Shown in pieces: positions 1 to 64,000 of a DNA stretch of 64,000 nt (the first letter of the stretch is position 1; every line of letters starts with the position of its first letter). This DNA comes from Endocalyx cinctus (Eukaryota; Ascomycota; Sordariomycetes; Amphisphaeriales; Apiosporaceae): positions 1,860,001 to 1,924,000 of the forward strand of contig BCKC01000002.1 in NCBI GenBank assembly GCA_001600455.1, read 5' to 3'. The position numbers were made by a program, and so were the translations under genes. A model generated the notes under the pieces. It had not been told where the DNA came from. It did not search any database and saw nothing but the letters and a program-made list of their open reading frames with translations.

Positions 1-1797
1 CTGTACACTGCAGACAGGTTCTGTACCTAGGGATACTTAGTGGAGCGCCATAGCGTACGCTTAATGCGTTCTTATGCACCTAGAAAAGTCCCCAGTGCAT
101 CCATCAGCCACACTGCCACACTGCCACACTACCTGCAGTTCCCATGATCTCAGCCACTTGAAGTATACCACATATTTTATGTACGTTACTTACCAGCTTA
201 CCTCCTTTACCCCTATTATGTTTCTTGAGTAAACTGTACTGGAGGTAATGAAACGATAATATCTCAAGTTATCATTTCCTCGATATTCTCCCATGCGAAA
301 TGATAGGAAAACTAATCCAACTATCTATGCAGAATGCTTTCATTTATATAGGGTACACCGGAGTAGCTGATAACGCTAACTAGTTACCATCTGGTCCATA
401 TTTACAGCTACCTTGATCTTTAAAATAGACCAAGTCCCCTACATGAGTAAGCTCGCCTCGTATACATTACTATAAATACCAAACTTAATATCTTCAACAG
501 AGTATGTGATCATATTTCAGAAGAAATGGGTTATGAGGTTTGTAAGATCCTGGTGGGACTAGTCGGAAAGTTTCGAGCGAGAAAGGGATAACTAAAAATA
601 TTAATTCCGTTGTCGTCAGGATAAGTACTGTAATAGTGTAATCACCTCTTGAGTATCTCGGGCAAAGAAGCTCTATCCTCCGTCCTCAACTTCTATGATC
701 AACGACCGTAACACACTCACTGTATGGTTGATAGAAGTGATCGTCTATCATTTATTCAAAATGGCGATCCGCGTTCAACTTAGGGGGTTATAATACTCTC
801 CTTTTTTTAATCTCACGCTACTTGACTGTAGCGAAATTCTTGTCATAAGTGAGATCATAAATACTCATCACCATACTCCACCCTCTTCCCCCAGGCTAGC
901 CAGTTTGACTGAAGAGCCATCAGGATAACATATGCTAACAATCAGGACACAGTAATATTAGAAGCTTTATAATCTTTCAATAAGACTCGCCAACTCCTAT
1001 TGCCTTTGTGCCGCATACACCCCTCTTCTTCTAATGTGAACCTCTTGCGATGCGCTACCAAGGAAACCTCGCCAAAGCGGCCGCCTCAAGCTTAGGAAAC
1101 CTTAGAAGTCGGTCCCAAAGCGCTACTAGTGATCAAATGACTTTCGTTAATTGATTTATTTTTGGGGGCTGAGTACAGGGTATAGGATATGCGTCAATTG
1201 CCGCTGACTGTAGATGATTATCCACCGCACGGCTTTCGTGATATAGCTTCCGATCTTCATTTCGATGGAGTGCTACATGGCCTGTGCTACTCAAGAGTCA
1301 TCATACTTTTCGACGATATTTACAAGCCGCGCAGTTCTAACCCCGGAAGTTTACGAGTACTTTAAAATCGTCTTCTTCTAGAACTAAAGTGATAATAATT
1401 TTCAATTTACAAGCATGGCGGTGCCTGACATAATGCCGAGGATGCATGAGTTCCTATAATGTACATTATCTGCTGTAGTAATGCTTCATGACTATCTTTT
1501 CACACAATGTAAAACATACATACCATCAAAACTTTTATCTAAACGGTTTATAACATACAGTTTGGGATGTATATGTTTACCAAAGACGGCTGAAAATGGT
1601 TCACAAATCTACCTCAGGCGGAGGCATGATCTCAACCAGCTACATATGAGTGACACAAACCAATACCAAATTATTATCGAAGTTTCAGGACCAGTACGGC
1701 GTGAGAGCTATGAAGGAGACACTTTACGAAATCATAAATTTCAATACTTAAAATGTATAGGTAGATATAAAATTTTATTATTATCTGAACCATCCAA
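1..1797. other. AT-rich intergenic region without a recognised gene
   Basis: No supported gene. The stretch is AT-rich with scattered stops in all frames. The one longer open frame, 1481-1948 (+), has no recognisable domain and overlaps the 3' end of the oxidase gene on the other strand, so I treat it as chance. A NotI-like and HindIII-like cluster near 1078-1092 is an ordinary sequence coincidence. I see no repeat or RNA gene. Confidence 0.6.
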
Positions 1798-3176
1798 TTA
1801 CAGAAGGTCGCTATCCTTCACAATAACATCCCTCGAAACCTCGCTCATCCGCCTCAGGCCCGCGAGATGCATCCCGAGGACGACCTCCCCGCACAGTGAC
1901 CTCAGCACATGCTTAACGCCCTCCTCGCCCCCGATCGCCAGCCCGTAAACGTACGGTCGCCCCACGAGGACGCATTTGGCCCCAAGCGCAACGGCCTTGA
2001 GGATATCGGCGCCGCACCGCACCCCGCTATCGAACAGGACGTCGATCTCGCCCCCGACGGCATCGACGATCCGCGGCAGCGCGTCCAAGCTCGCGCACCC
2101 GCCGTCGTGCTCGCGCCCGCCGTGGTTGCTCACCACGATCCCCCGGACGCCCGCCTCGACGGCCCGCCTCGCGTCCGCGACCGTCTGGATCCCCTTCAGG
2201 ACGATCGGCCCGTCCCAGTGCTCCTTGAGGAACCCGATATCGTCCCACGCGTGCGCGTGCCCGGGGAAAGCGACGCCGGCCCACTCCTGGCTGGCCTCGC
2301 TCAGACGGCCGCCGCCCTCGACGTCGACGGCGTGCGACGCGGCGCAGTCCTCGATCGCGTACCCGTGCTTCTTCTCGAAGTGGCGCCGGAAGACGGGGTC
2401 CGTGAACCCGATCTCGACGCCGACGCGGTCGGCTTGCAGGAAGGGGGAGTACCCGTTGTCCACTGGGGAGAGTCAGAATCAGCGGTGGGTCGGGGAGAGA
2501 AGGAGAACGCCGTCGCCGTATCGATCAATCGAGCGAGAGAAAAAAAAAGTAAAGAAAACTCACTATCACCCGGACGCCAACCGAGTATGTAAGCATCCAC
2601 GGTCACGAACAAAGCCGTATACCCCGCCTTCTTAGCCCTATCGAGCAACGAGACGGTAATATCGTCATGTTCCCTCGCCGGCCAATACAGCTGAAACCAC
2701 CTCGTGCCGTTTTCCCCATTCGCCTCCGCGACGTCCTCGATAGAGGTACTGCTCGCGCTACTAAGGGTAAAAGGCACGTCCACGTCCCTCGCGGCGCGCG
2801 CGGTCGCGCACTCGCCGTCGTGGTTGAAAATCTTCTGCACGCCGACGGGGGCCACGGCGATCGGGTATTTCAGCTTGGCCCCGAGCACCTCGGTGCTCGC
2901 GTCGCTGAACAGGTCGCGCCCTTGCGCGTCCCGAGCGCTCGGCCGCAGGCACGACGGGAGGATGCTCCACTTGTCGAACGCGGCCACGTTCTTCCGGCAC
3001 GTGGATCCGGCGCCGGCGTTGTTGTGGACGTAGCCCCACGACGTCTTGGAAAGGACGTCCCGGGCTAAGCCCTCCCACCGAGAGGTCTCGAAGGTGAAGG
3101 GCGGTTTGGTCGAATGGATCCCCGAGGCGAAAACCTGCTGCTCGTATAGGATGGGGTCGGGTTGATCGGGTGCCAT
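1798..3176 (-). CDS. FMN-dependent alpha-hydroxy-acid oxidase/dehydrogenase (lactate 2-monooxygenase-like)
   Basis: Two exons, 3176-2564 and 2462-1798, joined over a 101-bp GT-AG intron, give 425 residues, the usual length of this family. The joined frame reads LGWRPGDMDNGYSPF, as expected for the loop after the FVTVDAY strand. Visible family landmarks are SSASSTSIEDVA (FMN-side strand), FQLYW, the KGIQT lysine strand, the SNHGGR catalytic histidine motif, and the flavin-phosphate segment DSGVRCGADI...GRPYVYGLA. The family oxidises L-2-hydroxy acids on FMN; lactate 2-monooxygenase-like members are common in ascomycetes. The exact substrate cannot be read. There is no signal peptide or SKL-type peroxisomal tail (it ends SDLL), so the protein is probably cytosolic. 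The start at 3176 was chosen over an upstream in-frame ATG at 3236 because homology begins just after it. The exons are much GC-richer than the flanks. Confidence 0.9.
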
Positions 3177-4610
3177 GATGGGCGAGTGTTTTTGTATTTG
3201 GGAGATCTTGAAATTGGGATGAATTACCTGTGTCACCTTGTGTTATATATAACAGGTCTACATATTCGAGATACAAGAGGGAAAACAACAAACATGATGT
3301 AATACAAGTTATTGACTTAACATAGGCTTTTCCTTATCAGCCTGGCAATTCGGGGAGGCTAAATATGCAATGAAGTTTAAGGGGTGCAATTTATAGTTAA
3401 GCATGAAGTCTCGATGTAGTCATAGACTATCACCAACTATCCTTACCGGGAAATTTACTACCTGTAACAATGTTTTGGGCCTATTTTAATCATAAAATAT
3501 ACAATATGATACGCTGACACTTGAAGCCGGGTTTCTTTTTGAACACAAAAATGACCTAACAGGCCTTCTGTGAGTTATGTTCCACATCATCCGATTCGGT
3601 CTTCGCATCCTTTAGCGGTGTTTCTTATTTCATGTTCGGCTCGTCTTGCGTTATCCTAGATCATACACCCACCAACCAAAAAGCAGGTTGAAGTGAATTT
3701 AAGCCATATCAGCCACTCTGACCGAAAATGACCCGAAATCTGTCGGTACCCAGAGTGTTTTGATGCCAGCGAAGCAGCTCGACGTTAATATCGCAATCTG
3801 AACGTCAGCGTAAAGTGCAACTCGACCAGTTTCGTACCATCAACCGGTAGTAAGCCCTTGGGTGTCATAATCTACGTCGGGTTGCCTTGCCTTCACATAC
3901 ATTCCGGTTCGGCGACCAGATACAATTTTACTACAACATATCCATTTAAGCATGGGTGAGCAAGTCACAATAAAAGCCAGTCGAGAGTGAATATATTTAT
4001 TTTCCATTGATAGCCATCTAAGACGAGTAAGGAAGTCCCGTAAAAGTCGGGAGACATGTACACCTGAAAAACGCCTATAGAGTTTATACATACAGAGAAG
4101 AAACGATTCCTTTGTCAGGAAGGTATCAGTTTAAGAGAAGAAATAAAAACCCTCTAACCAACCTCCCTCTTATCCACAGACCCCCTAGCCCCTTCCCCGA
4201 TATACTCCGACAATATGAAATTTTCTTTGGACAGCTGAATGGTCTCACGCCATGAACGATATGTGCCACATAGTTGATCTTTCGATGTCGACTATGTTTT
4301 CTGCTTCGATAGCCGCCGTAAACTTGTGTCATTAAAATAGATACAAGGTGAAGAGGAGAAAAAAAGAAACCGAAGAAAAGGAAAAAAAAAAAAGAAAAAA
4401 AAAAAGAAAAGAGAAAGTCGAGAAGATCTTGCTGCAAGGCAAAATTCTAAAAAGTAAGAAATGAAGAAGAAATTAGAAGTGTTGTATCGTATGGATCATT
4501 AAATAGTGCGCGTGGCATCTCATGATTCGTATGCGTGATCGTGGATTGCATGGAACACTTAGAAAATTCATGACCAATAAAACGTGGAGCATATGTAAAA
4601 AAAGGAGAGA
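3177..4610. other. Intergenic region between oxidase and ase1
   Basis: It holds the promoter of the oxidase gene and the 3' flank of ase1. Nothing coding is supported. Short open frames at 3840-4091 and 4126-4437 (-) are low-complexity; the latter translates an A-rich strand (4366-4418) into Phe runs. The A-rich tract 4381-4415 is the only obvious structure. Confidence 0.6.
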
Positions 4611-7020
4611 TTAAAATGCATCCTCATCTGTCCAATCACTCCCGGAAATAATTCGATTACCCTCATTGTCGATCATTACATGGCCGGCATGCATGGACGG
4701 GGGAACACCTTTCTGCCGCTTAGCCTGGCTCGTTTGAGGACGAGAATAGCCGTCCTCGGGTGTGAAGCGTTTACCCCTGGCAGCGCGTACTTTGGCGTAA
4801 TATGTGTCAGATGCATCAGCCTCCGGCTCCGAGTTGTCATCATACGTTTCCCAGTTCTCCGACCCAGATATAGCCGTGGATGTGTTTGATATTTGTCTAG
4901 GAGGAGGGGCTTGAGGGTAAGAATTTTGGGCGAGCCGATCAGTTCGTATCGAATTGTGCGAGTCATGGTGCAAGTAGGATCGAGAGTGCGAGTAGATTTG
5001 TTGCGAATTTCGATCATCATAAACGTCTTCCGGAGCTACTGCTCGAACGATACTTGAGCCAAGTCCGACATTCCGGTACGGGTTGACCGGGGTTTCTAAT
5101 TCGATTGGTGGTCCAAGTTCTCTCATCTTCGGAGGAGGTGCTCGCATGAGCGGATGTCCAGGACGTAGGGCGCCTTGTGCGCGAGACTCTGGCCGTGCTC
5201 TCTCAGGGGAGTTACCGCCGTGCTTGAGATTTGACAGAGGCGCCCTGGCGGGTATTCTTGATGGGCTCGCTTTCGGATCCTTTGGTGCTTCCCTAGGAGT
5301 AGGAGCCGGTGCTTTTCTGACTGTGCTGTTCGCCGTTGGTGTTTTCGATCTTGTGGGCGGTGGCGCTCTGCTCGCTGTACTATTTCCCCGGCTTGGAGGT
5401 GGTGCTTTCTGATTTCTATTGGTCGAGGGAGGAGGAATGGCTCCAGGTGTTTTCGAGCGTGGACCAGCTGACGATTTTGGAGGTTCAGGTTCTAGAGCAT
5501 CCAAATATCTTTCGCCGTGGACTAGGAATGGTCTACCATATTCATCTTCCCACGCGGTCAGCATCTTCGTTAGATCTACCGCAATCTTAGGGAGCTCCTT
5601 GGCAATTCGCTTGCGCATCTTCTCCTCTCGCAACAACTTTCCAGGGTCGCGCTTCTCTCCTTTCTGGCCGCGCATCATCAATCGCGAGGCATCCTGACTA
5701 GAGGCAGCAAGTTCGTCACGTTCATGTACTAGAGTTCGGTGTCTCTCGACGAGAGCGAGAGTAGGTGCTCGCTGTTCTCTCAGGACTTCGAGCCTGGAAA
5801 TTTCACGCTCATGAGCTTCTAGGAGCGCATCGCTGTAAACATCAGAGAAGGCCGGGGTGAAGTCGAGCATCTCATCCTCGGAGAAATACAGCGCGTCCCA
5901 CAGCTCCTGGAGCTTGCAACGGGCATCTTCGACGAAAACGTGTAGGTTTTGGTGTTTGAGCTCGTTCAACCTGGATAGCTCGTCCTCGAACTCATTGATT
6001 TGTCGGACGCCGCATCCGCGGTTGCTATTCAAGAAGGCCTTTCGTTCGGACTCTTCGACTCCAAGCTTTTCCCATAAGGCCTCAACTAACATCTTAAGAT
6101 CCTTGAGGCGCTTTTCTCGGTTCTTCTTCTCGTCCGCTAATTTATCCCGCTTACCGCGAAGTCTTGATATATCTTCCTCGTGCAGGCCAAGTTGTTCGGG
6201 AGCGTCTTTATAATACTTGACAATGGCGCCGTCAGTCTGGGCCTGAGGCGTGCCGAGTTCCGCCCATAATTGTATGATGTTTTCCGAAACGGATTTTACT
6301 AATGCAACCCGTCGAGTGTATTCCTCATATACTCTCGTAAACTCGTCATCTAATCTGTCGACATATGAAGGAGAAAGATCGAAGGTAGGTGGTAGAGACT
6401 GATTGGGACCGGTAGGGGGTAAAGCGAGCTTCACAAAAGTTGGCTCGAGATGGGAGGAGTATGATTCCAAAGCTTGGACAAGTTCTATACTCGAGTTAGT
6501 GTATTGCGATTGAGTCAATTTGAGGGTAAATGAGGTGGAAAGTATAGTTTTAAATCCATTACAAGGGGTTAACGTACTTTTGACTTGCTCAAAGCGCTCG
6601 CGATGGAGCTTACTTATCTGCATATGCTTCTCTCTTAATACCGTTACACATCGTATAAGTGGATATGTGATTTGTAGATCATCGTCATCAGAACGATAAC
6701 CATGCGACGTTTTCACATCATCTAGCGAAGTTTCAATTTGACGAATAGTAGTGATTATTCGTTCTGCTTCGTCGACTAGTTTCTTCTTCTCGGCCGAAAC
6801 GGATTTGACTTGATTGTTCAAGGTCTCTGATAAAGCGGCGAAGAGCTGTAAAGGAGAAGTCATTAGCGCATGTATAAAGGAGTAAATAGGAAGTAAGTTA
6901 ATAACTCACATCTGCTTCTCGACTCTCGCGATCATGATTAGGAACACCAATTTCGTCGAATAGACCATGAAGTTGGCCGATTATAGTGTTAACTTGTTGT
7001 GAAAGGTAACTGGCATCCAT
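4611..7020 (-). CDS. ase1: Ase1/PRC1/MAP65 microtubule-bundling protein
   Basis: Three exons, 7020-6910, 6845-6578 and 6484-4611, with introns of 64 and 93 bp, give 750 residues. The N-terminus (SYLSQQVNTIIGQLHGLFDEIG, then READLFAALSETL) and the joined segment EQVKKLVQALESYSSHLEP are typical of the MAP65/Ase1 family. Residues about 40-430 are predicted coiled-coil and spectrin-like. The conserved microtubule-binding core lies at about 265-345 (ELWEKLG, NEFEDELSRLNELK, LQELWDALYFSEDEM). The C-terminal 300 residues are basic, Pro/Ser-rich and disordered, with RSKTP sites resembling CDK targets. Family role: crosslinks antiparallel microtubules at the anaphase spindle midzone. An in-frame ATG at 7035 is an alternative start. 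Intron 2 is stop-free and a multiple of three, so its removal rests on family continuity. A T/A-rich tract lies upstream at 7117-7165. Confidence 0.92.
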
Positions 7021-8318
7021 ACTGCGCGGTTTCATAATAAGAACGCGTGATGGGATGAGAAGGTAGCGATCGGATGGCAAATGATTTTGCCTCGGAGGTT
7101 AAGTCAAGTTGAATTTGTTTTTTTTTTTCTTTTCTTTTATTTCTCTTTATTTTTCTTTAAACAATGAATTTCCGCGCGTCATTCGGCAGCTCTACTAAAT
7201 AGACTGCGAAGGAGATGATGTTGTAGGAAGACGATATCGAGATATTGGGTCATGTAGCTGCAGGTGCAAGATGCGCGAAACTCATAATGTACTTTGTCGT
7301 CCAATACTCGTGGTAAAAACTCAAGCGAATATCTGCAATGAAACAGAAATTAAGCTATTCATTAAATCAAGTAAAATAGAAGAGGGGAAGAGGATTGAAA
7401 TGTCTACCTACGCGAAAACGTATATAAAAGAAGGGTATATCATATGTAGGTGTACTGAGTACTGTGCGTAAATATAATGTCCACAGGTAGGGGTAAAGAA
7501 TATGTTGAGTACAACAATAAATCGTATCGAATCATTTTCATTTGCGGGATGTTACAAAACATGGTATTATGCACTGATGTTGCACAGCGACGTTTCCAGG
7601 GCAACCGCTTAATTTTAGTGCGCGGGTAGCTACTTAATTGATGTTTCAGAGTTTTTTATATACCGTATTTAGGTACCTAGTTAGGTACCTTCTTAGGTAC
7701 TATTACACTATATTATCGTCTTACAGTACATACTTATACTCACTACAGTGACTTTCTCACCCCACTAATGCGCTAACGTATACTAAAAGTAGTCCCCTAA
7801 AGTCCTCAGCTCTCTGGCTCTCTGGCTCTTCGGCTCTTCAGGTATGCATTTACCCCTCAGTACTTAAGTACTTCTATCGTCTAATCGTCTTATATCAAAA
7901 CAATCCCACTTCCCAAAAGAGGAATATATATACATCATCTTTTATTATTATCGATACATTATAGCCATGCATGTCCCACATGATGCACGCGTTACTTTTT
8001 CTGTCGGCAAATATGTACGACATGATGTAAATATCTAGACTTGATTCGATCTCTCTAGAAAAGGTCACGGACGTTCCGCTAATCAACGAGTTTGCGTATC
8101 GTTTCAGTTTACGAAGTTAGTCAAGTCGTGTTTATCGCAAAAAACTTAGGATATCGAGACAATATATGCAAATATTTTAACAGATTATATCCCAACTACT
8201 GTGTAAACATTGAGGAATAATAACGAGCTCATAATAACTAACCCATCGTGATATATACGTATATATATACCAGGTATACCCTCCCCACATCTCAAAACCA
8301 AGATATCGTATTCCCAGT
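7021..8318. other. Intergenic region, ase1 promoter and palindromic motifs
   Basis: It contains the ase1 promoter with a poly(dT)-rich tract near 7117-7165. A cluster of TAGGTACCTA-like palindromes lies at about 7666-7712, and CTCTGGCTCT near-repeats at 7808-7840. Short open frames (7271-7471, 7895-8086) show no family features. Confidence 0.6.
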
Positions 8319-9308
8319 TCAAGCTTTCATCCCCCTCAAGTAATCCTCCAAGTTTTGTAACTTGATCCCCCGCCTCTTATTGATCGTAGTACCCATATCC
8401 CAAGCAACACCCGCCCCAACAGCCCAGATGTTTTGGTACTTCACCATCCCGTCATCCGGGTTCTCTCTCAACTTCTTCCCCACCGTCTGAGCATCCCACT
8501 CCTCCCTCGTCCACCTCTTATCGGGAAACCTCTTCTCGACCAAATCCGCTATCCGCCCGTACGTGATCGAGTCCCCGGCCACGTACACCACCTTCCTCGT
8601 CGTCTCCCCGCCCTCTCCCGGCGAGAGCGCCACCTCGGCCGCGACGGCGCCGATATCCTCGGGCGTCGTCACCGTCAGCCGGTTATCCCAGCTCCCGAGA
8701 CACCTCAGTTTCCGGTTCTCGAGATCCACGACGCCGAAGGCGGGGAGAAACAGGAAGCTCATGAACAAGCCCGTCGAGACGATGACCCAGTCGACCGCGC
8801 GCGCCTCGGCCTCGTCCCGCAGCAACCGGCGCACCGCGAGCTGCTCGTCGAACAGGTCCTGGGCGCTGCCCTCGCCGACCACGTCGTAGTCGATCCCCCA
8901 CTGCCAGGGGAAGTACCGTAGGTCGTTTTCCTTCTTACCCTCCGTCTTGCGTCGCACCCCGGCCTCCAGGATCGCTTGCGAGAGCCGTAATTGCGTCCCG
9001 GACGGTAGGCCGAACCCTGAGCACCCGATCACGACGTCGTGTTTGGTGAATGTCGTGGCTAAGTCCGTAATCGAGTCGTGCACTATATCGCCCGCTTCGA
9101 GGCGCGCCCCGAGCGAGGTCAGACGCTCGTTCTGCCGTTTCTTGTCCGGGTCTGACGTCGTTATTGTCGACGGTCGTAGCATGACCGTTAGGCCTATGCT
9201 GCCCTTGCTGGACTTATACATCGGGTGCTTGACCAGGCCATCGAGCACGGCGGTACCTAATTCCCCGGCGCCGATGAGGAGGATGGATGTTCGTTCTTCG
9301 GTAGTCAT
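8319..9308 (-). CDS. NmrA-like / isoflavone-reductase-like NAD(P)-binding protein
   Basis: Single exon, 329 residues, the usual size of the NmrA-like (atypical short-chain dehydrogenase) family. The N-terminus carries the Rossmann glycine motif LLIGAGELGTAVLDGL (about 10-25). Later come a DVVIGCSGFG strand at about 90-100, RYFPWQWGID at about 132-141, VDWVIVSTGLFM, and TVTTPEDIGAVAAEVAL at about 220, a typical order for fungal members. Such proteins either reduce aromatic or isoflavone-like substrates or act as redox-sensing regulators that bind NAD(P) without catalysis; the sequence does not decide which. No signal peptide, so cytosolic. The central part (8560-9000) is GC-rich compared with the AT-rich flanks, like the other accessory metabolic genes here. 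Confidence 0.88.
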   Translation of the reverse strand: MTTEERTSILLIGAGELGTAVLDGLVKHPMYKSSKGSIGLTVMLRPSTITTSDPDKKRQNERLTSLGARLEAGDIVHDSITDLATTFTKHDVVIGCSGFGLPSGTQLRLSQAILEAGVRRKTEGKKENDLRYFPWQWGIDYDVVGEGSAQDLFDEQLAVRRLLRDEAEARAVDWVIVSTGLFMSFLFLPAFGVVDLENRKLRCLGSWDNRLTVTTPEDIGAVAAEVALSPGEGGETTRKVVYVAGDSITYGRIADLVEKRFPDKRWTREEWDAQTVGKKLRENPDDGMVKYQNIWAVGAGVAWDMGTTINKRRGIKLQNLEDYLRGMKA

Positions 9309-9948
9309 ATTTCCTTACTTGCTTTTGATTCCACCTAAGCTTAGCATTGCTCGTAGGTTTCTCATTTGACTAGAGCGATGACAACACTGAGACGGTATTT
9401 ATAGATTTCAGATCGCATTCTTAATTACACTAGTGGTATGTCTCAGCATAGCTACTTTCCCCCCTAACGCCTATCTCCTACCGGACTATCGGAGTCATTA
9501 TTACTGATGCGGATAGAAAAGGCGGTGCCAAGTTGTGAGATTTTCGTCTTTTCACCGTCAGACCGTCAATCAATTCTTGGCTCTCCTTCTTACCACCGTA
9601 AAGTCCGTTACCGGTGGCGGTGGAGTATGGATTATCACGGTAATTTGATAGGAGAAGCACGTGAAAAGTAAACGTATCGAATAAGATTGCAATCCCAGGT
9701 ATATGCATTTTTATTTATCTCCCCGCCTTATAATGAATGCTATGCTGTCTATTACATATTAAAGAGATTATTAATGAACAAATCCTCTAGTGGTGTCATG
9801 AAACCGGTTTGTTCAGATACCCGCCCTGTCTTTTTCTTCTCGCCATTACTAATAACGTCCACTCAAACGCCGTTCATTTTTTATCTTTTTTCATTCATTC
9901 TTTCGTCATCATTCTTTCTCTCCTTAACTTTTTAAAAACCCGGTGCCT
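9309..9948. other. Intergenic region
   Basis: It holds the promoter of the NmrA-like gene and the 3' flank of the small secreted protein gene. The 9830-9940 segment is T/C-rich on the + strand, which makes short meaningless Phe/Ser-rich frames. No gene is supported. Confidence 0.55.
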
Positions 9949-10323
9949 CTACTCGTGCTCGGCCTTCTCGCAAACGATACTCCCGACGACGACGGTGTTA
10001 GTCGAGAGCAAGGAAGGCTTACCGTACCAGAACGGCAGGCCGCCCGTCCCGGTGCCGTTGGTCGCCTTGTAAGGCGTGCAGACGATCTCCTCCACGGTCG
10101 CTCCCCGAGCCGCCGCCACCAGGTATAAGGAGGAGACCTCGTCCAGGACCTTGGGGTTCGTGTAGATCGGTCCTACCGGCACCGTCAGGCTCGTGTTGGT
10201 TCGGTACGTGCCCCACGACTTTTCCACGTTGATGAGCGCTACCGGAGGCTCCGAATCCTGGGCGGAGCAGGTGATGGGGGCCACGGCGGCGGCGATGAGA
10301 AGGGCGATCTTGCTAGCGTACAT
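9949..10323 (-). CDS. Small secreted protein, unknown function
   Basis: Single exon of 124 residues. The N-terminus has a clear signal peptide (MYASKIALLIAAAVAPITCSA, cleavage predicted after CSA near residue 21), leaving about 103 mature residues. The mature part holds two cysteines (in IVCTPY and SIVCEK), which could form one disulfide, and two N-glycosylation sequons (NTS, NGT). I recognise no domain. Size, signal peptide and lack of known fold fit a secreted effector-like or surface protein, but this is inference only. The start codon directly follows an A12 run in the leader. The coding region is GC-rich against AT-rich flanks. Confidence 0.75.
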   Translation of the reverse strand: MYASKIALLIAAAVAPITCSAQDSEPPVALINVEKSWGTYRTNTSLTVPVGPIYTNPKVLDEVSSLYLVAAARGATVEEIVCTPYKATNGTGTGGLPFWYGKPSLLSTNTVVVGSIVCEKAEHE

Positions 10324-11832
10324 TTTTTTTTTTTGTTCTTTAGAGTTTAAGTTTTCTGAGTTTTTGGTTTTAAGAGAGTTGATTTCGTGAGGTAGGTAGG
10401 TGGAATTACTTTGCGGAGGAGGATTGATGATATTGTAGATTGTAGAGTGATGAGAGTACTATGTTGTTGTTGGTGATGGTAATGATAATGATAAGAAGTA
10501 ACGTTAGGATATGCTGTAGGCGACGAAGTCTTATATAGATATATTTAAACCTACTTTACCCTGTTCCTCTATGTTTGTTGACTGATGCTGTACAACGCAA
10601 GTCGCGTATATGGGATAAAAAATCTTGAGTTACTTGGGTCTCCTAGACGAAAAGCTGTTTGCCCATGACAACGGACAGTACGGTTTGACCTAAAATAAGC
10701 ACTAGCCTAGCCGCCAGCGAGCCAGCCAACTTGACAATATACGAAGTCTGGAGGGATATACTGTACGTTAGGTTAGAGCTGAGGAACGAGGCGCGGTCGC
10801 ACTTAAGGCTGATCTTGGCTTTTCTCAGTGCCGATCGTTCTCGTATAAATCTCAGAGCGGTTGATCTTAAGTTAGTTAGCAAAGCAGATCTATCACGGGG
10901 ATTCAGAGCTGATGTCAACACATATAATCCGGCACGGTAGGATCGGCCGCCTGTAGAAATTCTCGAGTCATGATTGATCCCTTAAGGCTAATGTCCCACA
11001 GTATACGCCGATCTGTAATGGTTTCCTAGTTATCTGCTTGCTTTATTTTCGACGTATCTACGTTTAAAATAGCATCGAAATGACATCTCACAAGCCGCCA
11101 CGCTGGCACTTAGGATGCTTCGCCTCACAGTCACACTGCCGATAATATAGGACTAATTAGCGCCCTAGCTTTTCAATAAGCAAAGTAACGTTAACTCACC
11201 CATCCCTTCCGAAGCGACCTTTGAATGCGATTGCATAATTTCCCATAAGCTTCCCCATAATGTCGAAATATCTAAATTTTAATTTCTGATAATATATACT
11301 ATAATCCTTGGTAGCTGCGAGCTTAGGAATGTGATCCCATTCGTTTACGATGCTCCGGGTCTGTGGATGCACGAGTTGTTCAGCATAGACTCATGTGCTT
11401 AATAAATCTTCTTATTCAAAGAACAATAAAATTAACAGTTAAAGGGAAGCATGAAATACGTGAATATGAATCACCCGGTCTCAAGCTGTGTGAACTTATC
11501 AAGACGAAAGTAAAAATAATTAATGCTCAACGAGCTATCATGTAGAAACAGGAGAGATTCCTGGAGGCACGATACGCCTTTATACAATCTAATACAACAC
11601 AGTCGAAATAGAATCTTCAATAGACACAATATAATCATGCATCATTAGTCTTAAGCACGCCTAAGTAAGCCAAGCCAACGACTAATGTTGCAAGATTTAC
11701 GTACAAGACATTTATCATACAATCTGACCTATGCTCCTCACTTTCCACTCTAAGCCGGCTCATGGATCTCATCCATTCCACCTTCTTTCGTATTAATAGT
11801 AGCGTGTGTAACTGACTACCTCCACGCGGTAT
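10324..11832. other. Intergenic region between secreted protein and pan1
   Basis: It contains the promoter of the small secreted protein gene and the 3' flank of pan1. The opposing short frames at about 10643-10940 show no domain and are probably chance. No RNA gene or repeat is recognised. Confidence 0.55.
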
Positions 11833-14800
11833 TTAATCAAGAACTCGACCTGCCACGGCCGCGGCACTCTTGTCTTTGGTCTGAGCTTTTCTTAACGTCC
11901 TACCCATCTGGATTTCGTTCAAAAAGCCAGCAGGTCGGCCTCCTGACGGAGGAGCCGGCATATCACCACCGGCTGGTGGCGGCGGTGGTGGAGGAGGGGC
12001 CATACCCGGAATTGGAGGGGGAGGAGGAGGGGGAGCAGATGGTGCTCCAGCGCCAGACATAGGAGGCATGGGGGGCGGAGGAGGTGGTCCGCCTGGGCTT
12101 GCTTCTGGCATAGGCGGTGGCGGAGGAGGTGGCGGTGGCGCCGCCGCCGGTGATCCCGCAGTATCCCCATCGGCAGGTGGAGGAGGCGGGCTAAATGGTG
12201 CGGAAGGAACAGCTGGTGAAGCAGTGGCCGACTTGTCGCCGGTAGCTGATAATGGCCTAGGAGGTCCCATTGAGCCGAACAAGAGAGAGGCAAGATGAGC
12301 AGCGCCAGCAGCCGGCCGATCATCATCAGAGTCCTCGTCCTCCTCTTCGTTGTCCGAACCCCATTCATCGTCGGTATCCGGAGCTCGTCTAGCTCGATGG
12401 CCGGTAGGCTGGGGCATTATGGGGGCAGCCGGTGCGGCTGTCTTGTTCTCCTGAGTCATTCGATGGAAGGGATTAGTTGAAACTTCAGGCTGGGCAGGCG
12501 GAGGAACAACAACAGGGGGAGCTGGAGCTGCTGGAGCAGGGGCTGAAGGGGCTGCCGAGGACTCGGAGCTTTGTGACAGCATCCGGCGGTATGGGTTTCG
12601 GCTTTCCGTATCGGCCGGAGGGCTTGTCACGGTAGATGGTGAAGACGTAGCCGGAGGCACAGTAGTGGGAGGTGGGGTGAGCTTCCGCTCAAGTTCTTGG
12701 CTGCCCAGCTGACTACCTCCGTGAGTTGGCGTCGATGCCTGCGGCGTGATTTGTTCTGGTCCATCATCATCCGAGGAAGAGTCATCATCTTCCATCGCCG
12801 CTAACTGTTTCTGAAGCTCAAGTTCTCGTTGGCGCGCCGCTTCAATTTCAGCACGGCGGGCAGCTAATTTAGCCTCCTTCTCCTTTGCTTCGGCTTGCGC
12901 GGCCTTCTTCCTCTTCTTCTCCTCTTCCTTCTTCAACTTTCCTTGACGAACTTGTTCCTCTAAAGCCTTTAGACGAGCAGCGGAAGCCTCACGTTCCTTT
13001 GCCAAGTCATCTTCTTGTGCTTTGGCCTCATCCCTAGAATTGGTTAGCGATTAATACAAAAAAAAAAAAAAAAAAACTGGAATTGCGCTTACTCCATCTG
13101 TTGAGTGGCTCGTTGTTGTTCTTCGTGTTCTTGAGCAAGTCGCTCCTCCTCAGCCCTCTTGGCTGCGGCAGCTTCTTCTTCCTCGGCTCTCTTTGCGGCA
13201 TCATCGACCTTTGCGGCTTTCCTTGAAGGTGGAGGGGGCGGTTTCTTTGTTTCCGCTTTGGGAGCCGGAGGAGGCAGACCCTGTTCTTCGGCGATTCTTG
13301 CCTGTCGTTCTGCTTCGCGACGTGCATCTTCCTCTTCGGCTTCTCGAAGTTTAGCTGCACGCTCCGCTCTTTCCCGTTCCATTCGCTGAGCAGCAGTCTC
13401 TCCAGGCTTCGAAGGGGCCTTGATGCCGAGAGCAGCGAGCCGCTCAGCCATACGTTGTTCAGCTTGTTGCTTAATGAACGCGGCTCTCTCTTCTGGAGTC
13501 TTGTACGCCGAGTATGATCCAGGCGCGGGTGACTGTGTTGTCGGAGGTGTAGCAGTACGAGCCACCGACGAAGGACTGTCAAACCTGGCCGGAGGTGCCT
13601 CTGCCTTGACAGGTTCAGCAGTGGCAGCTCGTCCACCCTTACGGTCTTGGTTTCTAATCCGAGCAGCTCGGCTAGAGCGCTGTAGATCAAAGATGAAATC
13701 CCGCACCTCGTCCTCGACGCCGAGGCCATCTTCCCACCTGCGTTTCTCATGCTCGTTAGCGGAGCTTTGGCCACCTTCCTTGAGGCTATCCTCAATGCCT
13801 CTGGAGAATTCGCGCACGCTTTCCTCCACGTCTCGAACCATCCGCTCATTGTTCTCCTTTTCAGTTCTTATTTTAAGATTCTCTTCTTCAAGGCGCTTTG
13901 GCGCATCCGTGTCATCGCTGCCAATATCAATCTTCTTTCCAGTCAGAGCAGCGGTACGTTGCTGCATCATGGCCTTAGCTCTGGCCTTGAGGCGGTCAGA
14001 TTCGGTGATCGAGCCACCGGGGCCAGTTCCAACGATGCTAGGGGCACTTCCCGGATGGGCTTTAGCGTCTCTCAGGCGGAAGAGCTCAAGTTTAGCATCT
14101 GCAATAGCCTTCTCAGTCTTCCTGACTTGCGATGCAAGTTCGGGAATCTTGTCAGTCAGATTCTGCAATTGACGCTTAAGTGCCCGTCGCTCGGCTTCCG
14201 AGTCGCCACCCGCTAGTGCAGCGTCAGGGTGAGAGTCGATATCATCTTGGATTCGTCGGATGCGGCGGTACAGTTCGTCCGCTTCACGCCTGTCTCGTCT
14301 GTCTAAGATGTCGTCTTCTTCAGCAGCCTCTTCATCCTTGAAATCCATGGCATCCAGCAAGACCTGCTTCTCTCGTATCTTCTTCTTTAGCTGATCTACG
14401 GTGAGCTCATCGTTCGAGGCCACAGACGCAAGAGAATCTGGCCGAGGCGAGGCTGTACCAACTCTTCGACGTGCGCTAGATCTATAGCCGACATCATCAT
14501 CGTTGTTCTTAAACACCGTGGCATCTTTACGCCCACCTCCAACACCCCCAACACCACCTCTGAAGGAGTGGTTCTTCAGATAGCTGACGCCAGTTTTCTG
14601 AGGCAGGAGGGACGCTCCAGAAGCCTTGCGGTAACCAGACTCTTCATGTAGCATTGACTTGATAGTCCCTAGAGACTCGGAGAAGTTTCGAGTAGACGGT
14701 GGGACAAGTTCCGGGGGCAAAGTGTTGGGAGTGGGGTAGCCATTGAGTTTTCTGTAGATGAGATGCATGGCTACAGCGAACTCATCCAGATTGAGTCGAC

Positions 14801-16364
14801 CTTTGTCACCATTGTCCGAAAGAGTCCAGATGCGCTCGAGATCCGATTTGTCAAGACCGCTTTGGCCCATAATTTCGAGTGCTTGCTCTCCTCCGATAAA
14901 GCCCCTATTTAGACCATCCCATGCCTTGAAGAGTTCATCGTATCGTTTCTTCTCATCTTTAGTAATGGCCCACGGAATAACGGCGTTACCGGAGAGACCC
15001 GCGGTGGTATAATTCTGTTGCTCTCGGCCTTGTTGCGGCATCATTCGAGCTTGCAACGCATCGATATTAGGTAAGCCAGATGCTGGGGCGTTGACTAGAC
15101 CCCATTGGCCGGGTCTTCCGGTAGGTTGAGCGTTCAAAGGGGCCGCGCTCGCCGGCGAGAGGCCACCCTGGAAGCCTGTAGGCATAGGCGGCATGGGGGG
15201 TCTCGGCCCGTTGTATCCAGTGGGTTGGAGAGTATTCATACCACCGGGGAAACCTGTCGGTTGAGATTGCATGATCTGGGGCTGACCAGGAAATCCGGTC
15301 ATTTGCGCTTGGAGTATCTGTGAATTCGACGGCTGAGGCTGGGGGTGCTGTATCGTAGGTGGAGTCGCGGTGTTTTGACGAGTAAAATCAGGCGCATTCG
15401 TCGCACCTCCTGCGCTAGCTTCTTCGGCAATACTGAAATTGATAATGTCGACCATACTAGAGACTTCATTCTTTATGTTGTCGGGAAGGCTTCCGGGAAG
15501 GGGCTTGCCGACAAGTTTCAAGTTGCAAAGATACATGGCAAGAGCAAATTCCGGGAAGTGTAGTTCGCCGGATCGTGTAGTGTCGGAAAGAGTCCTACGC
15601 AAATTTCATGATCAGTAATGGTTCTCCAGTGAGCTCTCAAACCGAATATCTCACCATATGTGCGATAACGAATCCCCATCTAATCTTGACCTTAGAAGAA
15701 GATCTCGGGCCTTTTCACCAGACATTGTAGTTCCGCCATCGCCAACGGCAGACGTGAATAGGGTTTCGAATTTTGCCTGATCTCCAGCCGTGATAAACGA
15801 TAGCCGAATGTTGGGAATTTTGTTTTTCGGTTTCGAGGCTTGAGGTGTAGGCTGCATATCAGCTCCGCCGCCAGTCTTGAACGAGGCAGCCATTGCGCTG
15901 AAACCGGTCGCTTGAGGTTTCATGGCTTGGGTGGACGGGGGAGCGAGCGTAGTCTGCGAGGAGAACGTGTTCTGAGGTTGAAATTGATTCGACGGCGGCT
16001 GCGGTTGCGGTTGCTGTTGCTGCTGTTGTTGCTTGAATTGATCCTGGTATTGCTGGGGAATTTGTGGCATTGGTGGTGCACCAGTTTGGAAATTTTGTTG
16101 ACCAGGAACTTGTCCAGGAAAGCCGGTGAACTGAGGTTGCAAGCCAGGTTGATTTGGCATCCCGGTTGCTTGCGGTTGCATACCTTGGACTCCTGGGAAT
16201 CCGGTGTACTGTTGATTCAACGGAGCTTGTCCGAAGCCAGTCGGTTGTGGTGCGAATGGACTCTGTTGCTGTTGCTGCTGACCAGCACCAGGTCCCGAGG
16301 GAAAGGAGTTGCCATATCGTTGGGTATTTCCACCACCTAAAAAGGAGTTGGAATTGGAATACAT
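11833..16364 (-). CDS. pan1: Actin cytoskeleton-regulatory complex protein Pan1
   Basis: Three exons, 16364-15655, 15594-13093 and 13033-11833, with introns of 60 and 59 bp, give 1470 residues. Order: a Gln/Pro-rich N-terminus, EH domain 1 (about 185-275; [15 protein letters not shown] spans intron 1), a second Gln/Pro-rich linker, EH domain 2 (about 442-536; [20 protein letters not shown]), a long charged coiled coil, a polyproline block, and a C-terminal WH2-like actin-binding motif ([18 protein letters not shown]). Many LxxQxTG-type sites ([28 protein letters not shown]) match the established target motif of Ark1/Prk1 kinases. Family role: scaffold of the Pan1-End3-Sla1 complex at cortical patches, binding Arp2/3 and actin during clathrin-mediated endocytosis. 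The second intron has a long poly-T tract ahead of its acceptor. Confidence 0.95.
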
Positions 16365-17452
16365 TTTGTTAAAAGAACCCTCATTAAATGTTCATTAAGT
16401 CAAATATATAAAATAAAAAAAATTCGATGTTTAAGAAGAGCAACAAGGCTCCTCTTAATGGAATAAGAAGTAAGAAAAGCAGGCTATGGAATTTATGTTA
16501 CTAGAGTACTAAATAAAATATGTAATGTTATGTTTTGTGTCAGAATATGGTGACATAGGATAATAGATGGCAGTGGTAGGTGACGAAGCTTTGCTTTAGG
16601 TGTAGTTCGAATTAAAGAACGCACAGGCCAATAAAATACTCAAATTACCGCCCCCATACATTACTACACTATTTAAATACTTAGCTTATATGTAGGTACT
16701 GTGTAGCAGTACCTAAGTACTTAGCCACTTATTTATGCCCCTACATAGTACATAGACCCTCACTCCCTCAAACACTCTGGAGTTCGATTACGATGAATAA
16801 ATACCATTGGGAGATAATTCTGCATTGTCCGGGATTCGGTTATCCATCTATTGTGACATTGGCCAATGCGTGGGCAATGATGTTATGTCCAATGCTATTT
16901 TGCATTCTTGCATAAAGTGATTCCCCTAGCAGCTAGGCGCTTACTTAGGTTAGGTACACTATCTAACTACCTACTTATCACGTATATGTAGGCGCTCACT
17001 TAAGGTTCAGACATACATATATCCAATCCATATATCTTTTGTTCAGTTCAGAGAAATGATATGTGATTATGTTCGATCGGTTCAAGCTTGTTTCCATTTC
17101 ATTATTTATAGGTATTAAGGTACCTTCTAGAACTTCGTTTGGGTTAACCTCAAATTAGTTACGAAATGCTTCCCTCATACCTATCTTCTTTTTTGGTATC
17201 CCCGGTCCACTACACATCTACATATTATGACCCCTCAGTCTACCTGTAAGCTTTTCCACCTCGCCAGTACCGTCTAATAAACCATATTATACCTCCCACT
17301 TGCGAGGAAACAATCACTGGCAAGCTATTTATCTACTTAAACAGTAATCGACCTCGGGAAACGCCCATCTGATTACTTTTCCCGCCTTTTAGATAAACAT
17401 ATCTTAAGGCCTCACCCGCTCTCTTTTCACTTGCCACATGCAAGTCTTATCC
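16365..17452. other. Intergenic region with palindromic TAGGTA motifs
   Basis: pan1 promoter side and 3' flank of the methyltransferase gene. TAGGTACT/AGTACCTA elements occur at about 16690-16725 and TTAGGTTAGGTACAC-type elements at 16945-16985. No coding signal. Confidence 0.6.
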
Positions 17453-19246
17453 TTACTGGGCAGCGGACGTAGGGAATTGGTCGGCGTTCTTCTTAGCCCA
17501 GGCCTTGAAGTCGATCTTGTCTTCGGCAGCCTCCAAGGCTCCCGAGAGACCGTGTTGGGTCGGGACACCCTCGATACGATGAGTCGAGTTAATGTTCTTA
17601 ACGAGGACAATTTGCCAGCAAGTGGCAGTGCCCTGTCGAGAAGCAATAACAGACCAAGATAGGAAAACCTCCCAGATCTATATTATTGACGAATTAGTAA
17701 ATGTCGTGGCAATTGTGTAGTGGGGAAATCAAACTTACGCGGAACCACCGTTTGCCGTACTTAGCCTCAACCTTGTCACGGTTCGCCATCCAGTTCCTGT
17801 ACCAGCGCCACATAGTGGCAGAATAGTGAACACCGATAGTGTCGACGCTCTTTACTTCAAAGCCAGCACCCTCGAGTCTGTCGACGACGATACCCAGAGG
17901 AGTTGAGGCATCGGCACCGGGGAAAATATACTTGTTCATGAACAATCCCCAGATAAGATCCTCGTATTGCCAGGCCTTTCGGAGACCAGCCATCTGCAGG
18001 AAGAAGACACCATCGTCATCGAGCATGTCGTGTACTTGCCTGAAGAAAGAGCCGAGCTTGCGGATACCGACGTGTTCAGCCATCTCAAGGCAAGAAATCT
18101 TCTTAAAACCACCCTCGGGGACGGGGATATCACGGTAATCCATGCAGAGAATCTTGCTCTGCTCCTCGGGAACACCCACGTTGCGTAGGGCCTTGTTACC
18201 CCACGCCGTTTGGTTACGGCCAAGGGTGACACCGGTAGCGTGAGCTCCATAGTTGACACTTGCAAATCGAGCGAGGGTACCCCAGCCGCAGCCAATATCC
18301 AGCAAGTTCTCTCCTTTCTTGAGCTCAAGCTTCTCGCATACGATAGCTAGCTTGTTGTCCTGGAGCTGCTCGAGAGACTCCTCGGTGTTAATGTCAGATA
18401 TGACACCAGAGGTGTAGATCATACGAGGGCCCAAGAACCAGCCGTAGAAGTCATCACCACGGTCGTAATGGTCACGAACTTGCTCCTCATCTACTTCGAG
18501 TCAGTACGCCCTTCTCTTAGCGTGTACCGCTATGGAATCACACGTACCTTGGCTTCGCGAGTGCATGATAACTTCAGGCATCATGCCGAAAACGAAGTAC
18601 TTGCACAATTCAATGGTGAAATGGAAGTTTGCCCAGTCGTGCCTGTACTCCAGGACCTCCAAGGCGTCATGATTGAAATCGACGTCTCCGTCGAAGTACA
18701 TCTCGTAGAAAGTGGCAATGGGGATCTTGTTCTTGCCATGGTATTTGGCCTTATCCGCGGCGTTCTTAAAGGTAAGGTAATACTCGACAGGACGGCCGGG
18801 ATATTTGGCTTTCTCGTTCTTGCGGGGGCTAAAGGCAGAAACCAGAAGCCAAAACCCAGCTAGGATGGGAACGCTGGTGAACAAGGCGAAGAAAATAGTA
18901 GTTTTAAGACCACCTCCTACTTTCCATGACATCCACATGGGAGTACCAGCAATGAGGGAGATGAGTAGGATATTAGAGAAGTGGTCTGAACCAGCGGAAT
19001 CGGCCGGGAGGGGTGCATTTTTTATGGCAGGGAACTAAATAGAAAAAAAAAAGCAGGTGTTAGTTTACGAATTGTCTTTTGTACTTCCTCAAAATGGGAG
19101 ACTCGATGAAATGAATGGGGAGTACAGACTGAAGTTGTTCGAACACCGCAATCCTCGAACTTCTCAAAGGTAGGTGTGGGAGCTTTGGGAGTTTCGATAA
19201 ACTCGAACTCGGATTCGCTCCCGTTGACACTATGTGGTTTAGACAT
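17453..19246 (-). CDS. Sphingolipid C9-methyltransferase (cyclopropane-fatty-acid-synthase-like)
   Basis: Four exons, 19246-19130, 19034-18548, 18490-17739 and 17677-17453 (introns 95, 57 and 61 bp), give 526 residues. After a short acidic N-terminus (GVRTTS/FPAIKNAPLPADSAG across intron 1) come two membrane segments at about 55-75 and 85-110. The catalytic part opens with DEEQVRDHYDRGDDFYGWFLG. The SAM-binding motif LLDIGCGWG lies at about 264-272, followed by EMAEHVGI and FFLQMAGLR. The C-terminus reads WEVFLSWSVIASRQGTATCWQIV. Family role, established for fungal homologues: uses S-adenosylmethionine to add the 9-methyl branch to the sphingoid base of glucosylceramides, needed for membrane order and hyphal growth. 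The location is probably the ER membrane. The first donor is GTCTGT, weaker than the other GTAAGT-like donors, but the only one that keeps frame and family continuity. Confidence 0.95.
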
Positions 19247-20978
19247 CTTGAAATAGTAAAAGCCCAGCGGCAGCAGGGTTTTTACCGGCTGACTTTCAAA
19301 ATTTCAAGATTTATAAGAATCAGGATAGAAAATAGGAAGGGGAAGAAGAAAAAATATAGAAAATTTTGTGCCCGTCGGCGTCCATGCACACAGGGGATAA
19401 TAACGAAAAACGAAAAATAGTTTCCACCAGACCGCCTCCTCTCTTGCTTTTCTCTTTTCTATCTATCTCTCCTTGGCTCTCCTTACGAATTTTTTTTTTT
19501 TTTTTTTGCTGGCGAATTGAAGAATTCGAATCTGTGAGTGGCTGGTTAGCGGGGTCCCTGATCTTCTAAAAGCTAGGGTAATGGGGTTTAAGAAGTTAGG
19601 TTCACTAACACGTTATCTTATTTTAGTGGAGATAAAAGGTGTACTATTCACGCTATTACTACCTAAAACACCTCCATAAAAGCGACGGGGATTTACAGTA
19701 TTTCGTTTTCCAGGCAGGCCAGGGTATGACTTGTTATCGAAGGGACCCTAGTTTTTATGGTACTACCTAGGGCTGCTAGGCTGCTAGGCTGCTAGACTGC
19801 TTGGTATTTAGTAGTATTTAGGTATGTACAGTGGCACCTCTCCCACTGTATCAAGTTGTCTAACCACTTCAAACAAATAATGTGCCTACGTGTCTGCGTG
19901 TATAGTATTATACTCCCCTATTCACATATAACAGGGGGTTCTTCTTTACTCTTTTTCTTATTCTTTCTCTAATCTGTTGAAGAAAATCTCAAGAGTTTAT
20001 CTTGCTGTTTAATTGCTGTTACCCATGTACTACTACCTAGGTAATTATATACCTAGTATTAAGATCTTTAGCCTTGAAGTGAAGAGTGTGTATTTCCTTT
20101 AAGATAGCTGTATTTTGTCTACGTACCAAACTTTGGTACGGTCCATATCAAAAATTAGACACACAAACCAAAGGCAAAAAAAAGGAGGTAATGGATACAG
20201 TTGTATTTAGCGGTAAGTGAAAAAACTGTGAGAAATGGGAGATTGACGGCGTATCGCATTCTCTCACATGTAGCTATGTGCTTCCGAGGTTGCGTTGTTC
20301 GTTATATCCACATAAACTAAACACTCCCAACAGATTTGTCCCCTCCCCTCCCCACCGCTTTTCTATTTCTATTTCTATTTCGAACGAAAGGACACATGTC
20401 TTGATGTCCTCTCTTCATCATAAAATATCATGGGTACATGTTTGATACCCCTTAATGCCTTTAATGATTCCTGTGTCTAGAACCCTTCTGTTATTTTTGT
20501 TTGACAGCATTTAATGTCCATCAGCCCCAGTACAATCTCATGAATAATGGCCAATATCATATAATACCAATTATACTGAGGTTCACCTATCCCTGTAATG
20601 AATACGGCGTCGTGGGAACATGGTGAGGTGGTCCTCGGTCACTTTTTCAACTTTTGCTATGTGCTTTTTAGATAGACGACATGAGTTGCTCGTGACCCTT
20701 GGACTTACATAGTAAGTAGTAGCCTAGGGGAGATAGAGAGTATTATACCCAAATGGCAGGCTTGCCGTAAATAGGATTTCATAGTAGCTATTTAAAACTG
20801 CATAGCTAATCATTACCTCTCTTTAGTTGAGGGAGGCAGAAAGAATGTCTAGAATACACTTAAAGCAATGATATAACGCTCACTTCTTATCCAAAAAAAA
20901 AAAAAAAGTAATATCCCAAGTTTAGCAGAAGTTCTGCACATACACGCACACACGCACAAACATATAATATATCGTGCC
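19247..20978. other. Intergenic region with short tandem GCTGCTAG and palindromes
   Basis: Contains the methyltransferase promoter (T-rich tract at 19491-19508) and the 3' flank of the alpha-glucosidase gene. Three tandem GCTGCTAG units lie at 19772-19795, and ACTACCTAGGTA-type palindromes near 20030-20058. A TATTTC near-repeat is at 20363-20385. No gene supported. Confidence 0.6.
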
Positions 20979-22827
20979 TCACTGCAGCATTTCAATATAG
21001 ATCCTTCCCTCCCAAGGAAGAAACGTCTCAACCTGTCGAGATTCCGACTGGTCCTCAGGTGAACCGCAGCGGTTACCCACGAGCAGCTCCCACTTCCCCT
21101 CCGGTAAAGTGACGTCCTGGTCCTCGCTCGTAAAGTTCAGCACGACGAGCGCCCTCTCCTTCTCGCACGTCTTGACGAACGTGAACGTCTTCTCGTCCTC
21201 GACGCCGAGCGGCTCGAACCGGCCGTACACGAACACGTCCGGGCGGCTCTTCCGGATCGCGATCATCTTCTTCCAGAAGGACAGGACCGATCCGGGATCC
21301 GCCCGCTGCCGCGCGACGTTGATATCGCGGTACGCGTCGTGCACGCGCATCCAAGGCTCTTCGCCGTCGGTGAACCCGGCGAACCGGGTGTCGTCCCACT
21401 GCATCGGCGTGCGCGCGTTCCCGCGTCCGATGATCTGGATGCTCTTGCGCACGTACGCGAGCCCGGCCTCGTCGTCGGGTCTTTCCCGCTGCATCTTTTG
21501 GTAGAAGTTGATCGCCTCGATGTCTTTGTAGTCTTCGACCGGCCAGTCCTCCGGGATGTTGATCATCCCGATCTCCTGGCCCTGGTAGACGAACAAGGTA
21601 CCCGTCAAGGCGCATACCATCATGGCCAGCATCTTGGCCGAATGCTCTCGGTACGCAGGCAAGTCACTGGCGTACTTCGACACGGATCGTCCGTTGTCGT
21701 GGTTTTCGCAGAAGGCCGTCGTCCAGCCGTCTGTGCCCTCGATGAAGCTCTGCCATTTTGCTACAATCTGCTTGAGGAGTGGAAGTTTCCATTCTTGAAA
21801 TTGGTACTTGTGTGGAAATCCGTGGCCAATATCAACCTATCAAACAAACATACGTTAGAAAGAATAAGAATATTTTCGAATAAGCTGGGAATAAGTATAC
21901 AAGTAGAAAAACTGTAACTAAAGAGGTGCGGGTGCTTACAATGTCGAATTGAAAGACCATACTTAGTCTCTTGTTGATCGCACTGACGTACTGAAGGACA
22001 TCGGAAGGCTCCGGCGTATGAGGAAGTTCGCCTACTGTCATACTATCGTAATGACTAAGCACACGTTCGTTCATCTCGGTTAAGAACTCGTGCATACGCG
22101 GACCGTTGGCATGTATCGTCCAAGAGGGCTGTTCGAATGCATCATTGTCGACGATGGGCGCGTCCTGAAATTCCGTGCCCTTCGAATACATATTAACGCA
22201 GTCCACGCGGAATCCGTCGACGCCCTTGTCCAGCCAGAATCTCATGGCGCTGTTGTATATGTCCTCTCTGGTCTCCGGATTCTCCCAGTTCAGGTCTGGC
22301 ATCTCCTTGGAGAAGAGGTGCAGGTAATATTCCCCCGTTGGCTCATCCCACTGCCAAGCGCTTCCGCTGAAGTAGCTGCGCCAGTTGTTAGGAGGCATTC
22401 GCACGCCTTCGGCCGTGAACTTGGCCGGTTTCCAGATGTACCAGTCGCGCTTGGGATTGTCTTTGGAGGAACGTGACTCCTGAAACCAGGCGTGCTGGTC
22501 GGAAGTATGATTCACGACGAGGTCGAGAATCAGACGCATGCCTTTCGAGTGACAAGTATCGATAAGAACTTTCATGTCCTCGACTGTGCCATATGGCTTG
22601 TAAACCCGTTCATAGTCGGAAATATCGTAACCCATATCGACCTGGGGACTTTCAAACATGGGGGATACCCACACGATGTCCACGCCGATTTCTTTGAGAT
22701 AGTCTACCTTGCTGATGATCCCCGGTATGTCGCCGAGACCGTCGCCATTCGAGTCTTTGAAGCTTGCTGGGTAGATCTGGTAGACTACACCTTCCTTCCA
22801 CCACACCTTTTCTGATGATGGTACCAT
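20979..22827 (-). CDS. GH13 alpha-glucosidase (maltase / oligo-1,6-glucosidase type)
   Basis: Two exons, 22827-21940 and 21836-20979, joined over a 103-bp intron (FQFDI/VDIGHGFPHKY), give 581 residues, the standard length for GH13 subfamily 40-like intracellular enzymes. Motifs in order: VVYQIYPASFKDSNGDGLGD, LDLVVNHTS (about 101-109), DGFRVDC with predicted nucleophile D209, TVGE with acid/base E267, and ENHDNGR with transition-state D343. No signal peptide, so it probably acts in the cytosol on imported maltose or isomaltose-type sugars. The residue after the nucleophile, where yeast maltases have Thr and isomaltases Val, is Cys here, so specificity cannot be assigned. Exon 2 is clearly GC-richer than exon 1. 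No maltose transporter or regulator gene lies beside it. Confidence 0.93.
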
Positions 22828-24024
22828 AATGGACTAGGTATAAGAGTATTTGGTGACGAGGTTATATTCAAGACGTAAGCATACGGTGCAAGGATACAGG
22901 TACGAGTTCTAGAAAGTTTAAAAGGATCTTAAACATCGCAGAGATATATATGTATATAGAAGTAAATGAGTGCAGACAGCGGAGAATACCTCCTTAAGGT
23001 TTATCTACGGTGTGACTTTCAAAGTTCATACATGCATACATGTGAATCGATATATTGATCTCAGTCATGACCGGTAACATTTACTGACTCAGAGTTTCCT
23101 CTCGTTGTAGACAATATATTTACCAGGTAGTAACGACGGATACGGTGTTAATGTAAAGAAAATCGGCTGCAGTTGACAAACCTGTTATGTCGCTGTCTAG
23201 TAGTCACGGATAGTCGTGACATACTGCGAATATTTGAGCGAATGCAAAACCATGCCAAGGCAGTGACACCGATCATCCTTGGAGAGTTTTTGTTAGTAGA
23301 GAATCAATCGCGATGTTCTCGAGCCTCGGGAAAGCGACCTTCTCCTTTGCCGTATTCATCTACTTGCAGGATATAATTGAATTTCTGTACGCAGCCTTGG
23401 CATTTGCGAATCTAGACAACGACCCTAGGACCGTGTCTAGACAGGGTAAGAAAGCCAGTCTACGATGACTACAAGAATAGACCGAAAGCCTTCCGTAGAT
23501 TTACTTTGATAAATGTAACGTCAGCCCGATAGACGTTGGTGTGTCGTAACCTGGCGAGAGTGTAATGCATATGAATTATTGGCAATAAAGAGAGCCATGA
23601 CGCAAACACCAGCTCAAATAGATCAATGGTGTAGTGAAAAGAGGTGTTGCTCCCGTATCATGGTTTCAGGTAGACCGCGTCTATGCATTTTCGGATGATC
23701 CATTACTAACACGACAGCCCATATGCACAAATATACCGTGTCGTAGTTCCTATTGCGTTAAGAGTCAAACGGATCTTACTCTACTTGACGTGACGATATT
23801 CGACCAAGTCTTACGCGATAGCTAAAACCGATAAGATCGGTCGGCGAATACGACCAAAACTGGCGAGATAGGCAAGCTATTTCATTATTAATGTGTCTGT
23901 CTTGTAAAAAGTTTTCAAAGCTGATGACCACCATACCTCTAGAACACCGATTCTCCTACTATCAAGATTGAATGCGTGGAACAATTACCGGCAGTATACT
24001 TTATACATGCTGTATCCGATTTGA
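22828..24024. other. Intergenic region, alpha-glucosidase promoter
   Basis: About 1.2 kb holding the alpha-glucosidase promoter and the 3' flank of spp2. Short frames (23173-23376, 23634-23825) have no family features. No repeat or RNA gene seen. Confidence 0.55.
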
Positions 24025-25110
24025 TCACCGACGCCTATGACTGTCTCGATCTCTATGGCGATCGTGATGCCTGTGGTCAGACCCTTGACTGCGTCTTTCG
24101 CGGTCTCGGTCAGACTTGTAACTATCCCTATATCGCTCCTCGCGATCTCTTTTCTCTCTTGCTTTACTATCTCTGTACTCGTCAAGCCGTGGGCGTCTAT
24201 CACGATATCCATGCTTTTGCGCCATCTCGGCCTTTTTTATTTCTTCGTCCTCTTTGGCGCCGAGCCCTATCAGATTTGCTCTTCGTTTCACCTCCTTAGA
24301 CCTGGAGCCGTTCTGCTCGCCATTCCAACCCATGCCGCGCAGCAGAGCAGCCCCAAACTCCCCTTCGGGTATCTCGTCGTACTCTTCTACTGTTGATACA
24401 TCAGGAGCATCATTGATCTTCTGGCGGTACACATCCTTCTCCGAATAGTTTGAGAATTTATTTGTAGTTGATGTATCCGTTATAATAATATCTTTTGCTG
24501 TTTTTCTCTTCTTCCCAAGGAGAGCATCGATGGCCTCTTTGTCATCGTTCTGTTCATTTTTCTGGGGGTCACCTGAAGAAGCGTCCTTAAAAGCGTCTTC
24601 AGATGAGGGTAGATCTGTTGTCTTAGCATCATCCTCCTTATCTGTTGACGTCTCTCCTTCAGGTTTCTTAGTGACAGTCAACCCCCACTTGATTTGCTTC
24701 TCATGATCAGGCGGCTCCGTTTCGTGAGACACATTTCCCGACCCAGAGTGTCCCTTTTGATTTCTTTCGGCTTTCCTGTCTGCTTTCCAATCGCGATCCT
24801 TTTGTAAAGGAATTATATAAGCACCATTGCTAGATTTTTTCGTCGAGGTAGTTTTTGGTAGTTTCGCTCTCGAGCTTGACGAAGCTGAGTCAAACGTAGT
24901 AACAGCTTCGTGTTTACCAAAACCTTCGCCATCATCCTCAGAATCGGAATCGTCGTTTAGCGCATTTGGGCGTTGTCGCTTTCCTAATTTTGAAGGTGGC
25001 GCACTATGTTTGCTTGTGCTGTTGATAGATTTTGATGTAGATGATGTTGGCGGTGCGCCAAATTTGATGGCAATGCGCGGTGCTTGTGATGTAGATGTTG
25101 ATTCTGACAT
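24025..25110 (-). CDS. spp2: Pre-mRNA-splicing factor Spp2 (G-patch)
   Basis: Single exon of 361 residues. The N-terminus (RIAIKFG) is the motif seen at the start of Spp2-like proteins. A Ser/Lys-rich, disordered, acidic middle follows. The G-patch/Spp2 domain is at about 250-290 (GEFGAALLRGMGWNG...RRANLIGLGA), and an Arg-Asp/Arg-Glu/His-rich tail at about 304-361 resembles SR-type tails. Family role: G-patch coactivator that binds the DEAH-box ATPase Prp2 and enables the first catalytic step of splicing in the nucleus. It is transcribed divergently from the Eaf1 gene, with about 1.5 kb between the two starts. Confidence 0.9.
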   Translation of the reverse strand: MSESTSTSQAPRIAIKFGAPPTSSTSKSINSTSKHSAPPSKLGKRQRPNALNDDSDSEDDGEGFGKHEAVTTFDSASSSSRAKLPKTTSTKKSSNGAYIIPLQKDRDWKADRKAERNQKGHSGSGNVSHETEPPDHEKQIKWGLTVTKKPEGETSTDKEDDAKTTDLPSSEDAFKDASSGDPQKNEQNDDKEAIDALLGKKRKTAKDIIITDTSTTNKFSNYSEKDVYRQKINDAPDVSTVEEYDEIPEGEFGAALLRGMGWNGEQNGSRSKEVKRRANLIGLGAKEDEEIKKAEMAQKHGYRDRRPRLDEYRDSKAREKRDREERYRDSYKSDRDRERRSQGSDHRHHDRHRDRDSHRRR

Positions 25111-25884
25111 GACGGTTTATACTTTGCGTAGATAAGTTGACGATTATGTTGAAGATGATGAATTAATCAACTTCTTGAGAAATTCTACGGCTTGATGAAT
25201 TATTATTTTGCCAATAACTTGGGAAATACTCCGTATTCATTGGGTAAATAGTAAATACTAGGCAGCTAGGTAGTAGGAAACTTAATAGCAATGCTGTTAT
25301 TTCCGGAAGGCGGTGAAAATCGAATATACCTTGAATACTTCGTTATATTGATAGACATGTTTAATTACATAGCTTTTCCAAAAAAAAAAAAAATAGCTCT
25401 AAGGACGTAGAGAGTACTACATAACTTAGGCTGCTAGGTACGTAGCAGTATCGCAACCACAGTAGGTATAATTAAATACTGTGCGAAATAACTTTCGCTG
25501 CACAAGATGACACTGTAACCGTTATCAATACAGAAACAACGTATGGATGTTTTAGGAAAAATGTTCGGTCGTAATGTAATTACTTACTCATGTTAGCACA
25601 ATACACTCGGTATCTTCGCGAGTCAAATTCCATAAAAAAAATTTAATCATTGTTATCTTGTACTACACATACAAACTTATCGATGGGAAGGGTGGGCGCT
25701 GCTGATTATCTTGTACACTTTCTCTTGCCTCATAGGCTTGCTTGACTTAGGACCTACACCTAAGGAGGCTAGTACCTAGCAAGCCTAGGTTGGCTGGTAG
25801 GTCATGATAAGTGATTGATATTTGTGAAATCCGCCGACGTTTCCGCGAACAACAAAAAAAATTATTTCGTAATTATCTCATGGT

Positions 25885-26040
25885 AAGATTTAGGTACCTA
25901 CCTTAGGTAAGTGCCTACCTACTAAGTACCTAGATAGGTAATTACTGAATCGTCTACTTAGCCAAATACCTAGGTACCTAAATACCTAAATATATGTACC
26001 TAAATAATTAAATAATAGGTAGAGCATACTGCCTTAGGTT
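25885..26040. repeat. Cluster of degenerate TACCTAGGTA palindromes
   Basis: Within about 150 bp there are more than ten copies of TAGGTACCTA, TACCTTAGGTA, GTACCTAGATAGGTA, TACCTAGGTACCTA and TACCTAAAT variants on both strands. The same family recurs at 7666-7712, 16690-16725, 16945-16985, 20030-20058, 43240-43350, 53720-53746, 58727-58763 and 59415-59460, always outside genes. Origin and role are unknown. Confidence 0.7.
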
Positions 26041-26585
26041 CAATATATGTAGACTTTGGCTCAAAAATTTGTAAACCTGATGTTAACATTTCTATATTTT
26101 GCTTTATAGATTTAAATACTAAAGTAAAATATTATATGTATACTGTAGAAAAAGCATAGAATACATCCATGGATGTAATTATGTCAATTGCAAGTATTCA
26201 ATAAATACAACTTACCGGATACGTAATGGGTACCTAACCGATTATACCTACTTTTACCCCCCCATGTCTCCCCCCTCATCTTCTATTATGGAAAGAAAGT
26301 CCATTCCCTACCCAAATAAAATGAAATTTGACCTAAGAAGGTTTAATAACTCCTTAAGTATTGAATTACTAGCAACCGTGGAACCTCCATTACTGGCAAT
26401 TTACGCACCTACTGTAATAGCTAGCGAAGAGTGAGTTATCGTTGTTAAGAGGAAAAAAAAAATTTATATCGACCAAACATCTCGACGAACAAACATTTAA
26501 AATCAATTAGAGAACCACAACATCATCAGTTTTATCGATTTAAATTATAGATTTTATCTCCAATAACTTCATTAAGATTGGAGAA

Positions 26586-26612
26586 ACATCCGTTTTCATG
26601 TAAAACGGATGT
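26586..26612 (+). promoter_or_regulatory. Perfect 11-bp inverted repeat in the eaf1 leader with two upstream ORFs
   Basis: Arm ACATCCGTTTT (26586-26596), loop CATGT, arm AAAACGGATGT (26602-26612), without mismatch. The loop begins a minimal start-stop frame (ATG TAA, 26598-26603). The 3' arm holds the ATG of a 7-codon frame (26609-26632) whose TGA overlaps the eaf1 start codon as ATGA. If transcribed, this could form a stable hairpin and control initiation. As DNA, it could be a dimeric protein site. Confidence 0.6.
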
Positions 26613-26628
26613 CGCCGTCGTCGATGCT

Positions 26629-29600
26629 ATGACTGAGGTCGTGCCTGCCGACCGCGCACATCTTTTGCAATTAAAGCGAGATGAATGCAGGTAAGATATT
26701 TATATCAAATTATAGCCCTGTTTTTTCCGACAAAAATGATATAATTTTCGTTGTGTTAACATCGTTCAGTGCAATCGCCCGGTCGCGCAAGAGAAAGTTG
26801 TGTGTTCTCTACGAGCTGTCCACTAATTCGGATGGCCTCTCAAAACGTAGTTTCGCCAATTTTGACGCGCAACCGTCCAACATCGGTGAAATTCAATTCC
26901 TCGAGACTTGCGATATTTTACAGTATGTCTAATCAATATACATTCATCGTTTTAAACATTTCCGACCGCGTCTTTTTCAAGAATAAGCACGCGTCTTCGT
27001 TACCTTCGTACTAATCAAACCTGACTTGTAGGGGACGGAAACTTAACGAGTTGAATATACCGGCACGGCCGAAGCATCGACCAGAATATCCTCGACAGAT
27101 TTCAAAGCCTGAATTGTCCTCGCCTAATGAGAATGGCTCTCCTCGACCAAATAAAAAGCAAAATGTGGATGAGGCATCGCGACCATCTGCTCCATCGTCT
27201 TCACCAGCACCGCTACCAAACGTTCCACCTACCCAAGCTAATGCCGCTCCTATCCCGTCGCCCGTGACAGAGCCTCCTGCATTGACGCAGCCTCCGCATC
27301 AAGTTGCAAACACTGACCGCCCTAAGGATGTATCTGCAACGACAATATCGACCCTGCCGAGTAACGAGCAGCGTAGGCAAAGCCAATCTGTACCTCCCTC
27401 AACTAATAAAGATTCAAAGGACGGCAGACAAGATGGCACTCCTCCGTTTGCGACGGGCGTGCCAAAGACTCCATCAAAACTAGCTCCTAGCAGTCCATCT
27501 CTCCAACATCAGAAGCAGGCAGCTCCATTGGCGCAATCTCTTATCCAGCAAGGGCAGGAGCAGCGAGAACCGGGTAGCCGAGTTGATACGCCTGTGCCGA
27601 TGGATATAGACGTGCCCTCGATCAAGGCGGAGAAACCGACAATTTCTACGCAACAGCAATCTCAAGTTGATGGTCGGCCTAACGATGTATTGTCTTCTCC
27701 AGGATCTACAGCTCAATCCGCAACAACCCCTGCGGTTGTCGACACCTCTGCTAACACGAGTCCCGAACACGAAGCTGAATCTTCTTCAGAGAGGGCTGAG
27801 GAAAGAGTGCAAGAAAAGAGCTCAGATACCAGACCTATATTGCGTCAGCCAACAATCAGTTCCGTTCCAATGCCAGCATTCCAAAAAGCGACACCGGTAG
27901 AGGCTGTAGCTGCTCCTGTCGCACCAGGGATATCTCAGGTCCCTACCATGCCGGTTGCCAAACCAGAGACAATCGTCGAGAAACGGGGCCAACCCCCGAA
28001 TACTGCCAAAGATACTGTTTCTGGACACCCATCAACCAGCTCTGCCGCACACCCTCTTCCCCGGCCGATTAGTAGTCAAGCCCCACACATTCGTACTGGG
28101 CATGAGTTGCACGAGAAAAAGGGTCCTGATACGTTGCGTACTGATAATACCGCTCCTCCTCAGAGTGAACCGCCGAGCAGTACCGTTTCGAAACCCACTG
28201 GACACCGAATATCGGAACCACATAAGACTAGTCCGGCTTTTCGCCCCACGCCATCCCCTACTCATACTCCTCAACCAACTGTACACAATTCATCAGAAAT
28301 TATTACCGAGGTTGCACTACAAAAACCAGTGTCTGAAATTTTAGTAGCGCAGCCGGCGATATCACCTGCGGATCTTACTCTTCATAAAGATTCCCGTCCT
28401 CTTCAAGCAACGCCCATCACGCCGACATCCCAATCATCAAAATCACACCTTCGGGCTCTTACGCAAAAGACTAAATCTAAGGAGAAGGGAAAGGCCTCGG
28501 CTGTGGTTTTTGGCAAGCCTCCGCATTCTTCGGATTCTGATAAATCTCTAGTGCAAAATGTCTCTAAAGAAAATCAACTCTTTAGTGATGACTATTTCAC
28601 CCCACTCTTTATCCAGTCTTTTGCAACAGGTGGAAAATGGATGAAGCCGCTCGACCAAATCCTACATCAAGCTCATAAGACGCTTTCTACGCCGGACTCT
28701 TACACCCAAATCCTTGATAATCAAGCTTGTCGTGTATTGAGAAGGGTCTACGCATTACAGCACGATGGTAAATGGTCTTTGCGCCAGCCTAAGCGGGTAC
28801 CAGAACCTACTCGTCAAGCATGTCATTGGGACGTGGTGTTAAAAGAGATGAAGTGGATGAGAACCGACTTCCGAGAGGAACGAAAATGGAAAATGGCGGC
28901 CGCACGCAATTTGGCATACGCCTGTGCTGAATGGGTCTCATCTTCAGATGAGGATAGGAAGGCTTTGCAGGTGAATGCGCTCATACCTCTCAAAACATCT
29001 TTAACTATCGAGGATGTTTCTATGGTGGATGTAAATACTTCAAACGAACCTGAAAACCAGCCTACGCCAGACCTTATTCCTTCGGGAGAGTCCGAGTCGC
29101 CGTTAGCAATGGACGAGGTACCCGAGGATGTCATTTTCGACACTATACCTCCATCTGCAATTTTCGCTCTTCCGGATGAGGACATAGTATTTGCCCTTCA
29201 ACCGTCTCCTAATACGGATCGATTGCTTGAGGAGTTGCCTATGTACGGATCACCACTTAAAATCCCGGCCTCGAATATTACCGCCCCTGAATTCGACCCC
29301 GATGCTTCGTGGAAGCGACCTGCTTTGCCTCTAAGCAAGTATGTTGAAGGCGAGTTGCGGTTATCGCCCAGTGAGCCCTCTCAGAAACGTAGCCGATTTT
29401 GCCACGCACAAGAAGATGAGGAAGAAAAGGAAGTCATTTTCGGTCAAGATGGACATATTCAGCCTCGGCTCGAACCAGAAAATCCCACTGTGGCGCTTTT
29501 TAGATTGGAAAATAAACCGATTAGGGATCGGCTCTATGCAACCCACCAATTCCGACCGCCAAGTGAGCACAACATGCCGCTCCAGGCATTTTACGAATCA

Positions 29601-31665
29601 CGTATCTCGTCACAATGGCTATCATCTGAAGACGACGAACTAAAGAGTCTCATTCGTGAACACTCATATAACTGGTCATTAATATCTAGTATCATGTCTT
29701 CCAAGTCTCTATTTGCTTCGGCTGCGGAACGACGAACGCCTTGGGAATGCTTTGAGCGCTGGGTTATGCTTGAAGGCCTTCCCCAGGAAATTTCAAAGAC
29801 GCAGTATTTCAGATTATGGCAAAATAGGGTGGATCAAGCTAAAGAAATCATCCGTCTATACAACCAGAATCTACAACAACAAGCTGCCCAGCAGCAGGCT
29901 CAACAGCAGAACCAACCGCCGCCGCAACCGCAGCAATCCCAGCAGTCGCAACCGCAGCCGCAGCAAGCGCAACAAGGCGCACAGCAGCCACAGCAAGGAA
30001 CACCGGCAGGGTCTATAACACCTATTCAGAGGAGACGGGTCCCAAGCCCCGTGAAGGTTGAAAGGCGTAGGAATCAAAAACACCTCACGATGATCGATGC
30101 GATGAGAAAATTAGCCAAGAAACGAGAAACGACGGCACAGAAACAGCAACAGGCAGCTTCTCTTGCCGCCATGAGGAAGGCCAACGAACCTCCCCAGCCT
30201 CGAGCGCCCACTAAAACACCTCGAGAGTATAGTATCATGCGCTGGGAGCGGGATCAGGCGATGGCCGAGAGATTGGCCGAGCGAGTGGCTCAACAGCAAC
30301 GACAACACGAAGCACAACGCAGGGTACGAAACACTCCCATTGACTTTTCACAATAGGTTTACTAATGTTTTTTTTTTATTTCTTCAGGCGGCGCTGCAAA
30401 GAGCTCAACAAGGCCAAGTGGCTCATATGGCAGCTGCGCAGAATGCTAACCAAATGGCACAAAACAATCCTCAAATGGCCGCTTCACATCCTCATGCGGC
30501 AGCTTCTATGGCTCGTGCCAATGTTCCAAACCACCTAGCAGCTAATGGCCAAGCACGCCCAAGAATACCAATGCAGCACCCCATGCAGAACAGCACCGGG
30601 GCTCATAATCACGTGCCCGGTGGTCTGGTACCGCCAATACAGATGAATGGATCCCAAGTTCAAATGCCAGTCGTGCACGGTCAATCGAGGATGGCCATGC
30701 CAACTACTTCCGATCTCCAAGTGTTAATGCAAGCACAACATATCTCTGATCAGCAGCGGAGGATGCTACAACAACAGCAGCAGCAACAGCAACAACAGCA
30801 CCAACAGCAGCAGCAGCAGCAGCAACAACAACAACAACAACAACAACAACATCAGCAGCAGCAACAAAAGCAGCAACCGCAACAGCCCCATCCGAATCAG
30901 CAAATAAACGTACCGCCACAAAATTCACCTCCTGCCATGCGAGCCGCTGCCATGAGCGGCTTGAACCAGAAGAATTATCTCAACAATGCGCAAACGCAGG
31001 CCTTGCTAGCTTCGTTCAACGCAGGAAACGGGGGTGGAATGTCACCACCACCAGCTTCAAGTCTCAACATGTCTAATGGACAAGCTGGCTCACCACGCCC
31101 AAATACGGCGTTGACCCAACAACCTCATCATCAAACATTTGTAGCACAGCTCCAACATATAGAGAGTCAAATCAGATCAGCAAATCCCGGTACACCACAG
31201 CAAGTCATTCGCGAGATGGCAACCCAGTTGTTACAAAACCGGCACAGCACCCTGACCCAATCAGCCATGAATGCTGCGGCAGGGAGTCCTGGGCAAACGG
31301 CGATCGCTAACGGACCTCACCAATATGCTCAGCTCCTCCGAGCGCAGCAGCAACAACAAGCTGCTGCAGCTGCCGCTCAGGCTCAGGCTCAGGCTCAGGC
31401 TCAAGCTCAGGCACAGAGTCAAGTTCAGTCTCAACACCAGATTCAGCCCCAATCACAACATCCCCCCCAGCACCAGGCTCAGCACTCGGCTCAACACCAG
31501 GCGCAGCATCAAACACAGCACCAGGTTCAGCATCAGGCCCAGTCTTCCCCACAGCCTCAGGCCCAACCACAGACACAACTCCAACATACGCAGGTTCAAG
31601 CCAGCGGGCAGCATCAACGCAACTCGAGTGGCAGCGCTACACCAACGGCCACAGCTCCTAAATAG
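26629..31665 (+). CDS. eaf1: Eaf1/Vid21, platform subunit of the NuA4 histone acetyltransferase complex
   Basis: Four exons, 26629-26690, 26770-26922, 27032-30323 and 30388-31665 (introns 79, 109 and 64 bp), give 1594 residues. The short first exons encode the family N-terminus (LLQLKRDE, then IARSRKRKL). A long Pro/Ser/Thr-rich disordered region precedes the HSA domain at about 658-720 (RQACHWDVVLKEMKWMRTDFREERKWK). A Myb/SANT domain follows at about 930-985 (WLSSEDDELKSLIREHSYNWSLISSIM, then WECFERW). The C-terminus has Gln-rich tracts, including a long polyQ run and a Gln-Ala repeat. Family role: scaffold joining HAT and Tra1 modules, with HSA binding actin and actin-related proteins in the nucleus. 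The start at 26629 was chosen because exon 1 splices in frame and the family begins there; it follows two small upstream ORFs. Confidence 0.92.
30769..30885 (+). repeat. CAG/CAA polyglutamine microsatellite within eaf1
   Basis: A nearly unbroken run of CAA and CAG codons, interrupted by single His, Lys and Pro codons, encodes about 35 Gln residues in the Eaf1 C-terminus. CAA and CAG are mixed, which limits slippage, but part of the run (30822-30850) is pure CAA. Confidence 0.9.
31375..31410 (+). repeat. (GCTCAR)6 hexanucleotide repeat within eaf1
   Basis: Six tandem GCTCAG/GCTCAA units encode alternating Ala-Gln, in frame, in the Gln-rich C-terminus of Eaf1. Confidence 0.85.
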
Positions 31666-32200
31666 AGATCTTTTGTTTGTTAAGAGTACGAAATTAAGTG
31701 TTAAAATGATAGAAAGGTATTCCTCTTTTGCTACTAGATAAGGTTCATACCTTTTCGTGGCGTCTAGGCTCCTTTCCGGTATATGGGTTTACTGTAGAGA
31801 TTCATTGGGAGTACAGAGGGCCCAAATATTACACGGCAAATGACGAAATGCTTTTTGATTGGCGTTGTATAGGATTCAATAAATGATGATAGACCGGAAA
31901 GGGGCAAGTGAAAGATCCCTTAGGTCGCAATAGCTGTAGATATCCATTTTATTACTACGGGAGCTGATGGGCAGGTGTTCATCAACTTAGGACATATAAA
32001 AATAATAATTGAATGAAAGAATAATTACCACAATTTTCCGCCTCATAGCTATGCTCCAAGATCAATTACGTCTTGGCTCTTTACTTTGGGCGATATCCAT
32101 CTGCCTGTCTGCCTCCTTTTCTAGTCCAGTTTCGGTAATAACTTACTCCGTATCCGACTACACTGGACCCCACCAAATCCATGCATACGGTTCCACTTTA

Positions 32201-32236
<36 letters not shown>

Positions 32237-32353
32237 GTCGAAACTTATGTCACCTTCCCAGCTCTGAACCAGCAGACATCTGTTTTTTTTTTTTTTTTTT
32301 TTTCTTCACAAAGAGCAAAGCTGCGAGGAGAGAGGAAAAATAAAAAATCAACA
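31666..32353. other. Intergenic region eaf1-mak11
   Basis: It holds the eaf1 3' flank and the mak11 promoter. The last 150 bp contain two long poly(dT) tracts (separate entry). The upstream extension of the mak11 frame (from 32009) translates those tracts and is not counted as coding. Confidence 0.65.
32203..32303 (+). promoter_or_regulatory. Two long poly(dT) tracts upstream of mak11
   Basis: T33 (32203-32235) and T21 (32283-32303) lie 51-151 bp before the mak11 start codon. Long poly(dA:dT) tracts are known to exclude nucleosomes in fungal promoters and are common at ribosome-biogenesis genes. Promoter function here is inferred. Confidence 0.5.
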
Positions 32354-33814
32354 ATGGGAAAGAGAAAGAGAGCTGATGCTTCGAACGGCGTATCAGTTTC
32401 AGCCACATCTACAAAGAAAACAAAAACGGAAACTGTAGGCACCTCACAAAATGAAGATTCACTGCCATTAACTCTCCAGATCGTAACGGGGTCGTATGAT
32501 CGTATTCTCCACGGGGTTACAGCGACAATTACACCTGATTATGAAAAGATCGAGTTCGCCGACACGTTTCTCTTTAATGCACATAGTTCGGCGATACGAT
32601 GCATTGCCCTCTCCCCTCCGTCCGCACCTGAGCCTGGTAAAGGACAGAAGGTGATGCTAGCGTCGGGTAGCAGTGATGAGAGGATCAATGTATACAGTAT
32701 CTCCGCTCATCCACCGAGTAAAAAGGATGCCGATGGGTTATCCAACGTCGCTCCGAGGAAGATTTTAGAGAACCCCAAAAATCGAGAGGTGGGCGTTTTA
32801 TTACATCACAATTCGAACATTACGAAACTTTCCTTCCCGACCAAGTCGAAGCTTATATCGGCATCCGAAGATTCTACGATCGCAGTTACGAGAACGAGAG
32901 ATTGGTCCGTCCTATCTACCATCAAAGCTCCGATACCAAAACCCCTAGGCAGACCCAGCGGCGACACCGCACCACTCGGCGGAACGCCCGCTGGCGTAAA
33001 TGATTTCGCAGTTCATCCGAGCATGAAACTCATGATTAGCGTCAGTAAAGGCGAGCGTACTATGCGACTATGGAATCTCATGACTGCGAAAAAAGCCGGG
33101 GTGTTGAATTTTGGGCGAGACTTGTTGCAACAAGTTGGCGAAGGCAAACACTCTTCAGGTGAAGGCAGGAAAGTCGTTTGGGGGTCTACAGAAGACGGCG
33201 ACGAGTTTTGCGTAGGATTCGACCGGGACGTGTTGGTTTACGGGATGGACAGTAAGCCTAAGTGCAGAGTCATGCCGGAACCGAGAAGAAAAATACACGA
33301 GTTCTGCTACATAACATTAGACGAAGCGAAGGATTCGTCCTTGCTCGCAGTCTCAACCGAAGATGGCAAGATAATGTTTTTCTCGACAAACAGCGAACAT
33401 CTAGAATCAAATCCTTCGGAAACCGGCGAAAAATCCAATAAACTGCCGGTTGCGAAATTCGTTGCGCAGCTTGGAGGAAAAGAAGACGGCGTGGTTGGAC
33501 GCATTAAGGACTTCGCAATCTCGAGGACGTCGCAGTCGAAGGGGGATACGCTGATTATAACAGCCGGCAGTAGTGATGGCAAGCTTCGAGTGTTCAAGCT
33601 TACTATTCAAGAGCTGAAGGACGCTAGCAAGGCGAAAACGACGAAGAAAGTGGGCAGCTTGTTAGGAACTTATGAGACTCAAAACAGAATTACCTGTGTC
33701 GAGGCATTTGTAATGATACCCAGACCGGATGGGTTTGAGAGCGAAGACGAGTTTGAAGATATCTCAGACGAAGATGATCAGTCGGATGATGAATCGGACG
33801 AGGGTGATGATTAA
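32354..33814 (+). CDS. mak11: Mak11 (PAK1IP1-like) WD40 protein of 60S ribosome assembly
   Basis: Single exon, 486 residues. A basic nuclear-targeting N-terminus (MGKRKRAD, KKTKTE) is followed by WD40-type repeats across about 45-460: VTGSYDRILHGV, FNAHSSAIRCIALSP, LASGSSDERINVY, ISASEDSTIAV, VNDFAVHPSMKLMISV...MRLWNL, and ITAGSSDGKLRVFKL. The C-terminus is a strongly acidic tail (EDEFEDISDEDDQSDDESDE). Family role, from yeast Mak11 and human PAK1IP1: an essential nucleolar factor of early 60S pre-ribosomes. The ATG at 32354 was chosen because the frame upstream is translated poly-T and the family begins with the basic motif. It lies in the same orientation as eaf1 but with its own promoter, not an operon. 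Confidence 0.92.
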   Translation: MGKRKRADASNGVSVSATSTKKTKTETVGTSQNEDSLPLTLQIVTGSYDRILHGVTATITPDYEKIEFADTFLFNAHSSAIRCIALSPPSAPEPGKGQKVMLASGSSDERINVYSISAHPPSKKDADGLSNVAPRKILENPKNREVGVLLHHNSNITKLSFPTKSKLISASEDSTIAVTRTRDWSVLSTIKAPIPKPLGRPSGDTAPLGGTPAGVNDFAVHPSMKLMISVSKGERTMRLWNLMTAKKAGVLNFGRDLLQQVGEGKHSSGEGRKVVWGSTEDGDEFCVGFDRDVLVYGMDSKPKCRVMPEPRRKIHEFCYITLDEAKDSSLLAVSTEDGKIMFFSTNSEHLESNPSETGEKSNKLPVAKFVAQLGGKEDGVVGRIKDFAISRTSQSKGDTLIITAGSSDGKLRVFKLTIQELKDASKAKTTKKVGSLLGTYETQNRITCVEAFVMIPRPDGFESEDEFEDISDEDDQSDDESDEGDD

Positions 33815-35937
33815 GCATGCCAAATATGGAGCCCTAGTTTCTAGGTAGCACGGTATCAGACGCCGGTAGACGCCGGAACATACGATACCAACGGACGAAA
33901 AAGCAGGTACCGTATATTTAAACCAATAAATAATCCACAATTAGAAATATAATATTTAACTTCAACTCCATATTCTTGTGCGTGAAAATAAAAAATGACA
34001 TGACAATATGGTTCATGTTCGGTATGGTTCTGAATGGCACGGTCAGTCACAGCCCATGTTTACTTGCTTTTATGCATGCATCCATAGAAGTATGGACGTA
34101 TGTACAAGTACATAGTATGTATGTGATCTGGGCCTAAGCGATCTCCGTCAGAGTATTCCTAATGAGGTCATTGCTTAGTTTTGGTTGAAACGACGATACT
34201 CTGTGCGACGTTTTTGAAGAAATTGTTGGCGTTTTAAGTTTTGAATATCTTTTGTGCAAGCCAAGAGTTCGCGGAAAACAACCGAGTAATGAAAGGATTC
34301 CTTGTAAGATTTACGCAACATTATTCGTGGTATACGTACATAAAATATCCAATATATCCACATATCCACGCATCCACATGGAATCCACAACTTCTTGGTA
34401 AAATTTTATACACTACTGTGTGTAATACGAAAGATCGGGAGATGTAGTTTGTGGGGTAAAGGGATCTCGAACTTGTTAGAACCAGTGACAATCGAAATTT
34501 TTTCAATTTCCAACCAGGATTTGTATGCAGTATGACAGCATGTGAGCATGTGATACCTTTATTTTTCAAGATGCTTTTGCGGAGAGAGCTTTTACCTAGA
34601 AGCTTTACTTCGAAGAAGAAGAAAAAGAAAAAAGAAAAAAAAAAACATATATGTATCCATACATCATAGATAGTACTATGTTCATGACTGGGGAATGAAT
34701 ATGTAATTTTTGTGGCGTTGACGCGTGGGATTCTTTTCCTTTTTCGATTTGCTTTTCTACCGTCTCTGGGCTCTGCCTCTCTGCTTCTCCGCCTCTCCAC
34801 AAGTGACAAGTCAAAATGATAAACTTCTCTAAGCCCCAATCCATAATCTACTATGTACATCCATGAATAGTATGCAGAAAAAAAAAAAAAAAACAGAAGT
34901 ATGGTCGAGTCATCGCTGTATATACAGTATGACATAGTCTAGCTTCACTTATTTCAATTTGCTTTTTAACTTAAACACAGGATATACTTAAAACTTAGCA
35001 TAAACGCTACTTATGCGTAAGTACTGAAGGCTGTGAAGACAAGCATAGTAGTAAGTATATCGTTCATTCAACGATAGGAATGTAGTTTTAGGAAGCTTAG
35101 CTACTAATCATTGACTGTCTCTGGAGTAAATTGACCTGAAAGAGGAATGTGGGAATAATAGACATGTTTTGTTTACCACGTATGGGTTTATAATAGTGTC
35201 ACACTCACTGGTTCGGAAGGTCAAAGATCAGGGGTTGAGGGGTTACATTCTTAGGCGCTAGAAGCTATCTGACCATGTACTATAACATACCGGTGCTCCC
35301 TACCGGTACTCCTTATTAGTCCTGTATTACAGTAGTATAACGCTGTAGTGGTGTACGTATACTGGCATGTACTGGTAGCTCAGGGTAGGACAGGCATAGG
35401 CTCTCCATAGGCTCTCCACTAAAGCGCCTGTTTATGCGGGGATTAACCAAATTAGCTTAGCTCGTACGTGTATTGGCGCATTAACCCGAACCACCATAAA
35501 ATCTTCTTCCTCTTTTGAAATCATCGGATCGTCCCATGCCATGTCACAAAACATTAAAAATCTCCAACAAATACTGTTGTACTTTACTCATTCATTATAT
35601 GATATACACACACAGCTTATATATTAATTTCCCCTCTTTCTTGTTTTTCCCTCCTCTTTTCTATTCCTTCTCTTTGTATCTTCTACCCCCTTTAGTCTCA
35701 AGTAACCCATTTGGTTTCATACTTAAAACATCAAACCTCGAGACGATAGAAATTGGAGCTTAGGTTCGGTTGGAATATTTAACATTCGAGACTACTACGT
35801 ACAAGGCACACTCGGAACTACATCCTATATCCATACGAATACTCTAGGTAGTGATATCTACTTGGATACTCGATATTTATTCTTCAGTTACCCAAATTAT
35901 TTCTCTACGGTATTCACCGTAAATCCGATTTAGAATC
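33815..35937. other. Intergenic region mak11-INSIG
   Basis: About 2.1 kb without a supported gene. A frame at 34321-34935 (-) is driven by A/T tracts (34615-34645, 34877-34893) and has no domain. A pyrimidine-rich tract at 35630-35695 is the likely core promoter or 5' leader of the INSIG-like gene. A box-A-like string near 35371 lacks a box B, so I do not call a tRNA. Confidence 0.55.
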
Positions 35938-37216
35938 ATGGCGGATTCACCCAGTAGCCCACCTCTCTTTCGACCCATCCCTCGTCGACCCTTCAATCTG
36001 AACTTCAAAGAGCCCACACCTCCCGACGAGAGCTCGGCCCAGCCAAGTCCTTATGGATCTTCCACATTAAACCTCGAGTCCTTAAACTCCCGACTACTAG
36101 ATCCGAGAAACCGAAGCCGCATATTACCCTCGGAACCCGGCTCTGCTAACATCAGCCGTGCAGCCTCGGTAATGAATCTCACTGGATCGACGTTGATGGG
36201 TATATACTCCCCTACCGTTCAGGGAAGGGAACGATACTTTAGCGGAGGCGATGATCTGAGCACACCTTGGGGGACCGGTGCGGAAACCCCGGCAAGAGGA
36301 ATTGACCTCGACGATCCCAACTACGAACTTCTTAAAGAGAGAGCACAGCCAACCCGGCGGCGGTCTTCCTTACACCAACACCAACGACCCCCTCCATTAT
36401 CGACCCCAGCCTCGATATCCTACCTCGGATTGCGAGCATTGCTACTGTCGGGACTAGGTGCTCTTTACGGACTCTTAGTAGCTCAAATCGACGAGAGGCA
36501 CTTGAACAGCAAGCTTCACGCGGCCAATCCCAGCGTTACGTACGTGGCCTTTTGGGGTGTGATCGGGATAGCTCTTGGAAGCCTTCTTCCTTGGTGCGAT
36601 GGTATTTGGGAGAGTGTATTTGATCAGGACTGCGCTATTGAAACTGCCGCTGATCACGGCATGGGAGCCGACGAAAAATGTGCTAAACCTGGGTCGAATA
36701 CCGACTGGGCCTTAGCCGTCAGAGGAATTGGCTTGATTTTAGGGATTGCCTTTGCTATCGTAAGTTCCCATACAATTTACTACCCGCGTCAAACCGGTGT
36801 CAACTAACAATTTTCTCCAGCGTAAATTGCCGTGGGACTCGACTCTCCAAATCTCAGTTGCGTTGGCTCTGGTCAGCCCGGTGCTTTGGTACCTGATTGA
36901 CCGCTCTATGCCTGGTCTTCTTGTGTCGTCGACGGTCGGTGTGATCGGTTCTGCGGTGCTGATGGGCCTCCAACCAGTAATGGTACCGTTTCCAGCAAGC
37001 CCCTTGGCTTTCGACATGTACAGCTTACACAACCAGTCGACGAACCATGTGGACCCGCTGATTCTCGGCGGACTTGCTCGTCAAGAGACCGTGGCAACAG
37101 GTGTATTTATGCTCAGCGTCCTCTTCTGCTGCTGCGTGTGCTTCGGAAATATTGGGCGATGGTTGGCTCTCAACCGATCCGCTACGGCTAAGGGTCGATG
37201 GGCGCAACGCCAGTGA
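35938..37216 (+). CDS. INSIG-domain ER membrane protein (sterol regulation)
   Basis: Two exons, 35938-36759 and 36821-37216, joined over a 61-bp intron (FAI/RKLPWDS), give 405 residues. Residues 1-155 are a Ser/Pro-rich, probably cytosolic, phosphorylatable region. About six hydrophobic segments follow: GLRALLLSGLGALYGLLVA, YVAFWGVIGIALGSLLPW, VRGIGLILGIAFAI, ISVALALVSPVLWYLI, LVSSTVGVIGSAVLMGL and FMLSVLFCCCVCFGNIG. GIAFAIRKLPWDSTLQ is the INSIG family hallmark. Family role: ER proteins that control HMG-CoA reductase stability or phosphorylation and, in animals, SREBP-SCAP retention. Fungal homologues (S. pombe Ins1, A. fumigatus InsA, yeast Nsg1/Nsg2) act on sterol synthesis. No other sterol gene lies in the window. 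Confidence 0.9.
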
Positions 37217-40200
37217 GAATGCAACAAAAAGCTTCTCGTGATTTATACGACTTGATGATCTCATAAACAAAGCACTAAGCGCTTCTTTCGCATATATCAC
37301 CCAACTCGGGTCGATCTGTACATATACATTGTAGCGCACCCCTTTGAATCAAGGGGAGAAATTTCTGACACTTGTTCTTGACGGTTCCTGGCATAAGGCA
37401 AATGGATTCATCATTATCGGTTCTAAACCCCCAAGACGGGGAATATCGGCAAATAAAAGAAGGTTTATCTCATATTTTAATCCCAACAGTGTGTGGGGGT
37501 CGCATCTATCTCTCCTCTTATCAGCGTAACTGGATATCTCGTAGCTATTTTCACGGTCATCGGTTTGGATTCGGGATTTTTTATCAAAAGGAAAGGCATG
37601 GGATTACTGGCTAGCTTATTCTATATATCATGACATGAATAGATCATTGTATTCATCAACTCTGAAGATCAACTCCTCAAAGTAAACGTAAATATATTTT
37701 CCCAACGTAACCAACCGTTTTTTTTTGTGACGTTCGTAATGTTTTTGGCTGAAGCCCCGCTGCCCGGCTAACTCGTGTATTTATAATCATGGTTCCGACT
37801 AAATCTCCTTAAGTTCAAAGCCGGCGTACGACCGGGTCCGAACCGGTTGTGGGCTGTGAAAAGGCGACCCCGAAATTAAGTTTTATCCCAGTCATTTTTT
37901 CATCCCGCGCGCAAAACCTCAACTGGTGAGGTGATTTAAAAAAAAAGCCGACAAATATTATTCTATCCAAATTCCAGATTTTAGTCATGAACTTCATGAA
38001 CCCCCTCCTCCCCTCCGACTTACCTAGGACGGGTCCACCTTAGGGCTGGAGAAGAAAAAAAAAATTTTTTTATGCGCTGGGGAGGAGGGGGAGAAAAAAT
38101 AAACAAGATTTATAGTCTATAAGATAGATTAGATATATGATGGAGAAAAGAGAAAAAAAAAAAAAAAAAAACTTGATGCTCGCTGGTTATACCGGTTGTG
38201 GAGTAGGTTAACTAGTTAACTACTTCTCCGCGTTTATGCAACAGATTGTGGGACTGATTGACGGAAGAGGGGAATCTTGAAAATGTTAAAAAAAAAAAAA
38301 AAAAGTGAAAGGGGAATTTTTGGATCCTCTTCAAGGCTGATATGGCGATGAGTGATCTTGTCTTGGTGAGTTGGGTATGGATGTGATATGACGGGCGAGC
38401 TTATATCCGTCTCTTTTTTCTGTGATGTCTATGTGTGTGCGCATGATTGAGAAACTCACCATGGGGTGCGGCTTAGGCATGAGATGGGTAGGTGTATATT
38501 TATTATTATTTATTCATTACATACGCCTGTAAACCTACGATATATGTAGGGTTATAATCCTTCCACTGTGAGTTAGATAGACGTGCCATGGACGGGTTAA
38601 TATACCTAAGGGGTGCTGATACTCGACAGAGAAACTCCTAGTACCTCACTTTTTGCGGCTTTAAGTCATTCTCGGCCGTCGTGTGAGTTTGAGACGGTAT
38701 CGAAAGACTGCGTACTCAGTTTGCACAGCTAGAAACTGCGGTTGTATGTATATTGCGAGAAGAGGACCAAGAACACTACGCCAGCGCGAAACATGACGAG
38801 AGTAAACATTGAATTAAAAAAAAATATGAACTGTATAAGTAATGAGTTTCGATGATGCATAAGTTGGTACTGTATGTAGTGGTCGGGCAACGGGGCATCG
38901 TGTGTCGTGGGCAAGTACAAGATTACAACAGCCACAACAATCGTATGGTGTTAGAGAATATCGTGGTGCCGTGTATGTGTAGGCGTACAGATATACTTCA
39001 TCTCATCACATGGTATAATAAGATACGGTATAGAAGAATACTAACCTTGGGAGCTGCGCTGCATTCTCTTACTTACACTTACGTCTACCGGTATATCAGG
39101 TATGACTGGGTTGCTTTCATTTGCTTATCATCCGACTTCACGAGCTCCGTGTATATATGTGTATATATGTATGTGCGTGTACCTAGAGCCCTGCTACGAT
39201 TTTGTCTTAAGCAGCGACAAATATTGGAAGCATGTGAAGTCGAGCAGGATGGGCCTCGTAGTAATATGCATATGTCAAGTCCGGTCCCTTTCGATGTGAC
39301 CGCAAGGTCGTGATACAGCATCACCACAGGAAGATGTCGTTTTCAGTATCCTTGACTCTTTTTTCCCCTTTTAATTAAGTGATAAGCTGATTATTAAACA
39401 GCATCCTGTGGATTCTGGACGAAAAAGAGTCAAAAGATGAATAGACCAGTGGCAATGTACTACTGTACCTATGTGTAACCTTGATTGGTAGTTGAGTCAC
39501 TATAGGTTCTCTTGTTCATGATATCTTGTTTTTCATGTATTACGATATTAAGCAATCACCAGTATTTTGAAGACCTTACTCGTACTCAAGTTCAGTTGGT
39601 GTTTTATCCTCTTACATTAGCTGCGGAGGTCTTCTACATGATCTTCGCAAACAACAAAGCGCCCCCGACACGCCTGGTATTCCCAAACTGCAGCTATCCG
39701 TATTCAATGTCAGAAAACTGTCACGCGATATCGCGGCAATGAGCGTCATATGAGGGTTTAATATCAAACATAGTTGTCACATTCCCAACCTCTGCCGTTC
39801 TATAAAGCATATTGACGGGTTACACATAGCTGTTGCAGAGTGGTGATCTCGGCCGAGACTACCTGTAGTTCTTCGGGATGTCTCTGGTATTGTGAATTCC
39901 GTCGCAGAGACAGTCGTAGGGATAAGTAAGCATTTCTGAAGATTACCAGGCCCGATTAACTTCCTTTAGTGACTCCTTACCACGATTACCTCCCTGTTTA
40001 TCGTGCCCAGGTGACAGTACGTTAAAAATTAACTGCGAAGATAGGGTCGGCGTGACCAATCATAACCAGGCTTCCTCTCGACTTTTGACTTTCGCGATTA
40101 TGGACTACATATTTCTACTCTACTCTTCGATTCCGGATAAAATTGGAAACAAAAGGACGGAAAGACAAGTCTTTCAGGCAATGTTCATGCCAAAGAAGGC

Positions 40201-43200
40201 ACGGATAGAAGCCGCGAAGACTCGGGTCGCTTCCGTCGTCGCAGATGAATTCCACGTTAAGTGAGATGCTAATTGACAAGGAAGCTTCATCATATGCTCA
40301 AATTTTTCACATACAGTACTCACCTTCAAAAGACAAAATTATACACTCGTTTCATTGTTATATTCATATTCAAACGGTTACTAATAAGGAGGTTTTGTAC
40401 GCGTACGTGTGTACGAATAAGGGGATTATAATTCTCATGTAATGGTAATACTAGGGTACCTTTTTTTGTTTCAAAATCATAATATCGCCCTTATTATGAC
40501 AACTACTCTGTTCGCCGCTATCAAATCTCGCAACTCGATATAATTCTTCTTGGCGATTAATAGTACTATTATCGATATTCTACGAAGAAAGAGAAAGAGG
40601 AAAAAAGTCAGGCCCCTGACTTACCTGTATCCGTGGTGGACTCGAGCTATTGGGATACATCGGAGACGGATGCAGTCGGCCATGGATCACGATCGTCGCT
40701 TAAGACAATACTTTGCACCGAGAGAAATTGACGAGGGTACTTGGTAATTTTCGCGAACATCAAAGAAAAAAAATTGACTAGGCGCCAACTACATCACGAT
40801 ACGACACTCGACCTACCGTCGTACAGGATTTTTCTACTATGGCCTGCGGGCCCGGCGATAAATGCCGCCGATGTCTAAGAAAATATTGATCTAGATCTTC
40901 TTCGAACCTGCCTGATTTGCAGAGCCGCCTTGTCTCACGGGCAATTAATTGATGTTTTCGGAAATTTCGAACGAGATATACTCGCACACCGAGGGGTATG
41001 CATGTCGTATGGTTCGATTTTTTCGCGTTATTCAGTCTTGGGCCGCTCTTTGCTTCTTTGCTTTTGAGATGGTCATTTCGATCACGCTGACGTGATGATT
41101 CATGTGACAATCGGGTCGAGTCGATAGCAGAGGAAATAAAACATAGGGGTCCGAAGCATGTCTTCAATCGAGTCGATAGAGAAAGGAAGAAAAGCTGATG
41201 TAAGACCCTCTCAAGTTTAGAACGGCGACCACCGGTCTTGAAGCTGCGACAAGTAGGCTGTCTAGGCTAGATCATGACGATGGCGCATCTGGGACAGATC
41301 GATCAAGAAGATGCGGTGACGGCGAGGTTTAGCACGAACATACTACAATATATTAGAATGAAGTACGGTGAGTATCTCGGTGAGTTTAAGTCATGGTAGT
41401 ATAATAAGTAGGTATAGTCGATGGTGAATCGAGATAGACGACTTAGTGGGAAGATGGGACATGGTTGGACTTTTCTCAACAGCTGTAGGTAGGAATTAGG
41501 ATTGTCTTAGATATCGTCTCTGCATTGCATACAGAAAAGGGGCTTCTAGATTACCACCGCCTCCGGTCAATTTAAACCCTACCTCTTTCGCTAATGTTCT
41601 TTGGCCCGCCAGGGCCCCCAACGAGTTTTGGGGTACTGGACCCAGCCTTTACCATAGTCGGCACGAATCCGATGGGAGGCATCCTTTTTGCAAGCTGTAT
41701 TATCTACCGCGCATTGTCTAAATTAATTGCTTTCTTTTCGGCCGATGCTGTGGGACTTGGGAAGAAGAGAAAACAAGAGACGGTGAAGGGAAGAACCCTG
41801 ATGCGGAAGAGGTGCGGCTGCACCCACCCCATCTGTTGGAGGAGCATGAAGAGATCTACCGTGGTTTCGTCAGAGACTATCGTGAATCGGGACGTTCAAT
41901 ACGCTAGATTTAACGCCCGTAGGATAGGGAGAAGACAAAAATATGCCTCAAATGTTCCTAATTCGGGAGAACTCGCTTGTGAAGTAGTCATTGGGTTGCT
42001 GTGTAGTCACCGAGAATAGCTACACCTGGTGCTTCACAATTGTCTGAAGCTGGGAAGTCCAGGGAAAAGGAAACTGGGACTAAATTAGGTAAGGTGTGAA
42101 ACATCACGGCCAAAGCGTTAAAGGTTTCTCTTCCCTCTCTCTCACATTCTTTTTTTTTTCTTCACGAATTTCGGGTTTCTCTGCGTTACTATCGCAAGTC
42201 TGGTTAAACCTTAGGTTACAGCCACTGCTCTTTTTGTTTCGATGCGAAAGCGGTGGCTTCAAGGAATGAAGTCGAGGAAGGAAAAAAAGGATTTTTCGAT
42301 AGCATCCAAGCGTGTCTTTTCTTTTTCTGGCCGTGCGATGTACTAAGCACGCTATGTACGTATAAAGGGTATATATTATATCGTTATATACTATGTATAT
42401 CATCTACATTATTCCTTGTGTTACTCACAGGTTACGCGTACGGAACTGACAGGAGAGAATTGCAAGTCTTAACGAAGAGTGACCGTATAGTTGCCTCGTT
42501 CAGTAATGACAAGCATAGAAATCTCGAGTATGATTTACGCCAAGGACACATCAAAGTACATCAACAATGACGATTAGCGATCGCGTCTGTGTGTATCAGA
42601 ATCTTGGCAGAAACTTGAATAGTTTGACACTGGAGACAGTTCATTGGAATTAAGGTATAGTGTTACATCGCTAGACCATGTTCACGTATAGCCCCCCCTA
42701 ACGTATAATACCAGGGATTCCGGGAAATGGCAAATTATTGGACGCTCCGCTTCGAAGTTAGGCTCGTCACAGGGAATACAGAAAAAGGGATTGTTAAAAA
42801 AATAGAAAGATTCGCATAGGCGTCTTCTAGGCATTGTGATCATAATAGATGACTTATAGTATAGAGACAATGGATTGGTAGAGGTCGAGGTCACTAGGTA
42901 CGTGCTCAAGACACGTCCACGGGTACCACTTACAGGTACTTACTGCTTAGTAGGTTGGAGTACTAAGCTTGAAAATAAGGACGTTGGATAGTTAAGTCGG
43001 TACTTAGTTACCAGTACTCAGTAACAGAGTTCATATGAAACTACTTACTTAGTAGAAACATATAGTATTACTCGAACCCATTTGTTTTGAAGAAATATAA
43101 AACAAAATATACAGCTAATTGTAAACCACCTACAGTAGATACTGTCTAGCGATAGAAGTGTACTATCGTAAGTAGGTTAGGTAAAGTAGGTATTAGAGAT

Positions 43201-43239
43201 ACTAAATAGTTTGATATTATGGTACAGTGGTATACTAAC

Positions 43240-43350
43240 TACCCAGGTAGGTAACTACCTAGACTAGGCTGCTAGGTACCTAGGTAAGTACCTAGGTAAG
43301 TACCTAGAGAGGTAAGGTTACAATACCTACTTAGGTAGATACCCGTTGTC
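43240..43350. repeat. Second dense TACCTAGGTA cluster
   Basis: Contains CCAGGTAGGTAACTACCT, CTAGGTACCTAGG and two direct copies of TAGGTAAGTACC, in the same family as the 25.9 kb cluster. Confidence 0.7.
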
Positions 43351-43890
43351 TAGGTGTTATTCTTCGTCACCGTCCCCGGCTCCTCTACTCCGTAAGTAAG
43401 TACTTTATCATCTTCCTTCATTTTTTTTTTCTCATTATGTAAAATTCAAGTGTATCAACCTATGAAAAGTTTACAAACTATTGTAGTTCTCAATCTTTCT
43501 AAAAAAGCTTGTATCAAGCTGACGTTTGAGGCCTGCCGCTAGAATTATGGTATTCCTTTCCCCAGGTCTCAGGTCTTCTACTAAAAAGCCCTACCAGCAC
43601 CCAAGGAATACGACAGCTTGCCTCAGATGCAAACTCTTGAAACGTCGCGAAATCCTGCCCCGCCAAATATACCCTTGTACTTGGCCTACATGGCGGAAAT
43701 CAATCGCCAAGAAAGGTTAGGAAAACGCTTTGGAGCTCCCTGCACATTGGAATTACCTGTTTCATACTCCAAATTCCACAAATGCAAGCGCTTCCAGCCT
43801 CAACCATGGTATTCGAACTAAGATTTCACGAGATATGATCACTGAGAATAGGCGTCGCTACGGTATTTACGAGATGGAGTCAAGTGAGGC

Positions 43891-44110
43891 ATATAAGTAT
43901 GAATGCACTCCGTCGAAGGAAACTCAATATTCCATCTCATCTCCATCGCATCTCATTCACATCTCACACCTCTTTCCTTCTTTCCCTCATTTCTTTATTT
44001 TATTTTATTCCTTTCTAACATTCTGTGGCTGGACCTCCACATTTATATTATTTTAACTTTCATTTTTATTGACTTTCTTTGAAAATATAATTTCACTTTC
44101 AAATTTAAAA
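43891..44110 (+). promoter_or_regulatory. Likely core promoter and pyrimidine-rich leader of the repeat-protein gene
   Basis: A TATAAGTA element at 43892-43899 is followed by a C/T-rich tract (about 43929-44030) and an A-rich leader ending at ACCATGA. TATA plus CT-tract is typical of strongly expressed ascomycete genes. The transcription start is inferred, not seen. Confidence 0.45.
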
Positions 44111-44118
44111 CCGAAACC

Positions 44119-45219
44119 ATGAAGTTCCTCCACCTTCTTGTCCTTGCCACTTCGGCAACTGCCCTTGTTCTGCCCCGTCACCATACCGCTGGCGGTAAGA
44201 ACAGCAACGCTGCTGCTACCACCGGTAACAACAACGCCGGTAACAACAACGCGGCTAACGTTGCCGCCGCTGCCGCCAACAACTGCAAGCGACACCACAC
44301 TGCCGGCGGCAACAAGAACGCCGCTTGCAAGCGGGACGTCGATGACTTCGAAGAAGATGACGACGAAGTCGACGATGTTCTTGACAAGCGCCACCACACT
44401 GCCGGCAAGAAGGGTAAGGGCAAGAACGCTCGCGATCTTGAGGCCCGTCACCACACCGCCGGTAAGAAGAACAAGAACAAGAACGCCCGTGACGTTGAAG
44501 ATGAGGAAGACGTCGACGATGAAGACGACGTTGATGTTCTTGACAAGCGTCACCATACCGCTGGTAAGAAGAACAAGAACAAGAACGCCCGTGACCTCGA
44601 GGCCCGCCACCACACCGCTGGCAAGAAGAACAAGAACAAGAACGCCCGTGATGTCGAGGACGTTGATGAAGAAGATGATGATGTAGACGTTCTTGACAAG
44701 CGCCATCACACTGCCGGCAAGAAGAACAAGGGCAAGAACAACAAGCGTGACGTCGAGGAGGAGGAGGATGACGAGGAGGTCGATGACTCCCTCGACAAGC
44801 GCCACCACACCGCTGGCAAGAAGGGCAAGGGCAAGAACAACAAGCGTGACGTCGAGGATGTTGAGGATGATGAGGATGTCGACGAAGAGGAAGACGATGT
44901 CCTTGACAAGCGCCACCACACCGCTGGCAAGAAGAACAAGGGCAAGAACGCCCGTGACGTCGAGGAAGAGGAAGACCACGAGGAGACCGATGACGTCCTC
45001 GACAAGCGTCACCACACTGCCGGCAAGAAAAACAAAGGCAAGAACAACAAGCGTGATGTTGAGGACGATGAGGATGTCGACGATGAGGAAGATGACGTCC
45101 TTGACAAGCGCCACCACACTGCCGGCAAGAAGAACAAGGGCAAGAACGCTCGTGACGTCGAGACCCTTGACCGGAGACATCACACTGCTGGCAAGAAGAA
45201 CAAGAACAAGGGCAACTAA
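44119..45219 (+). CDS. Secreted Kex2-processed repeat precursor (HHTAG repeats; KEP/RiPP-like)
   Basis: Single exon, 366 residues. A signal peptide (MKFLHLLVLATSATA, cleavage near 16) is followed directly by LPR-HHTAG. The rest is a tandem repeat with twelve HHTAG[GK] cores. Most read HHTAGKKNKGKN or HHTAGKKGKGKN, and nearly all later cores are preceded by LDKR or DRR, classic Kex2 cleavage contexts. Cores are Lys/Asn-rich and basic; spacers are almost pure Asp/Glu/Val. Some cores end NNKR, giving 13-residue peptides after cleavage, and others end NARD, which Kex2 should not cut. The two N-terminal units differ and end in Cys before KR. No Pfam-type domain is recognised. The architecture matches fungal KEPs and ustiloxin-type RiPP precursors (established), but no UstY-like (DUF3328) or other tailoring gene is adjacent. 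Role unknown: signal, antimicrobial, structural or metal-binding are all possible. Confidence 0.88.
   Translation: MKFLHLLVLATSATALVLPRHHTAGGKNSNAAATTGNNNAGNNNAANVAAAAANNCKRHHTAGGNKNAACKRDVDDFEEDDDEVDDVLDKRHHTAGKKGKGKNARDLEARHHTAGKKNKNKNARDVEDEEDVDDEDDVDVLDKRHHTAGKKNKNKNARDLEARHHTAGKKNKNKNARDVEDVDEEDDDVDVLDKRHHTAGKKNKGKNNKRDVEEEEDDEEVDDSLDKRHHTAGKKGKGKNNKRDVEDVEDDEDVDEEEDDVLDKRHHTAGKKNKGKNARDVEEEEDHEETDDVLDKRHHTAGKKNKGKNNKRDVEDDEDVDDEEDDVLDKRHHTAGKKNKGKNARDVETLDRRHHTAGKKNKNKGN
44380..45216 (+). repeat. Coding tandem repeat array (ten units of variable length)
   Basis: Units of roughly 57 to 135 bp, each with a conserved basic core and a length-variable acidic spacer. Units differ at synonymous sites (CAC/CAT, GCC/GCT) and by in-frame loss or gain of GAT/GAG-type codons, so all copies remain in frame. 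Such arrays usually vary in copy number between strains. Confidence 0.85.
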
Positions 45220-46158
45220 GAAGTTGGAGCCTTTTTTCACACTGATGCCCATCTATTCACTATAACGGGTGGGCAGAATAGGGATCAGGGTCATCCGACT
45301 TCGGATGGCGTATGGATTGAATCTGTGAACCACAGCGATAGGGTCCTACCTTTTGAAGGGCTATCACATGTCGTTTATGTGTAAATATAACTATTTTCTT
45401 AGAGGTCTAATTGTGAGATAATAAATTTTGATTTGCGATGAAATGATAATTTCCTTCGTTCTGCATTGTGAAGTGATATTTTTGTGTTTACCGTTGTATT
45501 TTTGCCAAAACCCTACAGGCTCAGTGACTTGGTATAATTTCTCATAATTCCTAACAGTTAATCATAGTACTGGTAACACGAGGTAATTCGAGAGATTGAA
45601 CAAGATAAGTGAGTTCTTGAAGGAGACATGTTCCGCTGATTTTGTATCAATGGATGTTGGCTTAAGGGAGAAAGAGATAGCTATCACATGATCTTTGGTT
45701 GTATGGGGTATCTTACTAATATTACTCCATAATTTAATATTATCCGATAGAGTGATATTAATTAGCATCAAGGGAGGAAAAGTCTTATTCCGGGGATTTT
45801 TGCTTCTTGATTGAATGAGTGAAGGGATCAAGTAACCTCGGTACAACTTACCTACTCTACTACCTCTTGTACCACCGACACGGATCGTTAAAACAGTGAC
45901 GTTTCACAGTTATTGAAGTTTCTATTCTTTTCGTTTCAGAACTATAGAGCCCGAACCCAATAACATCTTTTCTCTCTCTAAAGTTTTGTTCAAATGCATG
46001 TATGCTGAATATTGGCTGAGTTGTTTAAGGATACAGTATTCCCCAGAAATCTTACGTTGAGGACAGTCCGGTACTACTAGGTAGTTAAGCTTATCTGACG
46101 GTCACCAATATCTATAAAATATTGGTCGACAAGGAGCCCTTCTGTCAATATTGCTTTA
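45220..46158. other. Intergenic region
   Basis: 3' flank of the repeat-precursor gene and promoter of the histidine-phosphatase-like gene. The frame at 45562-45846 (-) has no recognisable features. Confidence 0.6.
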
Positions 46159-47358
46159 ATGTCTTTAGAAGCCATCTACGTGGTGCGTCATGGGGTAAGA
46201 GTTAATTCATATATTCATTAGTGAGATTCGGACGTCTCAAGAAAGCAACGCTCATCTCCTAAATTTGAAACTGTCTTATATTACCCCTATCTACGAAATT
46301 CAAGCTGAACACACCTACCAGTTTCGCACTACATGGACTGTAAATCCTGCCACGGGTCACTATACAGCTGCTTTTCCTACCCCCACGGGATTACCAACCG
46401 ATCCCGCTCTAACATCTCATGGGGTCGAACAGTCTAACGAGCTAGCTCAACACATCTTACAACTGAACCCGCCAATAGACCAGGTATATTCGAGCCCGTA
46501 TTATCGATGCCTACAGACTATAGATCCATACGTTTCAATACGCCATACGCAGGAACCGACTTTCCGTGTCCGCCCAGAGACAGGTCTGAGTGAATGGTAC
46601 GGCGAAGCAAACTTCGAGCATCCAACTTCGGCGCCCCTGAATGAATTGAAGGCGTTCTTCCCGCATATTGATACAAGCTATGTTTCTTTCCTAGCGCCTC
46701 CCCGGAAAGGCGAGTCGGTATCGCAGCTGCACGAACGGGTAGCGAATTCTATTGACTCCATCATCAAGACAAGCGACAAGGAAGGCAAGAAAGCCGTACT
46801 GATATGCACTCATGCCGCGGCGGTGATAGCTCTCGGTCGAGTTCTAACGGGGCAAATCCCGCGAGATGCAGGCGTAGAGGACTTTAAAGCATTCACCTGC
46901 GGCTTAAGCGTATATCGACGGCAGGGTATCTCAAGTACTAAGCCGACTGACGGCATGGGAAATAATCTACTCAGGGGTAATGTGGATCGGAGCGATATGC
47001 AGGTTAGAGATGCAGGCTCAGATCCTGCACTCAGCATCCACCATCTCTCATTAGAACTAGAACCCAAAAACCTACCTATAGCTGGAGGCTGGATATGCGA
47101 AGCAAACTCGGACTGCAGCTTCCTCCGATGTGGCGAAGAAAGGGGGTGGTAAGCGTTCCTTTCTCTTACTAAAGAATTGCTTATTATAGCCGGCTTTGAT
47201 CTGACCAATAGCGTAGGAGATTCTCAGGTGACGAATCATTCGTGGAAACTGAGCAGCCAGATATGTCGCCACCAGATACGAATATGAACGCTGACGGGAC
47301 GGCTTTCCTGGATGAAAACAGTACAGACAAGTTAATCATTGGCACGCATAAGCTGTAG
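46159..47358 (+). CDS. Histidine phosphatase superfamily protein, similar to TFIIIC tau55 (Tfc7)
   Basis: Three exons, 46159-46194, 46322-47148 and 47217-47358 (introns 127 and 68 bp), give 334 residues. The tiny first exon supplies the catalytic RHG motif (MSLEAIYVVRHG/FRTTW). The middle exon has the family pattern NPATGHYTA...GLPTDPALTSHGVEQ, YSSPYYRCLQT, LSEWYGE and the second catalytic His in ICTHAAAV. The last exon (WRFSGDESF) is joined through a CGTAG acceptor that restores the expected GGW.FSGDE ending. Phosphoglycerate-mutase-fold proteins of this type include yeast Tfc7, a subunit of the RNA polymerase III factor TFIIIC, as well as true phosphatases. Catalytic residues look intact, so phosphatase activity is possible. 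An apparent stop at 47150-47152 lies in intron 2. Confidence 0.88.
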
Positions 47359-48475
47359 CTGGTTAGAACGATCAAGATTGATGAGCAACTAACATAGACA
47401 AAAAAAAACAAAAAAACACCCCGATTGATCCGACGCAAAAGAACATACGGAAATGCGAAACAAACAATTGATGCTCTATCGCTTTCATTTCGTTGGTTGA
47501 CGCTGATTCGTAATACTACGACAAAAAAAGCAAATAGACGTGGAAGGACTGTTGTCTAATAAGCAAGAGGAGTTCGTGGAGAGCGGGATAACCTCACCAG
47601 CGCCGCAGACGCATTTCAGCTTCTTGAATGCCGTACCAAAACTTCAAGCCTTACCAGAGCAGAAGTTGCCAGTTCTGTCCTTAGCCCTTCAGCAATATCA
47701 ATAAACTCGATTAAATTGATTTTCTGATTATTTATTAATAATAATATTATTATTTGTTTACTTATTTCGCCTCTTTCTTCCTCATTCAGGTTTAGAACAT
47801 GCGCGAGAGGAAAAGAAAAAGAGACAAAGCGAGATTGGATGCGCAAGTTAACGTTTCGGCATTTCCAATAAACATGCTAATGAATGATCGCCAGATTATC
47901 GACATTAAGAAGCTAGAGCATATGCTAAATAATAAACGTGAGCAGTGGCTTGCTTTCTAATCCTGGGAAATACAGATAACTGTCTGAACACCCTACTAAA
48001 CTCGAGATGCACAACACTGAAAAGGGCTAGATGCTTCCGTCCTTCGAACGCCTCGTGAATGGCTTACCAGGGTTATCTGGATTGCGCATAGCCTTTCGAG
48101 CTAAGAAGAAATGCCTGTGGCAGACGGCGGAGAAATGAGAAATCTGGAGAACCCTTGACCTTGGCTCGCCTCACCTCCCGTTATCTCGCCTTCGCGACCA
48201 GTAGCGAGCATGTCGTCAGCGAACTGGTCAAAACGATCAAACTAACCAGGGGTAAATCAGCGAAAGGAAAAAGCAAGTCCAGCTTCGCTATCCACGCTAG
48301 ATTTCGCCGTAGCGGAGCGCACGACCGAGAGATGGGAGGGCGGAAATAATTATGCCATTTTTATACTATTTCCTCTGCCGATACCTCGCGTGTCTTCGTG
48401 GAAATCGAGTAACGCGCGAAGCTGGGCGGGCTTACTTATGACCGCCGATATCATCAGCCGGCTTGGCAGCTTAGA

Positions 48476-48512
48476 TTTTTTTTTTTTTTTACTTGCTAAA
48501 AAAAAAAAAAAA
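48476..48512. repeat. T15/A15 inverted repeat with 7-nt loop
   Basis: Fifteen T, the loop ACTTGCT, then fifteen A. It could extrude as a hairpin. It is more likely a chance meeting of two homopolymers, or a relic of an inserted element. Confidence 0.6.
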
Positions 48513-49486
48513 CTGCTAATTGGTCCTTGTCAGATCGGAGAATGTGAGATGAATGGCGTATTGTGTTACGTACGTAGACTACACAATATTTACCTACCGG
48601 GATATGAAGCAAAAATGCAATAATGATCCTTCCAAGATTTGATTATTCAGGTTGTTTGAGCCTCCTTACCTATCCAGTAATATGAACGGATAGATCCTTG
48701 CAATTGAAAAATAGTTACGTGTGGTTCTAGTGTAGTGTATACCTCTAAGGCAGATATCGTTCCCGTTCCCGTTCCCGTTCCTTTTCATGGGTTTGATCAT
48801 CTCAGAACCAAGGGAGGAATTTGTTTTTAATATTGCTTAAAAAAAGGATGTTGGATGTAGTTTCGATGTATGTTATTGTTTACCTAGCGTCAGCTCAGAG
48901 AAATATTGAGTGATATTATTACATCACATATAACGTATTTAAATTAAGATAACATTTTATGTTGTTTTTTTCTTTTTTGGTCCTAACGAGAGAGACGGTG
49001 GTGAGTGTGTTGGGAGGGGCAAAAAAAGAGGGCAAATTTACGGACCACAATTATAATGGAAGGACAAGGTACGGAGTACTCCGTAATAACAACATCGTAA
49101 TCGCTGCATAAAATATGGTACCAAACTTCTTCAAATAACACCCTGAGCCGAATAAATCCTGGCGTCTCGCCGGCCCGAGAGTGAGAATTATTTACATAGT
49201 ATATATGTATGTATATATATAATAAAAGGTAGTAACACATTGGACGATAATGCAGAGTCCACATTCAGGCACTTGCGCCGAATCCATTGATATAAATAAA
49301 AACCTATAAGCCCCTTGTTTTTTTTTTCTTCTTCACATGTAATTGGAGATAAGTTAAGTATGTTGGAATGAAGTTAGTTCAGTGAGTACCTGATAAGAAA
49401 AGGTCTCTTTACTTTCTCATATTTATTACACATATACATACGTCGACAGGTATATATTGATTTTGAAGTATTTACATTTATACATT

Positions 49487-49526
<40 letters not shown>
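49487..49526. repeat. Compound microsatellite (TA)11(GA)9
   Basis: Uninterrupted TA dinucleotides at 49487-49508 pass directly into GA dinucleotides at 49509-49526, followed by an A-rich run. Confidence 0.95.
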
Positions 49527-51155
49527 CAAAAAAAAAAAAGTGCTGGAGATTTTTGAGATATTCTGATATTCTCGGGAAGGGCTGCCTACCAAGAAAGAAG
49601 AAGTTAACCGAACTTTCTCATACGTTCGTTCGTGCCGAATGCTGGAATGCTCATACTTCATAACACCCCATGCACATGCTCAGATTATTTCCTTCTTTTA
49701 CTCTACGTGTAAAACCAACAGCATAATACCCAAGTCTTTGCATCCACTTCGCCTTGTTCTTTATTGACAGCTTACCACCTGGCCTGCATATTAACGACCC
49801 CTCTTTCTACGCAAAAATTCATGCTCATCCCCTCTCCCCCTAGCCTTCCTGAGTCTTATCCATGTAACTATTTCCAACATCATTGGTCAACCCGACCCGA
49901 CAGTTTGGTATACCCTCAAAAACGACAAATGATATACCCCAAATGGAATACTTCGCTGGTCACAGTGCAGAAAATACGATGGACTTTCGTAAAAAAATAA
50001 AAGAAAAAGATAAAAAAAACAAAATAAAATAAAAGGAGACAGAAAGGACAGGTGTAGTATGTATGGTATGGGCTGAGCCATTTCCCCTCGAATGTTAGAA
50101 AGTACTTCAATGGGCGAGAAATAAAAAAAAAAAAAAAAAATACCTGATTTCCCGTGTCGCTAATAGTATATCCTAACTAGATAAAATTTTCAGCTATAAC
50201 CAATGACGAAGATGTCTTCATTCATTTTATTTTCTTATTCTTATTCTTATGATTACTTTTCTTTTCGCTCTATTAGAGCTGATAGAAGATAGTTCTGACA
50301 TAAACTACTAATATGGGAAAGTCAACCATACGATATGCAGGACACCCCTCCACCCACGTCCAGATTTTGGTTGCATGGACGTTGAAACAGTGTATAATAA
50401 ATGTAGCCAGTAATATGCAGGTTCCGGGTCCATTTGTCGACAAAGTCCCTCCCTTGCAACGCCATGATTCATACCCATTGTCAAAAGTGACATTCGGGCT
50501 GGCTGGGTTCCCATGTTGATTGTATACCGCCACCAGACAATCGTCTTTGGAAGACTGTCACCCAACCAATGTCAAGACATTTTCTTCTCTCATCCTCTTT
50601 TCTTTTCTTCTCCTCATTTTTTTTTTCTTTCTTTTTATACATTACCAACTTTGTTCCTTATGAAGAATAATAATCAACTTAATGGCTGATATGGTTCATG
50701 TCTCTACTACTCAACAATCTATCTATTAACTTACGAGACAACATCCCAAAAGCCACCAAGTCTATGTACTCGATCCCGCTTCATGTACCCGGGTGAGGTG
50801 CCTCGAGTAATTATTGTTGTGGTGTTACTGATTACCGACACCCTGGGGCGTTAGTTCCGTTATTCTTCTCTGCAGGAGAAGAGGTAACTCGGCTCTTCAA
50901 GAGATTTGGATCTTCTATGTCGGAATATTTTCTTGTTGGATCTATTATAATCCACCTTAGGTCTACGGGTAGCCCCCCTTCCTCCCTCCATCTATAATTA
51001 TATCTCTTCCTTGCTCACTTTCTTACATCCCTCCCTCGATTGACCCATATGCGTCATCCAACAATTGAAATCCTTCTATACACCATTATATACATATACG
51101 TCTTCTCTTGTGTAGCCAACAAGTAGAGAGATAAAACAAGATAATACATAATAAT

Positions 51156-52614
51156 ATGTTGGTAAAACAAGAAGACGAGAGCATGACTTCGGTATCAAGA
51201 AACATGTGGTCGAAGGCACCACCACCCAACTTTATTTTCCCAATACGCTCGATACAACACCCTAAATCTCCCCCGGCAGACCTCGACGGCGGGCATGAGA
51301 GACAGAGACCGCGACATCTCGGACTTCTGGACAGCAAAGCCAACGACTGGACTGCCGTCGACCTCGCGGGCCCAGGCTCATCGCCGATAGAATCAAGCTT
51401 CGGTTCCTCGCTGTCGCAAACATCAGCGACCCCGGAATCTATTAGGTTGGCACCGTCAACGGTGCCCTCGACACCTAGAACTCCTCCTCTGCAATTAAAG
51501 GACGAAACGGATGATACCATTATGTTGCGGCCTTCGTATATTCCACGGAGGCTTTCGGACGATATGATGGTGGACCAGAAAGTCGAACTCCCGGGCTTCC
51601 AGCATCTCCTGAAGGATCCAGAATCAGTAACTCGAACCCCGAGCTTTCACACCAGCCATCGTATGACCCTGACTTCTGAGACGGTTCGGCGTCTGCAGAC
51701 CCCGAGCCCGAGCCCGGAGCCCGGTAGCGACTACGTCTTCTCGAGAAGGCCGCCACCGTCGCTTCTACTTCCACCGTCACCGGCACCGCCACCGCTATCA
51801 TCCTTACCCAATGACGACCCCATCACCCGGAACCTCAACATGCTCCGACGACAAAACGACAAGGGCAAGGAGCTATTGGAGCGGCCGGAAGGTCTTGGAG
51901 ATTATTCCGTGGATATTTCAATAGACTACCCGAGAGACCCGATCCACCAGTTCGCCGCGAGGAGAGGAGGAATTCGATCATCATCACCTCCCGACCATCA
52001 TTATTTCCCCCCTCATCATCATTATCACCCTTATCACCAGCAGCCGCAGCACAAGGTGCGAGCGCGGCCGAAGCACGACAAGCACTGCAACATCAAGTAC
52101 ACTATCGAAGAGGTCTCGTTTCTGCGGTACTTCAAAGAGGATCTGAAGCTCAACTGGAACGCTATCCTCCAGCGGTTTAACGACAAGTTCCCTATGGCCG
52201 ACGGCTGGCAGAGGGAGCGTCAGGGCATCCAGGGGGTCTACTACCGCGACAACATGAACGTCCCCGCCATATCCAACGAGACTAACCAGCTCGAGTTCCT
52301 GCCCAACGGCCACGTTAAAGGCGTCTCCCGCAAGGTCCGCCAGCAAGGCGACAACAAGAAGTATTACGGCCTCGTCCACCTCTACCCCGAAAGAGCGTTA
52401 ATGTACGATTGGGTGGATCAGAAGTCCAAGGAAGAAGCTGCAAAACTGAGTAAGTGGAAAATCTTTTTCTTCTTTTCGTTTACTTTCCGTATGTGATGGA
52501 ACAATACCAGGCGCCGAAGGAGAGAAAAAAGGGAGGAGTGTTACAACAAACATCACGCTGACAGTATACGAAATGAATAGACGAGTCCCGGGTTATGCAA
52601 AAAAATCGTGCTAA
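51156..52614 (+). CDS. Conserved-looking Pro/His-rich protein with possible Myb/SANT-like C-terminal region, unknown function
   Basis: Two exons, 51156-52449 and 52511-52614, with a 60-bp GTAAGT...CAG intron, give 465 residues; the second exon is less certain than the first. Residues 1-300 are Pro/Ser-rich and disordered with a His-rich stretch at about 285-300 (HHYFPPHHHYHPYH). From about 305 comes a basic linker (RARPKHDKHCN). A helical region at about 316-365 follows (YTIEEVSFLRYFKEDLKLNW, RFNDKFP, then IQGVYYRDN). The WxxIxxxFxxxFP-type spacing resembles Myb/SANT-like DNA-binding folds. It ends near LVHLYPERALMYDWVDQ. I do not recognise a named protein. A regulator role is inferred from this architecture and from the long CT-rich upstream region. 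A start at 51183 is also possible. Confidence 0.7.
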
Positions 52615-55600
52615 GCACGAGGCCATGACGCGGGGGCTTTGGATCGAGATAGACGAGAGTAGCAAGTGTAACTGCTGCTTTGCCGCGAGAGGAGTCCAGG
52701 GGAAGCATGACATCTAAAAGAACGACAACACCCCTTTCTCCTATTCATACCCCATCTTCCGCCATCTAGGTCGATGAAGTTCCTATTTTTTGGCGTTACT
52801 GGGTCATGCACACAAAGCTATCAAGCTGAAAAAAAAAACCTACTTGGCAGCGCAAGATTATACCATAAGCGGAAACCACGAAAAACAAAGAAACGAAAAG
52901 AAAAGAAAATACTAAAACAATGTTGAAAATATCATTTTCAACTTGAGAGACAGTACTATATACAGAAACACGGCACAAAGAAGTTCCAAGTATTGGTTAA
53001 TATGTATCAATTTAATCGTCCTTTTGAACTTTCGTCGCTTCCCATATTTACATGCCATATATTATACGAGTGTACTACATATTTACACTTGACTCGACAA
53101 CGGATCTCGCAGCATCGACGTTATTTATATCGATCGTTTTTTTTTGCAAATAAAAGCACCAAATAAAAGCATTAGAGCAACTACTATCACCAGTCTTTTT
53201 GTTGTTTATTCCTATTCCCCTCGTGTCAACCGTCGACGACTATTGATCTGATTCTATCACTCTCGATTTATAAGTCAAGCCTTCTTCCTTTTTTTATTGC
53301 ACATAAAAAACGAGAAAAAACAGCTGGTCTTTCTTTCTAAAATTTTCAAATCAACTTGAAATACTATACTACAATTTACGTTTGGGTGGCTTATTGTTTA
53401 TGATTCGATGTTGGGCGTCTCGGAGATGGTTGGAGTTGGTAATACGCGTTGCTTCCAGCCTTGCCCTCTTTCTCTCCCTCTCTCTTTTAAACCGCTTGCG
53501 TCTTTTTTTTTTTTTTTTTTTTTTTGCCTTTCCGGCCTTATTATATACATATTGAAATATTTTATATGATAAAACTTTTCTTTCTACGACTACGGAGATA
53601 TGAGAAAAGGGGTACAAGCAGAATTCGAAGTTTCAATATCTTTTTTTTTTTTTCTTTTTCTTAACTCTATTTGGGCGGTCTTTTTTTGCGGTTAGCAAGG
53701 TGTTCTATGTCTCTGTCTTTACCTACCTAGGTAGTTACTTACCTCCTTGCTTTGCTCTGTTGTCTCTACGAGGCTTACTACAAACGAGGGCAGTGTGAGT
53801 TGGCTGGTTAGGTTTAGGTAACCTACCGAAAAGGAAGCATATCCCTATTGGATTAATTTCCCATTATTATTTCAACTCCTGACTTTTCTTGTTATTACTT
53901 TTCCCGGTCTTGTTCTTTTGCGGTGAATTATGAGCTCTTTTTTTTTTTTTCTCTCTCTCTCTCTCTCTTCCTATCTGGGGCTTTGGGTTGGTTAATTGGT
54001 TATGCTTTGGTCAATTATTGGTTACCTAAGTTGGTAACTGTGCGTGCTTATTCTCGCGAAAGGGGGTAGTGGATGGGATTCGGGTTTGGTTGCTATTTTT
54101 ACATTCTAAAAGTAGTTTTTATTTTATTTTATTTTATTTTATTTACTTTTCTCGCTTTATTTTACATTTCTAACGGGTGGCAACTAGAACTCTGAGTCCC
54201 GTTTTGTCTTTCAAATTTAGAATAAAAATACGTTATTATTTTTTTTTTTTCATCATCTAACTCTCACTTTTTTCCCCGTGATAATAGGTCATAATTGATA
54301 CGTGATACTCGCGAGACTGGTCTGTCTAGGCGCCCGGCCTCCAATTTTCGGGCTGAGCAGGGCTGATGGACGAGACCTCTTTTATTTTCGGCATATTTAC
54401 CGTAGCTGAAAAAAGATAACGAGCAACAGAGTAGTAATTAGGTGGTACCGTACTTTCTACAAAGTAGGTAGGTTAATAACACATTGAAGATACCACGCAT
54501 AAAGTCCAGCCTTACGATTTCTTGTCCCCCCCCCTTTTTTTTAAGCGCCCGTTAGGATTTCTCTAATGATATCATCTTAGTATGCATCCATAGCCCCTAC
54601 TAAATGGGGGGGATTTAGGGGGGTTAGGGAGGGGAGGGACTTTTTTTTTTTTTTTATTGACTTGTTGTTTTTTATCTTCACAAGGTGGCGCTGGCGACTT
54701 TCCATTGCAGATCACAAGATATAATTTTATTTCGTTACCGACGTGACCCAATCACTTAATAATAATGATAATAAAAAATCGTGCCAGTTAATCGTGCTGT
54801 TTCAAATCTTTCTTTTATGGAGTTGGGGATTCGGGTACAGGAACCGAGAAGGGTGCGTGTAGAAGTGTAGAGTGTAGAGTGTTGGGTTGGTTGAGACTGA
54901 TAACTCTACCTTGCATGTTGCATGTAACTGTACATGCTTGCAGATAAAATACGAAGGGCGGGCAGAGTAGAAGCACGGGAAAACAAACAAACAAACAAAC
55001 AAACAAACAAACAAACGTACATACCAGGAAGGGGGGGTGGCTAGGGGCCCCAAAGTCTGTACGTAATTTACTTTACTTTACCAACAAGCGGGTGATCCAA
55101 CAAAAAACCTTTTTTTCTCCAACTGCCATCCCAAAATTCTGCTTACCAACAGCGTTTTCGTTTCGAAAATGAAAGTTCGCGACGTGACAATGAAAATCTA
55201 AAGTTGCGGTCAAAGAGCTTGAGAACTTGACCTAAAGTCTCGAAACGAGGGAAAATTACTTAATGTAGTAACCTTACTAATAATATGCTCTGATGTTGTT
55301 GGGACTTTTTTTTTTTTTTTTTTCTCTTTCGGTTTGACCACTTTTCTCGTCACCCTCTTCCCTTTCAAATCCCTCACCCATTCTTTCTAGTATACATACT
55401 TCGGTTATAACTAATTACTTACTAGGTCAGTCGAATATCTACTAGGTAAATAAGTAGTACATTTGGTAATTTTATGAAGTAACATATCACTTTTTTTCTT
55501 TCCCCATGTCTCGCTTCCACACACATACACACACACGCACTATCTCATTCCCCCCCTTGTTTATATCTGTATCACCTCACCTCGTCTCCTATTTTTTTCT

Positions 55601-56944
55601 TACCTGTCGAATGAAAAAAGATCATGATTTCCTAGACGGGCAACTCAGCGGCTAGCGAAGTTGTGAACAACAGAAAGAAAAAAAAGGACCAAAGAAAAGG
55701 GGGGAAGAGTATGCAAGGAAGGACATGCATATTGAACGGGCTCGGTCTAAGTACGTACTAGAACTGCAGCCTGCGGTACGGTAGGGGGAAAAAAAAAGTT
55801 CCCAATTCAATAAGACATAAATTTTATCGAAGGTAAGCAAAAGCGATCAAGCCAATAAAAACCGAACCGAGGTGAAAAGAATAAAATAAAATAAAAATTC
55901 GATAGGTTGGGAAAACCGAAAGGACGTTGCAGTCGTCGCCTGCAACATATATATAACTACCTACATTAAGTATTCTTTAGCCTTGTTATGTTACATGCCC
56001 ACCCTTGTAGCGTTATCGGTGTCTGCTTGGATTAGAATACGTAGAGAGGGATCAGATAAATGACGGTCGGTACAAAAAATGCATGGGAACTTTCGTACGC
56101 TTGGGTTGGCTGCTTGGCGCAACGTGTTTTTCTTTCTCCATTGACCTTACTTCATAGTTATTACTCACATATAAAGTTCTCTTTCGTTCAGGGGTTGCTT
56201 CTTCTAGTTGGTACTGTTGGCTCCGTTGGTGGGTGGCATTGGAGGGAGGGGGTGTAATTTACCTCCTTTGCGACTGTGATAGGGAGGGTAGAGGTAAAAA
56301 AGAGGAGAAACTTGACGTCGATGTACCTTCAGGCACGTTGTTGTACCACGAGGCACAGCAGTAAACATTGAATGGATCCATAATTTATTTTTACATATAT
56401 ATCTACGTACATAGAATCCGTCGTACCAAGCCAATCAACACTCTCCCCAGGAGCTGGTTGCATGGTCCTGTCTCTGCACGTTGGTAGGCGCCGAAGGCAC
56501 GTTGCTGGGGTAGGGCTGATCGAAGAATCTTCATTGACCGTGTCATTTGGTGTTGGGCTGGTCTTATGCAGTCCCCAATCAATAATGTCGTACAGATATT
56601 ACCGTGGCTGCGTGGTTACGCTTCGGCCTCGCCTACTACTTCTCCCACTCCCTTTACACTACGCAGCGGTCATGAATTGTGGTGACACGCAAAAAAGCCC
56701 CAATCCCTTTTGTTGACAAGTCAAGTTCCAGAGAGTCGGGTTCGTCACAAGCTTATTTGACATAAGATTGCGATGTGTTGAAGTGGGCATTACAACTTCG
56801 CACCAACAACTGTTTCAGATCCAAGCCTGTGCGAGGTGTGTACATCCACGCGACTATGGATTCTTGGGGTATCTTCTGAAAATAAACTCCCTAAGTGTGG
56901 TTTGGGATTTAGTCATTCCCAGTATCGGATTTAAATGATCCTTT
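52615..56944. other. 4.3 kb convergent gap, T-rich with microsatellites
   Basis: Lies between the 3' ends of the unknown gene (+) and iwr1 (-). No gene supported. The + strand is rich in poly-T and CT tracts from 53.1 to 55.6 kb (T23 near 53503-53525, CT repeat at 53950-53968, (TTTTA)n at 54116-54144, T-runs at 54642-54655 and 55305-55323). It also holds (AAAC)9 and CA-rich repeats at 55519-55540. A palindrome of the TACCTAGGTA family is at 53720-53746. Confidence 0.55.
54981..55016. repeat. (AAAC)9 microsatellite
   Basis: Nine perfect tandem AAAC units. The reverse strand reads as a short Val-Cys-Leu-Phe frame that is only a translation artefact. Confidence 0.95.
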
Positions 56945-58490
56945 TCAGAGGTGGTTTGTCTTGAGACCATTTTTGCCGACATAAGTTTTGAAGTTACTGG
57001 GATCCTCTTTATCTTGAAAAGGAGAGCTGTCACTGTCCTCGTCGTCGTCGAGATCATATTCTTCTAGATCCGAGGCATTCCCGTTTCGAAAAGCGTAAGC
57101 ATTGTGATCATATTCGTCATCTGACGCCACTTCTTCGTCCGGGTAGTCGGCAGTATAGTAATTTTCAGCTTGAGTGCCATGTCAGCAGCGTTCACCGGTA
57201 AATTGTAACTAGGATCACAAGTTTTTTTTTTTGTTGTGGCTTACCATTTTCGTCTTCTTCATCCTCGGCCCACTCATCATCGCTATCTTCACCCTCCCCA
57301 TAGAAAAACTCCATGTCCGGGTCATCGTCGAATACCAGCACACCGACACTGTGAGGTGGGACCTCGTTACCTATGTTACTGGCTGGAACGCGAACATAAG
57401 TCTCGATGATGTAATCGTCGTCGTCGGTGTCGCTAGCATCGGCGTCCGCATCCATCATCTCGCTATCCGCCGAAGGATGCTGCGCCTCTTCGGGGTGGCG
57501 TTCCGCGTATCGCGCGATATGTTTGGGCTTGAATCGGAGACTGGAAGACGCGGTGCTCTTGTGAGCGGTTAAGGCCTTTTTCTCATCTTCCGCCTTCTGA
57601 AGGTTCAGACCAATCTGCTCCAGGGTGAAAGCGTCCATCTCGGCGGCCATTTTCTCCATGTCGACATTCCACGGCTGGGTTAACGACTTGGGCAGCTTAG
57701 CTTTGTACTTGGCACTGTCGTCGCGCTTGGCGTATTTGGCCACACCCGGCTTTTTTAATTTTCTGGGCGCTGGATTTTCCATGTCCACGTCTTCCGGTAC
57801 GGCCGCGGTAGCTGCCGCCACCGCCGGCGTTTGTGCTGGTCCGGTCGCATTTTTGTTCGTAGGCGCAGTTGCGGCCACACCTGTAGCTGAGGATGCATTG
57901 GCGGTAGATTGAAGTCTTTCCAATTTTCTAGAAGCGATGCGTTTGATTTTACGCTCTACGAATAGCGCAGGAGAGGAACGTTTCTTGGAAACGCCTTTGC
58001 TAGATCGAGTGGGATACGACGACGTAGCCGAAAGCATCATCTCCTTGCGTGACATGTGAAATCGTCTGGGCTCGGAGACGGGGCCAGCGGCGGAGGAGTT
58101 GGCGGTGGCGCTGACGGGATGTAAGAGATCATGTTTCTTATCGGTCGAGCTTTCATCTTCGTTATTTTGTTTCACCGTGGACTGGAATGCTGCCGGATCC
58201 TGCGCGTGAGGCTGGGATATGTGGATAACGGGTTTTTGAAATTGGTTAGGAATGTCGTGAGCAAATGGGGCGTCTTCTCCCTGTCGTTTATAAACGAATA
58301 CTTCACTCCTATGCCGCTTATTCTCTTGGACACCTATATATAAATAAGAATTGTTTAGTAAGACTTTTTCCTATTATAAAAACTCCAGATTTGCGACTCG
58401 ATATGAAAAGGTGAATTTACGGAGATAGGAGACAGGGACTTCTTCAGTCGCCTTTCGCTTTACTCGAATTAGCTGGGGCGGAAGTGACAT
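56945..58490 (-). CDS. iwr1: Iwr1-domain protein (RNA polymerase II nuclear import)
   Basis: Three exons, 58490-58421, 58333-57245 and 57168-56945 (introns 87 and 76 bp), give 460 residues. The N-terminus (MSLPPQLIRVKRKATEEVP) is the basic import motif typical of Iwr1. Positions 24-45 continue VQENKRHRSEVFVYKRQ. After a disordered Ala/Thr-rich middle, the C-terminal third has YIIETYVRVP, VGVLVFDDDPDMEFFYGEGEDSD and the diagnostic DEEDENAENYYTADYPDEE across intron 2, then a very acidic tail. Family role: binds the assembled RNA polymerase II in the cytoplasm, provides the nuclear localisation signal and is recycled by export. The exact C-terminal end (GLKTNHL) follows the first stop. An extra intron there is possible but not needed. 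Confidence 0.9.
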
Positions 58491-59971
58491 GATGCTGAAA
58501 TACGAAGTTACAGAAAGAAAGATTAATAAGTCAAGATAGTAGAAAGATGCGAAGTAAAAGAAATTTTAGGATTTCCGTCCGTTGTCTCCTTTTTCAATTT
58601 GTCGTTGTTTGGTAGAGTACTGCATGTATATTTACTTATTAAATTGGGTTTGGAGGGGTTTATAGGAAGTATTTCAGAACCCTTATTAGTTGACGCAGAC
58701 TGCTAGGACTACTAGGTGACGAAATGAGGTACCTACCTGCCTACTTAGTACTTAGTAAATAATAAGTAAATCCCCTGACTTCATCTGGTGGCAGTTGGAA
58801 ATCGGGTTAAATTCACATGTAAAATTAATGGGTATAAATAACTAAATATGGCTGTGTGGATAAGCTGATAAGATAAAAGAGTGGCTAATGTTAAACTCCT
58901 AGGCCTATCAAGCTATCACTTGTCACTGTTTACTATCCCTTAGAGCTGTTTCTACTGTGGCGCTAGCTATTGTGGAGTTTCTTCTAAGTTTATTCATTTC
59001 TCTCTACATACTCCATACAGAGGTGCCTCCATACAGAGTACCTCCCTGCCTCCGTAAAACTTCAACGTTGAACATTCCCAACCTCAATTCATTATCTATT
59101 CTTTTTACTAATCATAGCTAGTGTAACATTTATATTGTGTAGAACAATATACTACGTGCCCACGTTATACTTCAAAAAGTAAACATCCTATACGTCCTCA
59201 TTATCTCAGAGTTACTCGTTTTATGTATACAGTCCCGGCCAGACCAGCGTAGACCATGAACCACTACTTACTGTAGTACCTTTTGCCTCCTTGCGTGGGA
59301 GGGAAAACCTCTTGTGTAAGAGTGATCAGTGCCTACTAGTTGACCCTACTACAGCATTATCCTATTATATACATACATAAATAAATAAATACTTAACCAA
59401 CCTATAAATTCTAAGTAAGTACTTAGTATGTAGGTTAGGCATACAAGTGCCTAGGTAATTGTACTACATATTGTAGGATTTCTACACTAGGTTTCCACTT
59501 ACTGTAGTAGTCTAGTAGAGGACCTTTCATCACCGAATATCGTCATACTTACGACTTTGGTTCGAGTTACTCGCAGAGCTCAAGCATAGGTAGAATTGTG
59601 AAATTTCCTTACTGTTTCATCTCAACAAATCAACTCCTTCCTACTTGATCAATCATACCCTTCTTCTGAATAAATAGCAGTCGTGTCCTAGCGGTGCAGC
59701 ATGTAACAGATTGACTGCACTATCATATATACATACTAACCAGTCCTTGAGGTCCTCAATACTCAGCTGTAAGTACAAACAACTCGTCTACGTCGGCTAA
59801 TCAATGACATAAATAGCGGAGTAGCGGGTACACCTTAGATCATTCTTGAGACAACACAAACCACTTCAGTGTTTTCCAACTTCACAATATAATTACTTCA
59901 CCTACTCTTTAGCAGATGACCCATGGTTCATATAACTATCTGTTCAGATTGATTTCAACTCCTGCTATGAC
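58491..59971. other. Divergent intergenic region iwr1 / CBM protein
   Basis: About 1.5 kb shared upstream of iwr1 (-) and the CBM protein gene (+). Palindromic TAGGTA motifs lie at about 58727-58763 and 59415-59460. A repeated CTCCATACAGAG pair is at 59008-59040. No gene supported. Confidence 0.6.
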
Positions 59972-61681
59972 ATGAATTCCTCTAAAGTTAAAGTTCCTAT
60001 TACTTTTACCTTCCAAAAACATGGACTTAATCCTCCCGTGTACATCGCCGGCTCTTACTCCGACCCAGCTTGGCAACCTGAAGAAATGACAGCCGTCGTG
60101 GACCAGCATGGAAATAGTATATTCACAAAGGACGTTCTTGTTGACGAGAGCTCCGAAATTCAGTACAAGTTTCGCTTGGGGCCCGGAGACTGGTGGGTTC
60201 TAGATCCGAATGCTGATACTGGTGAGCATTCACATTTCGAGTACAACCCCTTATTTGCTCGTACCTAACTAACTTTTCTAGTCGTCGATGGTCTTGGAAA
60301 TGTGAATAACATTCTGAGACCAGAAATCCGCCCTACACATGAAGAGACATCACGAGCTGATCCCACCTCGTACGCAAGCTTTCGAAACGCCGACTTGCAT
60401 GACGACAGTTCACATACCTCTGAAATCGCCAACATCGCCTCTGAAGTAGCCGATTCGGCCATGTTCCTTGATGAAGAGCCACCAGAACCGGAGATATCCG
60501 ATCAAGAAGCTGGTAGAACCGGGTTGAGGCGTATGAGCTTAACTCCCATCGCCCAAGTTTCGCAAACAGCTGCTGAAGTTGCCGATGAGGCCGCAAAAAT
60601 CGATATGGACGATGATTCGAACGATTATGAGTATAATACGGAATCTCCCATGTTCAGTTACGAACGTCTTGGTTCGTATGGTGATGATGAAACACTAGCT
60701 AGTGATGCACCTGCCGACGAGTCCGAGCAAGATATGCCGATTAGCTATGATCAAAATCTTCAAGATCAACCTCTGGACTATAACGACCCTCGATTAGAGC
60801 ATTTCCCAACTGATCGACAATCAATTCTAGCTACGATGCGACGCCTCTCGACTAGTGTAGAGGCCGATCGGACTGTAGTAGACATTACTCCCATCTCTAT
60901 GGTGACGTCGCCTTTACTGCAACAGAGCTTCAATGTTGGGTGGAAAGAACCAGATTTATCTGGTACTGGGGAGGAAGGTTCACCGGGAGAGAAAACAAAG
61001 GGTTTGATTGACCTCCGTGAAAGGGCCGGTAGAGCTGCATCTTTATCATCGCTGGGGTCTATTCCGGAAGGCGATGAACACCGCAACGTCAACTTGGCAA
61101 GGGATGATAACCAGAAATCTCTTCCTACCCGCCATTCTGGTCCTGGTCAGAACCTAATGACGGGAGCTGTACCAATGCAAAACTACGAGGAGGCTGAGGA
61201 TGAGGGTATTGCTATGGGCACTACCTCGGAATCAGACGCCACGGGAGGTAAGCATGGCGAGAATAAGTTCTTACCCCTTACTTCTGAGTCTCGAGATTTG
61301 AAAATTCCATCTCTAGAGGTCCATTACTCCACACCCAAAAACAAAAACATGAAAACAGCAGAGGGTCTCGATCAAATCACTGATGCCGAAAACGTATTGT
61401 CACTAGATACTTCAACACATGTGCCACACACGAGTTCTAAGGCCGTCAAAGATGTAGGACATAGTGAAGACAGGGTCGAGAACAATAAGACAGGGTCAGC
61501 ATCCAACAAAGACAGCAATACTACTAGTGTCCGAAAACGTCATACTAATATTTATCGGCCAGACACACCGTCCTCAGTTTATTCTCTTCGCGAGGCTAGA
61601 AAGAACAAAAATAATTGGCTTCAATCTGCCTTTCGATCTTTCTTTACCGGCTGGATTGGCGCATTTTTCACGTGGCTTTAG
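59972..61681 (+). CDS. AMPK-type carbohydrate-binding module (CBM48-like) protein
   Basis: Two exons, 59972-60221 and 60282-61681, with a 60-bp intron (DPNADT/VVDGLGNVNN), give 549 residues. Residues 7-90 form an AMPK-beta-type glycogen-binding fold: VPITFTFQKHG, PVYIAGSYSDPAWQPEEM, and EIQYKFRLGPGDWWVLDPNA with its conserved Trp residues. About 400 Ser/Asp/Glu-rich disordered residues follow, with two copies of IA.VS/IAS..A.EVAD. The C-terminus (NNWLQSAFRSFFTGWIGAFFTWL) is hydrophobic and could anchor the protein in a membrane. Fungal proteins of this type resemble yeast Mdg1/Crp1. Possible roles are glycogen-linked scaffolding or signalling; no catalytic domain is present. Function is inferred at family level only. 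Confidence 0.85.
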
Positions 61682-62285
61682 GGTAGTCGCGGAAATAGAG
61701 CATGAGGTGATCTCGCTTGAATTGTGTTTAATCCGTTTCTGATTTCTCCAATAACACCACACAATCGTACTTCAGAGAGCCTTGAATGAGCTGACAAGAA
61801 CTTGTACCGATAGTGGCAGAGCAGTGTTCTCCGGATCTTTGGTATCAGTGTCTAATAATTCACTGCGGTTGTGGCACAATGGGAGTGTGATGGCTATCAG
61901 ATAATTGACCGGTCCCGAGACGACACATACTCGCGTGGTTATGGAGAAAAACTGGAGTCGAGTGGAATAAAAGTCTTGTGGTCGCATCTGTCAAGTCAAT
62001 AGTATTATTTCATGTTCACTCTGTGTTGAAATAGCAATATTAATTACTTTTTTCTTCTTGGTCTTTGTCCTTATGTCGCTAGGGCCAACGTCACCTCGTC
62101 TCGAGTACCTTGATCTCACAACATATGTCATGCCGAAGATTCTTTTTTGAGATACTTAGAGCTGCACTTTATTCTCACGGAAGGAAATAAATATGTATTT
62201 GCGATACGGAAAATTAGAAAACAGTGACGGGCGGACGTTATTAAATGTAGAACCCATATTCCAAGTCATGTCTTGCCCTAGTTCA
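61682..62285. other. Convergent intergenic region
   Basis: Space between the 3' ends of the CBM protein gene and the carboxylesterase gene. It holds only 3' flanks; a frame at 61772-61987 (-) has no features. Confidence 0.65.
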
Positions 62286-63914
62286 TCACCACCACGCCAC
62301 GCCTCCTTCCCCACTAGCGTATGATGCAGCGTAGAGGTCACAATTAGAATCCACTACTTCATTACTTATAAGAGCAGGTCCCGTAGGATTTTTATCCGTA
62401 CTGCCAAGCGCGGCAATAAGATAATCGCCACTTCCGGCCGCGCGCGCCCACCCCTCGGGACCCGAACCGTAAGGGTCTTTAGCGAAGTCCGCCCAAGCCG
62501 TCTGCAGCGTCTCGCCGAGCGCTACCTCGTCGGCCGTAGCCGTGCTCGCGTTGTACGTGCCGAGAACGAGGTCGACCTCGGACCCGTGATAGACGCCGTA
62601 CCCGGCGATCTCGTCGTCGGGAAACGTCGCGTTGAAGACGTACCGCCAGACGGGCAGGCCGAGGCCGGCCGTGGCGCTCGCGACTCGCGCGACGGTGCAA
62701 GTAAAGAGGTCGTCGGTGCGCGACGCCACGTTCGCCGCCCACTGCGAGGCGTACCTCCCGACCGGGTACCCGGCCGCGATCCCGTCCTCGACCGCCGCGA
62801 GCTTCGGGTACGCGGCCACGTACGCCTCCAGCGTCGTGTAGCTCGCGTCGGTGAAGAAGGAGGCGTCGTCCATCGTGTGTCCGAGCAGGATCGGCACCGG
62901 GGCGACGCGTCCGGCCCGCCTCTCGCGCGCGGGATACTCGTATTGCGTCACGTTGTCGTTGACTCCCGGGAAGACGAGGTCGGAGTTGTTGTTCGTCACC
63001 TGCTGGATCGCGAGCGCGTCCAGCCCGCGCATGCAGGCCAGCTCGTCGCGGTCTTCGGACGCGCTTTTTGTCCCGTTACCGCTCGCTTTCGAAGCGCACC
63101 CGAGCTGGCCGACGAGAAAATTCCAGGCGTCGACCCCTTCGACGTTGCCAGGGTTGAGGCTCTCGTACGCGTAGTCGTACACGCCGCTCAGCATCGCGGC
63201 CGCTCGAAAAGGCGGGTCCTCGTGCATCGTGCTCACGAGCCGGCTCACGCTCGTGCTGCCGCTGCTCTGGCCGAAGATGGTCACTTTGGCCGGGTCGCCT
63301 CCGAAGGCGGCGATGTTGTCGCGGACCCAGTACAGCGCCGCCCGCTGGTCGTAGAACCCGACATTGCGCTTTTCTAGCGGTAAGCCCGGCGCGTTGGACA
63401 GCCCGAAGACGTTCAGGCGGTAGTTGATCGAGACGAAGACGACGTCCTGGCGGGCCGCGAACGACGAGCCGTCGTAGGCGGCCAGCGCGGCGGTGCCGGT
63501 CTTCAACCCGCCTCCGTGGATCCAGACGAGGACGGAGCGGCCGCCGTCTTTTGATCCCCCGGGCGCCGACGGCGCGAAGACGTTGAGGTACAGGCAATCC
63601 TCGCTCTCGGTCACGGGGAGGGTGTCCGAGCTGCCCATCTGGATGCAGGCGTTGCCGAACGAGCTGGCGTTTAGTGGCCCGGAGTCGCCCCAAGGCGTCG
63701 GGGGCTGCGGCGTCGCGAATCGTAAATCGCCCACCGGCGGCGCGGCGTACGGAATTCCCAAAAATTTGTTCACCGTCTGGTTGGTGCCCGCGACGACGCT
63801 GCTGAGCCCGACTACCGTGCCGGACGCGATGGTCGCCGTGGGCGGCTCCGAAACCTTTACGGCGGCTGAGGCCGTGAGCGCCAATGAAGCGATCACTCCG
63901 AGTGAGAAGATCAT
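62286..63914 (-). CDS. Secreted type-B carboxylesterase/lipase
   Basis: Single exon, 542 residues, the standard length of the family. Signal peptide MIFSLGVIASLALTASA (about 1-18). Motifs: FLGIPYAAPPVGDLRF, SEDCLYLNV, oxyanion HGGG at 133-136, nucleophile in FGGDPAKVTIFGQSSGS (S217), a likely acid in GHTMDDASFF (D349 or D350) and the catalytic His in VYHGSEVD (H443). Cys90 and Cys107 match the conserved disulfide of this family. Several sequons (NQT, NAS, NVT, NAT) fit secretion. The family hydrolyses carboxylic esters outside the cell; the substrate may be lipid, plant or fungal-toxin esters and cannot be told. Single-exon and markedly GC-rich compared with its AT-rich flanks. Confidence 0.93.
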   Translation of the reverse strand: MIFSLGVIASLALTASAAVKVSEPPTATIASGTVVGLSSVVAGTNQTVNKFLGIPYAAPPVGDLRFATPQPPTPWGDSGPLNASSFGNACIQMGSSDTLPVTESEDCLYLNVFAPSAPGGSKDGGRSVLVWIHGGGLKTGTAALAAYDGSSFAARQDVVFVSINYRLNVFGLSNAPGLPLEKRNVGFYDQRAALYWVRDNIAAFGGDPAKVTIFGQSSGSTSVSRLVSTMHEDPPFRAAAMLSGVYDYAYESLNPGNVEGVDAWNFLVGQLGCASKASGNGTKSASEDRDELACMRGLDALAIQQVTNNNSDLVFPGVNDNVTQYEYPARERRAGRVAPVPILLGHTMDDASFFTDASYTTLEAYVAAYPKLAAVEDGIAAGYPVGRYASQWAANVASRTDDLFTCTVARVASATAGLGLPVWRYVFNATFPDDEIAGYGVYHGSEVDLVLGTYNASTATADEVALGETLQTAWADFAKDPYGSGPEGWARAAGSGDYLIAALGSTDKNPTGPALISNEVVDSNCDLYAASYASGEGGVAWW

Positions 63915-64000
63915 GGCTTATGTTTTCCTGGTTCACGTAACGTAGAGACCTGTTAATGCATGATGATCATTCTTGGCCCGGTTGAGATGTCGTGCTGCGC
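63915..64000. other. Esterase promoter, cut by window end
   Basis: Only the first 86 bp upstream of the carboxylesterase start lie in the window. No element is recognised. Confidence 0.6.

Follow-up and report, generated by a model that had tools for sequence, protein, structure and literature searches.

A putative stand-alone Kex2-processed repeat precursor with twelve HHTAG cores in Endocalyx cinctus

A single reading frame in the genome of the ascomycete Endocalyx cinctus encodes a 366-residue protein that is likely to be a stand-alone precursor for Kex2 processing, freeing up to ten cationic 13-residue peptides together with two N-terminal variants, all probably linear, unmodified and abundant. 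It fits the class of Kex2-processed repeat proteins (KEPs) as a stand-alone and so far unmatched example, not as a new kind of precursor; new are the 13-residue regularity that emerges when Ala-Arg (AR) is included among the cleavage sites, the exclusively silent variation of HHTAG, the acid-free cores, the codon bias and a gap of about 307 kb to the nearest UstYa match on the contig. The gene lies in the window, by which we mean the whole stretch of 64,000 nucleotides that was analysed, and occupies C2:1904119-1905216 in contig coordinates. As an earlier note on this DNA had stated, one frame at 44119-45219 holds twelve HHTAG cores; the next residue is Gly in two of them and Lys in ten. Its parts and flanking signals, in window positions, are these:

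43892 to 43897, + strand: TATAAG, a possible core promoter picked out by eye, with a pyrimidine-rich stretch just 3' of it (about 43928-44015)
44119 to 45219, + strand: whole precursor gene, a single ATG-to-stop frame of 366 residues requiring no intron
44119 to 44163, + strand: signal-peptide-like N-terminus by hydropathy (residues 1-15), likely cut after A-T-A
44164 to 44178, + strand: short pro-segment LVLPR ahead of core 1
44179 to 44292, + strand: core 1, HHTAGGKN, and an Asn/Ala-rich linker with NCKR at its end
44293 to 44334, + strand: core 2, HHTAGGNKNAAC, then KR
44335 to 44391, + strand: first of seven long acidic spacers, LDKR at its end
44392 to 44430, + strand: core 3, 13 residues, after LDKR, then R (AR)
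44449 to 44487, + strand: core 4, after LEAR, then R (AR)
44551 to 44589, + strand: core 5, after LDKR, then R (AR)
44608 to 44646, + strand: core 6, after LEAR, then R (AR)
44704 to 44742, + strand: core 7, after LDKR, then KR
44803 to 44841, + strand: core 8, after LDKR, then KR
44914 to 44952, + strand: core 9, after LDKR, then R (AR)
45010 to 45048, + strand: core 10, after LDKR, then KR
45112 to 45150, + strand: core 11, after LDKR, then R (AR)
45178 to 45216, + strand: core 12, after LDRR, with the stop codon right after exactly 13 residues
45420 to 45425, + strand: AATAAA, a possible poly(A) signal picked out by eye

The N-terminus reads MKFLHLLVLATSATA, followed by LVLPR and core 1. 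Judged by hydropathy, the signal peptide claimed earlier stands as a signal-peptide-like start (residues 3-15 average 1.71 on the Kyte-Doolittle scale, and A-T-A precedes the likely cut), and no membrane segment is seen by the same measure, the best 19-residue mean past residue 20 being -0.28.

A chance origin of the HHTAG repeat is excluded. Over all 44.76 Mb of the genome, a degenerate DNA word encoding R-H-H-T-A-G finds 12 exact matches, every one inside the precursor gene, compared with 1 match for the reversed word as control, and the protein, when searched against its own genome, matches only itself and is thus encoded by a single copy. Across the 66 pairs formed by the twelve HHTAG copies there are 0 amino-acid differences, and silent ones average 2.00 per pair (pS 0.545, pN 0.000), a comparison among tandem copies within one gene and not among species, and this pattern indicates that the peptide itself is under constraint; for the ten HHTAGKK cores, compared over 12 codons, pN/pS is 0.19. 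The idea that we are looking at a low-complexity frame and not a working gene, in keeping with the failure to find a homologue, has a virtually negligible probability in view of this silent-only variation, the signal-peptide-like start and a codon bias above that of 69 of 69 sampled ORFs.

The ten HHTAGKK cores consist of HHTAGKK followed by a mix of N, G or K, and end in NA, NN or GN, while cores 1 and 2 read HHTAGG and carry no KK. Within their 130 residues the ten are composed of H, T, A, G, K and N only, with 40 Lys, 20 His and no Asp or Glu, so that each carries a charge of +4 with His uncounted. All 94 acidic residues of the protein sit in the 164 non-core residues after residue 72: the seven long spacers (16-20 residues when trimmed) have charges of -11 to -15 and the three short ones (4-6 residues) charges of -2 to -3, and the precursor as a whole has a net charge of -16. 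Past residue 20 the protein has a single aromatic residue, F77, which belongs to a spacer; no core contains Tyr, Trp or Phe.

The precursor contains 13 KR/RR sites, of which seven read LDKR and one LDRR, all eight immediately ahead of a core. The residues before the cores are KR in eight of the twelve and RR in one, bearing out the observation that most cores follow KR or RR, the exceptions being AR ahead of cores 4 and 6 and PR ahead of core 1. A KR/RR digest in silico, done by script and by eye, yields 14 fragments, the longest of 53 residues, nine of which begin with HHTAG and measure 13-53 residues. With KR/RR cuts and trimming, five clean cores of 12-13 residues result (2, 7, 8, 10 and 12), and the other seven (1, 3-6, 9 and 11) remain attached to a linker, to a spacer or to one another in trimmed pieces 20-51 residues long. 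Directly behind the core, the slot reads N-A-R in cores 3, 4, 5, 6, 9 and 11 and N-N-K-R in cores 7, 8 and 10. When AR is counted as cut alongside KR and basic ends are trimmed, all ten HHTAGKK cores come out at exactly 13 residues, and the 13-residue length proposed earlier gains strength on this condition. Such uniformity is the main internal evidence for the use of AR, but is not proof of it, as the even core length might also stem from tandem duplication. Six cores have AR and three have KR at the same post-core slot, which makes the precursor a natural test of Ala-Arg cutting by the Kex2 of a filamentous fungus; if AR is cut, surveys based on dibasic sites alone would mis-size such precursors.

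What is reported for Kex2 bears on these sites in several ways. Expression of mushroom KEPs in Pichia is described as yielding products with cuts behind single arginines, and the authors invoke monobasic Kex2 cutting as shown in yeast (PMC9769878). Acidic residues and small ones are enriched directly behind cut Kex2 sites (PMC2515848), which the precursor's KR followed by DVE and AR followed by D match; the favoured post-cut residues named there do not include His-His. Kex2 also favours positive over negative residues at P3/P4 (PMC10699272), for which reason the Asp of LDKR is not ideal, and an MF-alpha leader variant printed in the same source likewise ends in LDKR. The genome holds a kexin-like gene, with P-domain matches at C5:88870-89189 and a subtilase domain in one of the frames at that locus. 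The cleavage sites are not comparable between species, because no homologue was found.

Based on this layout, we envisage that the precursor would enter the secretory pathway, that Kex2 would cut it after KR and RR (as in the LDKR ahead of seven cores and in NNKR) and, less surely, after AR and PR, and that a Kex1-type carboxypeptidase would trim the basic ends. Up to ten cationic His-His 13-mers per precursor would be released in this way, plus two N-terminal variants, and the acidic spacers would most likely serve as parts of the propeptide that neutralise charge. The earlier expectation that each processed peptide begins His-His holds for the cores and fails for the spacers: fragments from KR/RR cutting begin with HH or DV, the acidic spacers among them with Asp-Val, and cores 1, 4 and 6 would be freed only if PR or AR is cut.

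Six of the nine internal HHTAGKK cores (3-6, 9 and 11) lack a C-side KR or RR, which would fit a protein that works intact, or in large fragments, as a polyampholyte outside the cell or bound to the wall and whose KR sites are incidental or only partly cut. Its alternation of basic, His-bearing blocks, acid-free in the ten HHTAGKK cores, with acidic ones would agree with this, a high codon bias would suit a structural role, and a precedent exists in Rep1 of Ustilago maydis, a secreted repeat protein that is cut at Kex2 sites and has a surface role (PMC7329392, PMC9769878). However, the Rep1 peptides are described there as water-repellent and as forming amyloid-like fibrils, whereas our precursor is charged and hydrophilic and, unlike a repellent, has no hydrophobic stretch past residue 20. 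As 13 KR/RR sites, eight of them LDKR or LDRR directly ahead of cores, also speak against it, we regard a polyampholyte as unlikely, if worth keeping in mind.

Cutting might also go further than we propose. G-K-K resembles the amidation signal of animals, and cutting at the internal KK followed by trimming would leave either HHTAG, a pentapeptide, or HHTA in amidated form. No part other than HHTAG is shared by all twelve copies, and KK is accepted as a possible Kex2 site in both KEP surveys (PMC6339444, PMC7329392), but cores 1 and 2 have no KK. The amidation domain PF03712 has no match in this genome, nor in any of the control genomes. We give this shorter product little credence and retain the 13-mers as the preferred products.

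In PMC6339444 and PMC7329392, KEPs are described as having an N-terminal signal peptide, no further membrane segment and at least three similar repeats between Kex2 sites, with 8 or more residues and none above 100 in PMC7329392. Checked by script and eye, not with the published pipelines, our precursor has nine HHTAG-starting fragments of 13-53 residues, 53 being the maximum, and hydropathy gives no sign of a membrane segment. In common with KEPs as described in PMC6339444, PMC7329392 and PMC9769878 it has a signal-peptide-like start, near-identical peptides bounded by KR or RR, no UstYa nearby and no homologue found; its His-His cationic core, its mostly long acidic spacers, the AR in place of KR after six cores and the strong codon bias may set it apart from other KEPs. 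Together with the failed dikaritin and alpha-pheromone tests given below, this make-up places the precursor in the known KEP kind. Of the earlier description as a KEP/RiPP layout, the part that predicts a secreted, Kex2-processed repeat precursor stands, and the RiPP part finds no support, as nothing points to modification. DUF3328 genes, mentioned next, we take to be of the UstYa type. The KEP count in print is 7,878, 22% of them with a DUF3328 gene nearby and 2,560 without homologues (PMC7329392), so that orphan status alone is unsurprising.

A signal-peptide-like start followed by Kex2-spaced repeats is likewise typical of ustiloxin- and phomopsin-type dikaritin precursors. The dikaritin core needs an aromatic residue for cross-linking, however, and none of the cores has one. 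The genome contains 48 matches to UstYa (PF11807), and oxidases encoded elsewhere could in principle cyclise the product, but the nearest match on the gene's contig, at C2:2211922, is about 307 kb away, compared with a printed mean distance of 3.09 genes (PMC7329392); a dikaritin-type RiPP precursor is thus extremely improbable. Some UstYa-like matches occur in tight groups (C2:4420656-4423248, C2:5575586-5580383 and C6:3174364-3176990), where dikaritin-type clusters may lie.

The surroundings of the gene agree with the claim that no UstY-like or other modifying gene adjoins it. Two Pfam matches flank it:

35923 to 37213: INSIG, left of a stretch without Pfam matches
46199 to 47149: histidine phosphatase, about 1 kb right of the precursor gene, TFC7-like by the names of some of its homologues

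To the left, at 37.2-44.1 kb, six frames of at least 110 residues gave no Pfam match. Between 37.2 and 57 kb there are 21 stop-to-stop frames of at least 110 residues, five of which overlap the precursor gene; 14 of the other 16 were scanned, the remaining two (51815-52177 and 51987-52397) overlapping the scanned frame 51135-52493, and the histidine phosphatase was the sole match among the 14. No modifying enzyme gene was found among the scanned frames of at least 110 residues around the precursor gene, a size range outside which small intron-rich genes would fall; in the window as a whole, 30 of 90 such frames were scanned besides the precursor gene. The roughly 6.9 kb at 37214-44118 that lack a Pfam match in frames of at least 110 residues carry tandem copies of GTACCTAGGTAA at 43276-43307. 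Rfam gave nothing in the window at gathering score, and a scan of the window for bacterial-type promoters and terminators has no meaning for fungal DNA.

Ascomycete alpha-pheromone precursors, too, carry repeated peptides after Kex2 sites, and with its LDKR sites, as in the MF-alpha variant (PMC10699272), the layout of our precursor would suit a signal that serves mating or development in the manner of an alpha-pheromone. A strict scan for the usual Sordariomycete alpha-pheromone core, run with no positive control, had 0 matches in the genome, leaving a separate pheromone gene unlocated, not absent. Alpha-pheromone cores, however, are described as having either two conserved Cys or PYGxPxG (PMC6339444), and the precursor has neither type, nor any Ste13-type XA/XP after its sites; the earlier judgement that the core is unlike both ustiloxin-type peptides and alpha-pheromones is well founded. 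The codon bias, moreover, is probably stronger than a pheromone should need, although a KEP gene of Neurospora, poi-2, shows high expression in sexual tissue (PMC7329392). We consider a mating signal very unlikely.

Further afield, animal neuropeptide precursors also place dibasic-bounded acidic stretches beside the presumed active peptide (PMC4772807), but the precursor is fungal, and this would at most be the same solution reached separately. Among 5.39 million open papers, HHTAG itself turned up in six, of which five are unrelated by title and one has it inside a plasma peptide of human suprabasin, a repetitive protein; there it is internal (GQGVHHTAGQVGKEAEK) and, in the peptide as printed, without a KR boundary (PMC7806982), and we take it as coincidence.

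Relatives of the precursor were sought at several levels. In a set of 5.8 billion proteins, the whole precursor had no match at E ≤ 0.001 among the 7,988 scored candidates that shared most words with it, and residues 1-115 had none at E ≤ 1 among 1,206 candidates. Low-complexity words crowd these candidates, and the comparison took in only those proteins whose length is 0.55-1.75 times that of the precursor, so that relatives of much smaller or greater length could escape. No relative was confirmed in bacterial and archaeal genome contigs, searched with six Asn-rich or acidic patterns, HHTAG not among them; the genome-level search in fungi covered the precursor's own genome only. The best Pfam match (E 0.82) falls below the cut-off, and NCBIfam and PDB sequences gave no match. 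As a positive control, the neighbouring histidine phosphatase found 507 homologues, and the 120 matches listed include dozens of named Xylariales, the best of them being from Xylariaceae sp. at 57% identity; by these matches the fungus most likely belongs in or near Xylariales, an order that the protein set covers well. As no listed match exceeds this value, a near relative of the source fungus is perhaps absent from the protein set, which weakens the absence of homologues. No paper title on an HHTAG peptide was found, and the supplements to both KEP surveys may list a relative. With a single gene and no relative found, 'peptide family', as the earlier note had it, has no support; the gene's occurrence may be limited to its genus.

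The codon adaptation index of the gene is 0.645, with weights taken from a small set of three exons, one of EF-1alpha and two of HSP70, that were named by family match and by reading their translations. For comparison, 69 ORFs of 200 codons or more were sampled, 18 of them in the window and 51 in twenty stretches of 10 kb placed at round-number positions; none reached this value (mean 0.232, highest 0.502), although their scores are lowered because stop-to-stop frames may include introns or untranslated parts. The neighbouring genes, in 13 ORF stretches, score 0.15-0.43. Recoding the precursor with the codon usage of its neighbours gave a mean of 0.229 and a maximum of 0.308 in 2,000 trials; recoding it with that of EF-1alpha/HSP70 gave a mean of 0.759 in 500 trials, and as 0.645 lies under the whole range obtained (0.685-0.828), the gene is near, but below, the reference set. 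The bias is not merely a matter of repeat copying, since the non-repetitive first 58 codons reach 0.62. By part, the cores score 0.736 and the rest of the protein 0.584; Lys is AAG in 53 of 55 cases and Asn is AAC in all 38. A bias typical of heavily used genes is a strong, if indirect, pointer to high expression.

As regards function, a His-His amino terminus would chelate copper or zinc. We would guess, tentatively, that the product is an extracellular cationic His-His peptide that binds these metals and/or acts on neighbouring microbes; predicted abundance and composition favour such a role over a mating signal. Known linear KEP products comprise a mating factor, host-interaction effectors, an aerial-hyphae factor and a cytolytic toxin (PMC7329392). 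According to PMC9769878, most KEPs have no known role, few KEP peptides have been detected, and six KEP deletions in Coprinopsis had no apparent phenotype in pure culture. For the present precursor, the predicted product, His-His 13-mers, is well defined and simple to look for, and codon bias suggests that the gene is heavily expressed. Each precursor would supply up to ten basic 13-mers, seven strongly acidic 16-20-mers and three short acidic pieces, and it is conceivable, if decidedly a long shot, that bis-His 13-mers and spacers, made in large amount, remain together outside the cell as a two-part secreted polyelectrolyte, a coacervate or hyphal coat that binds metal and responds to pH, in which case the spacers would be products and not waste.

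Long open frames overlap the precursor gene on both strands, at 44056-45252 on the minus strand and, in another frame of the plus strand, at 44123-44683 and 44687-45262. When the gene was recoded synonymously 500 times, with its own codon usage retained, an antisense frame stayed open in all 500 cases, indicating that the minus-strand frame is a by-product of codon make-up.
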